Positions 1 to 64,000 of a DNA stretch of 64,000 nucleotides are shown here, in pieces. The notes beneath the pieces are model-generated. The model made no database searches. It saw only the letters and a list, made by a program, of their open reading frames with translations, and was not told the DNA's origin. Positions within the stretch are counted from its first letter, which is position 1. Each line of letters begins with the position of its first letter. The DNA comes from Brochothrix thermosphacta DSM 20171 = FSL F6-1036 (GTDB taxonomy: Bacteria; Bacillota; Bacilli; Lactobacillales; Listeriaceae), in the NCBI RefSeq assembly GCF_036884295.1, contig NZ_CP145608.1, positions 1,116,001-1,180,000 on the forward strand, written 5' to 3'. The translations under genes and the position numbers were made by a program.

Positions 1-281
1 CAGCTGATATGAAAATTGTAAACTTAGCAAAAAGAACGACATTAGTAATCACACAAGATATCGGTTTAGCGAGTTTATTATTGGCTAAAGCAGCGCTAGT
101 GATTAATCAGTATGGTGTCATTTACGATGAGAATACCATTGATGGCAGTTTAGGAAGACGTTATCTGGCAGCAAAACAACGCCGCCAAGGCGTGCATTCT
201 AAAGGACCTAAAGCTTTCACATTCGAAAATCGTTTAGACTTCAAAAAACGATTTGTGTCTTATTTAGAAACTATGGAATGA
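1..281 (+). CDS. yqxD: UPF0178 / DUF188 family protein YqxD (5' end outside the window)
   Basis: The reading frame is already open at the first base: codons for Ala-Asp precede the ATG at 9, so the gene starts upstream and only the C-terminal part is present. The visible part contains the stretch ending in TLVITQDIGLASLLLAKAA and the NQYGVIYDENTID segment typical of the YaiI/YqxD (UPF0178) family, a PIN-like fold protein of unknown function that is usually about 150 residues long. In Bacillus and Listeria this gene stands immediately upstream of dnaG, as it does here, with 16 bp between them. The ATG at 9 is an internal methionine, not the start. Confidence 0.9.
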   Translation, partial: ADMKIVNLAKRTTLVITQDIGLASLLLAKAALVINQYGVIYDENTIDGSLGRRYLAAKQRRQGVHSKGPKAFTFENRLDFKKRFVSYLETME

Positions 282-297
282 AATGATGTGGTAAAAA

Positions 298-2115
298 GTG
301 TCTAGACGTATACCAGAAGAACTCGTCACACGCATTCAACAAGAGAATGACATTGTTGATGTAGTCAGTGATTATGTTCAACTGAAAAAGCAGGGCCGCA
401 ATTATAGCGGCCTCTGTCCTTTTCATAATGAAAAAACCCCTTCGTTTTCCGTTTCACCTGAAAAACAAATTTTTCATTGTTTTGGGTGTGGAAAAGGTGG
501 GAACATGTTTACTTTCTTGATGGAATCTGAAGGAATAAGTTTTCAGGAAGCTGCGCTTAAATTGGCGGAACGAAGTCATATTCCAATTGGCGATTTAAAA
601 GTCACTACTAGTGGTGATCAAACTTTCCAAGAGCCACCGATTGAGGATCAAGAAACGCACAGTATGATTGAAGCCCATGCATTGGTGGCGCAACTTTATC
701 ATTATATTTTAACGAGTACTGAAGAAGGAACAATCGCGTTGGATTATTTACATGAGCGTGGATTAACCGATGAAGTCATTCGTGAATATAATATTGGTTT
801 TGCACCTAAAAGTTGGGAATTAGTAACCGCCTTTTTAGAAAAAAGAGGTTTTGATTACAATGTAATGATTGATGCAGGTTTATTAGCAAGACGTGATGAC
901 GGTAATGCAGTCGATCGTTTTCGTGAACGGGTTATGTTCCCGATTACCAATGACCGTGGTCAAACTATTGCTTTTTCGGGTCGTTTATTGCCCGATGTAG
1001 AGGGTCCAAAATATTTGAATAGTCCTGAAACGCTTTTATTTAATAAGCGAAATGTTCTTTTTAATTTTGCAGCTGCGCGTAAAGCGATACGACAAACTAA
1101 ATCTGTTACAATCTTCGAAGGATTTATGGATGTCATTGCTGCAAGTCAAGCAGGTGTAACAAATGGTGTTGCATCTATGGGGACATCACTTACGCCGGAG
1201 CATATTGCTAAGTTAAAAAGAGTGACTGATCGCCTAATTGTATGCTATGATGGTGATTCTGCAGGTCTGAATGCAACTTACAAAGCAGTGCAGTTGATTC
1301 AGGAGGCACGTGGACTTAATGTAAAGATTATTTCTTTGCCGGAAAAACTTGATCCAGATGAGTATATCCGTAAAAAAGGTGCTGAAGCGTTTAAAGATTT
1401 TTATGAACAGCAACAAATTGAATGGCCGATGTTTTTAATGCGTTATTTAGGAACAATACAAGATTTAAATCAAGCCGATGAAATAGCTAACTATGTGGAT
1501 ACATTGTTGGATGAAATATCGAGAATTGATCGGCCAATCGAGCAAGAAGTTTATTTAACTGAATTAGAACAACGTACCAAAATTGATAAGGCTGTTCTAC
1601 GACAACAATTAGCAACACGACAACCACAAACGGCTTATGAAGAGACTTTTTTTCAACCGCAAACACAACAAGTTGTTAAACGGACAGCTTTGGATAAAAT
1701 GGAACGTTATTTAGTTTTATTGATGCTAAAAGATACACAATTTTTCGACCAAATACAGCAAAAATTTGAAGCGTCTACTTTGAGTTTTTACCACGATGAT
1801 TATCAAGCTATCTATACTTATTTATTGCCATATTATCTCCAAGGTAATATCGCAGATGTTGCACAGTTTTTAATCGAGGTTAAAGATGAACGCGTTAAAA
1901 ATATTATTGTTGAGATGGAAATGGAAGAATTGCCTAATATTGAAGATGTTGATATTGCTGACTGTTGTTATCAATTAGATAAATTGCAACGTTTACAAGA
2001 TTTCAAAAGGCTAAAACAAGAACAAATCGATGCGTTAAATGCAAATGATAGTGATAAAGTGAGAGCAATTTCACTAGAAATAATTTCAAAAAAACGCGCG
2101 TTAGACAAGCTGTAA
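298..2115 (+). CDS. dnaG: DNA primase DnaG
   Basis: Synthesises the RNA primers for DNA replication on the template opened by the replicative helicase. The 605-residue product has the usual length. It shows the N-terminal zinc-binding module (Cys40, His43, Cys61, Cys64 in CPFH and CFGCG), the TOPRIM domain with EGFMD near residue 274 and the acidic DGDSAG motif near residue 318, and a C-terminal helicase-interaction domain. The start is a GTG with only a weak ribosome binding site, suggesting coupling to yqxD. The gene is followed 21 bp later by rpoD, the conserved macromolecular synthesis arrangement of Firmicutes. Confidence 0.97.
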   Translation: MSRRIPEELVTRIQQENDIVDVVSDYVQLKKQGRNYSGLCPFHNEKTPSFSVSPEKQIFHCFGCGKGGNMFTFLMESEGISFQEAALKLAERSHIPIGDLKVTTSGDQTFQEPPIEDQETHSMIEAHALVAQLYHYILTSTEEGTIALDYLHERGLTDEVIREYNIGFAPKSWELVTAFLEKRGFDYNVMIDAGLLARRDDGNAVDRFRERVMFPITNDRGQTIAFSGRLLPDVEGPKYLNSPETLLFNKRNVLFNFAAARKAIRQTKSVTIFEGFMDVIAASQAGVTNGVASMGTSLTPEHIAKLKRVTDRLIVCYDGDSAGLNATYKAVQLIQEARGLNVKIISLPEKLDPDEYIRKKGAEAFKDFYEQQQIEWPMFLMRYLGTIQDLNQADEIANYVDTLLDEISRIDRPIEQEVYLTELEQRTKIDKAVLRQQLATRQPQTAYEETFFQPQTQQVVKRTALDKMERYLVLLMLKDTQFFDQIQQKFEASTLSFYHDDYQAIYTYLLPYYLQGNIADVAQFLIEVKDERVKNIIVEMEMEELPNIEDVDIADCCYQLDKLQRLQDFKRLKQEQIDALNANDSDKVRAISLEIISKKRALDKL

Positions 2116-2136
2116 TATTTAAAGGGGGACATACGA

Positions 2137-3225
2137 GTGGCTAAAAAAGCTGTAGAAAAAAAATTAACACTTGAGCAAACGAAAGACGCACTTCTTGCCC
2201 GAGGTAAAAAAGAAGAAACATTAACATATGACGAAGTTTCTAAACAACTAGCACCTTTTGATTTAGATGTTGAATTGTTGGATGAATTTATCGAACATTT
2301 AACAAATGAAGGTGTTGAATTAACAGACGAACCAGCTCCAGAAGCTGAAAAAGACGAAAAATTAGATGTCTCTGATTTAAGTGTGCCGCCAGGTGTTAAA
2401 ATAAATGACCCTGTACGTATGTATCTTAAAGAAATTGGTCGCGTTGATTTATTATCAGCTGCTGAAGAAGTTTCTCTAGCGAAACGTATCGAAGCTGGCG
2501 ATTTAGAAGCGAAAGCACAATTAGCAGAAGCAAACTTACGTCTTGTAGTATCAATCGCTAAACGTTATGTTGGGCGTGGTATGCTGTTCCTTGATTTAAT
2601 TCAAGAAGGAAACATGGGATTAATGAAAGCAGTAGAGAAATTTGATTTCTCTAAAGGTTTCAAATTTAGTACTTATGCAACATGGTGGATTCGTCAAGCA
2701 ATTACCCGTGCGATTGCGGATCAAGCGCGTACAATTCGTATTCCTGTGCATATGGTTGAAACAATCAATAAATTGATCCGTGTGCAACGTCAATTATTAC
2801 AAGATTTAGGTCGTGAACCTTCACCAGAAGAAATTGGTGAGGAGATGGATCTTACAACAGAAAAAGTTCGTGAAATTCTTAAAATCGCACAAGAACCTGT
2901 ATCACTTGAAACGCCAATCGGTGAAGAAGATGATTCACATCTTGGTGATTTTATTGAAGATCAAGAAGCGACATCACCAGCTGAACATGCTGCGTATGAA
3001 TTACTTAAAGAACAACTAGAAGATGTATTGGATACATTGACTGACCGTGAAGAAAACGTTTTACGTCTTCGTTTCGGCCTAGATGACGGACGTACACGTA
3101 CATTAGAAGAAGTTGGTAAAGTATTCGGTGTTACCCGCGAACGTATTCGTCAAATTGAAGCGAAAGCATTGCGTAAATTACGCCATCCAAGTCGTAGCAA
3201 ACAACTAAAAGATTTCTTAGAATAA
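2137..3225 (+). CDS. rpoD: RNA polymerase primary sigma factor SigA/RpoD
   Basis: Housekeeping sigma factor of 362 residues, about the length of Bacillus SigA. Region 1.2 ([13 protein letters not shown]), regions 2.1-2.4 ([16 protein letters not shown], then DLIQEGN and [13 protein letters not shown]) and region 4.2 ([18 protein letters not shown]) are intact, so it should recognise ordinary TTGACA/TATAAT promoters, which are plentiful here. It begins with GTG behind a strong AAAGGGGGA ribosome binding site. An in-phase shadow frame inside it is ignored. A terminator follows directly. Confidence 0.98.
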
Positions 3226-3233
3226 AAACGATG

Positions 3234-3270
3234 AACCGTAAACATCTTTCGAGATGCGTACGGTTTTTTT
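3234..3270 (+). terminator. Rho-independent terminator after rpoD
   Basis: Interrupted stem (AACCGTA pairs with TACGGTT; inner ATCT with AGAT, loop TTCG), followed by seven T, 8 bp after the rpoD stop codon. Confidence 0.9.
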
Positions 3271-3458
3271 ATATTTAAAAGAAGTACTCTCGTGACTGCA
3301 AATATATCTTTGTAGTCTTTTTCTTGTAATTAATAGATTGAAAATAGTGATTTGGAGATGATTGATTAATGAAATATAAAGATATAAAAAGTTATAAATA
3401 AAGATATAAAATTAATGTGTAAATGCTTTTGAATCAATGTTCATGACACGTAAATGTA

Positions 3459-3488
3459 TTGACTTTAAGAAAGAGAATGTGCTATATT
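3459..3488 (+). promoter_or_regulatory. Predicted sigma-A promoter of the lactococcin 972-like operon
   Basis: TTGACT at 3459 and TATATT at 3483 with an 18-bp spacer, 48 bp upstream of the bacteriocin start. The rest of the 300-bp gap from the rpoD terminator to the bacteriocin gene is AT-rich without recognisable genes. Confidence 0.55.
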
Positions 3489-3535
3489 TGATTTCAAATT
3501 AAGCGGTATAGGAAATCAAAGGAGGTGAAGTAATC

Positions 3536-3910
3536 GTGTTAGTACAAAAGGTGAGCAGAACAGGAAGGTGCATACGTATACTATCAATATTTACTCTCAC
3601 ATTCAGTTTGTTTGCAGCGATGCCATTAAATGCGAAAGCACTTGACGCACAAGGTTCAGATATGGCTCGTGTCGCATCAGGTCCGAAAGATGGTGGGTAT
3701 TGGATTAGAGGCTATAAATGGGCATGGCCACTTGAGCAAGTTGTCTCAGAGTACAAACATTATACAAAACGGTCACATGGCAGTGTTGTAAATGGTAATG
3801 GCACTTATAATTCGGGTGGCTGGACAAAATCAAAAAATCGTTTTAGTCGAGCGACAGCTAACTGGACTCCTTGGGGGACTAATAAAGCATATTATGATAG
3901 CACGAAATAA
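3536..3910 (+). CDS. Lactococcin 972 family bacteriocin precursor
   Basis: A 124-residue secreted peptide. Residues 1-35 form a signal peptide (basic start, hydrophobic LSIFTLTFSLFAAM core, cleavage likely after NAKA). The mature part carries the lactococcin 972 family pattern: GGYWIRGYKW, VVSEYKHYTKRSHGSVV, SGGWTKSKNRFSRATANW and a C-terminal aromatic KAYYDS. The founding member inhibits septum formation by binding lipid II; whether this one does is unknown. The GTG start at 3536 is chosen because a near-perfect AAAGGAGGTGA lies 7 bp upstream. A hairpin terminator separates it from the membrane-protein and ATPase genes that normally accompany the family. Confidence 0.88.
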   Translation: MLVQKVSRTGRCIRILSIFTLTFSLFAAMPLNAKALDAQGSDMARVASGPKDGGYWIRGYKWAWPLEQVVSEYKHYTKRSHGSVVNGNGTYNSGGWTKSKNRFSRATANWTPWGTNKAYYDSTK

Positions 3911-3913
3911 CTT

Positions 3914-3947
3914 AAAGCATTTTAGCCCGAAGGCTAAGATGCTTTTT
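3914..3947 (+). terminator. Intra-operon terminator between bacteriocin and export/immunity genes
   Basis: Stem AAAGCAT/ATGCTTT with inner TAGCC/GGCTA and a four-base loop, followed by five T. It lies between the peptide gene and the membrane-protein gene, so it probably lets the peptide be made in excess over the transporter. Confidence 0.75.
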
Positions 3948-3982
3948 CTAAGTTTAACTGACTTACTTTTAGGGGGACATTG

Positions 3983-6115
3983 ATGAAGAAAATCATTTTT
4001 GTAGTGCTAACGTTACAAATGGTATTGCTGAGTGTATTGCTCGTGACGTTGGAAAAAAGACAAAGTCGACAGCAATTATTATACAATGATGTGACAATTA
4101 TGAGTATTGATACTGATGGAGCAAAAGGAGACGTTGCGACTAAGATTATCGATAGCGCTAATAAGCTTGATTTGACAATCGCTGTTTATATTCACCCTGA
4201 CGAAAAAACACAGAAAATAGTGACGAATGATGTGAGTTTAGGTGGGCGAATACCAATAAACGATGTTAAACTCACTAAACCAACGGATTTTATTAGTTCA
4301 CAAAAAACAATCGAGTCGCAACAAAAAGGGCAATTTGCTTTGTTTGATCAAACGTTGCGTTTAGATATTTCGCTAATGAAAGATAATCGTAATTATCAAC
4401 CATCCAGTCTATATTATTTATTCACAACTAATAAGAAAACACTCGATCAGTTTAAAACAGTTTTAACTAAAGAAGGCATGAGTGTTAATGAAGGGAAGAT
4501 AGATGCGCAAGCGCAAATGTGGTTACAGCATTTATCACAGCAGTGGGATTGGGTATTGCTCAACTTGTTGGTTAGCATAGCGTTATGTGTTGTGCTGCTA
4601 CATGATGGCTTTTTACAACAACGAACACGCTATCTTTTAAGTTTGCAAGGTTACGCAAAAGGCAAGATTTGGTGGTATGGTATCAAACGTTTACGTGGAC
4701 CTTTGTTGTATAGTTTCTTGGTAGCATTATGTTTTATCGTTGTGTGGCAATTTAGCCAATCCGGTAGCGTATTTATCGATAAAGTGTTACTAATCGTTAG
4801 TTTCACCGCAGTTCTTATTTTATTCAGTAGTATAGTAATCATTGGTTTAACCGTGTTATTCGATAAACAAGCCTTAGATAGTGTCAAAGGAAAACGTCCA
4901 GTAAAGAGACTTTTTATCCTTTATCTGTGTTTGAAAATTTGTTTTTTAACTTTAATTGCTGGGCTCGTGCATGTATACGTCAGTAATCAAGCAATGTTAA
5001 CATCTGCTTTAGAAGAAACAGCTGATTGGAAGAAAATGCGCGGTATTTATACACCAGAGCAAAGTTATGTTGGGCAAGAAAATCGTGCTATTAGTGCAAA
5101 AAGTGGGCAAAAATTAAAAAAACTGTATGAAGCAATGCAACCACTAGGTGGCTATTTAATGGCGTCCAATGATTTTAAACTTGACGATGGTGTTGATGAA
5201 AAAGCCTTTTTAGCAGAAAAAGATGTCAGTCTTATTAATCCAGATGAACGTAAAGTGATACTTGATCTTAACTATTTGAAACGACATCCGCTTAAAGGGA
5301 GTATTCAGTATGAAGATATTGTTGCAGCAGTCAATTGGGATAAACGAGTGCGAAACGTACTTGTACCACAAAAGTTTAAAGTGCGCGAAGCAGAAATCAA
5401 AAAGATTTTTTTAGAAGATTTTGTGTCGAGTCGAATTGATGTGATGGATTATTACAATGATTTTTTAGATTTACCACGAACGACTGAGAAAGCGGCTGAT
5501 TTAAGTGTGAATTTAATTTACATTGACGATGACAACGACTATTTTTCGTATGGTAATGGTATCCCACTATTGCTTCCGAATGCCTTTGCCACAATTGAAA
5601 CAGGTAATATAACTCCGTTAGATTACAGTTGGTATTTTTCTGGCAACGTCTATTTTGAAGCAAAAGGTGACCCCTATGCCACCATTTTTCCAGCGATTCA
5701 AAAATCTAAAACAGAAGGATTGGTTCGTAGTGTCGCTTCGGTTTATAATCGTAAAGGCTTTATAATTCAACTTTTGAATGAAAATAAAGCGAAATTAGCG
5801 CTCTTTTTAGGGCTGCTTATCGGCAGTTCACTACTATTAACGTATACGCTAACGGCACTTTATTTTAGGAGATACCAGCGCAGAATTGTCATTACGTATT
5901 GTCACGGCTACAATTATTGGAAGATGCACTACCCGTTTTTAAGGTTGCTTATTATCTTAAATGGTTTATTGTTTGCTGTCTTGTTGTTAACAACTAAAAT
6001 GGTCATAATATGTAGTTTTTTATGCTACGTTATGCTTGAATTTGCTTTAGTCTATGGCTTCCATCGTTTGTTTGAAAAACGTCAATTAGCTAAAAGTTTA
6101 AAGAGGGGGAGTTAA
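3983..6115 (+). CDS. Bacteriocin-associated integral membrane protein (DUF1430 type)
   Basis: A 710-residue membrane protein with the layout of the permease that accompanies lactococcin 972 bacteriocins: one N-terminal transmembrane helix, a large extracytoplasmic domain, a bundle of helices around residues 185-340, a second extracytoplasmic domain, and three or four C-terminal helices containing the CHGYNYWKMHYPF motif. The overall plan resembles FtsX/MacB-like ABC permeases. It probably works with the ATPase encoded 1 bp downstream to protect against or export the bacteriocin. ATG at 3983 is preferred (a TTG precedes it) because of the GGGGGA ribosome binding site at about 3971. A paralogue of nearly the same length is at 50140-52272. 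Confidence 0.85.
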   Translation: MKKIIFVVLTLQMVLLSVLLVTLEKRQSRQQLLYNDVTIMSIDTDGAKGDVATKIIDSANKLDLTIAVYIHPDEKTQKIVTNDVSLGGRIPINDVKLTKPTDFISSQKTIESQQKGQFALFDQTLRLDISLMKDNRNYQPSSLYYLFTTNKKTLDQFKTVLTKEGMSVNEGKIDAQAQMWLQHLSQQWDWVLLNLLVSIALCVVLLHDGFLQQRTRYLLSLQGYAKGKIWWYGIKRLRGPLLYSFLVALCFIVVWQFSQSGSVFIDKVLLIVSFTAVLILFSSIVIIGLTVLFDKQALDSVKGKRPVKRLFILYLCLKICFLTLIAGLVHVYVSNQAMLTSALEETADWKKMRGIYTPEQSYVGQENRAISAKSGQKLKKLYEAMQPLGGYLMASNDFKLDDGVDEKAFLAEKDVSLINPDERKVILDLNYLKRHPLKGSIQYEDIVAAVNWDKRVRNVLVPQKFKVREAEIKKIFLEDFVSSRIDVMDYYNDFLDLPRTTEKAADLSVNLIYIDDDNDYFSYGNGIPLLLPNAFATIETGNITPLDYSWYFSGNVYFEAKGDPYATIFPAIQKSKTEGLVRSVASVYNRKGFIIQLLNENKAKLALFLGLLIGSSLLLTYTLTALYFRRYQRRIVITYCHGYNYWKMHYPFLRLLIILNGLLFAVLLLTTKMVIICSFLCYVMLEFALVYGFHRLFEKRQLAKSLKRGS

Positions 6116-6116
6116 T

Positions 6117-6734
6117 GTGATTGAAACGCAAAAATTAACAAAAAAATTCGGTAACAAGGTTGTATTACAACCGTTATCGTTAATAATAGAAGAAGGCGAC
6201 TTTGTAGTCATAACAGGAAGAAGCGGTTCAGGAAAAACAACCTTGTTGAATATTTTATCGTTGTTGGAAGCACCGAGTAGCGGAATACTCAAACATAATG
6301 GGGAAATGAATTTGTCTCGTCGAGCAACGCGACAGTTGAAACGTGATTCATATGCTTATTTATTTCAAAATTATGGCTTAATTGAAGAAGAAACAGTTGC
6401 TGCTAATATCAGTATCGCACTTGCAAAAAAGGGTAAACAACAACACTCACAAATTATTTCAAGTGCTTTAGCAAAAGTGGGATTGAAAAATTATGAGAAA
6501 CAACACATTTATGAGTTAAGTGGTGGACAACAGCAACGTGTTGCTTTGGCTCGGGTGATTGCTAAAAAAACGCGTTGGTTATTTGCAGATGAGCCGACAG
6601 GTAACTTGGATGAAGCAAATCGTGAACTTGTATTTAAGCTCTTAAAAGACTTGCATACAAAAGGTTGCACAATTGTATTAGTTACTCATGACTCATACAT
6701 GGCAAAATTGGCGACAAAAACAGTTCATTTATAG
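6117..6734 (+). CDS. ABC transporter ATP-binding protein (lactococcin 972 group)
   Basis: The 205-residue ATPase has all nucleotide-binding motifs: Walker A GRSGSGKT at residues 34-41, Q-loop in LFQNYG, signature LSGGQQQR, Walker B WLFADEP, and H-loop VTHD. The Q-loop sequence and the short length match the ATPases found beside lactococcin 972-type bacteriocins. It uses a GTG start behind AGAGGGGGAG, 1 bp after the stop of the membrane protein, so the two are translationally coupled. A paralogue lies at 49529-50137 and a degraded fragment of a third at 22872-22997. Confidence 0.9.
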   Translation: MIETQKLTKKFGNKVVLQPLSLIIEEGDFVVITGRSGSGKTTLLNILSLLEAPSSGILKHNGEMNLSRRATRQLKRDSYAYLFQNYGLIEEETVAANISIALAKKGKQQHSQIISSALAKVGLKNYEKQHIYELSGGQQQRVALARVIAKKTRWLFADEPTGNLDEANRELVFKLLKDLHTKGCTIVLVTHDSYMAKLATKTVHL

Positions 6735-6859
6735 TGTTTAACCGGTAACTATTAATAATAGCTGTTTAAATCATTCAGTGCCGTTATTCTACTATCAATC
6801 TGTTAATATACAATCCAACATTCTTATCAGATAGCTATATAACAATTAGAAAAAAATAA

Positions 6860-6896
6860 AAAAGAGTGCAGATTAATCCTGCACTCTCTTTTTTTT
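6860..6896 (+). terminator. Terminator after the bacteriocin operon
   Basis: Perfect GAGTGCAG/CTGCACTC stem with A-rich left and T-rich right flank, so it may serve both strands. It is the only clear element in the 300-bp gap 6735-7050 before yidD, which reads toward it. Confidence 0.9.
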
Positions 6897-7050
6897 GTAT
6901 GATAGGATTAAATTTTCACTTACGCCTATTTCTTTACGAGAGATACTACCATAACACCTAAGTAAAGCTATAAAAAGGCTTTATTCTTACAAAAAAGAAT
7001 CAAATATTAGCACATTTAAAAAACTTTGTTATAATGAACAGTGGTAGAAA

Positions 7051-7323
7051 TTATTTATGTGTGTGATCACACGAATGATGATCATGTGCTTTTTTCGTAC
7101 GGAGTGAAAATTCATCTGGCACCATGTCAACTCCGCCAGGATGAAAAGGATGGCACTTAAGTATTCGTTTTATGGCAAGATAACTACCCTTAAAGGCACC
7201 GAATTTTTCAATGGATTCTAATCCATAAGTTGAACAAGTCGGATAAAAACGACAGCTAGGTGGGAACAAGGGTGATATTAACTTGCGATAACACTTAATA
7301 AGGAACAATAATATCTGTTTCAA
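7051..7323 (-). CDS. yidD: Membrane protein insertion efficiency factor YidD
   Basis: A small (about 90 residues) protein of the YidD/UPF0161 family, which sits at the inner membrane and assists YidC-dependent insertion. The family core is clear: [28 protein letters not shown] followed by [19 protein letters not shown], with its conserved cysteines. The frame is open up to 7359, but the best ribosome binding site (GAAAGG) points to the TTG at 7323; an ATG at 7359 would add 12 residues. The C-terminus is histidine-rich (DHHSCDHTH), which could bind metal. Confidence 0.88.
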
Positions 7324-7425
7324 AACAATCAACCTTTCAATTAATTCATCTAGCTCCATTGTATACTAAAATACGGTGTAAGACGCTAGATATGATTGCT
7401 GATTGAAGAAAAAGGGGAATGAACT

Positions 7426-7920
7426 ATGATAGAATATACTGATTTAACAGGTGGAAAAGTACAAATGACTTTCGAAAAAAACCAATTAGGCACTGATGTG
7501 AAAGATATTTTAGTGATACCTTACATTAAAACAGGTCATTGGCTTATGACTGAAAATATCGTTCGTGGAATTGAGTTTCCCGGAGGAAAAATAGATCCTG
7601 ATGAAACTGTCGAGCAAGCTGTTGTCCGTGAATTATGGGAAGAGACAGGTGTGCATCTGAAAAGTGAAGATAAATGGACCTTTTTAGCTGATTACGAGTT
7701 TCAAGATAAAAAACGTGGTCGAGTGATTAAACGCGCTTTTTTAATAGAGATGGCAACATACGAAGAAGCACCACTGCCTGAAGACTATGAAACGAGCGGT
7801 GTGCACTTATTAACAGAAGCAGAATACCTTCAATTGGAGACCTCTTCATTGAGTTTTTATATGAAAGATGCCGGAATGGAATTACTTTGGAATAAAGCGA
7901 AGGAAATCATCAAACATTAG
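7426..7920 (+). CDS. ytkD: NUDIX hydrolase, nucleoside triphosphatase YtkD-like
   Basis: A 164-residue NUDIX protein; the NUDIX box reads GGKIDPDETVEQAVVREL followed by WEETG, intact at its catalytic glutamates. YtkD of Bacillus hydrolyses oxidised nucleotides such as 8-oxo-dGTP, and related enzymes also act as RNA pyrophosphohydrolases. Its position near the S-box-controlled metK gene matches the Bacillus/Listeria neighbourhood. It has its own AAAGGGGAA ribosome binding site and no obvious partner gene. Confidence 0.85.
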   Translation: MIEYTDLTGGKVQMTFEKNQLGTDVKDILVIPYIKTGHWLMTENIVRGIEFPGGKIDPDETVEQAVVRELWEETGVHLKSEDKWTFLADYEFQDKKRGRVIKRAFLIEMATYEEAPLPEDYETSGVHLLTEAEYLQLETSSLSFYMKDAGMELLWNKAKEIIKH

Positions 7921-7930
7921 TCTAATTTCA

Positions 7931-7959
7931 TTGACAAGACAAGGTTTGTTTGAGATAAT
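7931..7959 (+). promoter_or_regulatory. Sigma-A promoter of the metK leader
   Basis: Consensus TTGACA at 7931 and GATAAT at 7954 with a 17-bp spacer, placing transcription start just upstream of the SAM riboswitch. Confidence 0.85.
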
Positions 7960-7989
7960 CAAAATATATCATGATGAAACAATTATGAA

Positions 7990-8165
7990 TCTTATCAAGA
8001 GTGGTTGAGGGACTGGCCCTATGAAACCCAGCAGCCTACACTAAGGTGTAAGGTGCTAACCTGTGGCAAGATACAAAGGTATCTTGAGCGATAAGAGAAA
8101 AAAGGTATAGCTATAAGTATGCTATTAGGACCTTTTCTCTTTTTAGTGAGAAAAGGTTTTTTAAT
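7990..8165 (+). ncRNA. SAM-I (S-box) riboswitch with terminator, controlling metK
   Basis: The aptamer runs from CTTATCAAGAGTGG to GCGATAAGAG and contains the conserved GAGGGA, GAAACCC, AGCAGCC and GGTGCTAA elements. The P1 strands pair. Downstream, ACCTTTTCTC and GAGAAAAGG form a terminator ending in six T (8131-8162); the segment AGAGAAAAAAGGT just after P1 can pair with its left arm as an antiterminator. High S-adenosylmethionine should therefore switch metK off. Confidence 0.96.
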
Positions 8166-8249
8166 GCAGTTTATTGCCACTTTTTTACGATTGCATAAGA
8201 GGTTATAGCGTTTCTAAATCGATGCATGATAAAAAATGGAGGATTTAAC

Positions 8250-9446
8250 ATGACAAAAAACCGTCGTCTTTTCACATCAGAATCTGTAAGTGAAGGACAT
8301 CCAGACAAAATGGCAGATCAAATTTCAGATGCAATTTTGGATGCGATGTTAGAGAAAGACCCAATGGCACGTGTTGCCTGCGAAACAACAGTAACAACAG
8401 GAATCGTTTTAGTCGCAGGTGAAATTTCAACGAGCACTTACGTTGATATTCCTGCAGTCGTTCGTCAAACAATCCGTGAGATTGGTTACACAAGAGCGAA
8501 GTACGGCTTTGATGCGTCAACGTGTTCTGTATTGACAGCAATCGATGAACAATCGAGTGATATTGCACAAGGTGTAGATGTTGCGTTAGAGAGTCGTGAT
8601 GGCGAAATTGTTGAAGAAGATATTGATGCAATTGGAGCAGGCGATCAAGGTTTGATGTTTGGGTTTGCAACTAACGAAACAGAAGAATTGATGCCGTTGC
8701 CGATTTCATTAGCACATGCATTAGCACGCCGCGTTGCAAAATTGCGTAAAGAAAACATTGTTGATTATTTACGACCAGACTCAAAAACACAAGTAACGGT
8801 TGAATATAACGAAGATGGTACACCTGCACGTGTAGATACCATTGTTATTTCAACTCAACATCATCCTGATGTAGAGCAATCAACCATCCATGAAGACATG
8901 CGTAAACTCGTTATTGACGAAGTGATTCCTGCAGCATTACTTGACGATGAAACAAAATATTTCATCAACCCGACTGGTCGATTCGTTATCGGTGGACCAC
9001 AAGGTGATTGTGGTTTAACAGGACGTAAAATTATTGTCGACACTTACGGTGGTTATGCTCGTCACGGTGGTGGTGCTTTTTCTGGGAAAGATGCTACAAA
9101 AGTTGACCGTTCAGGTGCTTATGCTGCACGTTACGTTGCTAAAAACATCGTAGCAGCTGGTTTGGCTGATAAGGTAGAAGTACAAATTGCCTATGCAATT
9201 GGTGTCGCAAAACCTGTATCAATTTCAGTTAATGCTTTCGGAACAAGTTCATACTCTGAAGATGAGTTAATCGATGCCGTGAATGCAACATTTGATTTAC
9301 GACCAGCAGGTATTATTAAAATGCTTGATCTTCGTCGTCCAATCTACCGCCAAACGGCAGCTTACGGACACTTTGGTCGTTTAGATCTTGATTTACCATG
9401 GGAGAAAACAGATCGTATTACAGCGTTGAAAGATGCACTGAAATAA
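8250..9446 (+). CDS. metK: S-adenosylmethionine synthetase MetK
   Basis: Makes S-adenosylmethionine from methionine and ATP in the cytoplasm. The 398-residue protein has the family motifs: [10 protein letters not shown] (His17 region), GAGDQG near residue 129, and GGGAFSGKD near 273. The start at 8250 is set by the GGAGG ribosome binding site at about 8239 and gives the usual N-terminus; the open frame reaches 24 bp further upstream without support. Expression is controlled by the S-box leader. Confidence 0.98.
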
Positions 9447-9452
9447 AATTTA

Positions 9453-9503
9453 AAATCTCTGTCACGCACATGATTTAGTGTTGTTGTGGTCAGAGATTTT
9501 TGA
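9453..9503 (+). terminator. Terminator after metK
   Basis: AAATCTCTG and CAGAGATTT arms with a long loop, followed by T residues, 7 bp after the stop codon. Confidence 0.75.
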
Positions 9504-9532
9504 TGTTTAAAGCGAAAGGAAGCTGACGTTAA

Positions 9533-10219
9533 ATGTTTGAGCAACAGCAGTTGTCAGGTTATTGGCAGACCGTTTTAGAGCAAGAAATGACGAAAGATTA
9601 TTTTAAACAACTCACCCGTTTTTTAGAAAAAGAATATGCTTCAAAAACAATTTATCCACCAAAAGAAGAGGTTTTTAACGCCTTAGCACTAACCAACTAT
9701 GAAGACGTGCGTGTGGTCATTTTAGGACAAGACCCTTATCATGGACCGGGTCAGGCAGAAGGGCTGAGTTTTTCAGTGAAAAGTGGAAGGCCATTACCAC
9801 CATCTTTACGAAACATTTATAAAGAACTAGCAGATGATTTGAAGGTTACAACACCAACAGATGGAAGTTTGCAATCGTGGGCAAAACAAGGTGTATTGTT
9901 ATTAAATGCGGTACTTACTGTACAAGCCCACCAAGCTCATTCTCATAAAAAGCAAGGGTGGGAAACATTTACAGATTGTTTAATTGATGAACTTAATCAG
10001 CGTGAAAAGCCAATTGTTTTTATTCTATGGGGTAAACCGGCACAAACAAAAAGTCAAAGAATCGATCAGTCGCGTCATTTTATTATAGAAGCGCCTCATC
10101 CCAGTCCTTTATCATCGTATCGTGGCTTTTTTTGAAGCAAACCCTTTTCAAAATCTAATGAGAATTTAATTTCGATGGGTGATAATGAAATAGATTGGTC
10201 GAATACAAGGAAATTCTAG
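9533..10219 (+). pseudogene. ung: Uracil-DNA glycosylase, interrupted by an in-frame TGA near the C-terminus
   Basis: Family 1 uracil-DNA glycosylase, removing uracil from DNA. The water-activating loop GQDPYHGPGQAEGLSFSV and the HPSPLSSYRGFF motif (catalytic His) are present. Codon 201 is TGA, yet reading on in the same frame gives SKPFSKSNENL, GDNEIDW and a normal end at TAG 10217-10219. This is the conserved C-terminus of the family, where the stop codon replaces the glycine of GFFGSKPFS. The intact gene would encode 228 residues. A single GGA to TGA change explains it. A 200-residue product lacking the last helix and strand could retain activity, or the stop could be read through. Sequencing error cannot be excluded. 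Confidence 0.85.
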
Positions 10220-10315
10220 TGTTTAACAAACATTGTATGATATTATAAGGATAGTTGTTTCAGGTAAAATGAATAAAAAATTAAATGGTAGTTTACGTAT
10301 AGGAGAGAATATAAT

Positions 10316-12217
10316 ATGTGTGGATTTATAGGATGTATAAATAATAAACCAGTAGCGATATCAGCAGATGATAAAGCTGTTTTTGAAAAAATGAATAAAT
10401 TTATTGAACACCGTGGCCCAGATGATGAAGGCTATTTTTATGAAGATCATATTTCAATGGGATTTCGTCGCCTAAGTATTGTTGATGTTGAAAATGGGCA
10501 TCAACCTTTAGCTTATGATGATGGCCGTTATTGGATTATTTTTAATGGTGAAGTATATAATCATGTTGCTTTGCGCGAAGAATTAATCGCAAAAGGACAT
10601 ACTTTTAAAACTGAGAGTGATACAGAAGTTATTATTGCGATGTATTCAGAGTATAAGGAAGAATCCGTTAAACGTTTGCGCGGAATGTTTGGTTTCGTAA
10701 TTTGGGATCGCGAAGAAAAAACAGCTTTTATTGCCCGTGATCAAATCGGAATTAAACCCGTTAATTATGTTGAGGTTGATGATAAATTATATGTGGGTTC
10801 TGAGAAGAAAAGTTTATTGTTAGCAATGAACAAACAAGCAATTGACGATGAAAGTCTACAACATTATATGACGTATCAATTTGTGCCAGAACCGGCTTCA
10901 ATTATTAAAGAAATTCATTCATTAGAGCCAGGGCATTACATGGTGAAAAAAATTGGACAACCAGTAGAAATAACAGCTTATTGGAAACCAACTTTTGAAC
11001 CTGTACAAAAAGCGGAAACTGAATACGTGAAAGAACTACGTGAAGCTTTAATGGATTCTGTTAAAATGCATATGCGTAGTGATGTACCTGTTGGTTCGTT
11101 TTTATCAGGTGGAATTGATTCGACAATTGTTGTAGCTCTTGCGAAAGAGTTTAACAAAAACATCGAAACTTTTTCAGTTGGATTTTCACGTGAAGGCTAC
11201 AGTGAGATTGATGTTGCACAAGAAACAGCTGAAAAATTAGGTGTTAATAATACAAGTTATGTCATTACTCCAGAAGAATTTATGGAAGAACTTCCAAAAA
11301 TTGTGTGGTATTTTGACGAGCCGTTAGCTGATCCAGCAGCAATCCCGCTTTACTTCGTGTCACGTGAAGCGCGTCGTAAGGTAAAAGTTGCGTTATCAGG
11401 TGAAGGGGCAGATGAATTGTTTGCCGGTTACACTATTTATAATGAACCGAATTCATTAGCGATGTTTGATAAAATTCCAAAAGTCGGTCATAAGTTACTG
11501 CGTGCTGTTTCTAATATCATGCCAGAAGGTATGAAAGGTAAAAGTTTCTTGATGCGTGGAACAACACCATTAGAAGAACGTTTTGTTGGAAACGCCTTTA
11601 TCTTTAATGAAAAAGAGAAAAAAATATTATTGCCAAAATACCGTGAGGATGCACCTTATACAACTATCACAGCGCCGCTTTACAAAGCATCAGAACATTT
11701 AGACCCAATCCAACGTATGCAATATGTTGATATGCATACTTGGTTACGTGGCGATTTATTGCTAAACAATGATCGTATGTCGATGGCCAATTCATTAGAA
11801 GTACGCGTGCCGTTCTTGGATGTGAATGTGTATGATGTTGCGAAGCGTATTCCTTCATCAATGACTATTGCCAACGGTACTACGAAATCAATTTTACGAA
11901 AAGCATCAGAGTCATTTATTCCTGAGCATGTTTTAAATCGTAAAAAACTTGGTTTTCCTGTTCCGATTCGTTTGTGGTTAAAAGATGAAATGAAAGAATG
12001 GGCAACTGCAATTATTAAAGAAAGCCCTACAGAACATTTAATCAATAAGCAGTATGTCTTACAAATGATGGAAGATCATTGTGCAGATAAACGCGACAAC
12101 AGCCGTAAAATCTGGACAGTACTCATCTTTATGATTTGGCATCAAGTATTTGTTGAAAAGAAATATGATTTTCAAACAGAGGGTGCAGAAATCAATTTTA
12201 AACCTGAAAGTAAATAA
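10316..12217 (+). CDS. asnB: Asparagine synthetase (glutamine-hydrolysing) AsnB
   Basis: Converts aspartate, ATP and glutamine to asparagine. The 633-residue protein starts MCGFIGC with the catalytic N-terminal cysteine of class II glutamine amidotransferases (exposed after removal of Met1) and has RGPDDEG near residue 37. The synthetase domain follows, with the PP-loop SGGIDST near residues 264-270 and the SGEGADELFAGY motif. Length matches Bacillus AsnB. The single gene is monocistronic, bounded by a terminator at 12252. It lies beside metK and near leuS as in Listeria. Confidence 0.96.
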   Translation: MCGFIGCINNKPVAISADDKAVFEKMNKFIEHRGPDDEGYFYEDHISMGFRRLSIVDVENGHQPLAYDDGRYWIIFNGEVYNHVALREELIAKGHTFKTESDTEVIIAMYSEYKEESVKRLRGMFGFVIWDREEKTAFIARDQIGIKPVNYVEVDDKLYVGSEKKSLLLAMNKQAIDDESLQHYMTYQFVPEPASIIKEIHSLEPGHYMVKKIGQPVEITAYWKPTFEPVQKAETEYVKELREALMDSVKMHMRSDVPVGSFLSGGIDSTIVVALAKEFNKNIETFSVGFSREGYSEIDVAQETAEKLGVNNTSYVITPEEFMEELPKIVWYFDEPLADPAAIPLYFVSREARRKVKVALSGEGADELFAGYTIYNEPNSLAMFDKIPKVGHKLLRAVSNIMPEGMKGKSFLMRGTTPLEERFVGNAFIFNEKEKKILLPKYREDAPYTTITAPLYKASEHLDPIQRMQYVDMHTWLRGDLLLNNDRMSMANSLEVRVPFLDVNVYDVAKRIPSSMTIANGTTKSILRKASESFIPEHVLNRKKLGFPVPIRLWLKDEMKEWATAIIKESPTEHLINKQYVLQMMEDHCADKRDNSRKIWTVLIFMIWHQVFVEKKYDFQTEGAEINFKPESK

Positions 12218-12251
12218 TAAAAAATTTTATGCGGTCGATAAACCATAAATG

Positions 12252-12300
12252 AGAAAGAAGCATTTTGGCCTCAATGTCAACATGCTTCTTTTTCTATTTT
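12252..12300 (+). terminator. Terminator after asnB
   Basis: AGAAAGAAGCAT pairs with ATGCTTCTTTTTCT across an 18-base loop, ending in a T-rich tract. Confidence 0.8.
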
Positions 12301-12342
12301 TAGGTTTTAGTGATGCGAGTTAAAATATTAGGGGGTTTCTAA

Positions 12343-12732
12343 ATGGAAACAAGAATTTTATTAATGGACGAAGTTGCAGAAGCGGGGTATCTCTATTTAT
12401 TATCGAATCAAGTACCGATTCCAGTAGTAACAACAGAAGAATCGGATGCCACAGAATCAATTGTATTTGATTATGCTGAGAACGGTCGTATCGTCGGTAT
12501 TGAGGTTTTTGACCTTGTCTATCGTAAATTGAAACAAATGCCAGAAATGAAGCGATATGAAGCGACAGATAACGGTTATTATTGGGGCTTTGATAAACCT
12601 GAAGCTACATTTGATTTTGCTGAAAAAGGTGTAACCATTCATTTCGCAGATCCGTTGTTTGAGGACTTTATTGGTTACACTATAACCGATACAAAATTAT
12701 ACTCTAAAAAAGAGCTGGACAAATTAATTTAA
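12343..12732 (+). CDS. Hypothetical protein, DUF2283-like N-terminal half
   Basis: A 129-residue, acidic, cytoplasmic-looking protein with no signal peptide or membrane segment. The segment ESIVFDYAENGRIVGIEVFD (about residues 43-62) resembles the DUF2283 family core (D-x-D/E-G-R-I-V-G-I-E-hydrophobic), found in small proteins of unknown function. The C-terminal half (YYWGFDKPEATFDF and so on) is unfamiliar. A good AGGGGG ribosome binding site precedes the ATG. It is followed by a bidirectional terminator shared with the convergent adhP. Confidence 0.75.
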   Translation: METRILLMDEVAEAGYLYLLSNQVPIPVVTTEESDATESIVFDYAENGRIVGIEVFDLVYRKLKQMPEMKRYEATDNGYYWGFDKPEATFDFAEKGVTIHFADPLFEDFIGYTITDTKLYSKKELDKLI

Positions 12733-12746
12733 AGAATAACAAAAAC

Positions 12747-12776
12747 AAAAAAGAGCCCATAAGGCTCTTTTTTTAT
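12747..12776. terminator. Bidirectional terminator between convergent genes
   Basis: AAAAAAGAGCC/GGCTCTTTTTT stem with a five-base loop. A-run on the left and T-run on the right let it stop transcription from both sides. Confidence 0.9.
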
Positions 12777-12813
12777 GTTTAACCCAGGGGGGCTGGATTA
12801 AGCTATTTTATAA

Positions 12814-13830
12814 TTAAAGTGACATGTCAATAACCATACGGCCATTGATTGTACCATCAATCATCTCTTGCATAATATCATTAACATCTTCAATTGGACG
12901 GTTGTGTACGATTGGTACAACTTTACCTTCAGCAGCAAATTGGAAAGCTTCACGTAAATCTTCACGAGTACCTACAAGTGAGCCCACAACTTCAATACCA
13001 TCTAATACAAGTTTTGGAATGTTTAGATCCATTGAATCAGAAGGTAAACCAACTGCTACAACTCTACCAGCAGCTCTTACTGAGTTAACTGCTTGATTGA
13101 AAGCACCTTTAGAAACAGCTGTAATAACTGCTGCATGAGCGCCGCCTAATTTTTCTTGGATTACTTTTTCAGGATCTTCATTTTTAACGTTGATAACCAT
13201 ATCAGCGCCAAGTTCAGTAGCTAATGCTAATTTTTCATCACTGATATCGATAGCAACAACTTTAGCGTTAAATACTTCTTTAGCATATTGTAAAGCTAAG
13301 TTACCTAAGCCACCAACACCGTAAATTGCAAGCCATTGTCCTGGTTTAACATCAGAAACTTTAACAGCTTTGTATGTTGTAACACCAGCACACGTAATAC
13401 TACTTGCAGCAGCAGAATCTAAGCCTTCTGGTACTTTTACAGCGTAATCAGCTGTAACGATACATTTTTCAGCCATAGCACCATCCACGCTATAACCAGC
13501 ATTTTTAACGCTACGACAATATGTCTCTTTACCACTTACACAGTAGTCACATACGCCACAGCCTTCAAAGAACCAAGCGATACTAACACGGTCGCCGATT
13601 TTTAAGCTTGTTACGCCATCTGCTACTTCAATTACAGTTCCGATACCTTCGTGTCCTAGTACACGTCCTGGTACTTCACCAAAGTCACCATCTTTTACAT
13701 GTAAGTCAGTATGACAAACACCACAGTGGCTTACTTCTACAAGTGCTTCTCCTGCTTGGATTGCACGGATTTCCATTTCTTTTACATCAACTGAGTGGTC
13801 TTTATTAACGATCGCTGCTTTCATTTTCAT
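12814..13830 (-). CDS. adhP: Zinc-dependent alcohol dehydrogenase AdhP
   Basis: Medium-chain alcohol dehydrogenase interconverting aldehydes and alcohols (typically acetaldehyde/ethanol) with NAD. Counting from ATG 13830, catalytic zinc ligands Cys36, His60 and Cys147 and the structural-zinc cysteines Cys91, Cys94, Cys97 and Cys105 are all present. The Rossmann motif GVGGLG lies at 171-176. Length of 338 is normal. ATG 13830 has GGGAGAG 6 bp upstream; a TTG lies one codon earlier and another ATG two codons later. A perfect 14-bp palindrome sits just upstream and suggests repressor control. Confidence 0.95.
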
Positions 13831-13856
13831 CAATATCTCTCCCTTAAGTTAATTTT

Positions 13857-13870
13857 CTGTACTAGTACAG
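13857..13870. promoter_or_regulatory. Palindromic operator candidate upstream of adhP
   Basis: CTGTACTAGTACAG is a perfect palindrome 27 bp before the adhP start. A weak promoter (TTGTAA, 17 bp, GAATAA on the minus strand) lies immediately upstream, so a bound protein would block initiation or elongation. The regulator is not identifiable. Confidence 0.45.
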
Positions 13871-14027
13871 TTTAATACTTATTCCACATATAGGAAAGGG
13901 GTTACAAGCGTATGTCGGAATATAGACACATATACACATTAAAGCGAAATAACTTATCCGATGTGAAATAAAGTGACACAAAGTAGACAAGGACAAAGTA
14001 GAAATTTAGCAACAGGTAAGCAATAAA

Positions 14028-14603
14028 CTATTTTATTTCTATCGCGATCACCATTGGTGGGTTGTTTTTTTGATTGGTAAATTGATAGTTTAAAACAGCG
14101 TATTTATCCTGAGGTAATTGATTTGTAAACGCATACAAGTCCCGTCTTTCGACTTTACCCTCATTATGACCATCGTAAACGGTTAACACGATTAAACCAC
14201 CAGTAGGCATTATTTTTAAAAGCTGTTCTATAGCAGCAAGTGTTGTCTCGCTCGTTGTTGTAATTTCCTTATCACCACCTGGCAGGTATCCAAGGTTGAA
14301 AATAGCAGCCGTTAGTTTGTGATGTAATGCAGAAGGCACAAGATCAGTGATATGATGGTGCCCTTTATCAGTGAGTGTAAGTGAGGCTAGAGTGATATTA
14401 GCATCAATCAAACGTTGTTTCGTATGGTTCACAGCGTCCGCTTGAATATCACAGCCGATTATATGGCCTTTACGACCAACAAGATTTGCGAGAAAAAGGG
14501 TATCATGACCATTACCAATTGTCGCATCAATGACGGCGTTGCCAGGTTGAACTTTTTGTTGCAATAAAGCATGTGAAAAATTTAGTGCGTTTTTAAGAAT
14601 CAA
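14028..14603 (-). CDS. mnmM: tRNA wobble-uridine methyltransferase MnmM (YtqB family)
   Basis: A 191-residue class I SAM-dependent methyltransferase. The SAM-binding motif DATIGNGHDTLFLA occupies residues 26-39 and the motif NLGYLPGGD, characteristic of YtqB, lies near residue 110. YtqB/MnmM carries out the last methylation of mnm5s2U34 in tRNA in Firmicutes. It starts with TTG behind GGAGG (7-bp spacing). Its place between adhP/asnB and leuS recalls the Listeria order, with the toxin array inserted between mnmM and leuS. Confidence 0.85.
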   Translation of the reverse strand: MILKNALNFSHALLQQKVQPGNAVIDATIGNGHDTLFLANLVGRKGHIIGCDIQADAVNHTKQRLIDANITLASLTLTDKGHHHITDLVPSALHHKLTAAIFNLGYLPGGDKEITTTSETTLAAIEQLLKIMPTGGLIVLTVYDGHNEGKVERRDLYAFTNQLPQDKYAVLNYQFTNQKNNPPMVIAIEIK

Positions 14604-14670
14604 GTAAATTCCTCCATATATATGTAATCAAAGTCTCTTAAATAGTTTACCATAAATGAAAGATAGGTAA

Positions 14671-14865
14671 ATTGAGAAAAAGAACAGATGTAAATATTAA
14701 GTGCAACACATGATTATTGCGGATAGATTTAAGGTGGAAAATTTTGAAAAAAATAAACTACTAGCGTTATTGGGGCGCCCACTTTATCAAATGTTGTTGG
14801 GATGATTGCCAAACAAACAGACAAGTGAGACAAGAAAAAAATAATGGATGTAGAGGTATTTAATA
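14671..14865 (+). pseudogene. Degraded C-terminal remnant of an array toxin (copy 0)
   Basis: In one frame 14781-14862 reads TLSNVVGMIAKQTDK, stop, DKKKIMD, recognisably the end of the array toxins (SDVGGMIAKQIDKRDKKK). Upstream, GAP-like and AT-rich sequence is only faintly related. The whole stretch 14671-14865 is duplicated almost base for base at 17501-17690, so both remnants arose by a segmental duplication within the array. Confidence 0.7.
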
Positions 14866-14887
14866 TAGAAAGAGGGTGGTTACCTTG

Positions 14888-15085
14888 ATGAAAGATGTAA
14901 GCTTAGTATGTCTGATAGCATTATTTGTCACGATTACTGGTGAAACATTCTTCACACTTCCATCAGACAATCCTCAGCGGCTATTATTTTTATTGGGGAG
15001 TTTGTTATCACAATCGTTATTTATTCAGCTCTTACAGCAATTGTTAATAAAATCAGAAAGAAGCGCATTCCTAGCTGAGATGTAA
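14888..15085 (+). pseudogene. Array immunity-like gene, copy 0, frameshifted
   Basis: Begins MKDVSLVCLIALFVTITGETFFTLPSDNPQR like the other small array proteins. One base is missing at about 14994 (TTGGGGAG where intact copies have GTGGGAGAG), so the second hydrophobic helix is read in the wrong frame and the product ends in unrelated SERSAFLAEM. In the correct frame the lost part would read EFVITIVIYSALTAIVNKIRKK, nearly identical to copy 1. It is the only one of eight copies that is broken. Confidence 0.75.
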
Positions 15086-15395
15086 AGAATTTAATTATAA
15101 TGTGGTTATTTTCCTGTTAAAACAAGAATATCGACTACTTTGTTGCGCTTTATTCTGACATCTAAAGAGAGAAAGTATGAAGCTTATTGGATTGTAAATC
15201 AAATTAACCAGTAAAACAGAGAAAAACCTATTTTACAATACACTTAAATAAAGTTACTGAGGTAGCTCTAAAAAAGTTGCAAGCTATTTAATTTTTTTTT
15301 GAGTTTACACATGATTTATATATTAAAATTTATTTGGAAAAGGCAGTTTTCAGATAGTATTATTAAACTATTAAATTATCTAATAGGAGGGAATC

Positions 15396-16211
15396 ATGAA
15401 AAAATTAACTACTAGCATTATTGGCGCACTATCATTGTCACTATTTTTATCTGTTGGGGTACCCGCTTTATCAAATGTGGTTGAGGCAGACGAAAGTGTC
15501 AATTCTGTCAATTCCATTTTGCTTTCTGATGAAGAGTCAGAAAAAATCGCATCTGAATTGGTCGGAAATTCAGATTTAGAAATTAACGAGGAGGCCTTGG
15601 AAAATGATTTTGATTTAGAGGATGCCGTAGCAGAAATCCCCTCTATCAACGAAATGACTACAGAAGAAAAAGAACTATTCGATTCAATTGTGAATGAGCA
15701 ACTTCAGATTATGGGAGTAGATGACACAGAACTTGAAGAAGTATATAAAGATAACTTAGAGGGCTTTTTTGATGAAAACTCTGAAACATACGAGAGTCTC
15801 CAAGCGTCACAAGCTAAAATTGATGAAGATATAAAGGATTTAGAAGAAACTCACCTTTCTATGTTAGATAAAACAGCTAGTTTCATCACTGGTGATAAAA
15901 AAGTTCAAGCGTTTCGTTTGATGAGCAATAAGTTTGCAGGTGCTGTTATTAACACTGCTATCGGCCTTGCAATAGGTGGTGGTGTTGGAGCAATTGCTAG
16001 ATATATTCGCAGTAAAGGTAAAAAAGAGGCTGCCAGAGTCTTTAGTCGTACTGTCAAAAGTAGATTGACTGCATGGGGAGCACCTAAACTGGCTTGGTCA
16101 GTTGGAGTAGCTGTTACATTTGCACTTAATTTTTCAGATATTGGTGGCGTGATCGCCAAACAAATAGATAAGCGAGACAAGAAAAAAAATAATGGCTATA
16201 TAGATATTTAA
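15396..16211 (+). CDS. Secreted toxin-like protein, complete array copy (copy 1)
   Basis: A 271-residue protein I do not recognise. Residues 1-32 are a signal peptide (KK, hydrophobic SIIGALSLSLFLSVGVPAL, cleavage near VEA-DE). Residues 33-160 are highly acidic and helical, resembling a pro-region. Residues 171-271 form a membrane-active-looking domain: glycine-rich hydrophobic helix (TAIGLAIGGGVGAIARYI), cationic centre (RSKGKKEAARVFSRTVKSR), second hydrophobic segment (LAWSVGVAVTFALNF) and a charged tail. The plan (signal, acidic pro-part, amphipathic C-terminal peptide) suggests a processed antimicrobial protein; this is inference. Strong AGGAGGG ribosome binding site. Several 3' copies follow. 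Confidence 0.8.
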   Translation: MKKLTTSIIGALSLSLFLSVGVPALSNVVEADESVNSVNSILLSDEESEKIASELVGNSDLEINEEALENDFDLEDAVAEIPSINEMTTEEKELFDSIVNEQLQIMGVDDTELEEVYKDNLEGFFDENSETYESLQASQAKIDEDIKDLEETHLSMLDKTASFITGDKKVQAFRLMSNKFAGAVINTAIGLAIGGGVGAIARYIRSKGKKEAARVFSRTVKSRLTAWGAPKLAWSVGVAVTFALNFSDIGGVIAKQIDKRDKKKNNGYIDI

Positions 16212-16235
16212 CTGAAAAAGGATGGGTTTAAATTG

Positions 16236-16421
16236 ATGAAAGGTTTATTATTAGCCGCTTTTATAGCTTTTGCCGTCACGATTACTGGTGAAACATTCTT
16301 CACAATTCCAACAGAGAATCCCCAACGAGTATTCTTTTTTGTGGGAGAGTTTGTTATCACAATCGTTATTTATTCAGCTCTTACAGCAATTATTGATAAA
16401 ATAAAGAAAAAGAATTCTTAG
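16236..16421 (+). CDS. Small two-helix membrane protein, putative immunity (copy 1)
   Basis: About 61 residues: an N-terminal hydrophobic helix (LLLAAFIAFAVTI), the conserved middle GETFFTIPTENPQRVFFFVGEF, a second helix (VITIVIYSALTAII) and a basic tail (DKIKKKNS). It sits 24 bp after the only complete toxin gene and before a terminator, so the pair is probably co-transcribed. Size, topology and pairing suggest immunity to the toxin; no direct evidence. TTG at 16233 is an alternative start, as in most copies. Confidence 0.75.
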   Translation: MKGLLLAAFIAFAVTITGETFFTIPTENPQRVFFFVGEFVITIVIYSALTAIIDKIKKKNS

Positions 16422-16434
16422 CTACAATGTAAAG

Positions 16435-16465
16435 AAAGAGAGAACGATTAATGCGCTCTCTTTTT
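16435..16465 (+). terminator. Terminator closing array unit 1
   Basis: AAAGAGAG/CTCTCTTT stem plus T tract. The same terminator recurs at 17913, 18698 and, slightly changed, 19698, always after an immunity-like gene. Confidence 0.85.
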
Positions 16466-16478
16466 ATCTATACTTTTT

Positions 16479-16998
16479 AATGAACAATTTCAGATAATGG
16501 GAGTAGATGACACAGAAATTGAGGATGTGTATAAAGATAACTTAGAAGGCTTTTTTTGATAAAAACTATGAAACATATGAGAATATCCAAACTTCGCAAG
16601 CCAAAATCGATGAAGATTTAAAGGATTTAGAAGAAACTCGCCTTTCGGTATTAGATAAAACAGCTAGTTTCATCACTGGTGATAAAAAAGTTCAAGCATT
16701 TCGTTTGATGAGTACTAGATGGGCAGGTACAATGCTTGATGTTGCTATCGGCCTTGCAATAGGTGTTGGTGTTGGAGCAATTGCTGGTTATATCCGTAGT
16801 AAAGGCAAGAAAGAAGCTGCCAGAGTCTTTAGTCGTACTGTTAAAAGCCGACTGATTGCTTGGGGAGCACCTAAACTGGCTTGGGCAGTTGGAGTATCTG
16901 TTACAGTTGCACTTACTTATTCAGATGTTGGTGGCATGATTGCCAAACAAATAGACAAGCGTGACAAGAAAAAAAATAATGGTTATATTGATATTTAG
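16479..16998 (+). pseudogene. Silent toxin 3'-cassette (copy 2)
   Basis: Homology to the complete toxin begins abruptly at codon 100 (NEQFQIMGVDD), with no start codon, ribosome binding site, signal peptide or pro-region in front; the preceding unit's terminator lies just upstream. An extra T in the run 16551-16557 shifts the frame relative to copy 1. From Met at 16705 or 16708 the C-terminal domain is open to 16998 (TRWAGTMLDVAIGLAIGVGVGAI and so on, ending KKNNGYIDI). Compared with copy 1 the two hydrophobic segments differ while the cationic centre KGKKEAARVFSRTVKSRL is identical. Confidence 0.75.
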
Positions 16999-17022
16999 TC
17001 TATAAAGTTAAGAGACGAATTG

Positions 17023-17199
17023 ATGAAAAAGTTTTGGTTAGTAGCTCTTATATATATCACCGTCACAATTTCTGGCGAAATGTTCATCACAATTCCAACG
17101 CAAAATCCCCAACGAATATTATTTTTTGTGGGAGAGTTTATTGTAATTGCAATTATTTATTTAACGCTTACTTCAATTATTTATAAGATCAGACGTTAG
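17023..17199 (+). CDS. Small two-helix membrane protein, putative immunity (copy 2a)
   Basis: A 58-residue gene: MKKFWLVALIYITVTISG, then EMFITIPTQNPQRILFFVGEF, a second helix IVIAIIYLTLTSII and a short YKIRR end. It starts 24 bp after the toxin cassette, with TTG or ATG at 17020/17023. It is more diverged than copy 1 and is directly followed by another copy, so this cassette carries two. Confidence 0.7.
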   Translation: MKKFWLVALIYITVTISGEMFITIPTQNPQRILFFVGEFIVIAIIYLTLTSIIYKIRR

Positions 17200-17244
17200 C
17201 CTGATCTTATAGATATTTATTACAGAAAGGTCGGGGGTAAATTG

Positions 17245-17439
17245 ATGAAAGGTTTGTGGCTATCAGGTCTTATAACTTTTACTGTCATTATTAGTGCTGA
17301 AACATTCTTCACGATTCCAACAGAGAATCCCCAACGAGTATTCTTTTTTATTGGAGTGTTTGTTGTAATAGTCATACTTCACTTAGTTATTACAGCTCTT
17401 ATTAATAATATCAAGAAAAAAATACTAGTTATAATGTAG
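17245..17439 (+). CDS. Small two-helix membrane protein, putative immunity (copy 2b)
   Basis: About 64 residues with the family core (AETFFTIPTENPQRVFFFIGVF) between two hydrophobic helices. The first helix (LWLSGLITFTVII) and second helix (VVIVILHLVITALI) both differ clearly from other copies, and the end reads NNIKKKILVIM. RBS-like AGAAAGGTCGGGG upstream. No terminator of the usual type follows; instead the duplicated segment 17459-17690 begins. Confidence 0.7.
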   Translation: MKGLWLSGLITFTVIISAETFFTIPTENPQRVFFFIGVFVVIVILHLVITALINNIKKKILVIM

Positions 17440-17500
17440 TTTTTTTTTGTTCAAACAATAATACAGCCTACTTTGTTGCACTTTATTCTGACATCTAGGA

Positions 17501-17690
17501 ATTGAGAAAAAGAACAGATGTAAATATTAAGTGCAACACATGATTATTGCGGATAGATTTAAGGTGAAAAATTTTGAAAAAAATAAACTACTAGCGTTAT
17601 TGGGACGCACACTTTATCAAATGTTGTTGGGATGATTGCCAAACAAATAGACAAGCGAGACAAGAAAAAATGGCTATATAGATATTTAAC
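17501..17690 (+). pseudogene. Degraded C-terminal remnant of an array toxin (copy 3)
   Basis: Near-identical to 14671-14865. It retains only the end of the toxin gene (SNVVGMIAKQIDKRDKK frame from about 17611) after sequence that no longer encodes the domain. The bases just upstream (about 17459-17500, containing CTACTTTGTTGC and TTCTGACATCT) also recur at about 15130-15170 after immunity copy 0, showing a duplication that joined copy-0-type flanks. Confidence 0.7.
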
Positions 17691-17713
17691 TAAAAAAGGA
17701 TGGGTTTAAATTG

Positions 17714-17899
17714 ATGAAAGATATATGGTTAGGAGCTATTACAATGGGTTCAGTCACTATGTCAGGTGAAATATTCTTCACAATCCCAACAGAGAATCCT
17801 CAAAGAATCATCTTTTTTGTTGGAGAGGGCATAGTGATGCTTATTATTTACTTTTCTCTTACAGCAATTATTGATAAAATAAAGAAAAAGAATTCTTAG
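17714..17899 (+). CDS. Small two-helix membrane protein, putative immunity (copy 3)
   Basis: About 61 residues: MKDIWLGAITMGSVTMSG, EIFFTIPTENPQRIIFFVGEG, IVMLIIYFSLTAII, DKIKKKNS. It is intact although the toxin part in front of it is almost gone, so it would be an orphan immunity gene. The standard array terminator follows. ATG 17714 is chosen; TTG 17711 is possible. Confidence 0.72.
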   Translation: MKDIWLGAITMGSVTMSGEIFFTIPTENPQRIIFFVGEGIVMLIIYFSLTAIIDKIKKKNS

Positions 17900-17912
17900 C
17901 TACAATGTAAAG

Positions 17913-17943
17913 AAAGAGAGAACGATTAATGCGCTCTCTTTTT
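17913..17943 (+). terminator. Terminator closing array unit 3
   Basis: Same AAAGAGAG/CTCTCTTT hairpin as at 16435, with identical flanks. Confidence 0.85.
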
Positions 17944-17956
17944 ATCTATACTTTTT

Positions 17957-18466
17957 AATGAACAATTTCAGATAATGGGTGTAGATAATACAGAAATTGA
18001 GGATGTATATAAAGATAACTTAGAAGGATTTTTTGATGAAAACTCTGAAACATACGAGAATCTCCAAGCGTCACAAGCTAAAATCGATGAAGATTTAAAG
18101 GATATAGAAGAAACTCACCTTTCGCTGTGAGATAAAAAAGCCAATTTCATCACTGGTGATAAAAAAGTTCAAGCGTTGCGTTTGATGAGTACTAAATTTA
18201 CAGGTGCTGTACTTAACACTGCTATTGGCCTTGCAATAGGTGTTGGTGTTGGAGCATTTGCTGATTATATCCGCATTAAAGGCAAGAAAGAAGCTGCCAG
18301 AGTCTTTAGTCGTACTGTGAAAAGTAGATTGACTGCATGGAGAGCACCTAAATTAGCTTGGGCAGTTTCAGGTGCTGTAATATTTGCACTTGATTTTTCA
18401 GATGTTGGTGGCATGATTGCCAAACAAATAGACGAGCGAGACAAGAAAAAAATAATGGCTATATAG
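17957..18466 (+). pseudogene. Silent toxin 3'-cassette (copy 4)
   Basis: Again starts at toxin codon 100 (NEQFQIMGVDNTE) right after a terminator. The T run is six long, so the frame stays open through GFFDENSETYENLQASQAK, but TTA of LDK has become TGA at 18128-18130, 58 codons in. The C-terminal domain continues in the same frame (TKFTGAVLNTAIGLAIGVGVGAFADYI and so on). Loss of one A near 18450 changes the end to DKKKIMAI. No start site or signal peptide. Confidence 0.75.
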
Positions 18467-18498
18467 ATATTTAACTAAAAAAGGATGGGTTTAAATTG

Positions 18499-18684
18499 AT
18501 GAAAGGTTTATTATTAGCCGCTTTTATAGCTTTTGCCGTCACGATCTCTGGTGAAATATTTTTCACAATTCCAACAGAGAATCCTCAACGAGTATTCTTT
18601 TTTGTAGGCGAGTTTATAGTATTTGTACTTATTTATTCATCCCTTACATTCTTTATTGATAAAATAAAGAATAAGAATTCCTAG
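18499..18684 (+). CDS. Small two-helix membrane protein, putative immunity (copy 4)
   Basis: About 61 residues, first half identical to copy 1 (MKGLLLAAFIAFAVTI), then SGEIFFTIPTENPQRVFFFVGEF and a changed second helix IVFVLIYSSLTFFI with tail DKIKNKNS. The mosaic of identical and diverged parts suggests recombination among copies. Upstream GGATGGGTTTAAATTG is the same as for copies 1 and 3. Confidence 0.75.
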   Translation: MKGLLLAAFIAFAVTISGEIFFTIPTENPQRVFFFVGEFIVFVLIYSSLTFFIDKIKNKNS

Positions 18685-18697
18685 CTACAATGTAAAG

Positions 18698-18728
18698 AAA
18701 GAGAGAACGATTAATGTGCTCTCTTTTT
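18698..18728 (+). terminator. Terminator closing array unit 4
   Basis: Same hairpin as at 16435 with one loop difference. Confidence 0.85.
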
Positions 18729-18741
18729 ATCTATACTTTTT

Positions 18742-19252
18742 AATGAACAATTTCAGATAATGGGAGTAGATGACACAGAAATTGAGGATGTATATAAAGA
18801 TAACTTAGAAGGCTTTTTTTGATAAAAACTATGAAACATATGAGAATATCCAAACTTCGCAAGCCAAAATCGATGAAGATTTAAAGGATTTAGAAGAAAC
18901 TCGCCTTTCGGTATTAGATAAAACAGCTAGTTTCATCACTGGTGATAAAAAAGTTCAAGCATTTCGTTTGATGAGTACTAGATGGGCAGGTACAATACTT
19001 AATGTTGCTATTGGTATGGCTGTTAGTGTTGGTGTTGGAGCATTTGCTGATTATATCCGCATTAAAGGCAAGAAAGAAGCTGCCAGAGTCTTTAGTCGTA
19101 CTGTGAAAAGTAGATTGACTGCATGGGGAGCACCTAAACTTGCTTGGGCGGTTGTAGGCGCTGTTACATTTACACTTAATTTTTCAGGTGTTGGTGGCAT
19201 GATTGCCAAACAAATAGACAAGCGAGACAAGAAAAAAATAATGGCTATATAG
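18742..19252 (+). pseudogene. Silent toxin 3'-cassette (copy 5)
   Basis: Starts at toxin codon 100 after a terminator, as copies 2 and 4. It shares with copy 2 the extra T (seven T at 18814-18820) and the DKNYETYENIQTSQAK region, and with copy 4 the ADYIRIKGKK segment and the DKKKIMAI end. From Met 18968 the C-terminal domain is open (TRWAGTILNVAIGMAVSVGVGAF, LAWAVVGAVTFTLNFSGVGGM). It therefore looks like a recombinant of copies 2 and 4. Confidence 0.75.
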
Positions 19253-19282
19253 ATATTTAATAGAAAGGTATGGTCCTAATTT

Positions 19283-19459
19283 ATGGGAAATTTTTTTCTA
19301 GGAGGCATTATCATTTTCACCGTTATGATTACTGGTGAAACATTCTTCACAATTCCAACAGAGAATCCCCAACGAGTATTCTTTTTTGTGGGAGAGTTTG
19401 TTATCACAATCGTTATTTATTCAGCTCTTACAGCAATTATTAATAAAATTAGGCGTTAG
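19283..19459 (+). CDS. Small two-helix membrane protein, putative immunity (copy 5a)
   Basis: 58 residues: MGNFFLGGIIIFTVMIT, then GETFFTIPTENPQRVFFFVGEF, VITIVIYSALTAII, NKIRR. The first helix is unique while the second half equals copy 1, another sign of exchange. A start at ATG 19283 follows AAAGGTATGG. Confidence 0.7.
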   Translation: MGNFFLGGIIIFTVMITGETFFTIPTENPQRVFFFVGEFVITIVIYSALTAIINKIRR

Positions 19460-19503
19460 CCTGATCGATAGATATTTATCAGAGAAAGGTTGAGGTTAAA
19501 TTG

Positions 19504-19689
19504 ATGAAAGAGTTATTTATAGTAGCTATGATAATATTCGTCGTCACAGCGATTGGTGATATATGTTTTACAGTACCAACAGAAAACCCTCAAAGGATTT
19601 TCTTTTTTCTGGGAAAATATAGTGTAGTTACAATTATTTATATAGTGCTTACTTTAATTGTTAATAAAATCAGAAAGAAGCATTCCTAG
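19504..19689 (+). CDS. Small two-helix membrane protein, putative immunity (copy 5b)
   Basis: About 61 residues and the most diverged copy: MKELFIVAMIIFVVTAIG, DICFTVPTENPQRIFFFLGKY, SVVTIIYIVLTLIV, NKIRKKHS. The PTENPQR core is kept. It closes the array; a modified array terminator follows. Confidence 0.72.
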   Translation: MKELFIVAMIIFVVTAIGDICFTVPTENPQRIFFFLGKYSVVTIIYIVLTLIVNKIRKKHS

Positions 19690-19697
19690 CTATAAAC

Positions 19698-19785
19698 AAA
19701 GAGAGAACGATTAATGCGTTCTCTTTCGCTTTATACAAAAAACAACAAAAGCGAATTCACTAATGGAGTAAGTTCGTTTTTGTTT
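19698..19785 (+). terminator. Two hairpins ending the array
   Basis: 19698-19726 is a variant of the array terminator. 19745-19783 is a second hairpin, ACAAAAGCGAA with TTCGTTTTTGT, whose left arm contains the AAAAGCGA word also seen in the stop-codon-linked repeats. The remaining 150 bp up to the leuS promoter show nothing further. Confidence 0.6.
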
Positions 19786-19931
19786 GGTGCACGTTATTAA
19801 GGCATCTATAAAATCCTTAATAAGTAGTTCTAATGCATAAAAGAACAGTTTAATTTTTATTATGCACTTTTGGAACATACACCTAAGTGAGAATTAACCG
19901 CATATGTAAGTAGTTTTATTCAATCTGACAC

Positions 19932-19960
19932 TTGCTTAATAGGCAGTTATTGACTACAAT
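19932..19960 (+). promoter_or_regulatory. Promoter of the leuS T-box leader
   Basis: TTGCTT at 19932 and TACAAT at 19955, spacer 17 bp, just ahead of the T-box stem I. Confidence 0.6.
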
Positions 19961-19974
19961 AAGGAGTATAGAAT

Positions 19975-20226
19975 AAAAACGATGATAGGAACTAGTAGCA
20001 AGGCTGTGTTGTTGAGAGAGTTAGCGGGTGGTGCGAGCTAATCAACACGAATTGTGAACTCATCCTTAAGTGCTCCAGTGAAAAGAGTAGTTGGAGACGT
20101 GCATTTCGCGTTAAGAAATTGAAGTGGATACACTATATTTTGGTGTGTTAATGCCGGGTGGTACCGCGGGAAGCAAATTCTCGTCCCGAAAAGTCGATTG
20201 ATGGCTTTTTGGGGCGTTTTTTTATG
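19975..20226 (+). ncRNA. T-box leader controlling leuS
   Basis: Contains the hallmark GGGTGGTACCGCGGG (20156-20170) that pairs with the uncharged tRNA acceptor end. A specifier region follows with CTC, a leucine codon, in GAACTCATCC, and the terminator CGTCCCGAAAAG/CTTTTTGGGGCG ends in seven T (20181-20223). Uncharged leucine tRNA should favour the antiterminator and raise leuS expression. Confidence 0.95.
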
Positions 20227-20277
20227 TCCAAAAACGGTAACTATCATCGTTAATAATATGAAAAAGGGGATAATAAT

Positions 20278-22695
20278 ATGACATTTAATCATCGTTTGAT
20301 TGAACCAAAATGGCAATCATACTGGAAAGAACAAAGTACCTTTAAAACTGAAAAAGGCGGAACAGCAGGTAATTTTTACGCATTAGATATGTTCCCTTAT
20401 CCCTCAGGCGTTGGTTTGCATGTTGGACACCCTGAAGGTTATACAGCAACTGATATTTTAGCGCGAATGAAACGTGCACAAGGTTTTAAAGTGCTTCATC
20501 CAATGGGCTGGGATGCTTTTGGATTACCAGCTGAGCAATACGCAATCGACACAGGAAATGATGTCAAGGAATTTACAGCTGAAAATATTGAAACATTTCG
20601 TCGTCAAATTAACTCATTAGGTTTTTCTTATGATTGGGACCGTGAAGTTAATACGACAGATCCAGATTACTATAAATGGACACAATGGATTTTTATCCAA
20701 CTTTATAATAAAGGTTTGGCATACGTTGATGAGGTCGCAGTCAACTGGTGCCCAGAATTACGTGCTGTATTGGCGAATGAAGAAGTCATCAATGGCTTGA
20801 GTGAACGAGGTGGACATCCGGTTGTAAGACGCCCTATGCGCCAATGGATGCTTAAAATCACAGCTTATGCGGATCGTTTAGTGGATGATTTGGACTTGGT
20901 TGATTGGCCGGAAAGCATTAAAGAAATGCAACGTCATTGGATTGGTCGTTCTTATGGAGCAGAAGTTAATTTTGCCGTTAAAGACCATGATGCTTCGTTT
21001 GCTGTATTTACAACGCGTCCAGATACATTATTTGGCGCAACATATTGTGTGCTTTCACCAGAACATGCGTTGGTAGAAAAAATTACAACAGCTGAGAATA
21101 AATCGGCCGTGGAAGCTTATCAAAAAGAAGTAGCATTGAAGAGTGACCTTGAGCGTACTGACTTAGCAAAAGAAAAAACAGGTGCTTTTACAGGTGCTTA
21201 TGCAATTAACCCAGTTAATGGTAAAGCAGTACCGATTTGGATTGCGGATTATGTATTATCAACATATGGTACAGGCGCTATTATGGCTGTTCCTGCACAC
21301 GATGAACGTGATTATGAGTTTGCACAAACGTTTGATCTGCCAATTATTCCAGTGCTTGAAGGTGGCGATGTTGCAACTGAAGCTTTTACAGGCGAAGGGA
21401 CACACATCAACTCTGAATTTTTAGATGGTTTGAACAAGGCAGATGCGATTGAAAAAGCAATTCAATGGTTAGAAGAAAATAAACACGGAGAAACAAAAGT
21501 TTCTTATCGCCTTCGTGATTGGGTATTCTCTCGTCAACGTTATTGGGGCGAGCCAATTCCAATTATTAACTGGGAAGATGGTACAATGACAACTGTTCCA
21601 GAAGAAGAATTACCAGTTAACTTGCCATACATGGAACATATAAAACCATCAGGTACAGGAGAATCACCATTGGCAAATGCCACAGAATGGTTGAATGTTG
21701 TTGACCCTGAAACAGGTTTGAAAGGACGTCGCGAAACAAATACAATGCCACAGTGGGCAGGATCAAGCTGGTACTTCTTACGTTATATTGATCCAGATAA
21801 CAAAGAGATGTTAGCTGACCCTGAAAAACTGAAAGAATGGTTGCCAGTAGATATGTACTTAGGCGGGGCAGAACATGCGGTATTACACTTGCTTTATGCA
21901 CGTTTCTGGCATAAATTCCTTTATGATATCGGAGTTGTACCCACACCAGAACCTTTCCAAAAATTGTATAATCAAGGTATGATTTTAGGGGAAAACAATG
22001 AAAAAATGAGTAAATCTCGTGGAAACGTTGTTAATCCTGATGATGTAGTTGAGCAATATGGTGCAGATGCATTGCGTGTTTACGAAATGTTCATGGGGCC
22101 ATTAGATGCAAGTATTGCATGGAGTGTCAATGGACTTGATGGGGCACGTAAGTTCTTAGACCGCGTTTGGCGTTTGTTAATTGACGAACGTGCTGAAAAA
22201 GTACAAGATAAAATCGTAGCAACGAATGACGGCAGTCTTGACCGCGTTTATCATCAAACAGTGAAGAAAGTAACAGCTGATTATGAAGTGTTGCATTTCA
22301 ATACAGCAATTTCACAATTGATGGTATTCATTAATGAAGCATATAAAGCAGATACAGTATATAAAGGTCACATTGAAGGCTTCTTACAATTGTTAGCGCC
22401 AATCGCTCCGCATATGAGTGAAGAACTATGGCAAAAACTAGGACATGAAGAAGACATTAGTTATGTAGCTTGGCCAGTACATGATGAAGCGATGTTGCAC
22501 GAAGATATAGTTGAAGTTATTTTCCAAGTCAACGGAAAAGTGAAAAGCCGCGTTGAAATAAAAAATGGCTTAGCGAAAGATGAACTTGAAGCAATGGCGA
22601 TGGCAGATGAAGCTATCCAAGAAAACATCGCTGGTAAAACAATCCGTAAAGTAATTGTTGTACCAAATAAATTAGTTAACATTGTAGCAAACTAA
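20278..22695 (+). CDS. leuS: Leucyl-tRNA synthetase LeuS
   Basis: Charges tRNA-Leu with leucine. The 805-residue class I synthetase has HIGH-type HVGHPEGY at residue 48, the KMSKS loop near residue 577, and the editing domain with TTRPDT in between. Length is normal. ATG 20278 follows AAAAGGGGA. Expression is governed by the T-box leader. The toxin array occupies the space upstream, between mnmM and this gene. Confidence 0.98.
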
Positions 22696-22740
22696 AAGCG
22701 AAAACCGTTCAATCAGCACCAAGTGAATTGTGATTTTCAA
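22693..22740 (+). repeat. Partial stop-codon-linked repeat after leuS
   Basis: Starting at the leuS stop codon, TAAAAGCGAAAACCGTTCA and CAGCACCAAGTGAATTG match the first 45 bases of the repeats after rluD (36469) and carB (45447). Confidence 0.5.
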
Positions 22741-22751
22741 AGAACAAGTAG

Positions 22752-22784
22752 CACTCTGACAACATTGTCAGGGTGTTTTTTTTG
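22752..22784 (+). terminator. Terminator after leuS
   Basis: CACTCTGACAA/TTGTCAGGGTG stem with one G-T pair and a two-base loop, followed by eight T. Confidence 0.85.
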
Positions 22785-22871
22785 TTTGTATAAAGATTTA
22801 TAGCGGTTAAATAGACTTATGTTTTTCTAATAAGAATTACCTGTTGTAAAAAACAAAGGAAAGTTTCCTAC

Positions 22872-22997
22872 ACTCAGAAAAATAGAGAACGCGTATTACA
22901 ACTGTTGAAAAAATTGAACCAAACAGGTTGTACCGTCATTATTGTGACGCACGATGCAGAAGTAGAAGCGGTTTGTGGAAGAATAATAAAGATATAA
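22872..22997 (+). pseudogene. C-terminal fragment of a bacteriocin-type ABC ATPase
   Basis: One frame reads TQKNRERVLQLLKKLNQTG, then CTVIIVTHDAEVEAVCGRIIKI and a stop. This is the H-loop region (VTHD) and end of an ABC ATPase of the type beside lactococcin 972 bacteriocins (compare NRELVFKLLKDLHTKG and IVLVTHD at 6117-6734). Everything upstream of the D-loop is lost, so it is a relic of a third such locus. Confidence 0.8.
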
Positions 22998-23112
22998 AAA
23001 AGAGCAACACCTATTGGGGAAGGTGTTGCTCTTTTATTATTCAATATTCCTATTGGGGGAGGAATAAATGAAAAAAATGAAGTGTATATAAGTTATGTGG
23101 TAGATAACCTAT
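22997..23112 (-). ncRNA. Predicted LhrC-like small RNA, copy 1
   Basis: Read on the minus strand: -35 TTGTTT, 16-bp spacer, -10 TATACT (23119-23124), start near 23112. The transcript includes a hairpin ATTCCT/AGGAAT displaying the loop CCCCCAAT (23046-23065). It ends in the strong terminator GAGCAACACCT/AGGTGTTGCTC with six T and a second C-rich loop (TCCCC). No open reading frame of note. First of three tandem copies. Confidence 0.6.
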
Positions 23113-23242
23113 AAATATAGTATAGTCTGTAGATTTTGCGAAACAATTGCCAAATTATTAACAAATTGTGAATAATAGTTAAGCAAGTCTAACTGCCTTT
23201 TTTCTACGGATAAACTATTAAAAAGTGTAGGCTGTTTTTATC

Positions 23243-23344
23243 AATAAGAAACCCACCATCAAAATTGACGGTGGGTTTAATCTACTATTCCTATTGGGGG
23301 AGGAATTAGAGAAAAATGAAAAAGTTAAGTGGTAGTTAACTTAT
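23243..23344 (-). ncRNA. Predicted LhrC-like small RNA, copy 2
   Basis: Same plan as copy 1. The -10 TATACT is at 23351-23356 with conserved upstream bases (CTGTTT, 16-bp spacer). The loop hairpin ATTCCT-CCCCCAAT-AGGAAT is at 23287-23306, and the terminator AAACCCACC/GGTGGGTTT at 23249-23278. Terminator sequence differs completely from copy 1 while the loop and promoter are conserved. Confidence 0.6.
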
Positions 23345-23418
23345 AAATTAAGTATAGTCTCTGGAATTTACAAAACAGTTACTAAATTATTAACAAACTG
23401 TTAAAGTATTATCGTATA

Positions 23419-23533
23419 TAAAATAAAACTCCTCAATCATTAGAATTGAGGAGTAAATTTCATATTTTATTCCTATTTGGGGGAGGAATATTTTTAAATG
23501 AAAAGTATATAAGTTAGTGTGTTATGAACTTAT
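23419..23533 (-). ncRNA. Predicted LhrC-like small RNA, copy 3
   Basis: -10 TATAAT (23540-23545) with -35 TTACGA 17 bp away. The loop hairpin ATTCCT-CCCCCAAAT-AGGAAT is at 23469-23489, and the terminator ACTCCTCAAT/ATTGAGGAGT at 23428-23453 is followed by TTTTATTTTA on the minus strand. Best promoter of the three. Confidence 0.6.
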
Positions 23534-23615
23534 ACATTTATTATAGTACATCCACATTGCATTCGTAAGGCAATGATGTTAAGAGTGTGTAAAGGATTGT
23601 TACAGTTGGATTAAG

Positions 23616-24287
23616 TTAAACGGTTTGGATGAAACAACTTCTTGTAATTGCTGGTACTTCTTCATTAAATTCTTCCAATAAACTTTGAGAAACAACAGAA
23701 TCAACAACACAGATAGAAATGGCTTTTCCGCCTTTATTCCATCTTTCATTGGCAAAACGCGCAATGTTATACCCACGTTTTGTTAACGCTAATGTTATAT
23801 CAGCAATGAAACCAATTGAGTCATCATGATAGAAGACCAATGTAGGTTGTTCACCAGTGAATTTTAAAGGTAATTTTTCAATTTCTTGTACTTCAGCTTT
23901 ACCGCCACCAAGAGAACTAGCAACGAGTGTGAGTTCTTTATTATCTTCGGAAATTAGAATAACGCGCACGCTGTTTGGGTGGAAATTACCCACAGGTACA
24001 GTATCGAAACTATAGCGGAGTTGGCGTTCTTCAGCAATTTTTTTAGCATCAGCAACTTCATCACTAAAAGTAGTGTAACCCATAACGCCAGCTAACAAAG
24101 CTAAATCCGTCCCATGTCCTAGATAGGTTTCAGCAAATGATCCCATCAATTCAAAGCGAACAACAGCAGGCTCAAATTCAGATAGTTGTCGTGCAATATT
24201 ACCAATTCGTACCGCCCCAGCAGTATGAGAGCTGGAAGGCCCAACCATCACAGGGCCGATTATTTCAAAAGCACTTTCGTATTTCAT
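23616..24287 (-). CDS. sdaAB: L-serine dehydratase, iron-sulfur-dependent, beta subunit
   Basis: Beta chain of the 4Fe-4S L-serine dehydratase that deaminates serine to pyruvate and ammonia. The 223-residue protein has the N-terminal domain with GPVMVGPSSSHTAGAVRIG and a C-terminal ACT-like domain (VFYHDDSIGFIADITLALTKRGYNIA). Its start overlaps the stop of the alpha gene by 4 bp (ATGA), so the subunits are coupled. Confidence 0.93.
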   Translation of the reverse strand: MKYESAFEIIGPVMVGPSSSHTAGAVRIGNIARQLSEFEPAVVRFELMGSFAETYLGHGTDLALLAGVMGYTTFSDEVADAKKIAEERQLRYSFDTVPVGNFHPNSVRVILISEDNKELTLVASSLGGGKAEVQEIEKLPLKFTGEQPTLVFYHDDSIGFIADITLALTKRGYNIARFANERWNKGGKAISICVVDSVVSQSLLEEFNEEVPAITRSCFIQTV

Positions 24288-25186
24288 TCGCTAATTCCCT
24301 CCATTCGTTGAGAATAACCAAAGATCTCTTTTTTTATACGTTCGCCTGTAGGTGTTCCTGCAAGTCCGCCGATACCAGTTTCTCTCAATGAGACCGGCAT
24401 GTTTTGTCCGACTTCATGCATTACTTTAATCACTTCATCTGGAGGAATGATACTTTTAACACCAGCAAGCGCCATATCTGCGGCAGCTTCAGCTGTAAGT
24501 GCATGGAGACCGTTTCGAATGATACAGGGTATTTCAACTAATCCTGCGACAGGATCGCAAACGAGACCGAGACTATTTTTCATTGCGAGGCCCACAGCAT
24601 TCCCGACTTGTTCAGGTGACCCGCCAGCTAATTCAACTAACGTACCAGCAGCCATGGCTGTTGCGGAACCAATTTCAGCTTGACAACCACCTTCAGCCCC
24701 CGAGATAGAAGAGGAGTTGGCGATGACTAACCCCAATGCAGAAGCGGTGAAGAGAGCTTCTACTAACTCGTTGCGAGCAAAGCGGCCCGAATCGAGGCAA
24801 TGAACAAGGACTGCAGGCAAAATCCCAGCAGAGCCAGCTGTTGGCGTTGCAACGATACGTCCCATACTAGCGTTAACTTCGGAAACAGCCAAGGCATTAG
24901 CAATCACTGTTAGTGTCTCAGGCGCAACGAATGAGTGACCACGCTCTGCATACTGTTGTACGCGATAACCGTCGCCACCAGTTAAACCACTTTTGCTTTC
25001 GACTTCTGTATAGGTGCCTTTACGAACAGCTTCTTCCATGACATCAAATTGAAAAGCCATTTTAGTCATAAGTTGCGTACGAGTTTCACCTGTTTGATTT
25101 TCTTCTGTTTCGAGCATAATTTCGTAAACTTTTTTTTGCTCTGTAGTTGCTCGTGTCAATAATTCATTTAAACTAGAAAAAGCCAT
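24284..25186 (-). CDS. sdaAA: L-serine dehydratase, iron-sulfur-dependent, alpha subunit
   Basis: Catalytic chain of 300 residues. The cysteines expected to hold the iron-sulfur cluster are in GGCQAEIGSATAMAAG, LVCDPVAGLVEIPC and the HCLDSGR segment. It lies between an Lrp-type regulator gene upstream and sdaAB downstream. From memory of Bacillus the beta gene comes first; here alpha is first. The Lrp protein probably controls serine catabolism. RBS GGAGG about 8 bp before the ATG. Confidence 0.93.
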   Translation of the reverse strand: MAFSSLNELLTRATTEQKKVYEIMLETEENQTGETRTQLMTKMAFQFDVMEEAVRKGTYTEVESKSGLTGGDGYRVQQYAERGHSFVAPETLTVIANALAVSEVNASMGRIVATPTAGSAGILPAVLVHCLDSGRFARNELVEALFTASALGLVIANSSSISGAEGGCQAEIGSATAMAAGTLVELAGGSPEQVGNAVGLAMKNSLGLVCDPVAGLVEIPCIIRNGLHALTAEAAADMALAGVKSIIPPDEVIKVMHEVGQNMPVSLRETGIGGLAGTPTGERIKKEIFGYSQRMEGISE

Positions 25187-25207
25187 GACTTAACCTCCGA
25201 TTTTCAT

Positions 25208-25669
25208 TTATTCGTCGTTGCTTTTAAGTGGCACTGTCGTTGTTTCTTTTTGCGTATCCAATACAATCACCGTTTTTGTTTTAACGACGCCATGCATGCC
25301 TCTTAATTCTGTTGTAATGATACGATTTAAATCACGTGTGCCGTGGCAACGAACTTTCACAAGATAATTATCCTCGCCTGTTATATGATGACATTCTTGG
25401 ATTTCAGGAATCTCTTTAATGAGATGTAAAAATTCAGCAGTATGTTCAGGGCGTTCCAATGTAATGAAAATAAATGCCGTTAAACCATAACCTGCTTTTT
25501 CTGGATCAATTTCAGCATGATAGCCTTTAATGATGCCTTTATCTTCCAAACGACGTACACGGTCAGCAGCAGCAGGGCTTGAAAGGTCCATACGTGATGC
25601 AAGTTCTGCCCAAGTAATACGACCATGGGCCATTAATTCGGAAAGTGCTTTTTTATCTAAATCATCCAT
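25208..25669 (-). CDS. Lrp/AsnC family transcriptional regulator
   Basis: About 153 residues with an N-terminal winged helix (LDKKALSELMAHGRITWAELASRM, PAAADRVRRLEDKGIIKGY) and a C-terminal ligand-binding ACT-like domain (ECHHITGEDNYLVKVRC). Ahead of sdaAA-sdaAB by 21 bp on the same strand, so it is likely an autoregulated local regulator of serine degradation. ATG 25669 is preferred over ATG 25675, because the AGAGGTG ribosome binding site is only 2 bp from the latter. Confidence 0.9.
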   Translation of the reverse strand: MDDLDKKALSELMAHGRITWAELASRMDLSSPAAADRVRRLEDKGIIKGYHAEIDPEKAGYGLTAFIFITLERPEHTAEFLHLIKEIPEIQECHHITGEDNYLVKVRCHGTRDLNRIITTELRGMHGVVKTKTVIVLDTQKETTTVPLKSNDE

Positions 25670-25924
25670 TGCCATTCACCTCTTTTTATTAGTTAATTCA
25701 ATTATAATATTTATTAAACTAAAGTCAATTCATATTTAACTTACTTTTTTAAAATTTCAAGCAATGTGAAAAAACAATGGAAGTTATCTGAAAACTTACA
25801 AAGAATTGTTATTCTCATTCAGATAGAGTAAACTCAACTATAGTGTAAAGTTTTTAAATAGAAGAAGTCGTCATCAATTAAATAAGTGTGTGAAAAAAAG
25901 TGAACGAAAGTGTCAGGTGAATTC

Positions 25925-27556
25925 ATGGGGTCTAATTTATTAAGAGGAACATTTATATTATCAGTAGCAACGTTGATATCGAAAATATTAGGTTTGATTT
26001 ATATTATTCCATTTACGGCAATTGTTAAAAATAATGATGCGATGTCGTTATATAACTATGGCTATATTCCGTATCAAATATTTTTAAGTGTTGCGACAGC
26101 AGGGTTGCCGTTAGCAGTTGCTAAGTATATTTCTAAGTATGAAGCACTTGGGGATTATGAAATTGGCCAACGCTTGTTTAAATCGGGTTTAGTCGTCATG
26201 ACACTAACAGGTGTAGCGAGTTTCGTATTAATGTATGTCTTTGCACCACAATTTGCACACATGGTCAATCCAGTGGATGCAAAAGGATTAACAGTTTGGT
26301 CGGATAATGATATTACCCGCGTTATTAGAGCTGTCAGTTGGGCATTAATTATTATTCCTTCAATGAGTTTAATCCGTGGGTATTTTCAAGGGAAGGGCTC
26401 AATGGGGCCTTCTGCAGTATCACAAGTAATTGAACAGTTTGTTCGTATTATCTTTATGTTAGTCGCAACATTCTTGGTATTATATACCTTTAATGGTTCA
26501 ATGGTTACCGCAATTTCTTATGCGACATTCGCAGCTTTTGTTGCAGCAGTGGCAAGTTTAGTGGTATTGATTGTGATGTATTACAAACGTAAACCCTACG
26601 AGGAAAAAGCAGCAATTCCAGTTCAGCAGTCACGTTCTAAAGTATCGCTCATTTCGATATACAAAGAAGTGCTTGTTTACGCAATTCCGTTTATCGCTAT
26701 TGGAGTCGCAATGCCTGTGTATCAAATGATTGATCAATATACAGTCACTCGTATTTTACAGCACATGTCATATAGTGCAAAAGAAGCTTTGTATTGGTTT
26801 AACTTTTTAAATTTCAATGCAAATAAATTAGTATTGATTCCTGTAACTTTGGCAACCGCTTTTTCAATGGCACTGTTACCAGTCGTTACGACCTCATATG
26901 TTCAAGGGAAATTTAAAGAAATGCACAAACAATTGGATGATGTCTTTCAAGTGCTAATGTTCGTAACTATTCCAGCATGTATTGGGATGATGGTTTTAGC
27001 ACGTCCAATCTATTCTGTGTTCTTTGGTGATTCAGCTGATGGAGCGACAGTGTTATTCTGGTACTCACCAGTCGCAATTTTATTTTCACTCTACATGGTG
27101 ACGACAGCAATATTACAAGGGATTGATCAACAACGTTATACAGTTTTTTCACTTGTATTAGGTCTGTTTATTAAAGTCATGACACAGTACCCATTGATTG
27201 AACTATGGGGTATTTATGGCGCAATTGCATCAACAGCACTAGGTTTCATTGTTGGTATCTGGGTAACGTTAGTTGTTATTCAACGTGATGCAGATTATCA
27301 TTTGGCAGTTGTTATTCGTCGAACAGTTTTAATGCTACTCATTTCAGCAGCGATGTTCGCAGGTGTATGGTTAGTTAACTACTTAATGGGCTTTATGTTC
27401 ACGCCAAAAAATCGTGGCGAAGCATTATTAATGACCAGTGTAGGTGCAGTCATAGGTATGTTAATTTATGGTTATCTATCAATGAAATCACGTTTAATTG
27501 ATCGTGTATTAGGTGAACGTGGCACAAGAATAAGAATGAAATTCAGAGTTAAATAG
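25925..27556 (+). CDS. Polysaccharide/lipid II flippase, MurJ/YtgP type (MOP superfamily)
   Basis: A 543-residue polytopic membrane protein with about 14 hydrophobic helices. The N-terminus NLLRGTFILSVATLISKILGLIY and the internal PYQIFLSVATAGLPLAVAKYIS stretch are typical of the YtgP/SpoVB branch of the MOP exporters. Bacillus YtgP is a MurJ homologue moving lipid II across the membrane. It is followed 8 bp later by a 16S rRNA pseudouridine synthase gene, as in Bacillus. ATG 25925 is chosen for its AGGTGA site; the frame is open 15 bp further upstream. Confidence 0.9.
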   Translation: MGSNLLRGTFILSVATLISKILGLIYIIPFTAIVKNNDAMSLYNYGYIPYQIFLSVATAGLPLAVAKYISKYEALGDYEIGQRLFKSGLVVMTLTGVASFVLMYVFAPQFAHMVNPVDAKGLTVWSDNDITRVIRAVSWALIIIPSMSLIRGYFQGKGSMGPSAVSQVIEQFVRIIFMLVATFLVLYTFNGSMVTAISYATFAAFVAAVASLVVLIVMYYKRKPYEEKAAIPVQQSRSKVSLISIYKEVLVYAIPFIAIGVAMPVYQMIDQYTVTRILQHMSYSAKEALYWFNFLNFNANKLVLIPVTLATAFSMALLPVVTTSYVQGKFKEMHKQLDDVFQVLMFVTIPACIGMMVLARPIYSVFFGDSADGATVLFWYSPVAILFSLYMVTTAILQGIDQQRYTVFSLVLGLFIKVMTQYPLIELWGIYGAIASTALGFIVGIWVTLVVIQRDADYHLAVVIRRTVLMLLISAAMFAGVWLVNYLMGFMFTPKNRGEALLMTSVGAVIGMLIYGYLSMKSRLIDRVLGERGTRIRMKFRVK

Positions 27557-27564
27557 GAGGCACT

Positions 27565-28281
27565 ATGCGTTTAGATAAATGGTTGAACGATTTAAAGATT
27601 TGTAGTCGAAGAGAAAGTGGTAAATACATTAAACAACACCGTATTGTTGTTAATGACGTTGTGATGACAAACGGAAAGCAACATATTTCACCTGAAACAG
27701 ATACAATAACAATCGATGGCGAAGCCCGTCGTAGTTATGAACGTGATTTGTATTATATTATGCACAAGCCTGCTGGAGTTGTGACTGCAACGACAGATCG
27801 TATGCATGAAACAGTCATTGATTTAATTGCAGATGAAGATAACCGCAAAGACTTGTTTCCAGTCGGGCGCTTAGATAAAGATACAGAAGGTCTGCTGGTG
27901 ATTACGAATGATGGTCCACTCGCACACCGTTTGTTATCACCTAAAAAACACATCGAAAAAGTCTACTATGCGCAAATCGATGGTGAAGTGACCGCTGCAG
28001 ATGTAAAAACATTTGAAGAAGGCGTTGTTATTAACGAAGAATTCACAGCACAGCCTGCTAAATTAAACGTTCTAACAAGTGGTGAAGGCGTTTCTGAAGT
28101 AGAAATCACTGTTTATGAAGGCAAATTTCATCAAGTTAAACGTATGTTTATTGCTGTTGAAAAGGAAGTTACATACCTTAAACGAATTAAAATGGGTGGC
28201 TTTGATTTGCCTGCTGACCTCGAACTTGGTGAATACCGTCATCTAACAGCTGAAGAAATGGATCAGTTAGAAGGCAAATAA
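27565..28281 (+). CDS. 16S rRNA pseudouridine synthase, RsuA family
   Basis: 238 residues: S4-like RNA-binding domain (MRLDKWLNDLKICSRRE) and the catalytic domain with GRLDKDTEGLL, catalytic Asp104, and the VKRMF motif. RsuA-type enzymes modify uridine 516 of 16S rRNA. It lies 8 bp after the flippase with an AGGAGG ribosome binding site, so the two form an operon. Confidence 0.93.
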   Translation: MRLDKWLNDLKICSRRESGKYIKQHRIVVNDVVMTNGKQHISPETDTITIDGEARRSYERDLYYIMHKPAGVVTATTDRMHETVIDLIADEDNRKDLFPVGRLDKDTEGLLVITNDGPLAHRLLSPKKHIEKVYYAQIDGEVTAADVKTFEEGVVINEEFTAQPAKLNVLTSGEGVSEVEITVYEGKFHQVKRMFIAVEKEVTYLKRIKMGGFDLPADLELGEYRHLTAEEMDQLEGK

Positions 28282-28294
28282 GAATCAATACGAT

Positions 28295-28322
28295 TTGAAT
28301 AAACATAGAATGATGTTATAAT
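28295..28322 (+). promoter_or_regulatory. Sigma-A promoter of zur
   Basis: TTGAAT and TATAAT with a 16-bp spacer, 37 bp upstream of the start codon. Confidence 0.7.
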
Positions 28323-28358
28323 AAAACCAGATATAAATTAAGAAAGGGACTGATTTTC

Positions 28359-28778
28359 ATGGGAATTAGTGTCGATCAAGCATTGACTACCCTTAAAGAT
28401 AAGGGCTACAAATTTACAGATAAACGCGAGTTTATTTTAGAGTATTTTAAAACGGAGAATAAGTACTTAACAGCTAAAGATGTATTACATGCGATGAAAA
28501 CTGATTTTCCAACATTAAGCTTTGATACTGTGTATCGCAATTTAAAACTATTTGTTGATTTGGATTTATTCGAAGAAACAGAATTGAATGGTGAAAAACA
28601 ATTTCGTTTAACTTGTGTACATGGGCATCATCATCATTTTATTTGCATTCAATGTGGTTCAACAAAAGAAATTGATATGTGTCCGATGAATTTTTTGAGT
28701 CAAAGCTTACCCGGTTATCAAATCGATGGCCATAAATTTGAGATTTATGGCAAGTGCCCTGAATGTTTGGCAAGTTAA
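28359..28778 (+). CDS. zur: Zinc uptake regulator Zur (Fur family)
   Basis: A 139-residue Fur-family repressor. The winged helix ([28 protein letters not shown]) is followed by the metal sites: GHHHHFIC cluster and structural zinc cysteines 96, 99, 133 and 136. The sequence follows Bacillus Zur closely as I remember it ([30 protein letters not shown]) more than Fur or PerR. It should repress zinc import genes when zinc is plentiful; none of those is nearby. Own promoter; not coupled to rsuA. Confidence 0.88.
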
Positions 28779-28851
28779 GCTATAAAACATGGGTAAAGTA
28801 GGAATTTTAGTTTTTTGATAATTTCCAAATGGTATGAATATTATTTTTTCT

Positions 28852-28887
28852 AAAAAAGAATCTCGTCTATATGACGGGATTCTTTTT
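28852..28887. terminator. Bidirectional terminator after zur
   Basis: AAAAAGAATC/GATTCTTTTT with inner CGTC/GACG; it serves zur on one side and the minus-strand relic on the other. Confidence 0.85.
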
Positions 28888-28894
28888 GTGTAAT

Positions 28895-29068
28895 TTAGCG
28901 ACCATATTTCACGTGTTCTAATTGAATTTCTCCAGACATTTTCATATCGCGAGAAGTGGTTCTTAAAGATTCATCCTCTGACAAACCTTCATTTTCAATT
29001 TTATAAGATACAGGCGACATTCCATATTTATTTAAAAATCCAGTTAATGTAGTTTCCTCTCTAAGATA
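28895..29068 (-). pseudogene. Fragment of an unidentified gene
   Basis: Open minus-strand frame without a start: LREETTLTGFLNKYGMSPV, then SYKIENEGLSEDESL and RTTSRDMKMSGEIQLEHVKYGR, stop. The composition looks protein-coding but there is no start codon with a ribosome binding site, so it is probably the C-terminal end of a lost gene. Family unknown. Confidence 0.4.
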
Positions 29069-29137
29069 CTATAAGAGAAGCATTATTACTGGATCTAATT
29101 TTCAGCAAGTGTTTTTCTATTGAAGAGGTAGTTTAAA

Positions 29138-29506
29138 TTATTTTCTGCTTAAAGCAAGAATACCTGCTACAACAATGATAATTCCACTTAAAATACCAAG
29201 CACAGAAACGAAAATAATATTTAAAATACCACAAATAATTATTAGCCATCCGAATAAAATACGCTTTTTATTGATCATACAAGATAAAACTAATGCTAAA
29301 ACTGATACGGCAATACAGGCTAAACCTAATCCAGCTACACCAGTACCACCTTCTGCATCTAACGCCGCACCGATTCCTCCCACGAATAAAGCCATAACTC
29401 CTGCAATCATACCAAAAATGCCACCGATAATACCTAAAACCATTTCAGCAACACGACTGGTAGTTGATTTCACTCGAACCTCTACTAAATCTACGTTCTT
29501 TGACAT
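29138..29506 (-). CDS. DUF4064-type small membrane protein
   Basis: 122 residues: a polar N-terminus (RVKSTTSRVAEMVLGIIGG) and four hydrophobic helices with the GIFGMIAGVMALFVGGIGAA pattern of DUF4064 proteins, ending in GILALSRK. Function of the family is unknown. A clear AGGTGG ribosome binding site precedes it. No partner gene; the plus-strand frame of similar length across it is a shadow. Confidence 0.8.
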   Translation of the reverse strand: MSKNVDLVEVRVKSTTSRVAEMVLGIIGGIFGMIAGVMALFVGGIGAALDAEGGTGVAGLGLACIAVSVLALVLSCMINKKRILFGWLIIICGILNIIFVSVLGILSGIIIVVAGILALSRK

Positions 29507-29729
29507 TATAAAACCACCTTTTATTTAATTGTATACGAGCTAAACGCTAGAACGTTGAAGCTAATATCACCCTTAATGGTACATCATAACTTGATAGATA
29601 TGTATGTATTAGTATAAAATGTAAAAAAAGCGGATTAACTGTGTAGTGCATGACTTTATTCAACAAGTTATTTCTGTGAAAAGCTAATAATTAGTAAAAT
29701 ATACCAATAATTTCAAACGAGGTGTTTTT

Positions 29730-30275
29730 ATGAAGAAACAAGGCATTGAGTTAAGGCCGATTAAACAGACTGATTTACAAAAACTGTGGGAGATTGGTTT
29801 TAAAGAAAATGATGCAAGCTGGAAAAAGTGGGATGGGCCATACTTTCAAAAAAAAACATTTACAAAGGCCATTTTTATGGCTGAGAAAGAACTAGAGTGG
29901 GTTGATAATCCAAATCGTTTTGTAATTATGTGTGATGATGAAATAATCGGGACCATTAGTGCGTATTGGTTAGATCCTGAACTTCAAAAGTGGTTAGAAT
30001 TCGGCTTATGTATCTATACGGATAAATATTGGGGTCGCGGTGTTGGGGCGATTGCGTGCTCTATGTGGCTAGATTATTTGTTTGAAAGCCATTCTGAATT
30101 ACGTCGCATTGGTTTTACTACTTGGTCAGGGAATAAGCGAATGATTAAGTTAGGGGAACGTTTAGGTATGACCTGTGAAGCGACCATTCGACAAGTGCGC
30201 TTTTTTGAAGGTGAATGGTATGATTCAATAAAATATGGTGTTTTAGCGACGGAATGGCAAGAATCTAGAAATTAA
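29730..30275 (+). CDS. GNAT family N-acetyltransferase (RimJ/RimL-like)
   Basis: 181 residues with the GNAT fold of the RimL subgroup: RPIKQTDLQKLWEI at the start, the acetyl-CoA-binding GRGVGAIACSMWLDYLF in the middle, and the LGERLGMTCEATIRQ end typical of enzymes acting on protein N-termini or small amines. Substrate unknown. ACGAGGTG ribosome binding site. It is convergent with the PfpI-type gene, with a shared terminator between. Confidence 0.88.
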   Translation: MKKQGIELRPIKQTDLQKLWEIGFKENDASWKKWDGPYFQKKTFTKAIFMAEKELEWVDNPNRFVIMCDDEIIGTISAYWLDPELQKWLEFGLCIYTDKYWGRGVGAIACSMWLDYLFESHSELRRIGFTTWSGNKRMIKLGERLGMTCEATIRQVRFFEGEWYDSIKYGVLATEWQESRN

Positions 30276-30322
30276 TGATTGGATAGAGTGACAAAGAAGT
30301 GTCGCTTTTATCTAACCAAAAG

Positions 30323-30353
30323 AAGATACCTCAAAAATAAAGGTATCTTTTTT
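30323..30353. terminator. Bidirectional terminator
   Basis: AAGATACCT/AGGTATCTT stem with T run, between convergent genes. Confidence 0.85.
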
Positions 30354-30411
30354 ATATATTTGAAACATAATTAATGCACAAACAATACATAAAAAACAGC
30401 TTAATAAGAAG

Positions 30412-30993
30412 TTAAAAGCCCATCAATTCACGTACTTTATGACAATTTTCTTTTGAGGTTAATCTTTCTAAGGCTAAAAAGGCAACTTCGAAGGCGGTTC
30501 CTGGATTAGAAGAAGTAATAATATTATTGTCAACTACAATGGGAGCATCAACTAAATTTGCTCCAAAGTTGGCTAATTGGCGGCGGCGAATACTGGTAGG
30601 GTGATTGTATGTTGTCGCTTTGCGCCCTTTTAAAATACCGCTATTACCAAGGGCCAGTGAAGCAACACAAATCGTGGCGATTAGTTTATTATTATCATTA
30701 AAATGACGGATGATTTTACTAAATCGAGCATCAAAAGCATCGCTATAAAAACCTGCTTCTTCAAAGCCACCTGGAATAACTAGTGCATCAAAGTCATCTA
30801 GATTAACCTCGCTCACTAAAAATTCAGGCGTGACTGTGAAATTCCATGTGCATTTTAATTGGGGGTGAAGCCCCACAGTTATAAGTTCAGTAGTACCATC
30901 ACCTTCCAGTTGATTCCAACCGAACACATCCGTAAAGACACTGGCTTCTACAGCTTCAAACCCGTTAGCGAGAAGTAATAAAGTTTTTGTCAT
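30412..30993 (-). CDS. DJ-1/PfpI family protein
   Basis: 193 residues of the DJ-1/PfpI/ThiJ class I glutamine-amidotransferase-like fold. The nucleophile elbow contains Cys109 in ATICVASLALG and the conserved acidic residue near position 15 (GFEAVEA). Members act as deglycases, chaperones or holdases; the precise role is not visible. AGGGAGG ribosome binding site. Divergent from the Lrp-type regulator at 31125, which may control it. Confidence 0.9.
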   Translation of the reverse strand: MTKTLLLLANGFEAVEASVFTDVFGWNQLEGDGTTELITVGLHPQLKCTWNFTVTPEFLVSEVNLDDFDALVIPGGFEEAGFYSDAFDARFSKIIRHFNDNNKLIATICVASLALGNSGILKGRKATTYNHPTSIRRRQLANFGANLVDAPIVVDNNIITSSNPGTAFEVAFLALERLTSKENCHKVRELMGF

Positions 30994-31124
30994 ATGAATC
31001 CCTCCTTAACAATAAGTTTACCGAAAAGACAGAAAACGATACAGTTATAAAATAAAGGATATGCTATAATTTGGTATATAATCTAAGGCTTTTTAATGAA
31101 TAAACTATAGAAATGAGGGGTATA

Positions 31125-31541
31125 ATGGATACAACGGATACAAAAATATTGGAATTAATGCAAAATAATGCGCGTATTTCAATGAAAGAGTTGGGGAGTG
31201 CAGTGTCACTCACAGCTCCAGCTGCTAAAGAGCGTGTTGTGAGAATGGAAGAAAAAGGTATTATTATGGGTTACCAAACACAAATTTCATTGCCAGCTCT
31301 CGGTAGAAATGTGGCAGCCTATATCTTGTTTGAGACACACAATTGCAAAGCTTTTCAAACGTTTTGTGTTGCATACCCGGATGTATTAGAATGCCATCGT
31401 TTAGCAGGGCAATACAGTTATTTAGTGAAAATCAATACGGCAACAATGGAAACGTTAGAGCAGTTTATCGACGAAGCGATTCGTTACGGTCAATCCTCAA
31501 CACACCTTGTTTTTTCGTCTGTAGAAAACAATGTGATTTAA
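31125..31541 (+). CDS. Lrp/AsnC family transcriptional regulator
   Basis: 138 residues: winged helix (DTKILELMQNNARISMKEL, TAPAAKERVVRMEEKGII) and an ACT-like sensor domain (VLECHRLAGQYSYLVKINTAT). ATG 31125 follows GAGGGG; ATG 31113 is inside that site and unlikely. Second Lrp-type protein in the window, clearly distinct from that at 25208. Divergent neighbour of the DJ-1/PfpI gene. Confidence 0.9.
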   Translation: MDTTDTKILELMQNNARISMKELGSAVSLTAPAAKERVVRMEEKGIIMGYQTQISLPALGRNVAAYILFETHNCKAFQTFCVAYPDVLECHRLAGQYSYLVKINTATMETLEQFIDEAIRYGQSSTHLVFSSVENNVI

Positions 31542-31639
31542 AGTTGACTTGGAACTGGTTTCATAAGTTAACCTAAGTATGTATGCCATTTGTAATTATG
31601 AAATGATAATAAAAGAACGTATAAAGGGGCGCGTAATGA

Positions 31640-32572
31640 ATGAATATCAAAGACATTGCTAGAATATCGGGGTATTCTGTGACAACGGTATCACGTGTTA
31701 TTAACGACCATCCCTATGTCTCTGATGAAAAAAGACAGCGGATAAAAAAGGTCATGCAAGATGTGGGTTATGTACCCAATAATACGGCACGTGCATTAAG
31801 TAGTGGACGTTCTAAAAATATAGGAATTGTAATGCCGTTTTCAAATTATCCTTACTTTGAAAGAATCATTGCGGGCGTGGTTGAAAGTGCCTTTGAAAAA
31901 GGGTATAAGGTCACTTTATTGCCAACCAACTATGATAAAAAAACTGAGGAAGACTACTTTAAACAGCTGCAAGCAAAAAGTTTTGATGGCTTAATTATTA
32001 CGTCTAAATGTAATGATTTTTCGATGATTGCTCATTATCAAACATATGGTCCAATTGTATGTTGTGAAGAAACATTGGATTATCCAATATCTTCAGTTTC
32101 AATTGACCGTCATCCTGCACTCGTTAGTGCGTTGGTTTTTTTAAGAGAAACCGGTTGTCGACGGGTTGCAGTGACAGTAAGCCGTGAAGCATCTGAAAGC
32201 GCTAGTACACGAGCGATTATAAAAGCTTATAGAGAAGTTTATGGGGAACTACCAGAAACGTTATTTTATCGTGATTGTTCGATTATGGAAGATGGCGTTG
32301 CCGCAGTGCAACATTTTATGACGGAACAACCAACAATTGATGCTATATTTACAAATGGAGATGAGATTGCTGCTGGAGTAGTGAAAGCTTTAGAAACGTT
32401 TAAACGTTCAGATATACACGTGATGGGGCAAGGTGCGTCTTTAACGAGCGATATTCTACAAATACCAACGATTGATCATCATTTACACCAAATTGGCAAA
32501 GAAGCTTTTCGACATCTCTTTTTAATAGAACAGGAAAAAACAACGTTAGCTTCGACGTTTATAAGCCGTTAA
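31640..32572 (+). CDS. LacI family transcriptional regulator
   Basis: 310 residues. N-terminal LacI helix-turn-helix and hinge (MNIKDIARISGYSVTTVSRV, NNTARALSSGRSKNIGIVMP) and a periplasmic-binding-protein-like sensor domain (DGLIITSK, SVSIDRHPAL, DAIFTNGDEIAAG). Ligand probably a sugar but no sugar gene is adjacent, so the target is elsewhere or it acts globally. RBS AAAGGGGCG. Confidence 0.92.
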   Translation: MNIKDIARISGYSVTTVSRVINDHPYVSDEKRQRIKKVMQDVGYVPNNTARALSSGRSKNIGIVMPFSNYPYFERIIAGVVESAFEKGYKVTLLPTNYDKKTEEDYFKQLQAKSFDGLIITSKCNDFSMIAHYQTYGPIVCCEETLDYPISSVSIDRHPALVSALVFLRETGCRRVAVTVSREASESASTRAIIKAYREVYGELPETLFYRDCSIMEDGVAAVQHFMTEQPTIDAIFTNGDEIAAGVVKALETFKRSDIHVMGQGASLTSDILQIPTIDHHLHQIGKEAFRHLFLIEQEKTTLASTFISR

Positions 32573-32609
32573 GCGATTCAATCATTTGGAAGAGAGGAGG
32601 GCGGTAACT

Positions 32610-32831
32610 ATGAATAAAAGAGGCATTATTGATCGTTTTGAAGGTGAATGGGCTGTTTTAGAATTTGAAACAGGTATGGAAGATATTTTGAAAACGACAT
32701 TACCAAAAAATATCAACGTAGGTGATGTGTTAGTCTTTGGTGATACGACTATTACGATTGATACCGATGCTCGTAAACAGCGCGAAGCTGAAATTGACCG
32801 TTTAGCCGACGAGTTGTTTGAAGATGAGTGA
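32610..32831 (+). CDS. DUF3006 domain protein
   Basis: 73 residues: MNKRGIIDRFEGEWAVLEFE matches the DUF3006 start, followed by LPKNINVGDVLVFGD and an acidic coil. In many Firmicutes DUF3006 genes sit beside ComEC-like metallo-beta-lactamase proteins; here such a protein is 1.3 kb away (34128). ATG 32610 is chosen for the GGAGGGCGG site. Confidence 0.8.
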   Translation: MNKRGIIDRFEGEWAVLEFETGMEDILKTTLPKNINVGDVLVFGDTTITIDTDARKQREAEIDRLADELFEDE

Positions 32832-32859
32832 GGGGTATTTTAAAAAAAGAGGTGAAAAA

Positions 32860-33202
32860 ATGAGTGTGAAAGTGGGACAACAATGTCCAGTTGAAAAAAA
32901 CAGTCAGTTTATTAAGCAATAAATGGAAGGTGTTAATCATCCGTGAATTATTAATTGAAACACAGCGTTTTAATGCCTTACAACGAACGCTTGGTGGCAT
33001 TACACAAAAAGTATTAACGAGTAATTTAAAAGAGATGGAAAAATCAGGCTTAGTTAATCGCGAAGTTTTTCCTGTGACACCTCCTCATGTTGAATACAGC
33101 CTAACAAGTCGTGGAAGAAGTCTTGAACCGATTTTAGAAACAATGGCTGTTTGGGGATTAGCCTATATGGCTGAAGAAGAATTACAGTTAGAAGAAAGTT
33201 AA
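32860..33202 (+). pseudogene. HxlR family regulator, frameshifted in an A-run
   Basis: From ATG 32860 (RBS AGAGGTG) the frame gives MSVKVGQQCPVEK and then runs to a stop. Seven A at 32894-32900 stand where six would keep the frame. In the next frame the protein continues TVSLLSNKWKVLIIRELL, IETQRFNALQRTLGGITQKVLTSNL and RGRSLEPIL, a complete HxlR winged helix. The redox-sensing cysteine of CPVEK is thus cut off. Translation could begin at TTG 32891 without a ribosome binding site, or slippage on A7 could restore the protein. The downstream oxidoreductase gene is a typical HxlR partner. Confidence 0.75.
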
Positions 33203-33311
33203 CAGTTTCCATTTGGATACTAGGGCACTTTATTGTGCGTAATTTTCAAACACCTAGACGTTTGATATAGTGATAAGAGTAGTTCATCACATATCACATG
33301 GAGGTATTTTT

Positions 33312-33944
33312 ATGAAAATAGGTATCATTGGAGCTGCAGGTCAAAGTGGCGTTTTATTAGTAGAAGAAGCACTTAAACAAGGTCATGAAGTGACCGCAAT
33401 TGTACGTGATTCAAATAAAGTTTCAAATAAAGAGGTAGCTATTATTGAAAAGGATTTATTTGCTTTAGAGCTAGTGGATTTGGTAGACTTCGATGTTGTT
33501 ATTGATGCTTTTGGGGCATGGGGAGAAAATATTCCGTTACACATTACATCACTAAAACATTTACGCTCTATTTTAAAAGGTCATAAAACAACCCGTTTAG
33601 TCGTTATTGGTAGTGCGGGAAGTTTGTTACTTGATGATAACGGCACACGTTTAATCGATTCACCAGATATGCCGGCAGAATTTAAACCATTAGCGACTGT
33701 TATGGCACAAGCCTATGATGAATTGAAAGGTGACTCAGAGGTAAATTGGACATACGTCAGTCCACCACCAGTATTTATCGTTGAAGCGCCGTTAACAAAT
33801 AATGTACAATTAGGTGACGATTATTTGATGGTAAACGCTCAAGGCGAAGCCAAATTAAGTTATGCTGATCTTGCTGTGGTTGTGATTGCAGAATTACAAA
33901 CGGCAAACTATCTTAATAAACGAATGAGTATTATTGAAAAATAG
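33312..33944 (+). CDS. NAD(P)-binding oxidoreductase, YwnB/NmrA-like
   Basis: 210 residues, atypical short-chain dehydrogenase. The N-terminal Rossmann motif GIIGAAGQSG is followed by VVIDAFGAWGEN and LVVIGSAGSLLL, ending with an NAD-epimerase-like LSYADLAVVVIAEL. Related proteins protect against quinones or electrophiles and are often controlled by an HxlR regulator, as would be the case here. ATG 33312 has GGAGG 8 bp upstream. Terminator at 33993. Confidence 0.87.
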   Translation: MKIGIIGAAGQSGVLLVEEALKQGHEVTAIVRDSNKVSNKEVAIIEKDLFALELVDLVDFDVVIDAFGAWGENIPLHITSLKHLRSILKGHKTTRLVVIGSAGSLLLDDNGTRLIDSPDMPAEFKPLATVMAQAYDELKGDSEVNWTYVSPPPVFIVEAPLTNNVQLGDDYLMVNAQGEAKLSYADLAVVVIAELQTANYLNKRMSIIEK

Positions 33945-33992
33945 GAGTCATTTCATTGTTTATTTTCGAATAATAAATACTAAATAAGGCCG

Positions 33993-34025
33993 AAACCACA
34001 CGAACTGTTTGTGTGGTTTTTTTAT
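33993..34025 (+). terminator. Terminator
   Basis: AAACCACAC/GTGTGGTTT stem followed by seven T. Confidence 0.9.
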
Positions 34026-34127
34026 GTAAAAAGTAATAGTTATTTATTTTTTTGTATCAGCTCTTCTTAAAATAGAGGTAACTGTGTATACTGAAATAGA
34101 TAGTTAAAAGATATTGGGGGCGTTTTT

Positions 34128-34967
34128 TTGAAGAAATTACGTATAATTATTGCAGCTGTAATGGTGTTGTTTTTGTTGGCAGGGGCGACACCAGCTAAAA
34201 ATAGTTCTGCAGTTAAAGTACATATTATTAATGTAGGGCAAGGGGATGCCACTCTTGTGCAAACGGGGAGAGAAAATATTCTTATTGATGGCGGGAATAA
34301 AGGAAAAGGAAAAACGGTCATTGCTTACTTAAAGAAGCATAAGGTACGGACGTTAAATGCAGTTGTTTCAACGCATCCTGATGCAGATCATGTAGGTGGT
34401 TTAGCTGCAGTTATTGATGAAATGAACGTTAAGTCAGTTTATGCACCTCGCGTTACACATACAACAATTGCATACAGTAATTTTTTGAAAGCTGTTAAGC
34501 GTAATAAATTAAAAATTAAAGTAGCGAAAAAGGGTGTGACCATACCGACAGCACCTCACAACGTCAATATGACATTTATTGCGCCTGTTAAGGACTATCA
34601 TAAAAATGACCTTAATAATTGGAGTGCCGTGCTGAAATTACAGCATGGAAAAAAACAGTTTTTGTTTACAGGTGATATTGAAACTAAAGCTGAAAATGAT
34701 TTAGTTAAAGCGAAATTACTTAATAAAGTAGATGTATTAAAAGTAAGTCATCATGGTGCGAAGGAAGCAACAACAGCTAATTTTTTAGCCAAAACTAAAC
34801 CAGCTTATGCGGCAATCAGTGTCGGTGGAAAGAATCGTTACGGGCACCCAACAGGTCCAACGTTAAAAAGACTCTCTAAAATTGGAGCAAAAGTGTATCG
34901 GACAGATAAAGGTGGAACAATCGTTTTTTCATCCAATGGTAAAAAAATTAAAGTGACTCGTAAATAA
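34128..34967 (+). CDS. Secreted ComEC/Rec2-like metallo-beta-lactamase fold hydrolase
   Basis: 279 residues. A signal peptide (KKLRIIIAAVMVLFLLAG) is followed by the metallo-beta-lactamase domain: HIINVGQGDATLV, the zinc motif STHPDADHVGG, LFTGDIE and VSHHGA. This is the stand-alone form of the ComEC C-terminal domain; such proteins are proposed to cut extracellular DNA or to hydrolyse other phosphodiesters, and the exact substrate is unknown. TTG start at 34128 behind GGGGG with 7-bp spacing. The leader ATTGGGGG at 34113-34120 matches the small-RNA loops described at 22997-23533. Confidence 0.87.
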   Translation: MKKLRIIIAAVMVLFLLAGATPAKNSSAVKVHIINVGQGDATLVQTGRENILIDGGNKGKGKTVIAYLKKHKVRTLNAVVSTHPDADHVGGLAAVIDEMNVKSVYAPRVTHTTIAYSNFLKAVKRNKLKIKVAKKGVTIPTAPHNVNMTFIAPVKDYHKNDLNNWSAVLKLQHGKKQFLFTGDIETKAENDLVKAKLLNKVDVLKVSHHGAKEATTANFLAKTKPAYAAISVGGKNRYGHPTGPTLKRLSKIGAKVYRTDKGGTIVFSSNGKKIKVTRK

Positions 34968-35048
34968 CCCGCAAATTTTTCGAGGATAGTAGTAGACATG
35001 TGTTATAATCAAAGAGGACTTTATGCAACTGTAGAAGGGATCGACATT

Positions 35049-35543
35049 ATGTATAAATATTTAATTTTAGCAGCAGGACTAATTGGAATTGATCAATGGA
35101 CTAAAGCGTTAATCGTTAAAAATTTAAGCATTGGTGACCAAATAGAAGTCATTTCGAATTTTTTGTACATCACATCTATTCGTAATCGTGGTGCAGCCTG
35201 GGGTATTTTAGAAGATCATATGAGTATATTTTATGCGGTAACAGCTGTCGTAATTATAGCGGTTGTCTACGCCTTTTATAAATATAAATCAGAGCATTTC
35301 ACTCTACATCTCAGTTTGTCGTTAGTTTTGGCAGGTGCATTAGGTAATTTTATCGACCGTATGCGTTATCAAGAGGTTGTCGATTTTGTACAAACAGTAT
35401 GGGGCAATTACTATTTCCCGATTTTTAATGTCGCGGATATGTGCTTGTCGATTGGTGTTGTAATACTGATGTTTTATGTTTTGTTTGGTGATAAGTTAAA
35501 CGAGAAGAAACGCAAGAAGAAAGGAAAATACTACTTTGAATAA
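35049..35543 (+). CDS. lspA: Signal peptidase II (prolipoprotein signal peptidase)
   Basis: Membrane aspartyl protease that cleaves lipoprotein signal peptides after lipid attachment. 164 residues, four helices, active-site Asp103 (GNFIDRM) and Asp130 (NVADM), and the NRGAAWGI motif. ATG 35049 is chosen by alignment with the family start; the open frame extends 51 bp upstream. It overlaps rluD by 8 bp, the standard lspA-rluD pair. Confidence 0.97.
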   Translation: MYKYLILAAGLIGIDQWTKALIVKNLSIGDQIEVISNFLYITSIRNRGAAWGILEDHMSIFYAVTAVVIIAVVYAFYKYKSEHFTLHLSLSLVLAGALGNFIDRMRYQEVVDFVQTVWGNYYFPIFNVADMCLSIGVVILMFYVLFGDKLNEKKRKKKGKYYFE

Positions 35544-36468
35544 TAAATTAATAACAGTCACAGAAGAGGTTGTAGATCAACGTCTTGATAAGGCTTTAAG
35601 TACACTTGACCCTGAGGTAAGTCGTACACAAGCAGTAACAATGGTCAAAGAAGGTGCAATCACTGTGAATGATCAAGTGAAAAAACCGAAGTATAAAGTA
35701 CAATTAGGCGATGTAATATCTTATAGCGTTAAAGAACCTGAAGTATTATCAATTGAAGCGGAAGACATTCCATTGGACGTTATTTATGAAGATGAAGATG
35801 TTATCGTTGTAAATAAACCACAAGGAATGGTTGTTCATCCTTCAGCTGGTCATACATCAGGGACATTAGTTAACGCTTTGATGTATCATTGTAAAGATTT
35901 ATCAAGCATTAATGGCGTTGTTCGTCCAGGTATCGTTCATCGTATTGATAAAGATACATCTGGATTATTGATGGTTGCCAAAAATGATAAAGCGCATTTG
36001 GCATTAGCACAGGAATTAAAAGAACATAAAGCTGATCGTTATTACATTTCATTAGTACATGGTGAAATTACACATTCCAAAGGTACAATTGATGCACCAG
36101 TAGGTCGTTCAAAAACAGACCGTCAAAAAATGGCAGTCGTAGATCATGGTAAACCAGCTGTCTCTCATTTTGAAGTGTTAGAACATTTCCCAGCGTTTAC
36201 GTTAGTCGAATGTCAATTAGAAACAGGCAGAACACATCAAATCCGTGTACACTTCCGTTATATTGAACATCCATTAGCAGGTGACCCGAAATATGGTCCG
36301 AAGAAAACATTAGCAGGTGAAGGTCAGTACTTACATGCTAAAACTTTAGCATTTACGCATCCTCGTACGGGTGAGAAAATGACGTTTGAAGCGCCGTTAC
36401 CACAAAACTTCACGGATATGATTGAAACATTACGTAAAAGTCGTATCGTTAAACTTGAAAAAAATTAA
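35536..36468 (+). CDS. rluD: 23S rRNA pseudouridine synthase, RluA/RluD family
   Basis: 310 residues: S4 domain (RLDKALSTLDPEVSRTQA), then the catalytic domain with HRIDKDTSG, catalytic Asp138, and the RTHQIRVHF motif. The enzyme makes pseudouridines in 23S rRNA. TTG start within the end of lspA. Three tandem structured repeats begin immediately after its stop codon. Confidence 0.95.
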   Translation: MNNKLITVTEEVVDQRLDKALSTLDPEVSRTQAVTMVKEGAITVNDQVKKPKYKVQLGDVISYSVKEPEVLSIEAEDIPLDVIYEDEDVIVVNKPQGMVVHPSAGHTSGTLVNALMYHCKDLSSINGVVRPGIVHRIDKDTSGLLMVAKNDKAHLALAQELKEHKADRYYISLVHGEITHSKGTIDAPVGRSKTDRQKMAVVDHGKPAVSHFEVLEHFPAFTLVECQLETGRTHQIRVHFRYIEHPLAGDPKYGPKKTLAGEGQYLHAKTLAFTHPRTGEKMTFEAPLPQNFTDMIETLRKSRIVKLEKN

Positions 36469-36806
36469 TAAAAGCGACTTCAACATCTAAAACCGAATGA
36501 AATTGGAGAAAAAATACTTTTGACGTATTTAAGTCAGGGGTATTTTTTTGAAATTTATAAAGGTTTTGTTGGATAGAAGCTAGAGAGATAAAAGCGACTG
36601 TCCACGTTCAGAAATGAACAAACTGGAAAGAAATTCTTCTTTGATGTTTTTTATCAAAGGGGAATTTTTTGAAGTTTTGGTTTTTTTTGTGGTTAGAAGC
36701 TAGAAAAATAAAAGCGACTGGCCGCGTTCAGAAATGAACAAATGAGAGAGAGTTTCATCTTTTTGAGTATATTTATCGTACGTTTGTTAAAAAGATAGAT
36801 TTTCTC
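36469..36806 (+). repeat. Three tandem copies of a 120-bp structured repeat
   Basis: Units start at 36469, 36588 and 36708 with ATAAAAGCGAC and have an exact 120-bp period. Units 1 and 2 end in TAGAAGCTAGA; unit 3 is cut by the pyr promoter. Units 2 and 3 contain GTTCA-GAAA-TGAAC hairpins. Units 1 and 2 each hold a 16-bp stem (with G-T pairs) ending in six or seven T. In unit 1 AATACTTTTGAC pairs with GTCAGGGGTATT; in unit 2 ATTCTTCTTTGAT pairs with ATCAAAGGGGAAT. Sequence changes between units keep the pairing. They probably act as terminators for rluD. Confidence 0.75.
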
Positions 36807-36835
36807 TTGACGTTTTCACATAAATACGATATATT
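36807..36835 (+). promoter_or_regulatory. Sigma-A promoter of the pyr operon
   Basis: TTGACG and TATATT with a 17-bp spacer. The first PyrR-binding loop begins 28 bp downstream. Confidence 0.8.
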
Positions 36836-36861
36836 ATAAATAACTTAAATAACCTTTAAAT

Positions 36862-37563
<702 letters not shown>

Positions 37564-37574
37564 CAACTCTTTTA

Positions 37575-37678
37575 AATTAGTCCAGAGAGGCTGATAAGGA
37601 GTTCCCAATAGTGATGGCGCTTTTGTGCCGTCTGCTATGCCGAACTCTTATGACCTCTCATAAGAGTTATTTTTTTGC
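37575..37678 (+). ncRNA. PyrR-dependent attenuator 2 (pyrR-pyrP)
   Basis: A second AGTCCAGAGAGGCT loop (37579-37592) and terminator AACTCTTATG/CATAAGAGTT with seven T (37643-37677). Only 14 bp separate pyrP from pyrB, so the third attenuator known from Bacillus is absent. Confidence 0.95.
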
Positions 37679-37700
37679 AAAAAAAGGAGAAGATAAATAT

Positions 37701-38975
37701 ATGTCAGTTAAAAAAGCAGTTTTAGATATTCATGAAAAGCCAACAATACCACAATGGTTGATTCTTAGTATACAGCACTTATTCGCAATGTTTGGTTCAA
37801 CAGTTTTAGTCCCACGTTTGGTCGGAATGGACCCAGGAGTAGCACTTGTATCAAGTGGTTTAGGGTCACTTGCTTACATCCTCATCACACGCGGTAAGAT
37901 ACCTGCGTATCTTGGCTCATCGTTTACGTTTATTGCATCATTACAACTTATCGGGGCACAATTTGGACCGGGTGGAATAATGATGGGAACTTTATCAGTC
38001 GGAATCGTCTACGCGATTGTTTCACTCATTGTCTATAAATATGGCATTGGCTGGATGAACACTGTTCTACCACCCATCGTAGTTGGACCTGTCATTATGG
38101 TTATTGGGTTAAGCCTAGCGCCTACAGCTGCTGGAATGGCAATGAACACTTCAGGAGGCTTGGAAAATTATAGCGTACAAAGTTTAATCGTAGCAGCAGT
38201 GACGTTAGCAGTGACAATCTTCACAATGATGTTTTTCAAAGGAATTCTTAGCCTGATCCCGATTCTCGTCGGAATAGTCGCAGGCTATATCGTCAGCATA
38301 TTTGCAGGCATGGTTGATTTTTCACAAGTAACGAGCGCCGCACTTTTCTCAGTACCGAACTTCTCAATACCATTCATCACGGATACACCAGTAGTTAATG
38401 CTAGCGTGATTCTCCTAATGGCACCTTTAGCCTTTGTCACGATGGCCGAACATATGGGACATCAATTTGTCCTCAATAAAATCACGAACCGTAATTTCTT
38501 TGAAGATCCAGGCTTACACAAATCATTGCTTGGGGACGGAACAGCTTCAATCATTGCTTCGTTAATCGGTGGACCACCAGTAACATCTTATGGTGAAAAT
38601 TTAGGTGTACTAGCAATCACAAGCGTTTACAGCATTTACGTTATCGCAGGGGCAGGGTTCTTCGCAGTACTGTTTGGCTTTATCGGTTATGTCAGTGCCT
38701 TCATTAACTCGATTCCAGCCGCAGTATTAGGTGGTGTATCATTCTTACTATTCGGTGTTATCGCAGCAAATGGTATGAAAATTTTAATCGACAACCAAGT
38801 CGACTTTGATGACAATCGTAACTTAGTTATTGCATCAGTTATCCTCGTTATCGGAATCGGTGGTGTTATGCTTAGCTTCGGCGGTTCAGGCATGAAGCTT
38901 GAAGGGATGTCTTTAGCAGCAATCATCGGTATCATCATTAACCTTGTCATTCCAAAAACTAAAAAAGAAGCCTAA
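37701..38975 (+). CDS. pyrP: Uracil permease PyrP
   Basis: 424-residue nucleobase-cation symporter-2 (UraA/PyrP) with about 14 hydrophobic segments. Recognisable parts are the LFAMFGSTVLVPRLVGMDP start, the APLAFVTMAEHMGHQ substrate-site helix and the GGPPVTSYGENLGVLA loop. It imports uracil with protons. ATG 37701 follows AAAAGGAGA; the upstream open frame lies in the attenuator. Confidence 0.95.
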   Translation: MSVKKAVLDIHEKPTIPQWLILSIQHLFAMFGSTVLVPRLVGMDPGVALVSSGLGSLAYILITRGKIPAYLGSSFTFIASLQLIGAQFGPGGIMMGTLSVGIVYAIVSLIVYKYGIGWMNTVLPPIVVGPVIMVIGLSLAPTAAGMAMNTSGGLENYSVQSLIVAAVTLAVTIFTMMFFKGILSLIPILVGIVAGYIVSIFAGMVDFSQVTSAALFSVPNFSIPFITDTPVVNASVILLMAPLAFVTMAEHMGHQFVLNKITNRNFFEDPGLHKSLLGDGTASIIASLIGGPPVTSYGENLGVLAITSVYSIYVIAGAGFFAVLFGFIGYVSAFINSIPAAVLGGVSFLLFGVIAANGMKILIDNQVDFDDNRNLVIASVILVIGIGGVMLSFGGSGMKLEGMSLAAIIGIIINLVIPKTKKEA

Positions 38976-38989
38976 AGGAGGTCATCCGG

Positions 38990-39883
38990 TTGAAAAATTT
39001 TGTAGCTATTGAAGAGTTAGACTTAACGGAGGTACATCAACTACTCGATCGGGCAACCGCCTTTAAACAAGGCGAAACTGCCACACCAACACCTGTATTT
39101 GTTGCTAACCTGTTCTTTGAGAGTTCGACACGAACGCATTTGAGTTTTGAAGTAGCTGAAAGACGAATGGGCATGCAAGTTATCCCATTTGATGCCTCTC
39201 AATCAAGCATTAATAAAGGCGAAAGCTTATACGATACGCTATTAACTTTAGAAGCAATCGGTGTTGAAGTGGCGGTGATTCGCCATACAGAAAATAATTA
39301 TTATGAAGATTTAATACCACGTTTAAATATGAGTATTATTAACGGCGGTGACGGCAGTGGTCATCATCCATCACAATCATTGCTCGATTTACTCACCATC
39401 CGTGAAACATTTGGTGAGATTAGAGGATTAAACATCTTAATTTCAGGCGACTTGTTACACAGTCGTGTGGCACGCTCAAATGCACATATTCTACATCAAA
39501 TGGGTGCAAACCTTTACTTCTCAGGACCAACAAAGTGGTACGATGAGTCTTTTAACCGCTACGGTCGTCATTGTGAAATTGACGCTGTTTTACCACAAAT
39601 GGATGTGGTGATGCTACTGCGTGTGCAACATGAACGCCATGCTGCTGAAACATCGTTAACAAAAGACAAATACCATGATACTTATGGTTTAACGATTGCA
39701 AGAGCAAAACAATTGAAAACAACCGCAATTATCATGCATCCAAGTCCAGTTAATCGCGGCGTTGAGATCGCAGATGAGTTAGTAGAAAGTTCACATTCAC
39801 GAATTGTAGAACAGATGGCAAATGGTGTTTATGCAAGAATGGCAATTTTGGAAGCAATTACAAATCAGAAAAGGGGCAACTAA
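38990..39883 (+). CDS. pyrB: Aspartate carbamoyltransferase catalytic subunit PyrB
   Basis: 297 residues. Carbamoyl phosphate plus aspartate to carbamoyl aspartate. The carbamoyl-phosphate loop SSTRTH (residues 45-50) and the aspartate-site HPSPVNRG are present. TTG start behind AAAGGAGG. No regulatory pyrI gene is present, as usual in Firmicutes. Confidence 0.97.
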
Positions 39884-39884
39884 A

Positions 39885-41171
39885 ATGACAGTAATCGCAA
39901 ATGGTTTTATCATTAACGAATTTAACGAACCGACACGGTGTAATATCCGCTTAGAGGAAGAAAAAATAGTTGAAATAGGTAGTGATGTTAAACCTCTACC
40001 AGGTGAAAAAGTCATTGATGCAACTGATTTGATTGTAACAGCAGGTTTTATCGATGTGCATGTACATTTAAGAGAACCCGGTTTTGAGCAAAAAGAAACA
40101 ATCGCATCAGGCACGCTAGCAGCAGCACACGGAGGGTTCACAACAATTTGCGCCATGCCAAACACAAATCCAGTACCTGATTCAGCAGCCAATATGCAAG
40201 CTCTGAATAAGCGGATTAAAGCGGATGCGAAAATTCGAGTGTTGCCTTATGGTGCCATTACGAAACAGTTAAAAGCAGATGCAACAGTAGAAGAACTTGT
40301 TGATTTTGATGAAGTAGGTGCCAATGGGGCATTTGCTTTCAGCGATGACGGTGTTGGGGTTCAAACAGCAGGTACAATGTATAAGGCAATGGCTGAAGCT
40401 GCTCGCTTAAACAAAGCAATCGTCGCTCACTGTGAAGATAATTCCTTAATATTAGGAGGTTCAATGCATGACGGGAGACGAAGTGAACAACTAGGTGTTA
40501 AAGGGATTCCTAGTGTTTGTGAGTCGGTTCAAATTGCTCGTGATGTCTTGTTAGCCGAAGCAACAGGTGCGCATTATCATGTGTGTCATGTTTCAACTGT
40601 TGAATCCGTTCGTGTCATTCGTGATGCAAAAGCAGCAGGCATTCATGTGACATGTGAAGTATGCCCACACCATTTAATCAGTGATGAAAATGATATTACA
40701 GGTGATACAGGGAACTGGAAAATGAACCCACCACTACGTGCAACCCGAGATCGTCAAGCCTTGATTGCTGGTTTAATGGATGGCACCATCGACTGTATTT
40801 CAACAGACCATGCACCGCATTGTGAACATGAAAAATGTGGGAAAATGGCTGACTCAGCCTTCGGAATTGTCGGTAGTGAAACAGCGTTCGCGCAGTTATA
40901 CACGCACTTTGTTAAGACTAAAATATTCACGTTAAAACAATTGTTAGACTGGATGAGTAGTGATGTGGCACGTACCTTTAACTTACCTTATGGCAAGTTA
41001 GAAGTGGGTGCATCAGCAGATATTGTCCTCATTGACTTAGATAAAGAAAAAACAATCACGACAGATGACTTTTTATCGCAAGGTAAAAATACACCCTACA
41101 CAGGACAGACTTGTAGCGGTTGGCCAGTACACACTATCTATGCAGGACAAACTGTATGGATGGAAGACTAA
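39885..41171 (+). CDS. pyrC: Dihydroorotase PyrC (multifunctional type I)
   Basis: 428 residues. Cyclises carbamoyl aspartate to dihydroorotate. Zinc ligands His59 and His61 in [10 protein letters not shown], the HVSTVESVR and CPHHL motifs, and the catalytic STDHAPH are intact. ATG 39885 lies 1 bp after the pyrB stop codon. Confidence 0.97.
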
Positions 41172-41185
41172 GGGGGACGACAGAG

Positions 41186-42277
41186 ATGAAAAATCGTATG
41201 CTAGTTTTAGAGGATGGAACGGTTTTAAAAGGCCGTGCATTCGGTAGTGAAAAAGATGCTTTTGGTGAAGTGGTTTTTAATACAGGGATGACAGGGTATC
41301 AAGAAACAATTACTGACCCCTCATATTCAGGTCAAATTATTACATTTACATACCCGTTGATTGGTAACTATGGTATTAACCGCGATGATTTTGAATCAAT
41401 CGAGCCTGTCGTAAAAGGCGTTATTGTGAAAGAAGCTGCGGAGTTTGCTTCAAACTGGCGTCAACAAGAAACACTTGATACATTCTTAAAAGCAAAAGGT
41501 ATCCCTGGTATTAGTGGGATTGATACGCGTTTCTTAACGCGATTAATTCGTGAACACGGGACATTAAAAGGTGTTATTGCAAACAGTGACCAATCTGTTG
41601 AAGAAATGGTGAATCGTGCCAAGGCATCAAAACTCCCAACTGACCAAATCCGTCAGGTATCGCCGTCTAAAGCTTATCCAAGTCCAGGCAGTGGTCGTCG
41701 CGTAGTGTTGATTGATTTTGGAATGAAACACAGTATTTTACGCGAATTAAATAGTCGTTTGTGTGATGTGATCGTTATGCCTTATGATACAACGGCAGAA
41801 CAAATCCGTTTGTTACACCCTGATGGTGTGATGTTATCAAATGGACCAGGTAACCCAACAGATGTACCTGAAGCATTGGAAATGATCAGAGGCATTCAAG
41901 GGGATATCCCGATATTTGGAATCTGTTTAGGGCATCAATTAATCGCCTTAGCAAATGGCGCAACAACATACAAAATGAAATTTGGGCACCGCGGTGCTAA
42001 CCACCCTGTTAAAGACGTTGAAACAGGCCGCGTTGATTTCACTTCACAAAACCACGGTTTTGCAGTTGATGAGGAATCATTAGTAGGGACAGACTTAGTT
42101 GTCACTCACCGTGAGCTTAACGATGGTACGAATGAAGGACTTAAACATAAAACAGCACCGGTATTTTCGGTACAGTATCATCCAGAATCAGCACCAGGAC
42201 CAAGTGATGCGAATTACTTATTTGACCGTTTCATGCAATTGATGGATTCAGCTAAAGGGGGAAATGACAATGCCTAA
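41186..42277 (+). CDS. carA: Carbamoyl-phosphate synthase small (glutaminase) subunit
   Basis: 363 residues (pyrAA). Liberates ammonia from glutamine for CarB. The class I amidotransferase domain shows Cys247 in FGICLGHQ and the QYHPE motif with its catalytic His and Glu. ATG 41186 is chosen by the family start [11 protein letters not shown] and the GGGGGA site; the longer open frame overlaps pyrC needlessly. Overlaps carB by 8 bp. Confidence 0.96.
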
Positions 42278-45200
42278 ACGTACAGACATTAATAAAATAT
42301 TAGTAATCGGTTCAGGACCAATCATCATCGGCCAAGCCGCAGAATTCGATTATGCAGGCACACAAGCTTGTCTTGCTTTAAAAGAAGAAGGCTATAGCGT
42401 TGTGTTAATTAACTCAAATCCAGCTACAATTATGACGGATAAAGAGATTGCCGATAAAGTATATATTGAACCCATCTCGCTAGAATTTGTTTCACGTATT
42501 ATTCGTAAAGAGCGCCCGGATGCTATCTTGCCAACATTAGGTGGACAAACAGGTCTAAACATGGCAATGAGCTTACACGAATCAGGTATTTTAGAAGAAT
42601 GTAATGTTGAAGTTTTAGGTACTAAACTAGATGCCATTCAAAAAGCAGAGGATCGTGAAGAGTTCCGTACCTTAATGAATGATTTGAACGAACCCGTTCC
42701 AGATAGTGAAATTGTCCACACAATTGAAGAAGCTGTAACGTTTGTTGAACAAATCGGCTTCCCAGTTATTGTGCGACCAGCCTATACGCTCGGAGGAACT
42801 GGTGGTGGTATTTGTCACAATCAAAAAGATCTCCTTGAAATTGTTGAAGGGGGGTTAAAACTGAGCCCAGTGACACAATGCCTCATCGAACGTTCGATTG
42901 CTGGTTACAAAGAAATTGAATATGAAGTAATGCGTGACTCTAAAGATGATGCCATTGTTGTATGTAACATGGAAAATATTGATCCTGTTGGAGTACATAC
43001 AGGTGACTCGATTGTTGTAGCACCAAGCCAAACATTATCTGACCGTGAGTATCAAATGTTGCGTGATGCATCATTAAAAATCATTCGTGCTTTAGGCATT
43101 GAAGGCGGTTGTAATGTACAACTAGCACTCGACCCAGACAGTTACAATTACTTCATCATCGAAGTTAACCCACGTGTGAGTCGTTCATCAGCATTAGCTT
43201 CAAAAGCAACAGGTTATCCAATCGCGAAACTTGCAGCAAAAATTGCAATTGGTTTAACTTTAGATGAGATGAAAAATCCTGTAACAGGAACAACTTATGC
43301 CGCATTTGAGCCGACTTTGGATTATGTTGTATCAAAATTACCGCGCTTCCCATTTGATAAATTTGAATCAGCTAACCGTGAATTAGGTACACAGATGAAA
43401 GCAACGGGAGAAGTAATGGCAATCGGTCGTACGTTTGAAGAATCAATGATGAAAGCTGTACGTTCAATGGAAAATGGTACCACATACTTGCATACCGATG
43501 ATGCTGAGAAAGCAGATACAGCAACACTCGAAAAACACATTCGTGTCGCCAACGATAACCGTTTGTACTATCTAACTGAGGCAATGCGTCGAGGTTATAC
43601 CATTGAAAAACTGCATGAAATGACGAAAATAGACCTGTTTTTCCTTTATAAATTTAATAAGATCGTCGCTTTCGAAAAAGAATTAGCAGCTAACATTGGC
43701 GATGTTGAGACATTAGAAGAAGCTAAAAATATTGGTTTTGGTGATGAACAAATCGCTGGAATTTGGGGCTGGGAAGAAGTTGCAGTTTATGAATTACGTC
43801 GTGAGAACAAATTGATGCCCGTCTACAAAATGGTAGATACATGTGCTGCGGAGTTTGAATCAAGCACACCTTACTTCTACAGTGCTTATGAACATGAAAA
43901 TGAATCAGTCAAAACAGAAAAAGAATCTGTCATTGTACTAGGATCAGGTCCAATCCGTATCGGTCAAGGTGTTGAGTTTGACTATGCAACTGTTCATTCA
44001 GTATGGGCAATTCAACAAGCAGGATATGAAGCCATTATTATCAACAGTAACCCTGAAACAGTATCAACTGACTTTAGTATTTCTGATAAGTTATACTTTG
44101 AACCCCTTACAATTGAAGATGTCATGCACATTATTGATTTAGAGAATCCAAAAGGTGTTGTAGTTCAATTTGGTGGTCAAACAGCGATTAACTTAGCAGC
44201 AGGATTGGAAGCACGCGGTGTAACAATTATTGGGACATCACTAGATGATATCGACCGTGCAGAAAATCGTGACCGCTTTGAACAAGCATTAAATGAGCTT
44301 AAAATCCCAATGCCTAAAGGCCGTACAGCCACATCAGTTGAAGATGCGATTACAATTGCCGAAGATATTGGTTATCCAGTCCTTGTACGTCCATCGTATG
44401 TATTAGGTGGCCGCGCAATGGAAATTGTCGAATCACAAGCTGAACTTAAACACTATATGACAAACGCAGTTAAAGTAAATCCCAAACACCCCGTTTTAAT
44501 TGACCGTTACTTGGTCGGGGAAGAAGTAGAAGTTGATGCCATTTGTGATGGGACAGACGTTCTCATCCCAGGGATTATGGAACACATCGAGCGTGCAGGC
44601 GTCCATTCAGGTGACTCAATTGCGGTCTACCCACCGCAACGATTAGCGCAAAAACATAAAGATACAATCATCGACTACACCATTCGTTTAGCACATGGTT
44701 TAGGTATTCGAGGAATGATGAACATTCAATATGTTATCTCGAAAGATGAAGTGTTTGTTATCGAGGTTAACCCGCGTGCAAGTCGTACAGCGCCATTCTT
44801 AAGCAAAATTACTGATATTCCGATGGCGAATGTGGCAACAAAAGTTATTTTAGGGCAATCACTACAAAGTCAAGGTTATAAAACGGGCTTAGCACCAGAG
44901 AAGCCAAATGTGTTTGTGAAATTACCCGTCTTCTCATTTGCCAAGTTACGTTCAGTCGATACATCATTAGGACCTGAAATGAAATCAACAGGTGAAGTAA
45001 TGGGTAAAGATACAACACTAGAAAAAGCACTCTATAAAGGCTTTGCTGCCTCAGGACTAAAAATGGAAGAACACGGCACCGTCTTAGTTACAGTAAATGA
45101 CCGTGATAAAGAAGAAGCCGCTGAATTAGTCAAACGCTTCTCAGCAATTGGATATGGCATTGTAGCAACGAAAGGAACAGCCGATTTCTTACGCGATATG

Positions 45201-45446
45201 AACATCACCGTTAAAGAAGTTAACAAAATTGGTGAAGACGGCGAAACATTGATAGACTGGATCCGCGGAGGTAAAGTACAAGCCGTAATTAACACATTAA
45301 CACGCGGTAAAGAACCACAACGTGATGGTTTCCAAATCCGTCGTGAATCAGTTGAAAATGGTGTGCCAATCTTTACATCATTCGACACAGCAAGCGCAAT
45401 CCTACAAGTTATGGAATCACGCTCATTCTCAGTCGCTGAAATGTAA
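42270..45446 (+). CDS. carB: Carbamoyl-phosphate synthase large subunit
   Basis: 1058 residues (pyrAB) in two homologous ATP-grasp halves (starting [20 protein letters not shown] and [19 protein letters not shown]) and a C-terminal MGS-like allosteric domain ([14 protein letters not shown]). Makes carbamoyl phosphate from bicarbonate, ammonia and two ATP. ATG 42270 is preferred to ATG 42264 because the AAAGGGGGA site is too close to the latter. Structured repeats follow its stop codon inside the operon. Confidence 0.97.
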
Positions 45447-45605
45447 TAAAAGTGATAAACACCGTTCAGCACCAAACAAATTGGAGAAAAGAGACAAAGG
45501 CGTTTGATGCCTGCGGCGCTTTATGAAATTTGAAAGGTGTTGGTGTTTAGAACTAGAGAAAAAATAAAAGTGATAAACACCGTTCAACAGAAATGAAATA
45601 GTGAT
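45447..45605 (+). repeat. Stop-codon-linked repeat inside the pyr operon (one full, one partial copy)
   Basis: Starts at the carB stop with ATAAAAGTGAT. The outer arms TAAACACC and GGTGTTTA pair across about 90 bp, and CCGTTCAGCACC and AACTAGAGA match the rluD and leuS copies. A second, partial copy begins at 45565, 118 bp later. Unlike the rluD copies, the inner hairpin has no T run, so transcription can pass on to pyrK. Confidence 0.65.
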
Positions 45606-45625
45606 ATAACACAGTGGTAGATATA

Positions 45626-45671
45626 GAAAAAGTGACCCGAACTGCCAGAACACAAGGTAATTCGGGTCATT
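45626..45671. terminator. Hairpin upstream of pyrK
   Basis: Perfect 9-bp stem TGACCCGAA/TTCGGGTCA with a 19-base loop. The T run lies on the minus-strand side, so it would stop antisense transcription; on the plus strand it may only pause polymerase. Confidence 0.5.
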
Positions 45672-45697
45672 CATGAGATAAAAGAAGGGGTGTAAAA

Positions 45698-48080
<2,383 letters not shown>

Positions 48081-48094
<14 letters not shown>

Positions 48095-48710
48095 ACAAAC
48101 AGCCAAACATTTATTAGAAATAGAAGCCGTTTTTCTTAAACCGGAGGAGCCGTTTACATGGGCATCTGGCATTAAATCACCTATTTATTGTGATAACCGT
48201 ATGACACTAGGCTTCCCGAATGTTCGACGCGCAATCGCAAAAGGTTTAGCCGCTGAAATTAAAGCAAACTATCCTGATGTGGATGTCATTGCAGGGACTG
48301 CAACTGCAGGTATCCCTCATGCCGCGTTTATTGCGGAAGAATTAGATTTGCCAATGATTTATGTTCGTTCTGAACCTAAAAAACATGGTAAAGGGAAACA
48401 AATTGAAGGTCCCCTTGCGCCAGGTAAAAAAGTTGTAATGATTGAAGACTTAATTTCAACAGCAGGCTCATGTTTGAAAGCTGCTAAAGCGGTTGAAGAG
48501 GCAGGCTCTGAAGTCATTGCAATCGCCGCAATTTTCACTTACGAGCTGGCAGCTGCCCAACGTAATTTAGAGGCTGCTAACATTCCATTACTGACGTTAA
48601 CAAACTACTCAACATTGCTAGAAGTTGCGGCAGAAGATGGTTATGTGAAGGAAGCTGAGTTAGAAACATTACGTGAATGGAATAAAGATCCTGAGAACTG
48701 GAATAAATAA
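48081..48710 (+). CDS. pyrE: Orotate phosphoribosyltransferase PyrE
   Basis: 209 residues. Joins orotate and PRPP to orotidine monophosphate. The PRPP motif [18 protein letters not shown] and the [15 protein letters not shown] substrate loop are present. ATG 48081 matches the family start; the upstream open frame is inside pyrF. Last gene of the operon. Confidence 0.97.
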
Positions 48711-48725
48711 TCCATTAAAACTAAG

Positions 48726-48766
48726 AAAAGATAAACTTTAATTAAATTGAAGTTTATCTTTTTTTG
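48726..48766 (+). terminator. Terminator of the pyr operon
   Basis: AAAAGATAAACTT/AAGTTTATCTTTT stem followed by T residues, 16 bp after pyrE. Confidence 0.9.
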
Positions 48767-48803
48767 TTATAATAAAATTATTGGATAAAGGAGGGATTCA
48801 GAA

Positions 48804-49154
48804 TTGGAAAATCATCGTCTCTATACAACAAGTTTTGCAAGTGTTTACCCGTTATACATCAAAAAGGCAGAACGTAAACAACGAACAAAAGAAGAAGTAG
48901 ACAAAATTATTTTCTGGCTAACAGGATATGATACAACCAGTTTAAACCAACAATTGGAAGATGCTGTTGATTTTAAGCAATTTTTTGCTGAGGCGCCGCA
49001 AATGAATCCAAAAACGGATTTAATTAAAGGGGTTGTTTGTGGCATTCGCGTAGAGGAAATTGAACAACCTTTGATGCAACAAATTCGTTATTTAGATAAG
49101 TTAATTGATGAATTAGCAAAAGGTAAAAAAATGGATAAAATTTTAAGAAACTAA
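48804..49154 (+). CDS. DUF2200 family protein
   Basis: 116 residues: [52 protein letters not shown] and [17 protein letters not shown], the DUF2200 pattern, conserved widely in bacteria without known function. TTG start behind GGAGGG; TATAAT-type -10 in GTTATAATAAAATT just upstream suggests its own promoter. Confidence 0.85.
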
Positions 49155-49200
49155 TTAAAGCAAGAGTTTAAATTTTTTGTTTTCAATTGCTAGAAACCTA

Positions 49201-49515
49201 TTAATGAGTGATATTTTCTGGTATTTTTTCTGCGGTAATATAATCAACATGCTTAACAAAATTACGTTTGTGTTTTACTTTCACATAAACACCCTCAGGA
49301 TCATAACCACCAAAGTCCACAATAACGGTGTTCTTTTTGTTATCAATCAGTGTTATTCCTTTGTATATTTGAGTACCTGTTGGGACTTTGGCATAACTGG
49401 TTGTTTCTTTTACAAAGGGATTAAAGCGATTGACAGCAGCAATATCTTTAGTCGAATACGAAAATATTAAAATTAATACCGCCAACGCAATAATTAGGAA
49501 AAATATTTTTTTCAT
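49201..49515 (-). CDS. YxeA family small secreted protein
   Basis: 104 residues: N-terminal signal peptide or anchor (KKIFFLIIALAVLILIFS) and the YxeA/DUF1093 beta-barrel (YKGITLIDNKKNTVIVDFGGYDPEGVYVKVKHKRN). Such proteins are common next to bacteriocin or peptide ABC transporters. ATG 49515 follows AAAGAGG; the frame opens further upstream but overlaps the ATPase gene. Last gene of the minus-strand lactococcin 972-like locus. Confidence 0.82.
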   Translation of the reverse strand: MKKIFFLIIALAVLILIFSYSTKDIAAVNRFNPFVKETTSYAKVPTGTQIYKGITLIDNKKNTVIVDFGGYDPEGVYVKVKHKRNFVKHVDYITAEKIPENITH

Positions 49516-49528
49516 AATAAACCTCTTT

Positions 49529-50137
49529 CTATAAAGTGATTGTACGATCACACATAGCAGAAACAGTTTGATCGTGAGTAACGACAACAATCGTTTTACC
49601 AGCTTTTTTAAATTTAATAAGTTGAGACATCACGAATTCTTTATTAATAGCATCTAGTGAGCCAGTGGGTTCATCTGCAAGGATAATAGTGTGTGGTTTT
49701 AACATGATTCTTGCTAGAGCAATCCGCTGTTGTTCACCACCACTTAATGTAAAGACTTTTTGTTTTCTTTTATCGTATAAATTAAATTCAATCAAGACAG
49801 CTTTAATTGTTTCATTTTTATTTTTTTCTTGTGAGAATTTCATAGCAATCATCAAATTAGCTTCAACGGTTATCTGGTCAATTAAGCCATAATTTTGGAA
49901 CAGGAGAGCAATATCATATCTGAGTTTGAGAATGTTTGATATGTTTTTATTGTCATTAATTGTGACAGTACCGCTATCACATTCTTCAATACCAGCAATC
50001 ATATTTAATAAAGTTGTTTTCCCTGAACCACTGGGCCCCATTATTGCTATCATTTCATTTTCTAAGATGTGTTCACTGAAATCAGTAACGACACTATTTC
50101 CTTGGAATTTTTTCGAAATATTAGTTATTCTAATCAT
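49529..50137 (-). CDS. ABC transporter ATP-binding protein (lactococcin 972 group)
   Basis: 202 residues with Walker A GPSGSGKT (34-41), Q-loop LFQNYG, signature LSGGEQQR, Walker B IILADEP and H-loop VTHD. Paralogue of the ATPase at 6117. GGAGAG ribosome binding site and 2-bp spacing from the upstream membrane-protein gene. Confidence 0.9.
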   Translation of the reverse strand: MIRITNISKKFQGNSVVTDFSEHILENEMIAIMGPSGSGKTTLLNMIAGIEECDSGTVTINDNKNISNILKLRYDIALLFQNYGLIDQITVEANLMIAMKFSQEKNKNETIKAVLIEFNLYDKRKQKVFTLSGGEQQRIALARIMLKPHTIILADEPTGSLDAINKEFVMSQLIKFKKAGKTIVVVTHDQTVSAMCDRTITL

Positions 50138-50139
50138 TA

Positions 50140-52272
50140 TTACTCTCCTTTCATTACCTTATTAATACTATTTTTTTCAAACACAATAACAAAAAATAGT
50201 GTGATAATAAATGTAATCATTAAAGCAGCTGCTATAAAGATAAGCGTTCTACTATTAAGAGTAATCATTAAAGAGACGGACACTAAAACAGCAAGTAAAA
50301 CCAGTAATTCTGTGAGCAAAAAGAAAATATGACGCTGTAATAAATTATAGCCATGACATTTTTTCACCGCTAACATTTTTTGTTGATACTCAATATATAA
50401 ATTGGTGATAAAAAACAAGGTAATTAACAAGACGGTAGTTAAAGTTAGTAAAGTAAAGATACGCACATTTAACTCATTTTGCAACAAGACAATTTGTTGT
50501 GTGACTGTTTTTTTTACATTGTTTATATTTCGTATATTATCAACTAATTTATATTTTTCTAGAAGAGGCGTTAATTTTTTGAAGGCTTCATTTTCTCCTA
50601 AGTTTAAAAAAGCTAAACCATTAGAATAAGCGCTGGAAATCGTGCTAGGTGACGCTTTTTTACTGTCAAAAACAACGAAGATAGGCGATTCGATATTTGT
50701 ATCAGAGAATTTAGTGAAAGTGTAGTCGTAAATAGGTATTTTTTGATGAGGGTATGTTTTTGACAAAACGTGAGGTGGTGTCTTTTTAGAAAGGATTAGT
50801 AATTCAGTCAAATTCTTTTTGAAAACATCTTTGTCTAATCTGTAATTATCCGGAAAGAGAGCAACTAAATCGCCTTTATTGTTTAACGATTTTTTTAATT
50901 GAGCATAATCGATTCCTAGTTGAGGATTTGCTTTAAAATAATTTAACGAAACCAATACATAAGGTAGTTCATCACTATTATCACCAAATTCTGCAGGATT
51001 CAGATAAAAATTACTAGGAGAGAGTATAAAACTGCCTTTTTTATCAAGCGCCGTATTTAATGAATGTATTTTATCTTCTACAACTTCTTCAGCGTCCTTA
51101 CTAGCGGTTGTGATAGAAATACGAGTAGTATTGAACTTTTTAACCGTGTTAAAGGTTTCTAATTGAGCGATTTGATAATTTAATTGCCTTATCTCATTAG
51201 TCGTGTGTATTGATAATATCAGCAAGATTGCGAGGCATAAAAATTTAAATGTTTGTTGAACAATTAACAATTTATGATAGGGCTTTTTACCTTTGATCAT
51301 CAAGTTAATTGTGATGAATTTCATGCTGATTAAACACAGATAGTAAATGAATAATACGCTTAAAAGGTAAACCACTATGAAAACAGTCGAGAAGATAAAT
51401 AATTCTACTATTTGAATGCCACCATTAAACCACAAACACCAGGCAAAAATAGCACAAATGCTGATTAATATCATATAAATAATGATTCGTAATTTTTGAT
51501 GGATGAACGCTACCTTTATTTGACGATTGTTATAACCTAACGTCTGGTAAATGGCAATTTCTTTAAAACGTTGCATCACTTCAAAAAAGGATATGAAAAT
51601 GAAAGTAATTAAAAAGATTAAAATAGATATAATTAAAGGAACAATCATGTTTTCTGACATGATCGTATCTATCAAGTCAGTTCGTGAAATTTTTTTAACA
51701 TCTTCAAAAATAAGTCCTTTTTGAATTAAAAAATCTTTTGTTTTTTTTATTTTTTCGGGAGTATCTGATTGAATGAAGTAGTAGCCAGTCAACCCTTCAT
51801 TTTCAGCATTTTTGAGAGTAGTCAGCTGCACGTTTGTAATTGGATTAAAAAACTTAATTTCGTTATTTTTAGTTGATAATGTACCATTCGTGAGCAACTT
51901 TTCAGAGTCATTTTTTGACAGGTCATAGAGTGAAGAGACGCCATTTATATCACCAATTGAAACGTAGACGGTTTTATTATATTGGCTTGACACACTTTCG
52001 TTATAAAATTGGCGATAAAGATTAATCTTATTCGCTTTCGTGAAAGAATTAATTTCTTTGTTTAGAGCATTAACACTTAGATGCGAGGGTTGATCAGTCA
52101 CTGAGATGGCTTCTGTGTTCGCTTTTGTTAAATAAATACTATCGTAATCTTCTTTCGCTTTATAAAGTTGAGTTGCTAAAAATAATGTAGTGATTAAACC
52201 GATAACGAAGAACAAAGACCATATTTTTTTCATATTTATATAACTCCTAATAAAAAGCCTATAAAAGTTCAC
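50140..52272 (-). CDS. Bacteriocin-associated integral membrane protein (DUF1430 type)
   Basis: 710 residues, the same length and topology as the protein at 3983: N-terminal helix (FFVIGLITTLFLATQL), extracytoplasmic domain, helices from about residue 205 to 360, second extracytoplasmic domain and C-terminal helices with KCHGYNLLQRHIFFLL (compare CHGYNYWKMHYPF). Probably export or self-protection for a lactococcin 972-type peptide. The matching peptide gene upstream is frameshifted, so this gene may now provide immunity only. Confidence 0.85.
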   Translation of the reverse strand: MNFYRLFIRSYINMKKIWSLFFVIGLITTLFLATQLYKAKEDYDSIYLTKANTEAISVTDQPSHLSVNALNKEINSFTKANKINLYRQFYNESVSSQYNKTVYVSIGDINGVSSLYDLSKNDSEKLLTNGTLSTKNNEIKFFNPITNVQLTTLKNAENEGLTGYYFIQSDTPEKIKKTKDFLIQKGLIFEDVKKISRTDLIDTIMSENMIVPLIISILIFLITFIFISFFEVMQRFKEIAIYQTLGYNNRQIKVAFIHQKLRIIIYMILISICAIFAWCLWFNGGIQIVELFIFSTVFIVVYLLSVLFIYYLCLISMKFITINLMIKGKKPYHKLLIVQQTFKFLCLAILLILSIHTTNEIRQLNYQIAQLETFNTVKKFNTTRISITTASKDAEEVVEDKIHSLNTALDKKGSFILSPSNFYLNPAEFGDNSDELPYVLVSLNYFKANPQLGIDYAQLKKSLNNKGDLVALFPDNYRLDKDVFKKNLTELLILSKKTPPHVLSKTYPHQKIPIYDYTFTKFSDTNIESPIFVVFDSKKASPSTISSAYSNGLAFLNLGENEAFKKLTPLLEKYKLVDNIRNINNVKKTVTQQIVLLQNELNVRIFTLLTLTTVLLITLFFITNLYIEYQQKMLAVKKCHGYNLLQRHIFFLLTELLVLLAVLVSVSLMITLNSRTLIFIAAALMITFIITLFFVIVFEKNSINKVMKGE

Positions 52273-52452
52273 AGGCTAGAGACTGAAGATAAACACTGTT
52301 CTAGGTCGTCACTCGCTCGTCGTTTCTACTATAACAGCATTTCTATTCAACCTGCTCAGATCGTAGACAAAGTTGTTTAAATCATTTTCAAATGAAAAGC
52401 AGTTTTGCGAGACTTTGTCTACAATCTGAATCCTATAAAAGTTCACAGGCTA
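52258..52452. repeat. Palindromic element flanked by 21-bp direct repeats
   Basis: The 21-bp sequence beginning CCTATAAAAGTTCAC occurs at 52258-52278 and again at 52432-52452, and each copy can itself fold (CCT/AGG ends). Between them GTAGACAAAGT (52363-52373) and ACTTTGTCTAC (52412-52422) are a perfect 11-bp inverted repeat, extended by CAGA/TCTG. The first repeat overlaps the beginning of the membrane-protein gene. No protein is encoded. Confidence 0.6.
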
Positions 52453-52459
52453 TTTTTGT

Positions 52460-52745
52460 TTATTTTGTATTCCAGTAAAACTGTGACGTACGCCACAATG
52501 ATTTTTTTGCTGAGGCTTTAACCCATTTATTTTTAGATATCCAATCACTAGAGGTTGTGTAATTACCGACAGTCACAGAAGATTTATGTGTTTTACTTTT
52601 ATGATAATAATTTGACCAAGAATAAATCTTACCATTTCCGTAATTCCATGTCACCACCAACGTTTACTTCATAAGCAAGTGCTGTTGTTGCAACTGATCC
52701 TAAAAGACCAATTGTTAAAATAGATAGCAATAATATTTTCTTCAA
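52460..52745 (-). pseudogene. Lactococcin 972 family bacteriocin, frameshifted
   Basis: TTG 52745 behind GGAGGA begins a signal peptide (KKILLLSILTIGLLGSVATTALA) followed by YEVNVGG. One extra base near 52650-52656 moves the rest into the next frame, TWNYGNGKIYSWSNYYHKSK, THKSSVTVG and KASAKKSLWRTSQFYWNTK, a typical lactococcin 972 mature peptide. Removing one G restores GGTWNYG. The frameshift is exactly at the start of the mature peptide, so no active bacteriocin is made. Confidence 0.85.
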
Positions 52746-53040
52746 AACAATCTCCTCCATATTGTCAAACCTGTTTACAAACAAATAATACCATGGCTTA
52801 ATAATTAAAATCAAACTAAAATAAAACCGTTAATTTGTGATTTTAAGACTATTTGTATTTAAAAGTTAGTCTTTTGGTTTATTTTTGATGAAAGAAGATG
52901 TAGTTGAAGGGCGATTTAGTATTAATAAATAGGAGGATATTATATTACTTAAAAACACTTGGAATTTAAGTATGATATTCTGCTATTAATTGAATGATTT
53001 ACTTGGTACGGGATAAAATAATTAGTTGTTTGAGGGCATA

Positions 53041-53076
53041 AAAAAAGTGTCTGATTAGTATTATCAGACACTTTTG
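53041..53076. terminator. Bidirectional terminator
   Basis: AAAAGTGTCTGAT/ATCAGACACTTTT stem flanked by A and T runs, 37 bp after the stop of the small minus-strand gene. The rest of 52746-53112 holds only AT-rich sequence. Confidence 0.85.
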
Positions 53077-53112
53077 AATAGAGAAAACGATATGAATTTT
53101 TTTTTCATTGTT

Positions 53113-53319
53113 CTAGCTCTTTTTCTTAATAATTAAAATGGTTGTTTCAGCAAATGTTGCTGTCAATGCAAATAGTATTAAAACTGTGATAAATTCGCTG
53201 CCAATCGTTACATCTACAGCGGTATATAAAAAGAAGATATTACTAGCTGCTTTTATTATTTGAAAGGCTATTAGAAATGAAATTATATAAATGAGCATGT
53301 TTCTTAATTTTTTTCGCAT
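53113..53319 (-). CDS. Small two-helix membrane protein, unknown
   Basis: 68 residues: basic start MRKKLRN, helix MLIYIISFLIAFQII, short loop, helix EFITVLILFALTATF, tail ILIIKKKS. Size, topology and the EF-x-TVLI-x-x-ALTA pattern faintly recall the array immunity-like proteins (GEFVITIVIYSALTA), but the PTENPQR core is missing. Its place next to the broken lactococcin-like gene would fit an immunity role; this is conjecture. ATG 53319 has AGAGG upstream. Confidence 0.55.
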   Translation of the reverse strand: MRKKLRNMLIYIISFLIAFQIIKAASNIFFLYTAVDVTIGSEFITVLILFALTATFAETTILIIKKKS

Positions 53320-53552
53320 CAGCAACCTCTATTCTTATTCAATCGTTTGTTGTTACTAAAATTAATTATATACGATTGTTCAAAGTAATTGTATAAAAAG
53401 TGTTTAAAATAAGGTGTTCAACCACAAGTTGTTAGCTCATAAACGTTGTTGTAACAAGGTTTTTAATCAAGTCTGCTTTTCAGTGTTCAAATCCAAGTAA
53501 TAACGATGAAGTGCTATGCTATAATAAAATGGAACAGAAAGGAGCGAGCACA

Positions 53553-54182
53553 GTGAAACGTAAAACATTATTATCACTCGCTATATTAGTACTTATTATC
53601 GGAGGAGCTACAAGTTGGTTATTACTGAAAGCACCGAAAGAAAGTTATTTAAAAAGCAACGATTTAGTGGGGGCAGATGAATGGAAAGGCGTACTACATT
53701 TAATTGGAACTGATTATCGTTTGAACAAAACCGATGCTGAACGCACATTGGTTGTCTCATTGACACATTACAAAAACGGAAAACGTATTGGGAAGAGTGA
53801 ACCTTTAGCAACGGGTTTAGCTGAAAAAAAAGGTGACTTTAAAATTTCATTTCTCTTCGATCAAAATGATGTTACCCATACTGATTATCAATTTAGTTTA
53901 GTAAATGATGGTACAATTACTAACTGGCCAGAAAAACCTATTGTTTTAAAAGAAAAGGATCAATTTGTAACGGATGGAACGCTTTCTGAAAAAACGGCGA
54001 TCAAAAACAAACCGGTCGTTGGTTATGCTTATCGTCAAAAAGACAACAAACGTGTATTGTCACGCAAAGATGATGCGGCTCTCATTCGTAAATATAATCA
54101 ACCTAAGCCAGAAATAGCAGCATTAAAAGCTTATGATGATCTCTATCTTTTTACTGCCGAATTTAAAAAAGCCATAAAATAA
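53553..54182 (+). CDS. Membrane-anchored protein, family of three paralogues (1)
   Basis: 209 residues, not recognised. An N-terminal helix (LLSLAILVLIIGGATSWLLL) anchors an extracytoplasmic domain: IGTDYRLNKTDAERTLVVSLTHYKNGKRI, a beta-rich middle (DYQFSLVNDGTITNW), GYAYRQKD and a C-terminal LKAYDDLYLFTAEFKKAIK. The motif DY-[KR]-[LV]-x-K-x-D followed by a strand with HYKNG, and the final YDDLYLF, recur in the next two genes. GTG start behind AAAGGAG; an extended -10 (TGCTATAAT) lies about 30 bp upstream. Confidence 0.72.
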   Translation: MKRKTLLSLAILVLIIGGATSWLLLKAPKESYLKSNDLVGADEWKGVLHLIGTDYRLNKTDAERTLVVSLTHYKNGKRIGKSEPLATGLAEKKGDFKISFLFDQNDVTHTDYQFSLVNDGTITNWPEKPIVLKEKDQFVTDGTLSEKTAIKNKPVVGYAYRQKDNKRVLSRKDDAALIRKYNQPKPEIAALKAYDDLYLFTAEFKKAIK

Positions 54183-54206
54183 AAACTGCCTTTTGGGGGA
54201 GATTTA

Positions 54207-54830
54207 ATGTCTAAAAAGAATATTTTGATTAGTACCGTAGTGTTATTTATTGCTATCGGTAGCTTGGCCTATTTTATGTTTATACTACCGCCCAAAACAA
54301 GCTACATAAAAATGCATAAACTTGCTTCTACTGAGGAATCCAGCGCACACATGATGGGTTTTGATTATAAACTGAACAAGAATGATATGACGAAAAAAGC
54401 AATTGCTCTGACGTTGGAACACTATACAAAAGGCGAGTATATTAAATCATTTGAACCAGTCATTATAACTGTATCAGAATCTAATTATTTCACGATAAGT
54501 GTATCGCCTGTCGAAAAAAATCGTGTCTACTTAAGTGTCAGAAATCAATACACAACATCCTCTTGGGAGCCTTCTTTTGTTGAACATAAGCATCAAATGG
54601 CTTCTATGATTGATAATGTAGTCACAGGAAAAACGTCATTAAGTGAAAAAGAAGTAGTGATAGGTTATCTAAATATCGTGACTTCTACTCAAGGGATGCT
54701 AGATTCTTCAGTGGATCAAAACCGGAAGCTAGTGAAAGAAGCTGATGGAAAAACCAAGCAATCTTTAGCAAAATTTGATGAATTATATGTCTTTAAGGCT
54801 AAACTAATCGACGATAAAATAAATAAATAG
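54207..54830 (+). CDS. Membrane-anchored protein, family of three paralogues (2)
   Basis: 207 residues with an N-terminal helix (LISTVVLFIAIGSLAYFMFIL) and the shared pattern FDYKLNKNDMTKKAIALTLEHYTKGEYI, then VIGYLNIV and FDELYVFKAKL. Function unknown. Its ribosome binding site TTGGGGGAG (54193-54201) is perfectly complementary to the C-rich loops of the predicted small RNAs at 22997-23533. 24 bp after paralogue 1, so probably co-transcribed. Confidence 0.72.
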   Translation: MSKKNILISTVVLFIAIGSLAYFMFILPPKTSYIKMHKLASTEESSAHMMGFDYKLNKNDMTKKAIALTLEHYTKGEYIKSFEPVIITVSESNYFTISVSPVEKNRVYLSVRNQYTTSSWEPSFVEHKHQMASMIDNVVTGKTSLSEKEVVIGYLNIVTSTQGMLDSSVDQNRKLVKEADGKTKQSLAKFDELYVFKAKLIDDKINK

Positions 54831-54842
54831 AGGTGAAACCTA

Positions 54843-55418
54843 ATGAAGCACAAAATGTTACTAGGAACAATCATTGTTGCTGTAATTATGTTAAGTGCGT
54901 GTGGCTTTAACATCACACAATCATCTGATTCAGGAACTAAAAAAATTAAAACAGATGAATTGTTTGCCATGGATTATAAGGTGGCCAAAGCGGATGTTGA
55001 TAAGCCTTTTATCTTTACTGTGGAGCGTTATGATAACGGCGTTTTAACATCAACTGAAGAAATAAAATTAGCTAATGAAGAACGATCAGGAACTTTGCGT
55101 GTTTTGAGCGAGAAGGATGCCTTTGCTAATTTTTGGTTTACATCAGGTAAAGGTAAGCAGGAGAGACAAGAGCATATTAAACTTAAAGATGTCGATAAAC
55201 TGAGTGGTCAAATGGTTTCAGGTCAAATTTCTAAATCTGCCTTTTTGAGAGATTTTAATAAAGAGCAGCGCTTCGGTTATGTTGCGTTTGATGAAAATCC
55301 AGATGTCCAAAATACTAAAATAACATTTTCAAACTTTTTAAAGAATCAGCAAGATAAAGACTTTATTAAGCAATATAAAACAATATTTTTCTTTAATGTA
55401 CGTCTAGCAGATAAATAA
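54843..55418 (+). CDS. Lipoprotein, family of three paralogues (3)
   Basis: 191 residues with a lipobox (VIMLSACGF, lipidated Cys near residue 21). The domain MDYKVAKADVDKPFIFTVERYDNGVLT, FGYVAFDENPD and KQYKTIFFFNVRLADK follows the plan of the two preceding genes, with the helix anchor replaced by a lipid anchor. Function unknown; three related exported domains in a row suggest a surface complex. AGAGGTGA ribosome binding site; terminator after it. Confidence 0.75.
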   Translation: MKHKMLLGTIIVAVIMLSACGFNITQSSDSGTKKIKTDELFAMDYKVAKADVDKPFIFTVERYDNGVLTSTEEIKLANEERSGTLRVLSEKDAFANFWFTSGKGKQERQEHIKLKDVDKLSGQMVSGQISKSAFLRDFNKEQRFGYVAFDENPDVQNTKITFSNFLKNQQDKDFIKQYKTIFFFNVRLADK

Positions 55419-55422
55419 TAGG

Positions 55423-55470
55423 ACATCTCTTAAAACTTCATTAATTTGGGGTTAGAAGAGATGTTTTTTT
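55423..55470 (+). terminator. Terminator of the three-paralogue operon
   Basis: ACATCTCTT/AAGAGATGT arms, long loop, seven T. Confidence 0.8.
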
Positions 55471-55707
55471 GAGAGAACCCTTGTTTTTCTAGAAGCTTAT
55501 GTATATATTAAAGGGACAAAGAAGAAATGTTAAGGACGTATTTCTGTGAGTGTGTCGAAAATGTAATTTAAAACTCAATGTATTTTCAAAACATTAGTTT
55601 AAATCTTTTTCTAAGAACTTATTAAGACTGAAGCATAACAGTCAGAATTATTGGTTAACTTTGGTCTTGAGGAAATATTAAGGGAATGTTTCTTTAAGGG
55701 GGATATT

Positions 55708-56925
55708 ATGTCTAAAAAGAAGAATGAGAAACAAACGATTTCACGTAACAAGTTGTTGAAAGTTGCTGGTTTTGGTTGGTTGTTTGACGCAATGGATGTT
55801 GGAATTTTATCTTTTGTTATCGCGGCACTTGCAATTGAATGGCAGTTAACACCGACAGAGATGGGTTGGATTGGTAGTGTCAACTCAATTGGGATGGCGG
55901 TTGGAGCTTTTGTTTTTGGTGTTTTCTCAGATAGAGTAGGACGCAAAAATATCTTTATGATTACATTGATCGTGTTTTCGGTAGCGAACGGATTGTCAGC
56001 GTTCACAACATCTTTAGCTGGATTTATGGTATTGCGCTTTATTGTTGGGATGGGGCTTGGTGGTGAGCTACCAGTTGCATCAACATTAGTATCGGAAAGT
56101 GTTGCAGCACACGAACGTGGTCGAGTGGTTGTTTTACTTGAAAGTTTTTGGGCAGGTGGTTGGTTATTAGCCGCACTTATTTCTTACTTTGTTATTCCAA
56201 CTTACGGTTGGCGAGTTGCATTGTTGATTACGGCAATTCCTGCACTTTATGCGATTTATTTACGCATTCACTTACCAGATTCACCACGTTTCACAGCAAA
56301 AAAAGAACAGGAAAAAGGCAGCGTTTGGCAAAATATCAAAACGGTTTGGTCCAAACAATATAAACGTCGTACGTTGATGTTATGGATTGTCTGGTTCACC
56401 GTTGTCTTTTCTTATTATGGCATGTTTTTATGGCTGCCGTCAGTCATGACAATGAAAGGTTTTAGCCTAATTAAAAGTTTTGAATACGTGTTGATTATGA
56501 CGCTTGCACAATTGCCAGGTTATTTTACAGCCGCATGGTTAATTGAACGAGCTGGACGAAAGTTTGTATTAGCAGCTTACCTCACTGGGACAGCAATTTC
56601 GGCATTGGTATTTGGTAATGCAGATACAACGATGATGTTGATTATTTCGGGAATGTTCTTATCATTCTTTAACCTAGGTGCTTGGGGAGCGTTGTATGCT
56701 TATTCTCCAGAACAATACCCAACAGTCGTTCGTGGGACTGGAACAGGTATGGCAGCAGCTGTCGGACGTTTAGGAGGGGTGTTAGGTCCATTGTTAGTCG
56801 GAATGATGTTATCGAACGGCTCTTCAATTAATACAATCTTCAGCATCTTTTGCGGTGCCATTCTAGTGGGTGTTTTAGCTGTTGTTTTCCTCGGCACAGA
56901 AACAAAACAACTTGAATTGGATTAA
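55708..56925 (+). CDS. Major facilitator transporter, NiaP-like (possible niacin uptake)
   Basis: 405 residues, 12 predicted helices. MFS loop 2-3 motif GVFSDRVGRKNIF and the segment FGWLFDAMDVGILSFVIAAL resemble the NiaP/YceI group (sugar-porter-like MFS that takes up niacin in Bacillus). RFIVGMGLGGELPVASTLV and SPEQYPTVVRGTGTGMA fit the same group. ATG 55708 has a GGGGG ribosome binding site; the frame is open 57 bp upstream without support. No biosynthetic neighbours to confirm the substrate. Confidence 0.75.
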   Translation: MSKKKNEKQTISRNKLLKVAGFGWLFDAMDVGILSFVIAALAIEWQLTPTEMGWIGSVNSIGMAVGAFVFGVFSDRVGRKNIFMITLIVFSVANGLSAFTTSLAGFMVLRFIVGMGLGGELPVASTLVSESVAAHERGRVVVLLESFWAGGWLLAALISYFVIPTYGWRVALLITAIPALYAIYLRIHLPDSPRFTAKKEQEKGSVWQNIKTVWSKQYKRRTLMLWIVWFTVVFSYYGMFLWLPSVMTMKGFSLIKSFEYVLIMTLAQLPGYFTAAWLIERAGRKFVLAAYLTGTAISALVFGNADTTMMLIISGMFLSFFNLGAWGALYAYSPEQYPTVVRGTGTGMAAAVGRLGGVLGPLLVGMMLSNGSSINTIFSIFCGAILVGVLAVVFLGTETKQLELD

Positions 56926-57008
56926 GTGATACTCACAAAAGGTGACGCTAAAATAATGGTCCATCATTTGAATAAAAGAGCGATACTGCTTTAGTACTAA
57001 TATATTGA

Positions 57009-57050
57009 AGAATAACATTTTGACGTTGCCGTCAGGATGTTATTTTTTTT
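57009..57050 (+). terminator. Terminator after the transporter
   Basis: AATAACATTTTGAC/GTCAGGATGTTATT stem with G-T pairs, followed by eight T. Downstream, to 57332, a short open stretch (INELKQFFDEDMRDETVYNQ) without a start is the only other feature. Confidence 0.85.
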
Positions 57051-57332
57051 GAGGCGGAATGATAGGATGACAAGCCGCTTGTTTAATCAACGAATTAAAA
57101 CAGTTTTTCGACGAAGATATGAGAGATGAAACAGTTTATAATCAATTTTCAGATGATTAGCAGCCGCTAAAAGGCTGTTTAGTGGAATTACACTATTTAT
57201 TTAGCTTCTTCAAAAAGACTGAAAAAACAGATTAATGTCGCATATCTATTGACTTTTTTAAACTGCAAATGTTAAGTTGACCTTATAAAAGGCCTTGTTA
57301 ATTTTATATTATTATATTGGGAGGTTGTTAAA

Positions 57333-57857
57333 ATGACCAAGCAATTTATTTTATTTGTAAGTTTGATACTGCTATACAGTGTTCTTTATCTGTATGCTTT
57401 AATGCCAGTAACTGCAAAGAATCCAATCAGTCAGCTACCGTTTGGAAAGATGATTAAAACGCAGCAATGGTTTCCGCAAGGCTGGGGTTTTTATAGTAAA
57501 GATCCTCGTGACATCACATTTCAAGTTGTTTCAATTAAAACAGGTAAACAAGCTGTTAGTTGGCCAAATAATCGAGCAAGCAATTGGTTCGGTCTTAAAC
57601 GTTATGGGAGAGCACAAGGCATTGAAACTGGTTTGCTACAAGAAAACTTGCTATCCAAGGACTGGCATACAACAACGGAAGAGCCTTTAACCGCATTGAA
57701 AAAATTAACCCCTATCAAATTGAAAAATTTAACTCCTTCCCCAACAATTACAGGAGACATTGGTTTTATTAAACAGGAAGCATTACCTTGGGGCTGGGCA
57801 AAATATCAAAACACAACCATGCCTAGTAAGGTTTTACGGGTTTTAATTGATGATTAG
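57333..57857 (+). CDS. SdpA-like protein of an SDP-type toxin locus
   Basis: 174 residues: N-terminal hydrophobic helix (FILFVSLILLYSVLYLYALM) and the SdpA pattern WFPQGWGFYSKDPRD followed by a small globular part. In Bacillus subtilis, SdpA and SdpB are both needed to turn pro-SdpC into the secreted killing peptide SDP. GGGAGG ribosome binding site. First gene of sdpABC-like operon; overlaps sdpB by a few bases. Confidence 0.85.
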   Translation: MTKQFILFVSLILLYSVLYLYALMPVTAKNPISQLPFGKMIKTQQWFPQGWGFYSKDPRDITFQVVSIKTGKQAVSWPNNRASNWFGLKRYGRAQGIETGLLQENLLSKDWHTTTEEPLTALKKLTPIKLKNLTPSPTITGDIGFIKQEALPWGWAKYQNTTMPSKVLRVLIDD

Positions 57858-58740
57858 ACATCTTAGTCAATGGATCAATCAACGAATAACGTCATTTAAT
57901 CCTTGGACCAATGTATATGGTTTAGTTAGATCTATCTTCGCTTTTTCCTTGTTTATCACTTTATTCTTCAATGATGCTACGCTATTATTTAGACCTTCAT
58001 CTGGGAACCCGACATGGGTTAAAACAGATACGTTAAGTATGTTTTCGTTTGTTCCTGAAACCTCTTTTGCACTAAATTTAATTCGTATTATATGTTTAAT
58101 CTTATTGCTGGTTGTTATGAGTGGTTGGCGTCCGCGTGTCACTTCTCTTTTTCATCTTTATATTGCCTACAGTATTAATTCTGGTGCGACAACTATAGAT
58201 GGTGGAGAACAAGTTAATTTAGTAATGGCATTACTGTTATTACCGATTGCTCTTACGGATAATCGCAAATGGCATTGGCAAAATATAAGTTCAATTAATC
58301 GTCACTATAGCAAAACAATTGCCTATATTGCTTATGTTTTTATTCGCATACAAGTTGCGATTTTATACTTCCATTCATTTACAGCTAAATTAGATAATGA
58401 TGAATGGCTAGATGGTACTGCTGTTTATTATTATCTATTAGATCCAATGCTTGGTTTACCAAACTTTCTAATGAACCCACTGCACTTTTTGTTAGCAAGT
58501 CCTTTTATAGTTGTGATTACGTGGGTAACATTATTTATTCAACTGCTGCTAGTCTGCGCTTTATTTATGAGTAAAAATAACTGGTCAAAAGTTTTGTGGT
58601 GTGCCGTATTATTTCATGAATTAATTGCTGTTTTACTCGGTTTAATAAGCTTTTCAATTGCAATGTTAGCAATGTTGATTATTTATTTACGACCATTAGA
58701 GCAAGTGTTTGTATGGCAAAAAAATAAGAGGAGGAAGTAG
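57850..58740 (+). CDS. SdpB-like membrane protein (HTTM family)
   Basis: 296 residues, several helices. The start NPWTNVYGLVRSIFAFSLFITL and the SINSGATTIDGGEQVNLVMALLLLPIALTD and IRIQVAILYFHSFTAKLDNDEWLDGTAVYYYL segments match the SdpB/HTTM (vitamin K-dependent carboxylase-like) membrane family. Required partner of SdpA in toxin maturation in Bacillus. ATG 57850 or TTG 57847; start overlaps the end of sdpA. Confidence 0.87.
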   Translation: MIRHLSQWINQRITSFNPWTNVYGLVRSIFAFSLFITLFFNDATLLFRPSSGNPTWVKTDTLSMFSFVPETSFALNLIRIICLILLLVVMSGWRPRVTSLFHLYIAYSINSGATTIDGGEQVNLVMALLLLPIALTDNRKWHWQNISSINRHYSKTIAYIAYVFIRIQVAILYFHSFTAKLDNDEWLDGTAVYYYLLDPMLGLPNFLMNPLHFLLASPFIVVITWVTLFIQLLLVCALFMSKNNWSKVLWCAVLFHELIAVLLGLISFSIAMLAMLIIYLRPLEQVFVWQKNKRRK

Positions 58741-58741
58741 G

Positions 58742-59368
58742 ATGAAACGTTCTTTAAAACACATTATTATAGCAATTGTTGTGGTTTGTTGTTTTGCTAG
58801 TGCAAGTCACTATTTCACACAATCTCAGAAAACTCAAGCAAGCGCTTTAACAAAGAATTTTAGTGGTGAGGAACTTTATCGAGGTATTTTCTTTTTTCAA
58901 GGTGAAGCAGGTAAAAAAATGAATGTAGAAGTCGCTAAGCAGGTGGAAAAAGCACAATCAAAACCTGAAACAAAACAATTTATTGATGAAAATATTGCGT
59001 ATGTAAAAAAACAAGATCCTGATTACTTTAAAAAATTAGAACAGGCGATATATATAAAAGATTTTGTGAAAGTGAAACAACAAATTGCTCAAGGTAGTAA
59101 GTATTTTCAAGAAAATATGAAATCTTTCAATATGGAAGTACAAAACTCTCTTGATAGTTCTAGACAATTAGTTGCCGGACTTCTTGTTGTGGTATATGCA
59201 GGACTTATTTTCACAACTGTTGCAGGAGCAGCACATCTTGCTTACACCGTCAGCGTATATGTACAGGTAGGGATTAAACACTCAAAAGTAACCTATTATG
59301 AGGGGGATAATAATAGTAGATTTGGATTCGAAAAATTAATCAATAACGTTATTGAAAACTTTAATTAA
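58742..59368 (+). CDS. SdpC-like antimicrobial peptide precursor
   Basis: 208 residues. Signal peptide (HIIIAIVVVCCFASASHYF), SdpC family region NFSGEELYRGIFFFQGEAGKK, a helical spacer, then a hydrophobic segment (SRQLVAGLLVVVYAGLIFTT, VAGAAHLAYTVSVYVQVG) that should yield the active peptide, and a polar tail. In B. subtilis SDP two cysteines form a disulfide; here the only cysteines are in the signal peptide, so the mature toxin would have none. RBS AGGAGG, 1 bp after sdpB. Confidence 0.87.
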   Translation: MKRSLKHIIIAIVVVCCFASASHYFTQSQKTQASALTKNFSGEELYRGIFFFQGEAGKKMNVEVAKQVEKAQSKPETKQFIDENIAYVKKQDPDYFKKLEQAIYIKDFVKVKQQIAQGSKYFQENMKSFNMEVQNSLDSSRQLVAGLLVVVYAGLIFTTVAGAAHLAYTVSVYVQVGIKHSKVTYYEGDNNSRFGFEKLINNVIENFN

Positions 59369-60072
59369 CCACCAAATTATAAAAATATTTTTGTTTTTAA
59401 TTGAAGAGAAATATTTTATTGTATTATCAGTGATTTAATTACTTTGTTATTAGTAATGTATAAATTTAAAAAGACGTTTAATTGATTGGAAGTACAGTTA
59501 ATATTTAATCTTTGATAATATATATTTGAGAAAAATTTTATTGTGGTATCAGTTATAAGTGTTAACTGATACTTACATAGGGAGTGATTATTTTAAAAAA
59601 CCTATATTTCAATTTCGAACCAGCGCACTATTTTTATTGGTTCTATCAATGACTATTGTTGCCAGAGTAAGATTTCGATACTGCTGGCTATGCTTCAAAA
59701 CTTGAGCAATCGTTTGTGTTTTTGTAGAACTTAATTTTTCAGGCAGGTTCATGATGATAAACACAAGTTAATATATTCATCATTAGCGTATACTCTCTGA
59801 TAGAGCAGTCACAATTAAACTAAAAAATCTCGTGATATTAAGATCTTATCCTGTTATTTTAATTCCCATCGAATAATACCATCGGCATGGTAAAAGACCA
59901 ACCATTTTTTTAAAAATTAAATATGAAGTTATCGAACAAAAATGATGTTTAATTATATTCGTCGTTGCTTCCATAAGTTTTATTACAGGAGGAACAGGTG
60001 TCAGTTTGCTAGTCCAATCAGGAAGTATCGTTGGGGTTACTTTTTAAATTAAGTTGAAAAGGAGTTTTTTAG
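59369..60072. other. 704-bp gap between sdpC-like and sdpI-like genes with gene debris
   Basis: No intact gene. A minus-strand frame at about 59610-59751 (NLPEKLSSTKTQTIAQVLK, HSQQYRNLTLATIVIDRT) and a plus-strand frame ending at 60047 (VASISFITGGTGVSLLVQSG, hydrophobic) look like remains of lost genes; I cannot name them. No terminator or promoter is obvious. Confidence 0.4.
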
Positions 60073-60702
60073 ATGAAAAAACAACTGCTTTATTTTATTC
60101 TACTTAATATTGCTGCAGTTTTTTTCTGGTGGTTAATTTGGGAGTCGTTACCTGATCAATTGCCAATGCATTCTGATGGGGCGAGGATTAATGCCTATGA
60201 ACCTAAAATGCACACATTTATTACTATAACTATTTGTGTTGTAGGCTTTAGTCTATTGATGTTTATCCTATCGATTTGGCTCCTTAAATCAAAAGAAATA
60301 AGTGACAATATAACAAGGCAACAAGTAATACGTGTGCTCAATATAGTTCAAGTGATAAGCGTTGTTTTTCTAGTGCTAATTGCGCCAATGATGACCAACC
60401 AAGCACCGTATAAATATTTAGCGTTTGCTTTTCCATTAGTCCTTTTATATGAAGTTATTTTCAATCCAATTTTAAAAGTGCCTGTTTCGGGTATGTCAGC
60501 TAAGGTCTTAGGTTATCAGATTGTTAAGTACCATTTGACACAAACAGAACGAAAAGCATACGCTGTTATCGTCGTATTTTTAATTGTGTATAACTTCTTT
60601 TCAACTGATTTAACATGGTTTCTCTTGCAGTCAACTGTTTTTGTGGTTCTGTTGATGAAAATGGCTTTAAGTCTTTTAAATGAAGTTGAAAAAACAAAAT
60701 GA
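60073..60702 (+). CDS. SdpI-like immunity protein, copy 1 (DUF1648 domain)
   Basis: 209 residues with six likely helices. The DUF1648 signature LIWESLPDQLPMHSDGARINAYEPK follows the first helix. SdpI in Bacillus both protects against SDP and signals to the repressor SdpR; no SdpR-like gene is present here. RBS AAAAGGAG. Next to the sdpABC-like genes and duplicated. Confidence 0.87.
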   Translation: MKKQLLYFILLNIAAVFFWWLIWESLPDQLPMHSDGARINAYEPKMHTFITITICVVGFSLLMFILSIWLLKSKEISDNITRQQVIRVLNIVQVISVVFLVLIAPMMTNQAPYKYLAFAFPLVLLYEVIFNPILKVPVSGMSAKVLGYQIVKYHLTQTERKAYAVIVVFLIVYNFFSTDLTWFLLQSTVFVVLLMKMALSLLNEVEKTK

Positions 60703-60768
60703 TTTTAAGTGTAAGTTGCTATTTTATAATTTATAGCGCCTATATATAATTGAAAAGGAGTTTTTTAG

Positions 60769-61398
60769 ATGAAAAAACAACTGCTGTATTTTATTCTACT
60801 TAATGTCGCAGGAATTTTTTTCTGGTGGTTAATTTGGGAGTCGTTACCCGATCAGTTACCAATGCATTCTGATGGGGTGAGGGTTAATGCCTATGAACCT
60901 AAAATGCACGCATTTATTACTATTACTATTAGTTTTGCAGGCTTTAGTCTATTGATGTTTATAATATCGATTTGGCTCCTTAAATCAAAAAAAATAGGTG
61001 ACAATATAACAAGGCAACAAGTAATACGTGTGCTCAATATAGTTCAAGTGATAAGCGCTGTTGTATCGGTGCTAAATGTACCAATGATGACCAACCAAGC
61101 ACCGTATAAATATTTGGCGTTCGCTTTTCCCTTAGTCCTTTTGTATGAGGCCATTTTCAATCCAATTTTAAAAGTGCCTGTTACGGGTATGTCAGCTAAG
61201 GTCGTAGGTTATCAGATTGTTAAGTACCGTTTGACACAAACAGAACGAAAAGCATACGTCGTTATCGTCATATTTCTAATGGTGTATAACTTCTTTTCAA
61301 CTGATTTAACGTGGTTTCTCTTGCAGTCAATTGTTTTGATGGTTCTGTTGATGAAAATGACCTTAAGTCTTCTAAATGAAGTTGAAAAAACAAAATGA
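60769..61398 (+). CDS. SdpI-like immunity protein, copy 2 (DUF1648 domain)
   Basis: 209 residues, about 87% identical to copy 1 by hand count. The duplication includes the bases upstream of the start (TTGAAAAGGAGTTTTTTAGATG is shared up to the start). Differences cluster in the second and fourth helices (ITISFAGFSLLMFI, ISAVVSVLNVPMM), which may tune recognition of toxin variants. The gap 61399-61781 behind it has no convincing gene; an overlapping 75-codon frame there is judged spurious. Confidence 0.87.
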   Translation: MKKQLLYFILLNVAGIFFWWLIWESLPDQLPMHSDGVRVNAYEPKMHAFITITISFAGFSLLMFIISIWLLKSKKIGDNITRQQVIRVLNIVQVISAVVSVLNVPMMTNQAPYKYLAFAFPLVLLYEAIFNPILKVPVTGMSAKVVGYQIVKYRLTQTERKAYVVIVIFLMVYNFFSTDLTWFLLQSIVLMVLLMKMTLSLLNEVEKTK

Positions 61399-61701
61399 AA
61401 TTTTTTAACATAATCCATGTAAATAGTTGTACGAAAAACTTATTTATTTCAGTTATGTTAATGTTTTTAGGCTCTATAAATTACAATGTTTGTGAGTTTT
61501 CACTGATAGCTATTTTCATAAAAACACACAGTAACATTTTCAAAGTTCCTATAAAATTAAGTCACTACAACAAATTTATAGGGGGAATTAAAAATATCTT
61601 TTTCCAAAAACATGATGTTTAAAACAACTAGTGAAGGGAATTTTGAGGTTTTTTTTGTACGCATACTTACACAATAATCGTACTAGTCAATTCTCTAAAA
61701 T

Positions 61702-61730
61702 AAAAAAACAGCCACTAATGTGACTGTTCG
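61702..61730 (-). terminator. Terminator of the acetoin reductase gene
   Basis: On the minus strand AACAGTCAC/GTGGCTGTT-type stem followed by seven T. Confidence 0.75.
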
Positions 61731-61781
61731 AGTTATATCAAAAGTAAAGATCAACCATTATTTACATTGTTTATAGAACGA

Positions 61782-62555
61782 TTAGTTATAAACAAGACCA
61801 CCATCTGTTAAAATAGTTTGCCCTGTGATATAGTCAGCGTCATCTGATGCTAAGAATGATACTAAATTCGCAACATCATCAGCAGTTTGGTAACGACCTA
61901 AAGCAATATTACCTGAAAATTTCTTGAAGGCATCACCTGGTTGCATAGAGTCATCACGCGCGACCATTGCTTCGTCAATTCGTTCCCACATACTTGTTTT
62001 GGCTACTCCAGGGCAGTAGGCATTGACAGTTATTTGTTCCGAAGCTAATTCTTTAGCAGCGACATGTGTAAATGCTTTAACCGCATGTTTTGTCGCAGAG
62101 TAGGTACCGAGCATTTCATACGCTTCATGCCCAGCAATACTACAGGCATTAATTACCTTACCTTTAGTACCTTGTTTCATGAATTGTTTTGCGGCTGCTT
62201 GCGTTCCAAAAACCACACCATTGACGTTGATTGAAAACAAGCGATTTAATTGTGCTTCATCAATCTCCAAGAAAGGTGAAACCGCATCAATGCCTGCATT
62301 ATTTATAAATACATCAATATGATCAAAGGCTTTTACAGCTTCTGCAACTAAATTGAGCTGATCTGCCTGTTTCGAAACATCACCGGTGACAGCGACCGCA
62401 TCAATACTGTTGTCTTTAAATTCTTTCAATGTATCGGCGAGCATGTCGCCATTAATATCATGTAATACAAGTTTAAAACCATCTTTCGCTAAACGTTGTG
62501 CAATCCCTTTACCTAAACCACCAGCTGAGCCAGTCACTACTGCTACTTTACTCAT
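61782..62555 (-). CDS. budC: Acetoin/diacetyl reductase, meso-2,3-butanediol dehydrogenase (SDR)
   Basis: 257 residues, classical short-chain dehydrogenase: cofactor motif [14 protein letters not shown], catalytic Ser of [10 protein letters not shown] and YSATKHAVK (Tyr-x-x-x-Lys), and the C-terminal [10 protein letters not shown]. The [18 protein letters not shown] and [12 protein letters not shown] stretches match the BudC/ButA group that reduces diacetyl and acetoin with NADH. AAAGGAG ribosome binding site and a cre-like sequence upstream suggest carbon-catabolite control. Confidence 0.88.
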
Positions 62556-62579
62556 TTAAACATCTCCTTTAGTTAGATT

Positions 62580-62595
62580 TGGTAACCGCTTACAA
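62580..62595 (-). promoter_or_regulatory. cre-like site (CcpA) upstream of the acetoin reductase gene
   Basis: On the minus strand TTGTAAGCGGTTACCA matches the cre consensus WTGNNARCGNWWWCAW at all but one defined position. It lies 25 bp before the start codon, a position that would repress. Confidence 0.5.
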
Positions 62596-62644
62596 GTGCA
62601 TTCTAACAAACCTATTAACAATATGCTAGTGATTTGATTTAAAA

Positions 62645-63523
62645 TTATTTTGCAGGTGGGATGAGTACCTTTTTCTGAGGTCGAATAGCATAAAAAAGAC
62701 CAAAGAATATTGCTAAAATACCAATAATTTGTAACGATGAAGGTAAAAAGCCGATGATAATGATGTCTAGCAAAATCGCAACTGCAGGATCGATAAATAC
62801 CATAAATGAGACGACAGTGGGTGTGAGGTTTCGAATACTACTATAGAGCAGTAAATAGACGATACCGGTATGAACAACACCAGTTAATAAAGCGTAAAAC
62901 CATTGTGTATTTGTTAAATGTTGATAACTATCGTATTTAATAAAAGGAGCAAGTAACACAACTGCTGTAAACATTTGTATTAATGTCGTCATATAAACAC
63001 TTGTTTTATGGAAGGTGGTTCCTAATAACATGGTACTTGCATAGAAGACAGCTGCCAAAAGGCCATAGCTGATGCCTTGCCAATTTGGTGTTTCAGCTGT
63101 GAAAACATCGGTACCCATTATAAAGATAGTTCCGACAAAACAAGCAAACATCGCAATCATAATACCGCGTGATAATTTCTCCCGGTAGATCATTGCCCCA
63201 ACAACGAGCATAAGAATTGGTCCAATGTGGTAAAGCGAGATGGCAACTGTGATAGAAATTACTTCAAATGCTTTGAAAAGGAAAATCCAATTAAAAAGGT
63301 TACTGACGCCAAAGAGTGTAATCATTAACAGTTCGCGTTTGTCCCAGGTTTCTTTTTTATACGTACGGGTGAGTAGCCATACTGCTAAAAGGAATAGTGT
63401 GGCGCAGATTGAACGAACGAAAATCAATTCAATTGCAGGTAAACCAGTCAAGCGTGAAAAAAGTCCGATGGACCCAAAGATTGCCATCGCAATCGATAAT
63501 TGTATTAAAGCTATTTTATTCAT
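62645..63523 (-). CDS. EamA (DMT superfamily) transporter
   Basis: 292 residues in ten hydrophobic helices forming two EamA repeats (IALIQLSIAMAIFGSIGLFSR at the start; GISYGLLAAVFYASTMLLG for the second half). It has PAIELIFVRSICATLFLL and LTPTVVSFMVFIDPAVAILL. Substrate unknown, often amino acids or metabolites. GGGGGGTC ribosome binding site. Confidence 0.88.
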   Translation of the reverse strand: MNKIALIQLSIAMAIFGSIGLFSRLTGLPAIELIFVRSICATLFLLAVWLLTRTYKKETWDKRELLMITLFGVSNLFNWIFLFKAFEVISITVAISLYHIGPILMLVVGAMIYREKLSRGIMIAMFACFVGTIFIMGTDVFTAETPNWQGISYGLLAAVFYASTMLLGTTFHKTSVYMTTLIQMFTAVVLLAPFIKYDSYQHLTNTQWFYALLTGVVHTGIVYLLLYSSIRNLTPTVVSFMVFIDPAVAILLDIIIIGFLPSSLQIIGILAIFFGLFYAIRPQKKVLIPPAK

Positions 63524-63593
63524 AGTGACCCCCCCTGTAGGTTAATGTAATTTTATTATGTAAACTTGAGGCGAAAGGTTTAAGTTTCAGATA

Positions 63594-63622
63594 AAAAAAT
63601 ACGGAGAGTATATCTCCGTATC
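63594..63622 (-). terminator. Terminator after rqcH
   Basis: ATACGGAGA/TCTCCGTAT stem; on the minus strand followed by seven T. Confidence 0.85.
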
Positions 63623-63666
63623 AAGTTTGAATAATAAAGATTGTTTGTATTGCTTATGGTCCTTCG

Positions 63667-64000
63667 TTATTTAGCTTCTAATGACTCAACTAACTCTTTA
63701 TCTGGTGTTACAAAGAGGGTTGTTTGATGATCATAAATAACATAACCAGGCTTAGCGCCATTTGGTTTGTGTACATGTTTGACTAACGTGTAGTCAACTG
63801 GGACTTGCGATGACAGTGATGCTTTAGAGTAGTAGCCGGCAATATTAGCAGCTTCTTCAAGCGTTTCTTGACTTGGCTCTAAGCTTTTCACAATAACATG
63901 TGACCCTGGTAAGTCTTTAACGTGTAGCCAAGTATCCATCTTATGAGCAAAACGATGTGTCAAATAATCATTTTGGATATTATTTCTTCCCACGAACATT
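63667..64000 (-). CDS. rqcH: RqcH / NFACT family protein (3' end only)
   Basis: The frame is open to the window edge and continues beyond it. The visible C-terminal 110 residues are the NFACT-R domain: [53 protein letters not shown] and [28 protein letters not shown]. RqcH adds alanine tails to nascent chains on stalled 50S ribosomes; older annotation calls it fibronectin-binding protein. Confidence 0.93.

Follow-up and report, generated by a model that had tools for sequence, protein, structure and literature searches.

The window, a stretch of 64,000 nucleotides from the genome of Brochothrix thermosphacta DSM 20171 = FSL F6-1036 (NZ_CP145608.1, positions 1,116,001 to 1,180,000 of the forward strand), includes the genes leuS (20278-22695, plus strand) and sdaAB (23616-24287, minus strand), and the gap that these two genes flank holds three units on the minus strand. 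In the order of their predicted transcripts these are A (23545 to 23428), B (23356 to 23249) and C (23124 to 22998). The initial annotation had read a minus-strand -10 box (TATACT or TATAAT), a hairpin and a terminator three times over between 22997 and 23545; all of these are present in the sequence, and the units, each with a 5' hairpin in addition to what had been listed, have a common layout of -10 box, 5' hairpin, U-rich linker, loop hairpin with CCCCCAA(A)U and intrinsic terminator. The features are as follows, the covariance-model scores being those of copies included in the model.

23428..23545, minus strand, putative sRNA unit A (sequence, fold z -5.8, terminator scan, covariance model 87.9 bits)
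23545-23540, minus strand, -10 box of unit A, TATAAT
23535-23505, minus strand, 5' hairpin of unit A, followed by a linker that contains UUUUCAU
23489-23469, minus strand, C-rich loop hairpin of unit A, ATTCCTCCCCCAAATAGGAAT
23454-23428, minus strand, terminator of unit A, 11-pair stem
23382..23405, minus strand, upstream element of unit B, TTTAACAGTTTGTTAATAATTTAG, candidate activator site
23249..23356, minus strand, putative sRNA unit B (sequence, fold z -5.5, terminator scan, covariance model 97.3 bits)
23356-23351, minus strand, -10 box of unit B, TATACT
23344-23322, minus strand, 5' hairpin of unit B, AUAAGUUAACUACCACUUAACUU, followed by a linker that contains UUUUUCAU
23306-23287, minus strand, C-rich loop hairpin of unit B, ATTCCTCCCCCAATAGGAAT
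23278-23249, minus strand, terminator of unit B, 13-pair stem
23150..23172, minus strand, upstream element of unit C, TTCACAATTTGTTAATAATTTGG, candidate activator site
22998..23124, minus strand, putative sRNA unit C (sequence, fold z -9.2, terminator scan, covariance model 115.1 bits)
23124-23119, minus strand, -10 box of unit C, TATACT
23112-23088, minus strand, 5' hairpin of unit C, followed by a linker that contains UUUUUUUCAU
23065-23046, minus strand, C-rich loop hairpin of unit C, ATTCCTCCCCCAATAGGAAT
23035-22998, minus strand, terminator of unit C, 15-pair stem

The terminator stems have no sequence in common yet are paired throughout, in agreement with the initial annotation, and the terminator loop of unit C forms a second C-rich site, CCUUCCCCAAU. 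An exposed loop conserved among the units had also been claimed, and it is found in all three in the general form AUUCCUCCCCCAA(A)UAGGAAU; it is not identical, as unit A carries one extra A and exposes CCCCCAAAU, compared with CCCCCAAU in B and C. Repeat analysis returned two families with three copies each, 52 and 47 nt long, together with a pair of 83 nt, 82% identical, that takes in the promoters of B and C. The terminator of unit C is abutted by a remnant on the plus strand (22885-22996) that resembles the C-terminal end of an ABC-transporter ATPase, ERVLQLLKKLNQTGCTVIIVTHDAEVEAVCGRIIKI, followed by a stop codon; a search against Pfam gave only a sub-threshold AAA match for it, and its presence suggests that the gap consists in part of gene debris. 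Elsewhere in the window a SAM riboswitch (7989-8097), a T-box leader upstream of leuS (19973-20191) and two PyrR-binding leaders (36849-36977 and 37565-37676), all on the plus strand, score above their Rfam gathering scores.

Folding recovers the 5' hairpin, the loop hairpin and the terminator in each unit, and none of 200 shuffled sequences was as stable as the native one. Five terminator-like sites were found in the gap where 0.4 are expected, and the exact loop hairpin has three occurrences in the 2.56-Mb genome, all of them here. A generic scan of both strands of 464 kb, for a -10 box, a hairpin with a stem of 6 bp or more and CCCCC in its loop, and a terminator, in that order, returned A, B, C, a fourth copy described below and two further places, one at the 3' end of a gene and one antisense to an ordinary ribosome-binding site, both of which look like chance; no cluster comparable to A-C was present elsewhere in these 464 kb. 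An exact-loop scan of the contig collection gave a single match, in a metagenome-assembled genome (MAG) of the Eubacteriales, which was set aside.

The promoters of the units combine good -10 boxes with poor -35 hexamers, as a result of which the promoter scan made no call on A, B or C, and which may mean that they are activator-dependent or weak. The upstream element of unit B starts 61 nt ahead of the ATAAG in the 5' hairpin and recurs, at the same distance, in unit C and in the copy of the sister species; in all three it resembles TTTAACA-N3-TGTTAATA and lies 40-60 nt upstream. A good -10 box without a -35 hexamer, together with a conserved upstream element, suggests an activator, perhaps a response regulator. 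Induction of LhrC, the multicopy sRNA of Listeria, by cell-envelope stress runs through the two-component system LisRK, and when scored at a fixed offset with a matrix of lhrC promoters the upstream elements rank among the best 0.3-2% of positions in the genome. This comparison is suggestive, but both base composition and a ~5-nt displacement with respect to the -10 box confound it. The lisR gene was sought by synteny beside gnd and was not found there.

The genome of the sister species, most likely B. campestris as judged from its relatives, carries a single copy between its own leuS and sdaAB genes, UUAUAGGUUAACUACCACUUAGCUUAUAGACAACUUUUUUCAUUUAAAAAUUCCUCCCCCAAUAGGAA, which keeps the 5' hairpin, UUUUUUCAU and the C-rich loop and then continues into a different but well-paired terminator. 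The gap of the sister species also holds a gene for a DUF805 membrane protein (L020:6900-7325, minus strand) that is missing from the window. A covariance model of the four copies (A, B, C and sister), in which the covariation signal is weak with four sequences, finds those same four among 36 genomes, and across 148 genomes of the order it has matches in its own genome only; a 35-bit match in a Listeria-type genome (G010) has no C-rich loop and was discarded. The search of related genomes with covariance models that had been proposed at the outset thus has a same-gap ortholog from the sister species to show but no convincing match beyond the genus, and by this measure the family is genus-restricted.

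Searching for the complement of the loop located the fourth, diverged copy, AUAUAGUUAUUGAAUAACUAUACUUUCAUAUAUCUCUCCCCCUAUUGAGAUAAUGAAUACCCCUACUCUUGGCGACUUUUAAAAAGUCGUCUUUUUUU, on the plus strand (L052:1475-1572) near 1,688,330 of the chromosome, 549 kb away. It matches the sister species (L106) at 84% over 139 nt, includes a conserved CCCCUACUCUUGG stretch ahead of the terminator, and has UUCAU inside a stem, like Listeria LhrC. A match of this copy to MicF lies far below the gathering score and is attributed to chance. In BLAST searches of Listeria-type genomes with the gap as query, the matches proved to be start regions of genes, including those of a MIKKSK... membrane protein (secDF-like by eye) and of a binding protein, and were rejected as sRNAs; being start regions, they indicate that a segment of the RNA mimics the antisense of such regions.

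In 6/6 copies (the three units, their counterpart in the sister species and both species' versions of the fourth copy) (U)UUCAU lies upstream of CUCCCCC, and the two together are the reverse complement of GGGGGAG...AUGAA(A), that is, of a Shine-Dalgarno (SD) sequence, a start codon and a Lys codon. Because this complementarity recurs in every copy, translational repression by base-pairing is likely. Shuffling puts the probability that a given linker contains UUCAU by chance at 0.02-0.2; as the copies are related, multiplying these values does not give a probability. Duplexes with the linker and C-rich hairpin were computed, using energies that ignore mRNA folding, over a sample of 464 kb (~18% of the genome, 404 crudely called genes) in which some stretches had been chosen for holding candidates. 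Genes of secreted type pair better than cytosolic ones (p 2e-4 with the sample-seeding genes removed), and the two classes are not separated by the 16S rRNA tail (p 0.11); some degree of SD pairing is shown by any C-rich RNA. The best pairing among the ~400 sampled start regions is with mRNAs of OppA-type peptide-binding lipoproteins: one of the six SBP_bac_5 (OppA-type) genes outranks all 404 sampled genes, three more are within the best 5%, and averaged over the six the rank fraction is 0.17, where shuffled RNAs give 0.44 +/- 0.07 (0/60 as good). In the top-ranking gene (G000:C1:2,150,906-2,152,063, minus strand) the predicted duplex covers both SD and AUG, and its site, TTTTAGGGGAGGAATTTGTTTATGAAGAA, is identical in both species over 29 nt next to a diverged upstream flank. 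Further candidates are the neighbouring paralog of this gene, near 2,154,600, and a gene starting at 1,075,700 with AGGGGGAGAAATAAAATGAAAAAA. In the draft assembly of the sister species, a gene for a peptide-binding lipoprotein (L021:1985-2065, minus strand) is apparently out of frame near the signal peptide, where there is a homopolymer, TTTTTTTT; this may reflect either an error or a real change.

The same complementarity places a perfect SD and ATG AAA on the plus strand of every unit, where GGGGGAGGAAU...AUGAAA might be the ribosome-binding site of tiny peptides. The frames would be of only 7, 7 and 4 codons (MKKMKCI, MKKLSGS, MKSI), neither the sister copy nor the fourth one keeps the peptides, no promoter is conserved on that strand, the SD would be locked inside a hairpin, and the order of promoter and terminator suits the minus strand, all of which makes a functional plus strand extremely improbable. 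A gap between the convergent genes leuS and sdaAB is also a place where terminators are expected, as would be the case if the units were mere terminators, or remnants of cis-acting leaders or attenuators, rather than sRNA genes. However, leuS has its own terminator at 22750-22777, no minus-strand gene lies downstream of the units for regulation in cis, and each unit is equipped with its own -10 box, 5' hairpin and conserved upstream element; this explanation, which would also leave the three copies and the complementarity to SD and start codon unaccounted for, we regard as very unlikely.

A, B and C are probably paralogous, separately transcribed genes for trans-acting antisense sRNAs, belonging to a Brochothrix-specific multicopy family that represses translation. 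The claim of three tandem sRNA genes in the initial annotation is backed by structure, by clustering, by the syntenic ortholog in the sister species and by a fourth copy kept in both species. From the units, folds, conservation and complementarity, which were computed, we infer transcription, the order of pairing, repression, targets and a regulator. Each RNA would be ~100-115 nt long, with a 5' hairpin, then a U-rich linker containing UUUCAU, then a second hairpin whose loop presents CUCCCCCAA, and finally a terminator. First contact would be made between the C-rich loop and the G-rich Shine-Dalgarno sequence, after which the hairpin would open and UUUCAU would pair with AUGAAA, covering both SD and start codon and thereby blocking the initiation of translation. 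This order of events, from loop contact through stem opening to start-codon pairing, is borrowed from the interaction of LhrC4 with lapB (PMC4132741). The targets are most likely mRNAs of exported proteins that start with Met-Lys-Lys, above all the OppA-type peptide-binding lipoproteins.

Multicopy C-rich sRNAs are a recurrent means in low-GC Gram-positive bacteria of lowering envelope and transport proteins. The sister genus of Listeria appears to have a version of its own, present in four copies and with a predicted target site that is conserved, in a food (meat)-spoilage organism. A literature search by title and abstract returned no paper on small RNAs in Brochothrix, which is not proof of absence. 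By the sequence comparisons made here the units belong to a family of known kind that has no name and is confined to the genus, predicted to work like LhrC and the csRNAs of streptococci, and the Brochothrix units can seed a family absent from Rfam.

The csRNAs are multicopy RNAs of ~100 nt that combine anti-SD and CAU sequences and belong to a two-component (CiaRH) regulon (PMC3091779). The Brochothrix units resemble them in having several similar copies, an anti-SD with a CAU anti-start, a 5' stem-loop and a terminator (PMC3091779), and might on these grounds be csRNA-type RNAs under a CiaR-like regulator. In csRNAs, however, two stem-loops are separated by an unpaired stretch that holds both anti-SD and CAU, whereas in every Brochothrix copy the anti-SD sits in a hairpin loop; the CAU is unpaired in the linkers of B and C and paired in the minimum-energy fold of unit A. 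The csRNAs moreover differ in order and lineage. The CiaR motif is a TTTAAG-type direct repeat, and none was seen by eye in the promoters of the units. There is also no Rfam csRNA match, and membership in this class is highly improbable. Other sRNAs of low-GC Gram-positives with a UCCC motif that binds SD regions, namely RsaE, SprD, RNAIII and FsrA (PMC4132741), have the C-rich UCCC-type motif in common with the units but are not tandem families of such layout, and the gap has no Rfam match to their families. Permissive Rfam matches to Plastid-psbA-3, Ref84 (30.5 bits) and SQ1002 are far below the gathering scores and are ascribed to chance.

The closest parallels are with LhrC. In Listeria monocytogenes the LhrC siblings (LhrC1-5, Rli22 and Rli33-1) are ~105-121 nt long (PMC4132741, PMC8079631), and both oppA and lapB are repressed by LhrC through masking of the SD (PMC5880928, PMC8079631, PMC4132741), much as is predicted for the Brochothrix units and exported proteins including OppA. 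Both sets are multicopy and partly tandem (in B. thermosphacta three tandem copies and one distant), and both have intrinsic terminators and C-rich hairpin loops, the UCCC motif in the loop of stem-loop A of LhrC having its counterpart in UCCUCCCCC within the loop hairpin of all units. The bipartite layout, with anti-start beside anti-SD, is likewise common to them, as the Listeria LhrC sequence (ATTTTCATTCTTTCCCC... / AUAAGCUAACAACAAGCAAAACAUUUUCAUUCUUUCCCCUUUUUAGAAUGAAAAUCCCAAACUCCC...) consists of an anti-AUGAAAA adjoining an anti-SD C-rich loop. The Brochothrix units differ in an extra strong 5' hairpin, in their locus, in having UUUCAU in the linker rather than in a stem (the fourth copy, like LhrC, having it in a stem), and in one UCCC-type site in A and B compared with two or three in LhrC. 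A second conserved UCCC motif stands in the single-stranded stretch before the terminator in all seven LhrC siblings (PMC8079631); it is absent from that stretch in A, B and C, unit C having UUCCCC in its terminator loop and the fourth copy ACCCCUAC.

The units have no significant match to LhrC in sequence or structure model. Where the gathering score is 110 bits, Rfam LhrC (RF00616) gives at best 17.8 bits, for unit B, with the fourth copy at 16.9, and the best match anywhere in the genome (E 0.82) is at another place. Each of the 14 Listeria-type genomes searched has several strong LhrC matches, above the cut-off in 9/14, and neither Brochothrix genome has one. In a second Listeria-type genus (L058, L062 and others) there are 8-17 LhrC matches per genome, many below the Rfam cut-off, a number exceeding the seven siblings described for L. 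monocytogenes. The description of the units as LhrC-like therefore stands for the design and for the probable, oppA-type target class, and fails for membership in the Rfam LhrC family (17.8 vs 110 bits).

Whether the units are true LhrC homologs, so strongly diverged that design, targets and LisR control were kept and recognisable sequence was lost, is a separate question, and we consider such descent possible, if rather doubtful. It is favoured by the common bacterial family (Listeriaceae), the identical order of the bipartite anti-start/anti-SD, the resemblance between the 5' starts of unit B and LhrC (AUAAGYUAAC), and the ranking of the upstream elements with the lhrC promoter matrix. With an LhrC model built from Listeria copies, unit B is the top match in the 64-kb window and the fourth copy, with its UUCAU in a stem, ranks third in 78 kb; but these scores are all near chance (18.1 bits, E 0.25, for unit B, with a chance hit next at 17.7 bits). 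Also against it are the distance from the Rfam cut-off, the different locus, the lack of a second UCCC in the single-stranded stretch and the promoter distances, which are off by ~5 nt. Multicopy RNAs might act throughout the Listeriaceae as a post-transcriptional switch on peptide-transporter and other exported lipoproteins, with bipartite design and targets persisting, a tentative proposal that we would not expect to hold. It would entail, equally speculatively, a complete turnover of sequence, locus and terminators between Listeria (LhrC) and Brochothrix. The Brochothrix units are in this respect a testable case, either of deep homology hidden by sequence turnover or of convergence on the same design and targets.

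Follow-up and report, generated by a model that had tools for sequence, protein, structure and literature searches.

Results

The repeat array downstream of rluD

The window analysed here is a stretch of 64,000 nucleotides of Brochothrix thermosphacta DNA, in which three repeat units start at positions 36469, 36589 and 36709, with a period of exactly 120 nt, directly 3′ of the stop codon of an rluD-like gene (Table 1). This gene has one ortholog per genome in all 36 Listeriaceae genomes analysed. The third unit runs into a promoter-like TTGACG-17-TATATT site located just upstream of a PyrR leader. Promoter-like sites number 3 across the whole stretch, against 1.9 expected in the consensus scan, and the one at the end of the array probably serves the pyr genes.

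Table 1. Features of the window that are referred to in the text.
Feature	Position	Strand	Evidence and remarks
SAM riboswitch (RF00162)	7989-8097		
T-box leader (RF00230)	19973-20191		
rluD-like gene	35536..36468	+	310-aa ORF from the ORF list; stop codon TAA abuts the array; name rluD from the initial annotation
Unit 1, full copy	36469..36588	+	Fold z -6.06; R1 match 92.1 bits; hairpin 36473-36581; P4 36508-36524 with 36533-36549
Unit 2, full copy	36589..36708	+	Fold z -4.88; R1 match 99.9 bits; hairpin 36593-36701; P4 36628-36646 with 36652-36670
Unit 3, incomplete copy	36709..36808	+	5′ half and inner hairpin 36744-36808, without outer 3′ arm/stem; R1 match 49.7 bits
Promoter-like site (TTGACG, 17 nt, TATATT)	36807..36835	+	Overlaps the end of unit 3; consensus scan 10/12
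PyrR binding-site leader (RF00515)	36849..36977	+	cmscan, 64.1 bits
Single full copy	45443..45565	+	R1 match 102.3 bits; preceded by the stop codon of a 1060-aa ORF
Partial second 5′ arm (TAAAAGTGATAAACACCGTTCA...)	45569..45595	+	20/20 bases equal to the 5′ arm of the full copy at 45443..45565
Weak, degenerate candidate copy	56995..57047	+	nhmmer E 0.0087; absent among R1 matches

The initial annotation had described the units as exact 120-bp repeats with covarying hairpins that begin at a stop codon. The period is indeed exact, as seen from AAAAGCGACT at 36470, 36590 and 36710, and TAAAAGCGACT is present in all three units, but the sequences are not identical: over 120 bases, the ungapped identity is 68 between units 1 and 2, 72 between units 2 and 3 and 54 between units 1 and 3. 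As many as 68 matches at a shift of 120 bases are reached by 0.24% of 20000 random window positions. Since the identity between units is only 54-72/120, Tandem Repeats Finder does not list the array. When each unit is folded, the z values are -6.1, -4.9 and -3.7 for units 1 to 3, and these folds, together with the genome-wide matches described below, indicate that the fixed-period units are real. In the predicted folds, the inner stem (P4) comprises 17 pairs in unit 1 and 19 pairs in unit 2, G-U pairs among them, so that the stems are paired as had been noted but are longer than the 16 bp first given, and unit 3 keeps a hairpin and lacks the outer 3′ arm. The GTTCA-GAAA-TGAAC stem-loop reported in two of the units is present as sequence at both sites (GTTCAGAAATGAAC at 36606-36619 and 36726-36739), but only the lowest-energy fold of unit 3 contains it; that of unit 2 draws its bases into the long hairpin. 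It does not represent a conserved fold, and its bases correspond to a conserved 5′-side bulge plus one strand of helix P2 (see below).

A family of copies in the genome and across Bacilli

After an initial DNA search, a covariance model (R1) was built from 14 units of the B. thermosphacta genome. In this genome of 2.56 Mb, the model gives 63 matches at E<=1e-3 and 78 when the cut-off is relaxed to E<=1, and thus the scan proposed in the initial annotation does yield many further copies. Besides the array, the window holds another full copy at 45443, whose TAAAAG begins 3 nt past the first base of the stop codon of the upstream gene, which we take to be carB. The copies are dispersed, non-coding and numerous, as is characteristic of a MITE-like interspersed hairpin repeat. 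A simple local tandem repeat was also considered as an explanation of the array and is ruled out by the dispersal of copies and their occurrence across genera.

R1 matches at E<=1e-3 were found in 19 of the 36 Listeriaceae genomes, that of B. thermosphacta included. The only congener in the sample has 72 of them, all nine genomes of a sister genus (g3) have 3-13 each, and 8 of the 25 genomes of another genus (g2) have 1-2 weak ones each (best E 2.5e-4 to 9e-4). The Listeria sRNA LhrC (RF00616) occurs in 34 of the 36 Listeriaceae genomes and in none of 14 controls, being missing from B. thermosphacta and its congener. This distribution marks the family as most likely Listeriaceae and the genus without LhrC as Brochothrix; a staphylococcal origin, a first guess based on gene order, was dropped. 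A second model (R2), made from 67 units of three genera, was applied at E<=1e-6 to wider samples, in which it matched 58 of 395 genomes at the level of the order and 48 of 398 at that of the class, together around 15 families of Bacilli. In the phylum sample, the only matches were in 4 of 398 genomes, all of them Bacilli, with none outside this class. The genomes of g2 are absent from the 58 positive genomes of the order sample, which provides a negative control from close relatives.

Forty stretches from other families (20 from each of two samples) were examined. They are mostly best-scoring matches and hence not a random sample. These stretches contain 39 and 30 units, which have in common the landmarks AAAAGC, a purine loop, a CGTTYA bulge, CTRGA and, mostly, GGA/GA, and they also carry tandem arrays with a unit of about 120-130 nt. 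In other Bacilli, L284, L291, L293, L298 and L301 make up a subgroup whose inner stem is longer, which brings the total to about 155 nt, and which carries GATAAAGGAANCACG and GACTTATCG.

No Rfam 15 family matched over the units of the window at the gathering score, and in the lists at E-values of 0.1-1 there was none over 36300-37000, over 6 B. thermosphacta loci or over the 14 and 16 of the 40 other-family stretches that were scanned; the best Rfam signals at element loci were sub-threshold miRNA models only, with E near 0.1. Searches of the main text of openly accessible papers yielded no recognisable description of the hairpin family, also when sequence fragments were used. Likewise, phages and plasmids gave no blastn match and viral contigs no exact pattern match to the element; because few units were used as queries, these last negatives say little.

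A conserved fold, probably selected on the transcript strand

Each unit is predicted to form one hairpin of about 110 nt. From the base upward, it consists of a short basal helix (AGY/RCT), a purine internal loop and a locus-specific helix P1, followed by the 5′-side bulge (CGTTYA) beside a G-U pair, helix P2, an internal loop, helix P3, the GGA/GA loop and the long helix P4. The covarying nature of the hairpins, anticipated from the array, is upheld across the family: covariation amounts to 0.446 in B. thermosphacta (63 distinct rows), 0.527 in the congener (47 rows), 0.718 in the order (39 rows) and 0.726 in the class (30 rows), compared with 0.17-0.22 for shuffles and at most 0.151 for slid partners. 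As the alignments (A2-A7) were fitted to the model and are biased toward its structure, units were also folded one by one, with z below -2 in 186 of 198 units and at least 5 outer-stem pairs in 188 of 198. In B. thermosphacta the GGAGA/GA loop resembled a kink-turn when set against the kink-turn consensus; the relatives have a GGA/GA loop that lacks the second GA, and a kink-turn is not claimed.

The transcript strand is more stable than its complement in 189 of 198 units, with a mean gap of 6-10 kcal/mol, in agreement with the suggestion of the initial annotation that the structure is one of RNA rather than DNA. G-T cells are retained at 0.57-0.75 of the shuffled mean and A-C cells at 0.16-0.42 (counted in the first 36 rows of A2 and in 28 rows of A4, from which weak g2 and duplicate loci had been dropped). 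The pair at the junction of P1 and the bulge is G-U in 38/39 and 30/30 rows outside Listeriaceae, in 33/47 rows of the congener and in 38/56 B. thermosphacta rows that have letters there. Finally, conservation is higher in unpaired than in paired columns (mean top frequency 0.70-0.78 versus 0.62-0.70). Taken together, the fold, strand, G-T, G-U and loop data argue for selection on the transcript strand, as RNA or at least as single-stranded nucleic acid, and we have little doubt that both the dispersed family and its RNA-level structure are genuine.

These same data bear on whether the element is purely the relic of a selfish DNA transposon (MITE), whose hairpin would be terminal inverted repeats only and whose position at stop codons would be the remnant left by selection against insertions into genes and promoters. 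The dispersed and lineage-specific occurrence of the copies agrees with such an origin, as do a nested insertion (L082, see below) and an AT-rich 5′ end able to restore a stop codon. However, inverted repeats alone predict neither the strand-specific stability nor the retention of G-T over A-C, and they account neither for the near-invariant G-U pair outside Listeriaceae nor for internal loops that are more conserved than the stems. For these reasons, and for the asymmetry at stop codons presented next, we regard this explanation as rather unlikely.

Position relative to stop codons

That unit 1 begins at the base immediately following the rluD TAA reflects a general tendency of the family. 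When matches of at least 29.5 bits were grouped into 40 clusters in B. thermosphacta, an ORF of at least 100 aa on the same strand ended within 400 nt upstream in 35 of them. Of these 35 clusters, 12 have the 5′ motif beginning on the stop codon itself, 8 have it 3 nt further on, 6 at a distance of 4-9 nt and 3 at 35-47 nt, the motif pattern not being found in the other 6. Over five sets of genomes, 56 of 138 clusters (21/40, 15/40, 4/18, 8/20 and 8/20 by set) have a sense stop no more than 10 nt from the 5′ end of the element, while only 1 of 138 has a convergent stop as near to the 3′ end. A selfish relic with inverted ends does not predict this 56-to-1 asymmetry.

The remaining 82 of 138 clusters have no detected sense stop at their 5′ end, and this counts against the reading that we favour below. 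Many of the non-abutting clusters of the congener are located in larger composite repeats, and in some of those of B. thermosphacta the gap is filled by a truncated unit that was not counted as a match. Truncated first units of about 45 nt, ending near TTGGA and fused to the next unit, occur at L101, L102, L104, L108 and L081 of B. thermosphacta, and they look as if deleted between an inner TTGGAGA and the terminal CTRGAGA.

Gain and loss of copies

The orthologs of 16 element-bearing genes were inspected in the congener. Ten end at the same residue and five within 1-6 residues, and one (L099) was not comparable. A same-place element is clear in one ortholog and degenerate in another; in the others none was seen by eye. 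The orthologs are therefore mostly devoid of the element and yet end alike, which indicates that copies have been gained or lost at the stop codon without truncation of the gene. Positions common to both genomes are few, BLAST of 41 x 40 loci giving 8 long matches. In the congener, L311, the locus behind the ortholog of the L069 gene, has a short tandem CGAATTAA run right after the stop, where B. thermosphacta has an element array.

The congener ortholog of rluD itself is 88% identical and ends at the same residue, after which an ordinary terminator stands in place of the array. This raises the explanation of a family of intrinsic terminators, in which the inner A-rich/T-rich stem would end transcription of the upstream gene and would have replaced the ancestral terminator. 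T-runs after the inner stem in B. thermosphacta and, by eye, terminator-like hairpins just past the stop in several other orthologs speak in the same sense. Yet a terminator scan of 36300-37000 calls the pyr attenuator only and none in the three units, in other Bacilli the inner stem of many relatives is not followed by a T-run even though the outer helices and loops are retained, and many congener copies sit in composites that adjoin separate terminators; moreover, a terminator needs neither the P1 helix nor a conserved bulge. The description of the stems as terminator-like is thus not supported as a function of the family, and we hold this explanation to be improbable.

At L082 of B. thermosphacta, a copy is nested in another repeat, the uninterrupted form of which lies just upstream. 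This single insertion would suggest a target-site duplication of around 2 bp; no fixed duplication emerged for the family, which is a point against the interpretation given below. A second repeat family, with the inverted ends CAGATTGAATAGAAACGCT...AGCATTTCTATTCAATCTG, was observed at L082 and L078 of B. thermosphacta and at L198, L204, L219, L220, L222, L226, L227 and L228 of the congener, where there are also composites, a few hundred bp long, in which the hairpin element is nested. They adjoin intrinsic terminators, with a copy of the terminator hairpin on either side at L220 and L222.

Considering gain, loss and nesting, the element is very probably mobile. The search for a mover covered Y1 transposase and reverse transcriptase families. 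The Y1 (RAYT) transposase PF01797 has 0 matches in the B. thermosphacta genome and is present in 5 of 36 Listeriaceae genomes, and no reverse transcriptase was found in the B. thermosphacta genome; that neither candidate mover occurs in it speaks against the interpretation favoured below.

Tandem arrays and the trailing 5′ arm

The units of one array agree in the bases ahead of AAAAG and in the 5′ arm of P1, although the inner body may differ, as in the four units of L202, and the array boundaries share locus-specific bases. Behind the last unit, 52 of 131 clusters carry a partial 5′ arm (at least 14/20 bases): 11/33 in B. thermosphacta, 1/18 in g3 and 24/40, 7/20 and 9/20 in the other sets, with 5-30% in swapped controls. 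A rule that every array closes with an extra 5′ arm was considered and fails on these counts. The shared 5′ arm and the trailing partial arm fit tandem gain at an existing copy.

The trailing arm could also be part of a ribosome-sensing switch, in which a ribosome at the stop codon would cover the 5′ arm of P1 and the 3′ arm would then pair with the second 5′ arm downstream, altering what becomes of the 3′ end of the mRNA. Such a switch would agree with a 5′ arm that starts at the stop codon, as well as with second arms such as that behind the copy at 45443. The arrangement is not general, however, as the g3 and B. thermosphacta counts illustrate; second arms arise from tandem duplication alone, and swapped controls yield them too. 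We consider this switch highly improbable.

Discussion

Our preferred interpretation, which we think reasonably likely, is that the family is a mobile RNA hairpin resident at mRNA 3′ ends, and that the rluD array consists of two full copies and one incomplete copy. The element would be transcribed along with the gene in front of it and then fold as one long hairpin. Copies would spread by means of an enzyme supplied in trans, and they would land, or be tolerated, at the stop codon in one orientation. The coding sequence would be kept on insertion because the first bases of the element, usually AAAAG, can restore a stop after the T of the target. The hairpin might then act as a 3′ barrier for the upstream mRNA, protecting it from 3′ exonucleases and perhaps lowering read-through, in which case many copies would be near neutral and some useful. 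We put forward this barrier function tentatively; a precedent may be found in bcr3 of Bacillus cereus, reported to correlate with longer mRNA half-life (PMC3446304).

A more far-reaching version is that of a Bacilli-wide mobile RNA that is inserted or maintained in connection with translation termination, the ribosome deciding how it pairs in copies that have a second 5′ arm. We judge it quite unlikely. If it were true, the stop codon would be the landing site of a mobile element whose 5′ strand is recognised or selected as RNA, and ribosome occupancy of the stop codon would pick the arm that pairs with the 3′ arm and thereby set the fate of the mRNA 3′ end.

How does this family compare with known repeats? 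The ERIC elements, or intergenic repeat units, of enterobacteria are described as MITE-like, 127 bp long and probably transcribed, with an influence on neighbouring mRNA; they are similar in length to the element studied here, form one long imperfect hairpin and are dispersed in intergenic DNA (PMC2267715). They belong to another phylum, and the comparison is one of descriptions and not of sequences. In contrast to ERIC, the hairpin family commonly occurs as arrays, conserves its internal loops and adjoins sense stops with its 5′ end, in one orientation. Closer in taxonomy, bcr1 and other bcr repeats of the B. cereus group, also in class Bacilli, are given as conserved hairpin repeats of about 150 bp with mobile features that are part of transcripts (PMC3446304, PMC6542083), 84/165 and 62/155 copies being in transcripts in two B. 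cereus strains (PMC3446304). According to PMC6542083, bcr1 is confined to the B. cereus group and associated with a TTTAT motif; no fixed motif of this type was seen at our element, again a comparison by description only. Efa-1 of Enterococcus faecalis, with 163 bp and 65 copies, is likewise a structured intergenic repeat of a lactic-acid bacterium, differing in its double hairpin from the single long one found here, as far as its description in PMC2267715 allows comparison. Either Efa-1 or bcr1 may be related to the hairpin family, and Efa-1 perhaps belongs to it.

The REP/REPIN sequences associated with RAYT (Y1) are dispersed extragenic hairpins too, but the unit described here is much longer and the B. 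thermosphacta genome has no Y1 transposase. BOX elements of Streptococcus pneumoniae have a modular make-up. They are intergenic hairpin repeats from a relative within Bacilli, and the likeness is again one of description only. What appears new relative to known repeats is that the family extends so widely over Bacilli, that its internal loops and a G-U pair are conserved and that it abuts stop codons in one orientation, the separation from bcr1 and Efa-1 being drawn from their descriptions.

A hairpin family copied dozens of times in some genomes is thus without an Rfam 15 model in the loci scanned, and the covariance model lets annotators detect it. Its occurrence 3′ of apparent housekeeping genes offers a testable case of mobile DNA shaping mRNA 3′ ends, and its orientation and stop-codon position call for a mechanism beyond ordinary MITE models. 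Elsewhere in the window, the T-box leader and the SAM riboswitch are ordinary regulatory RNAs.
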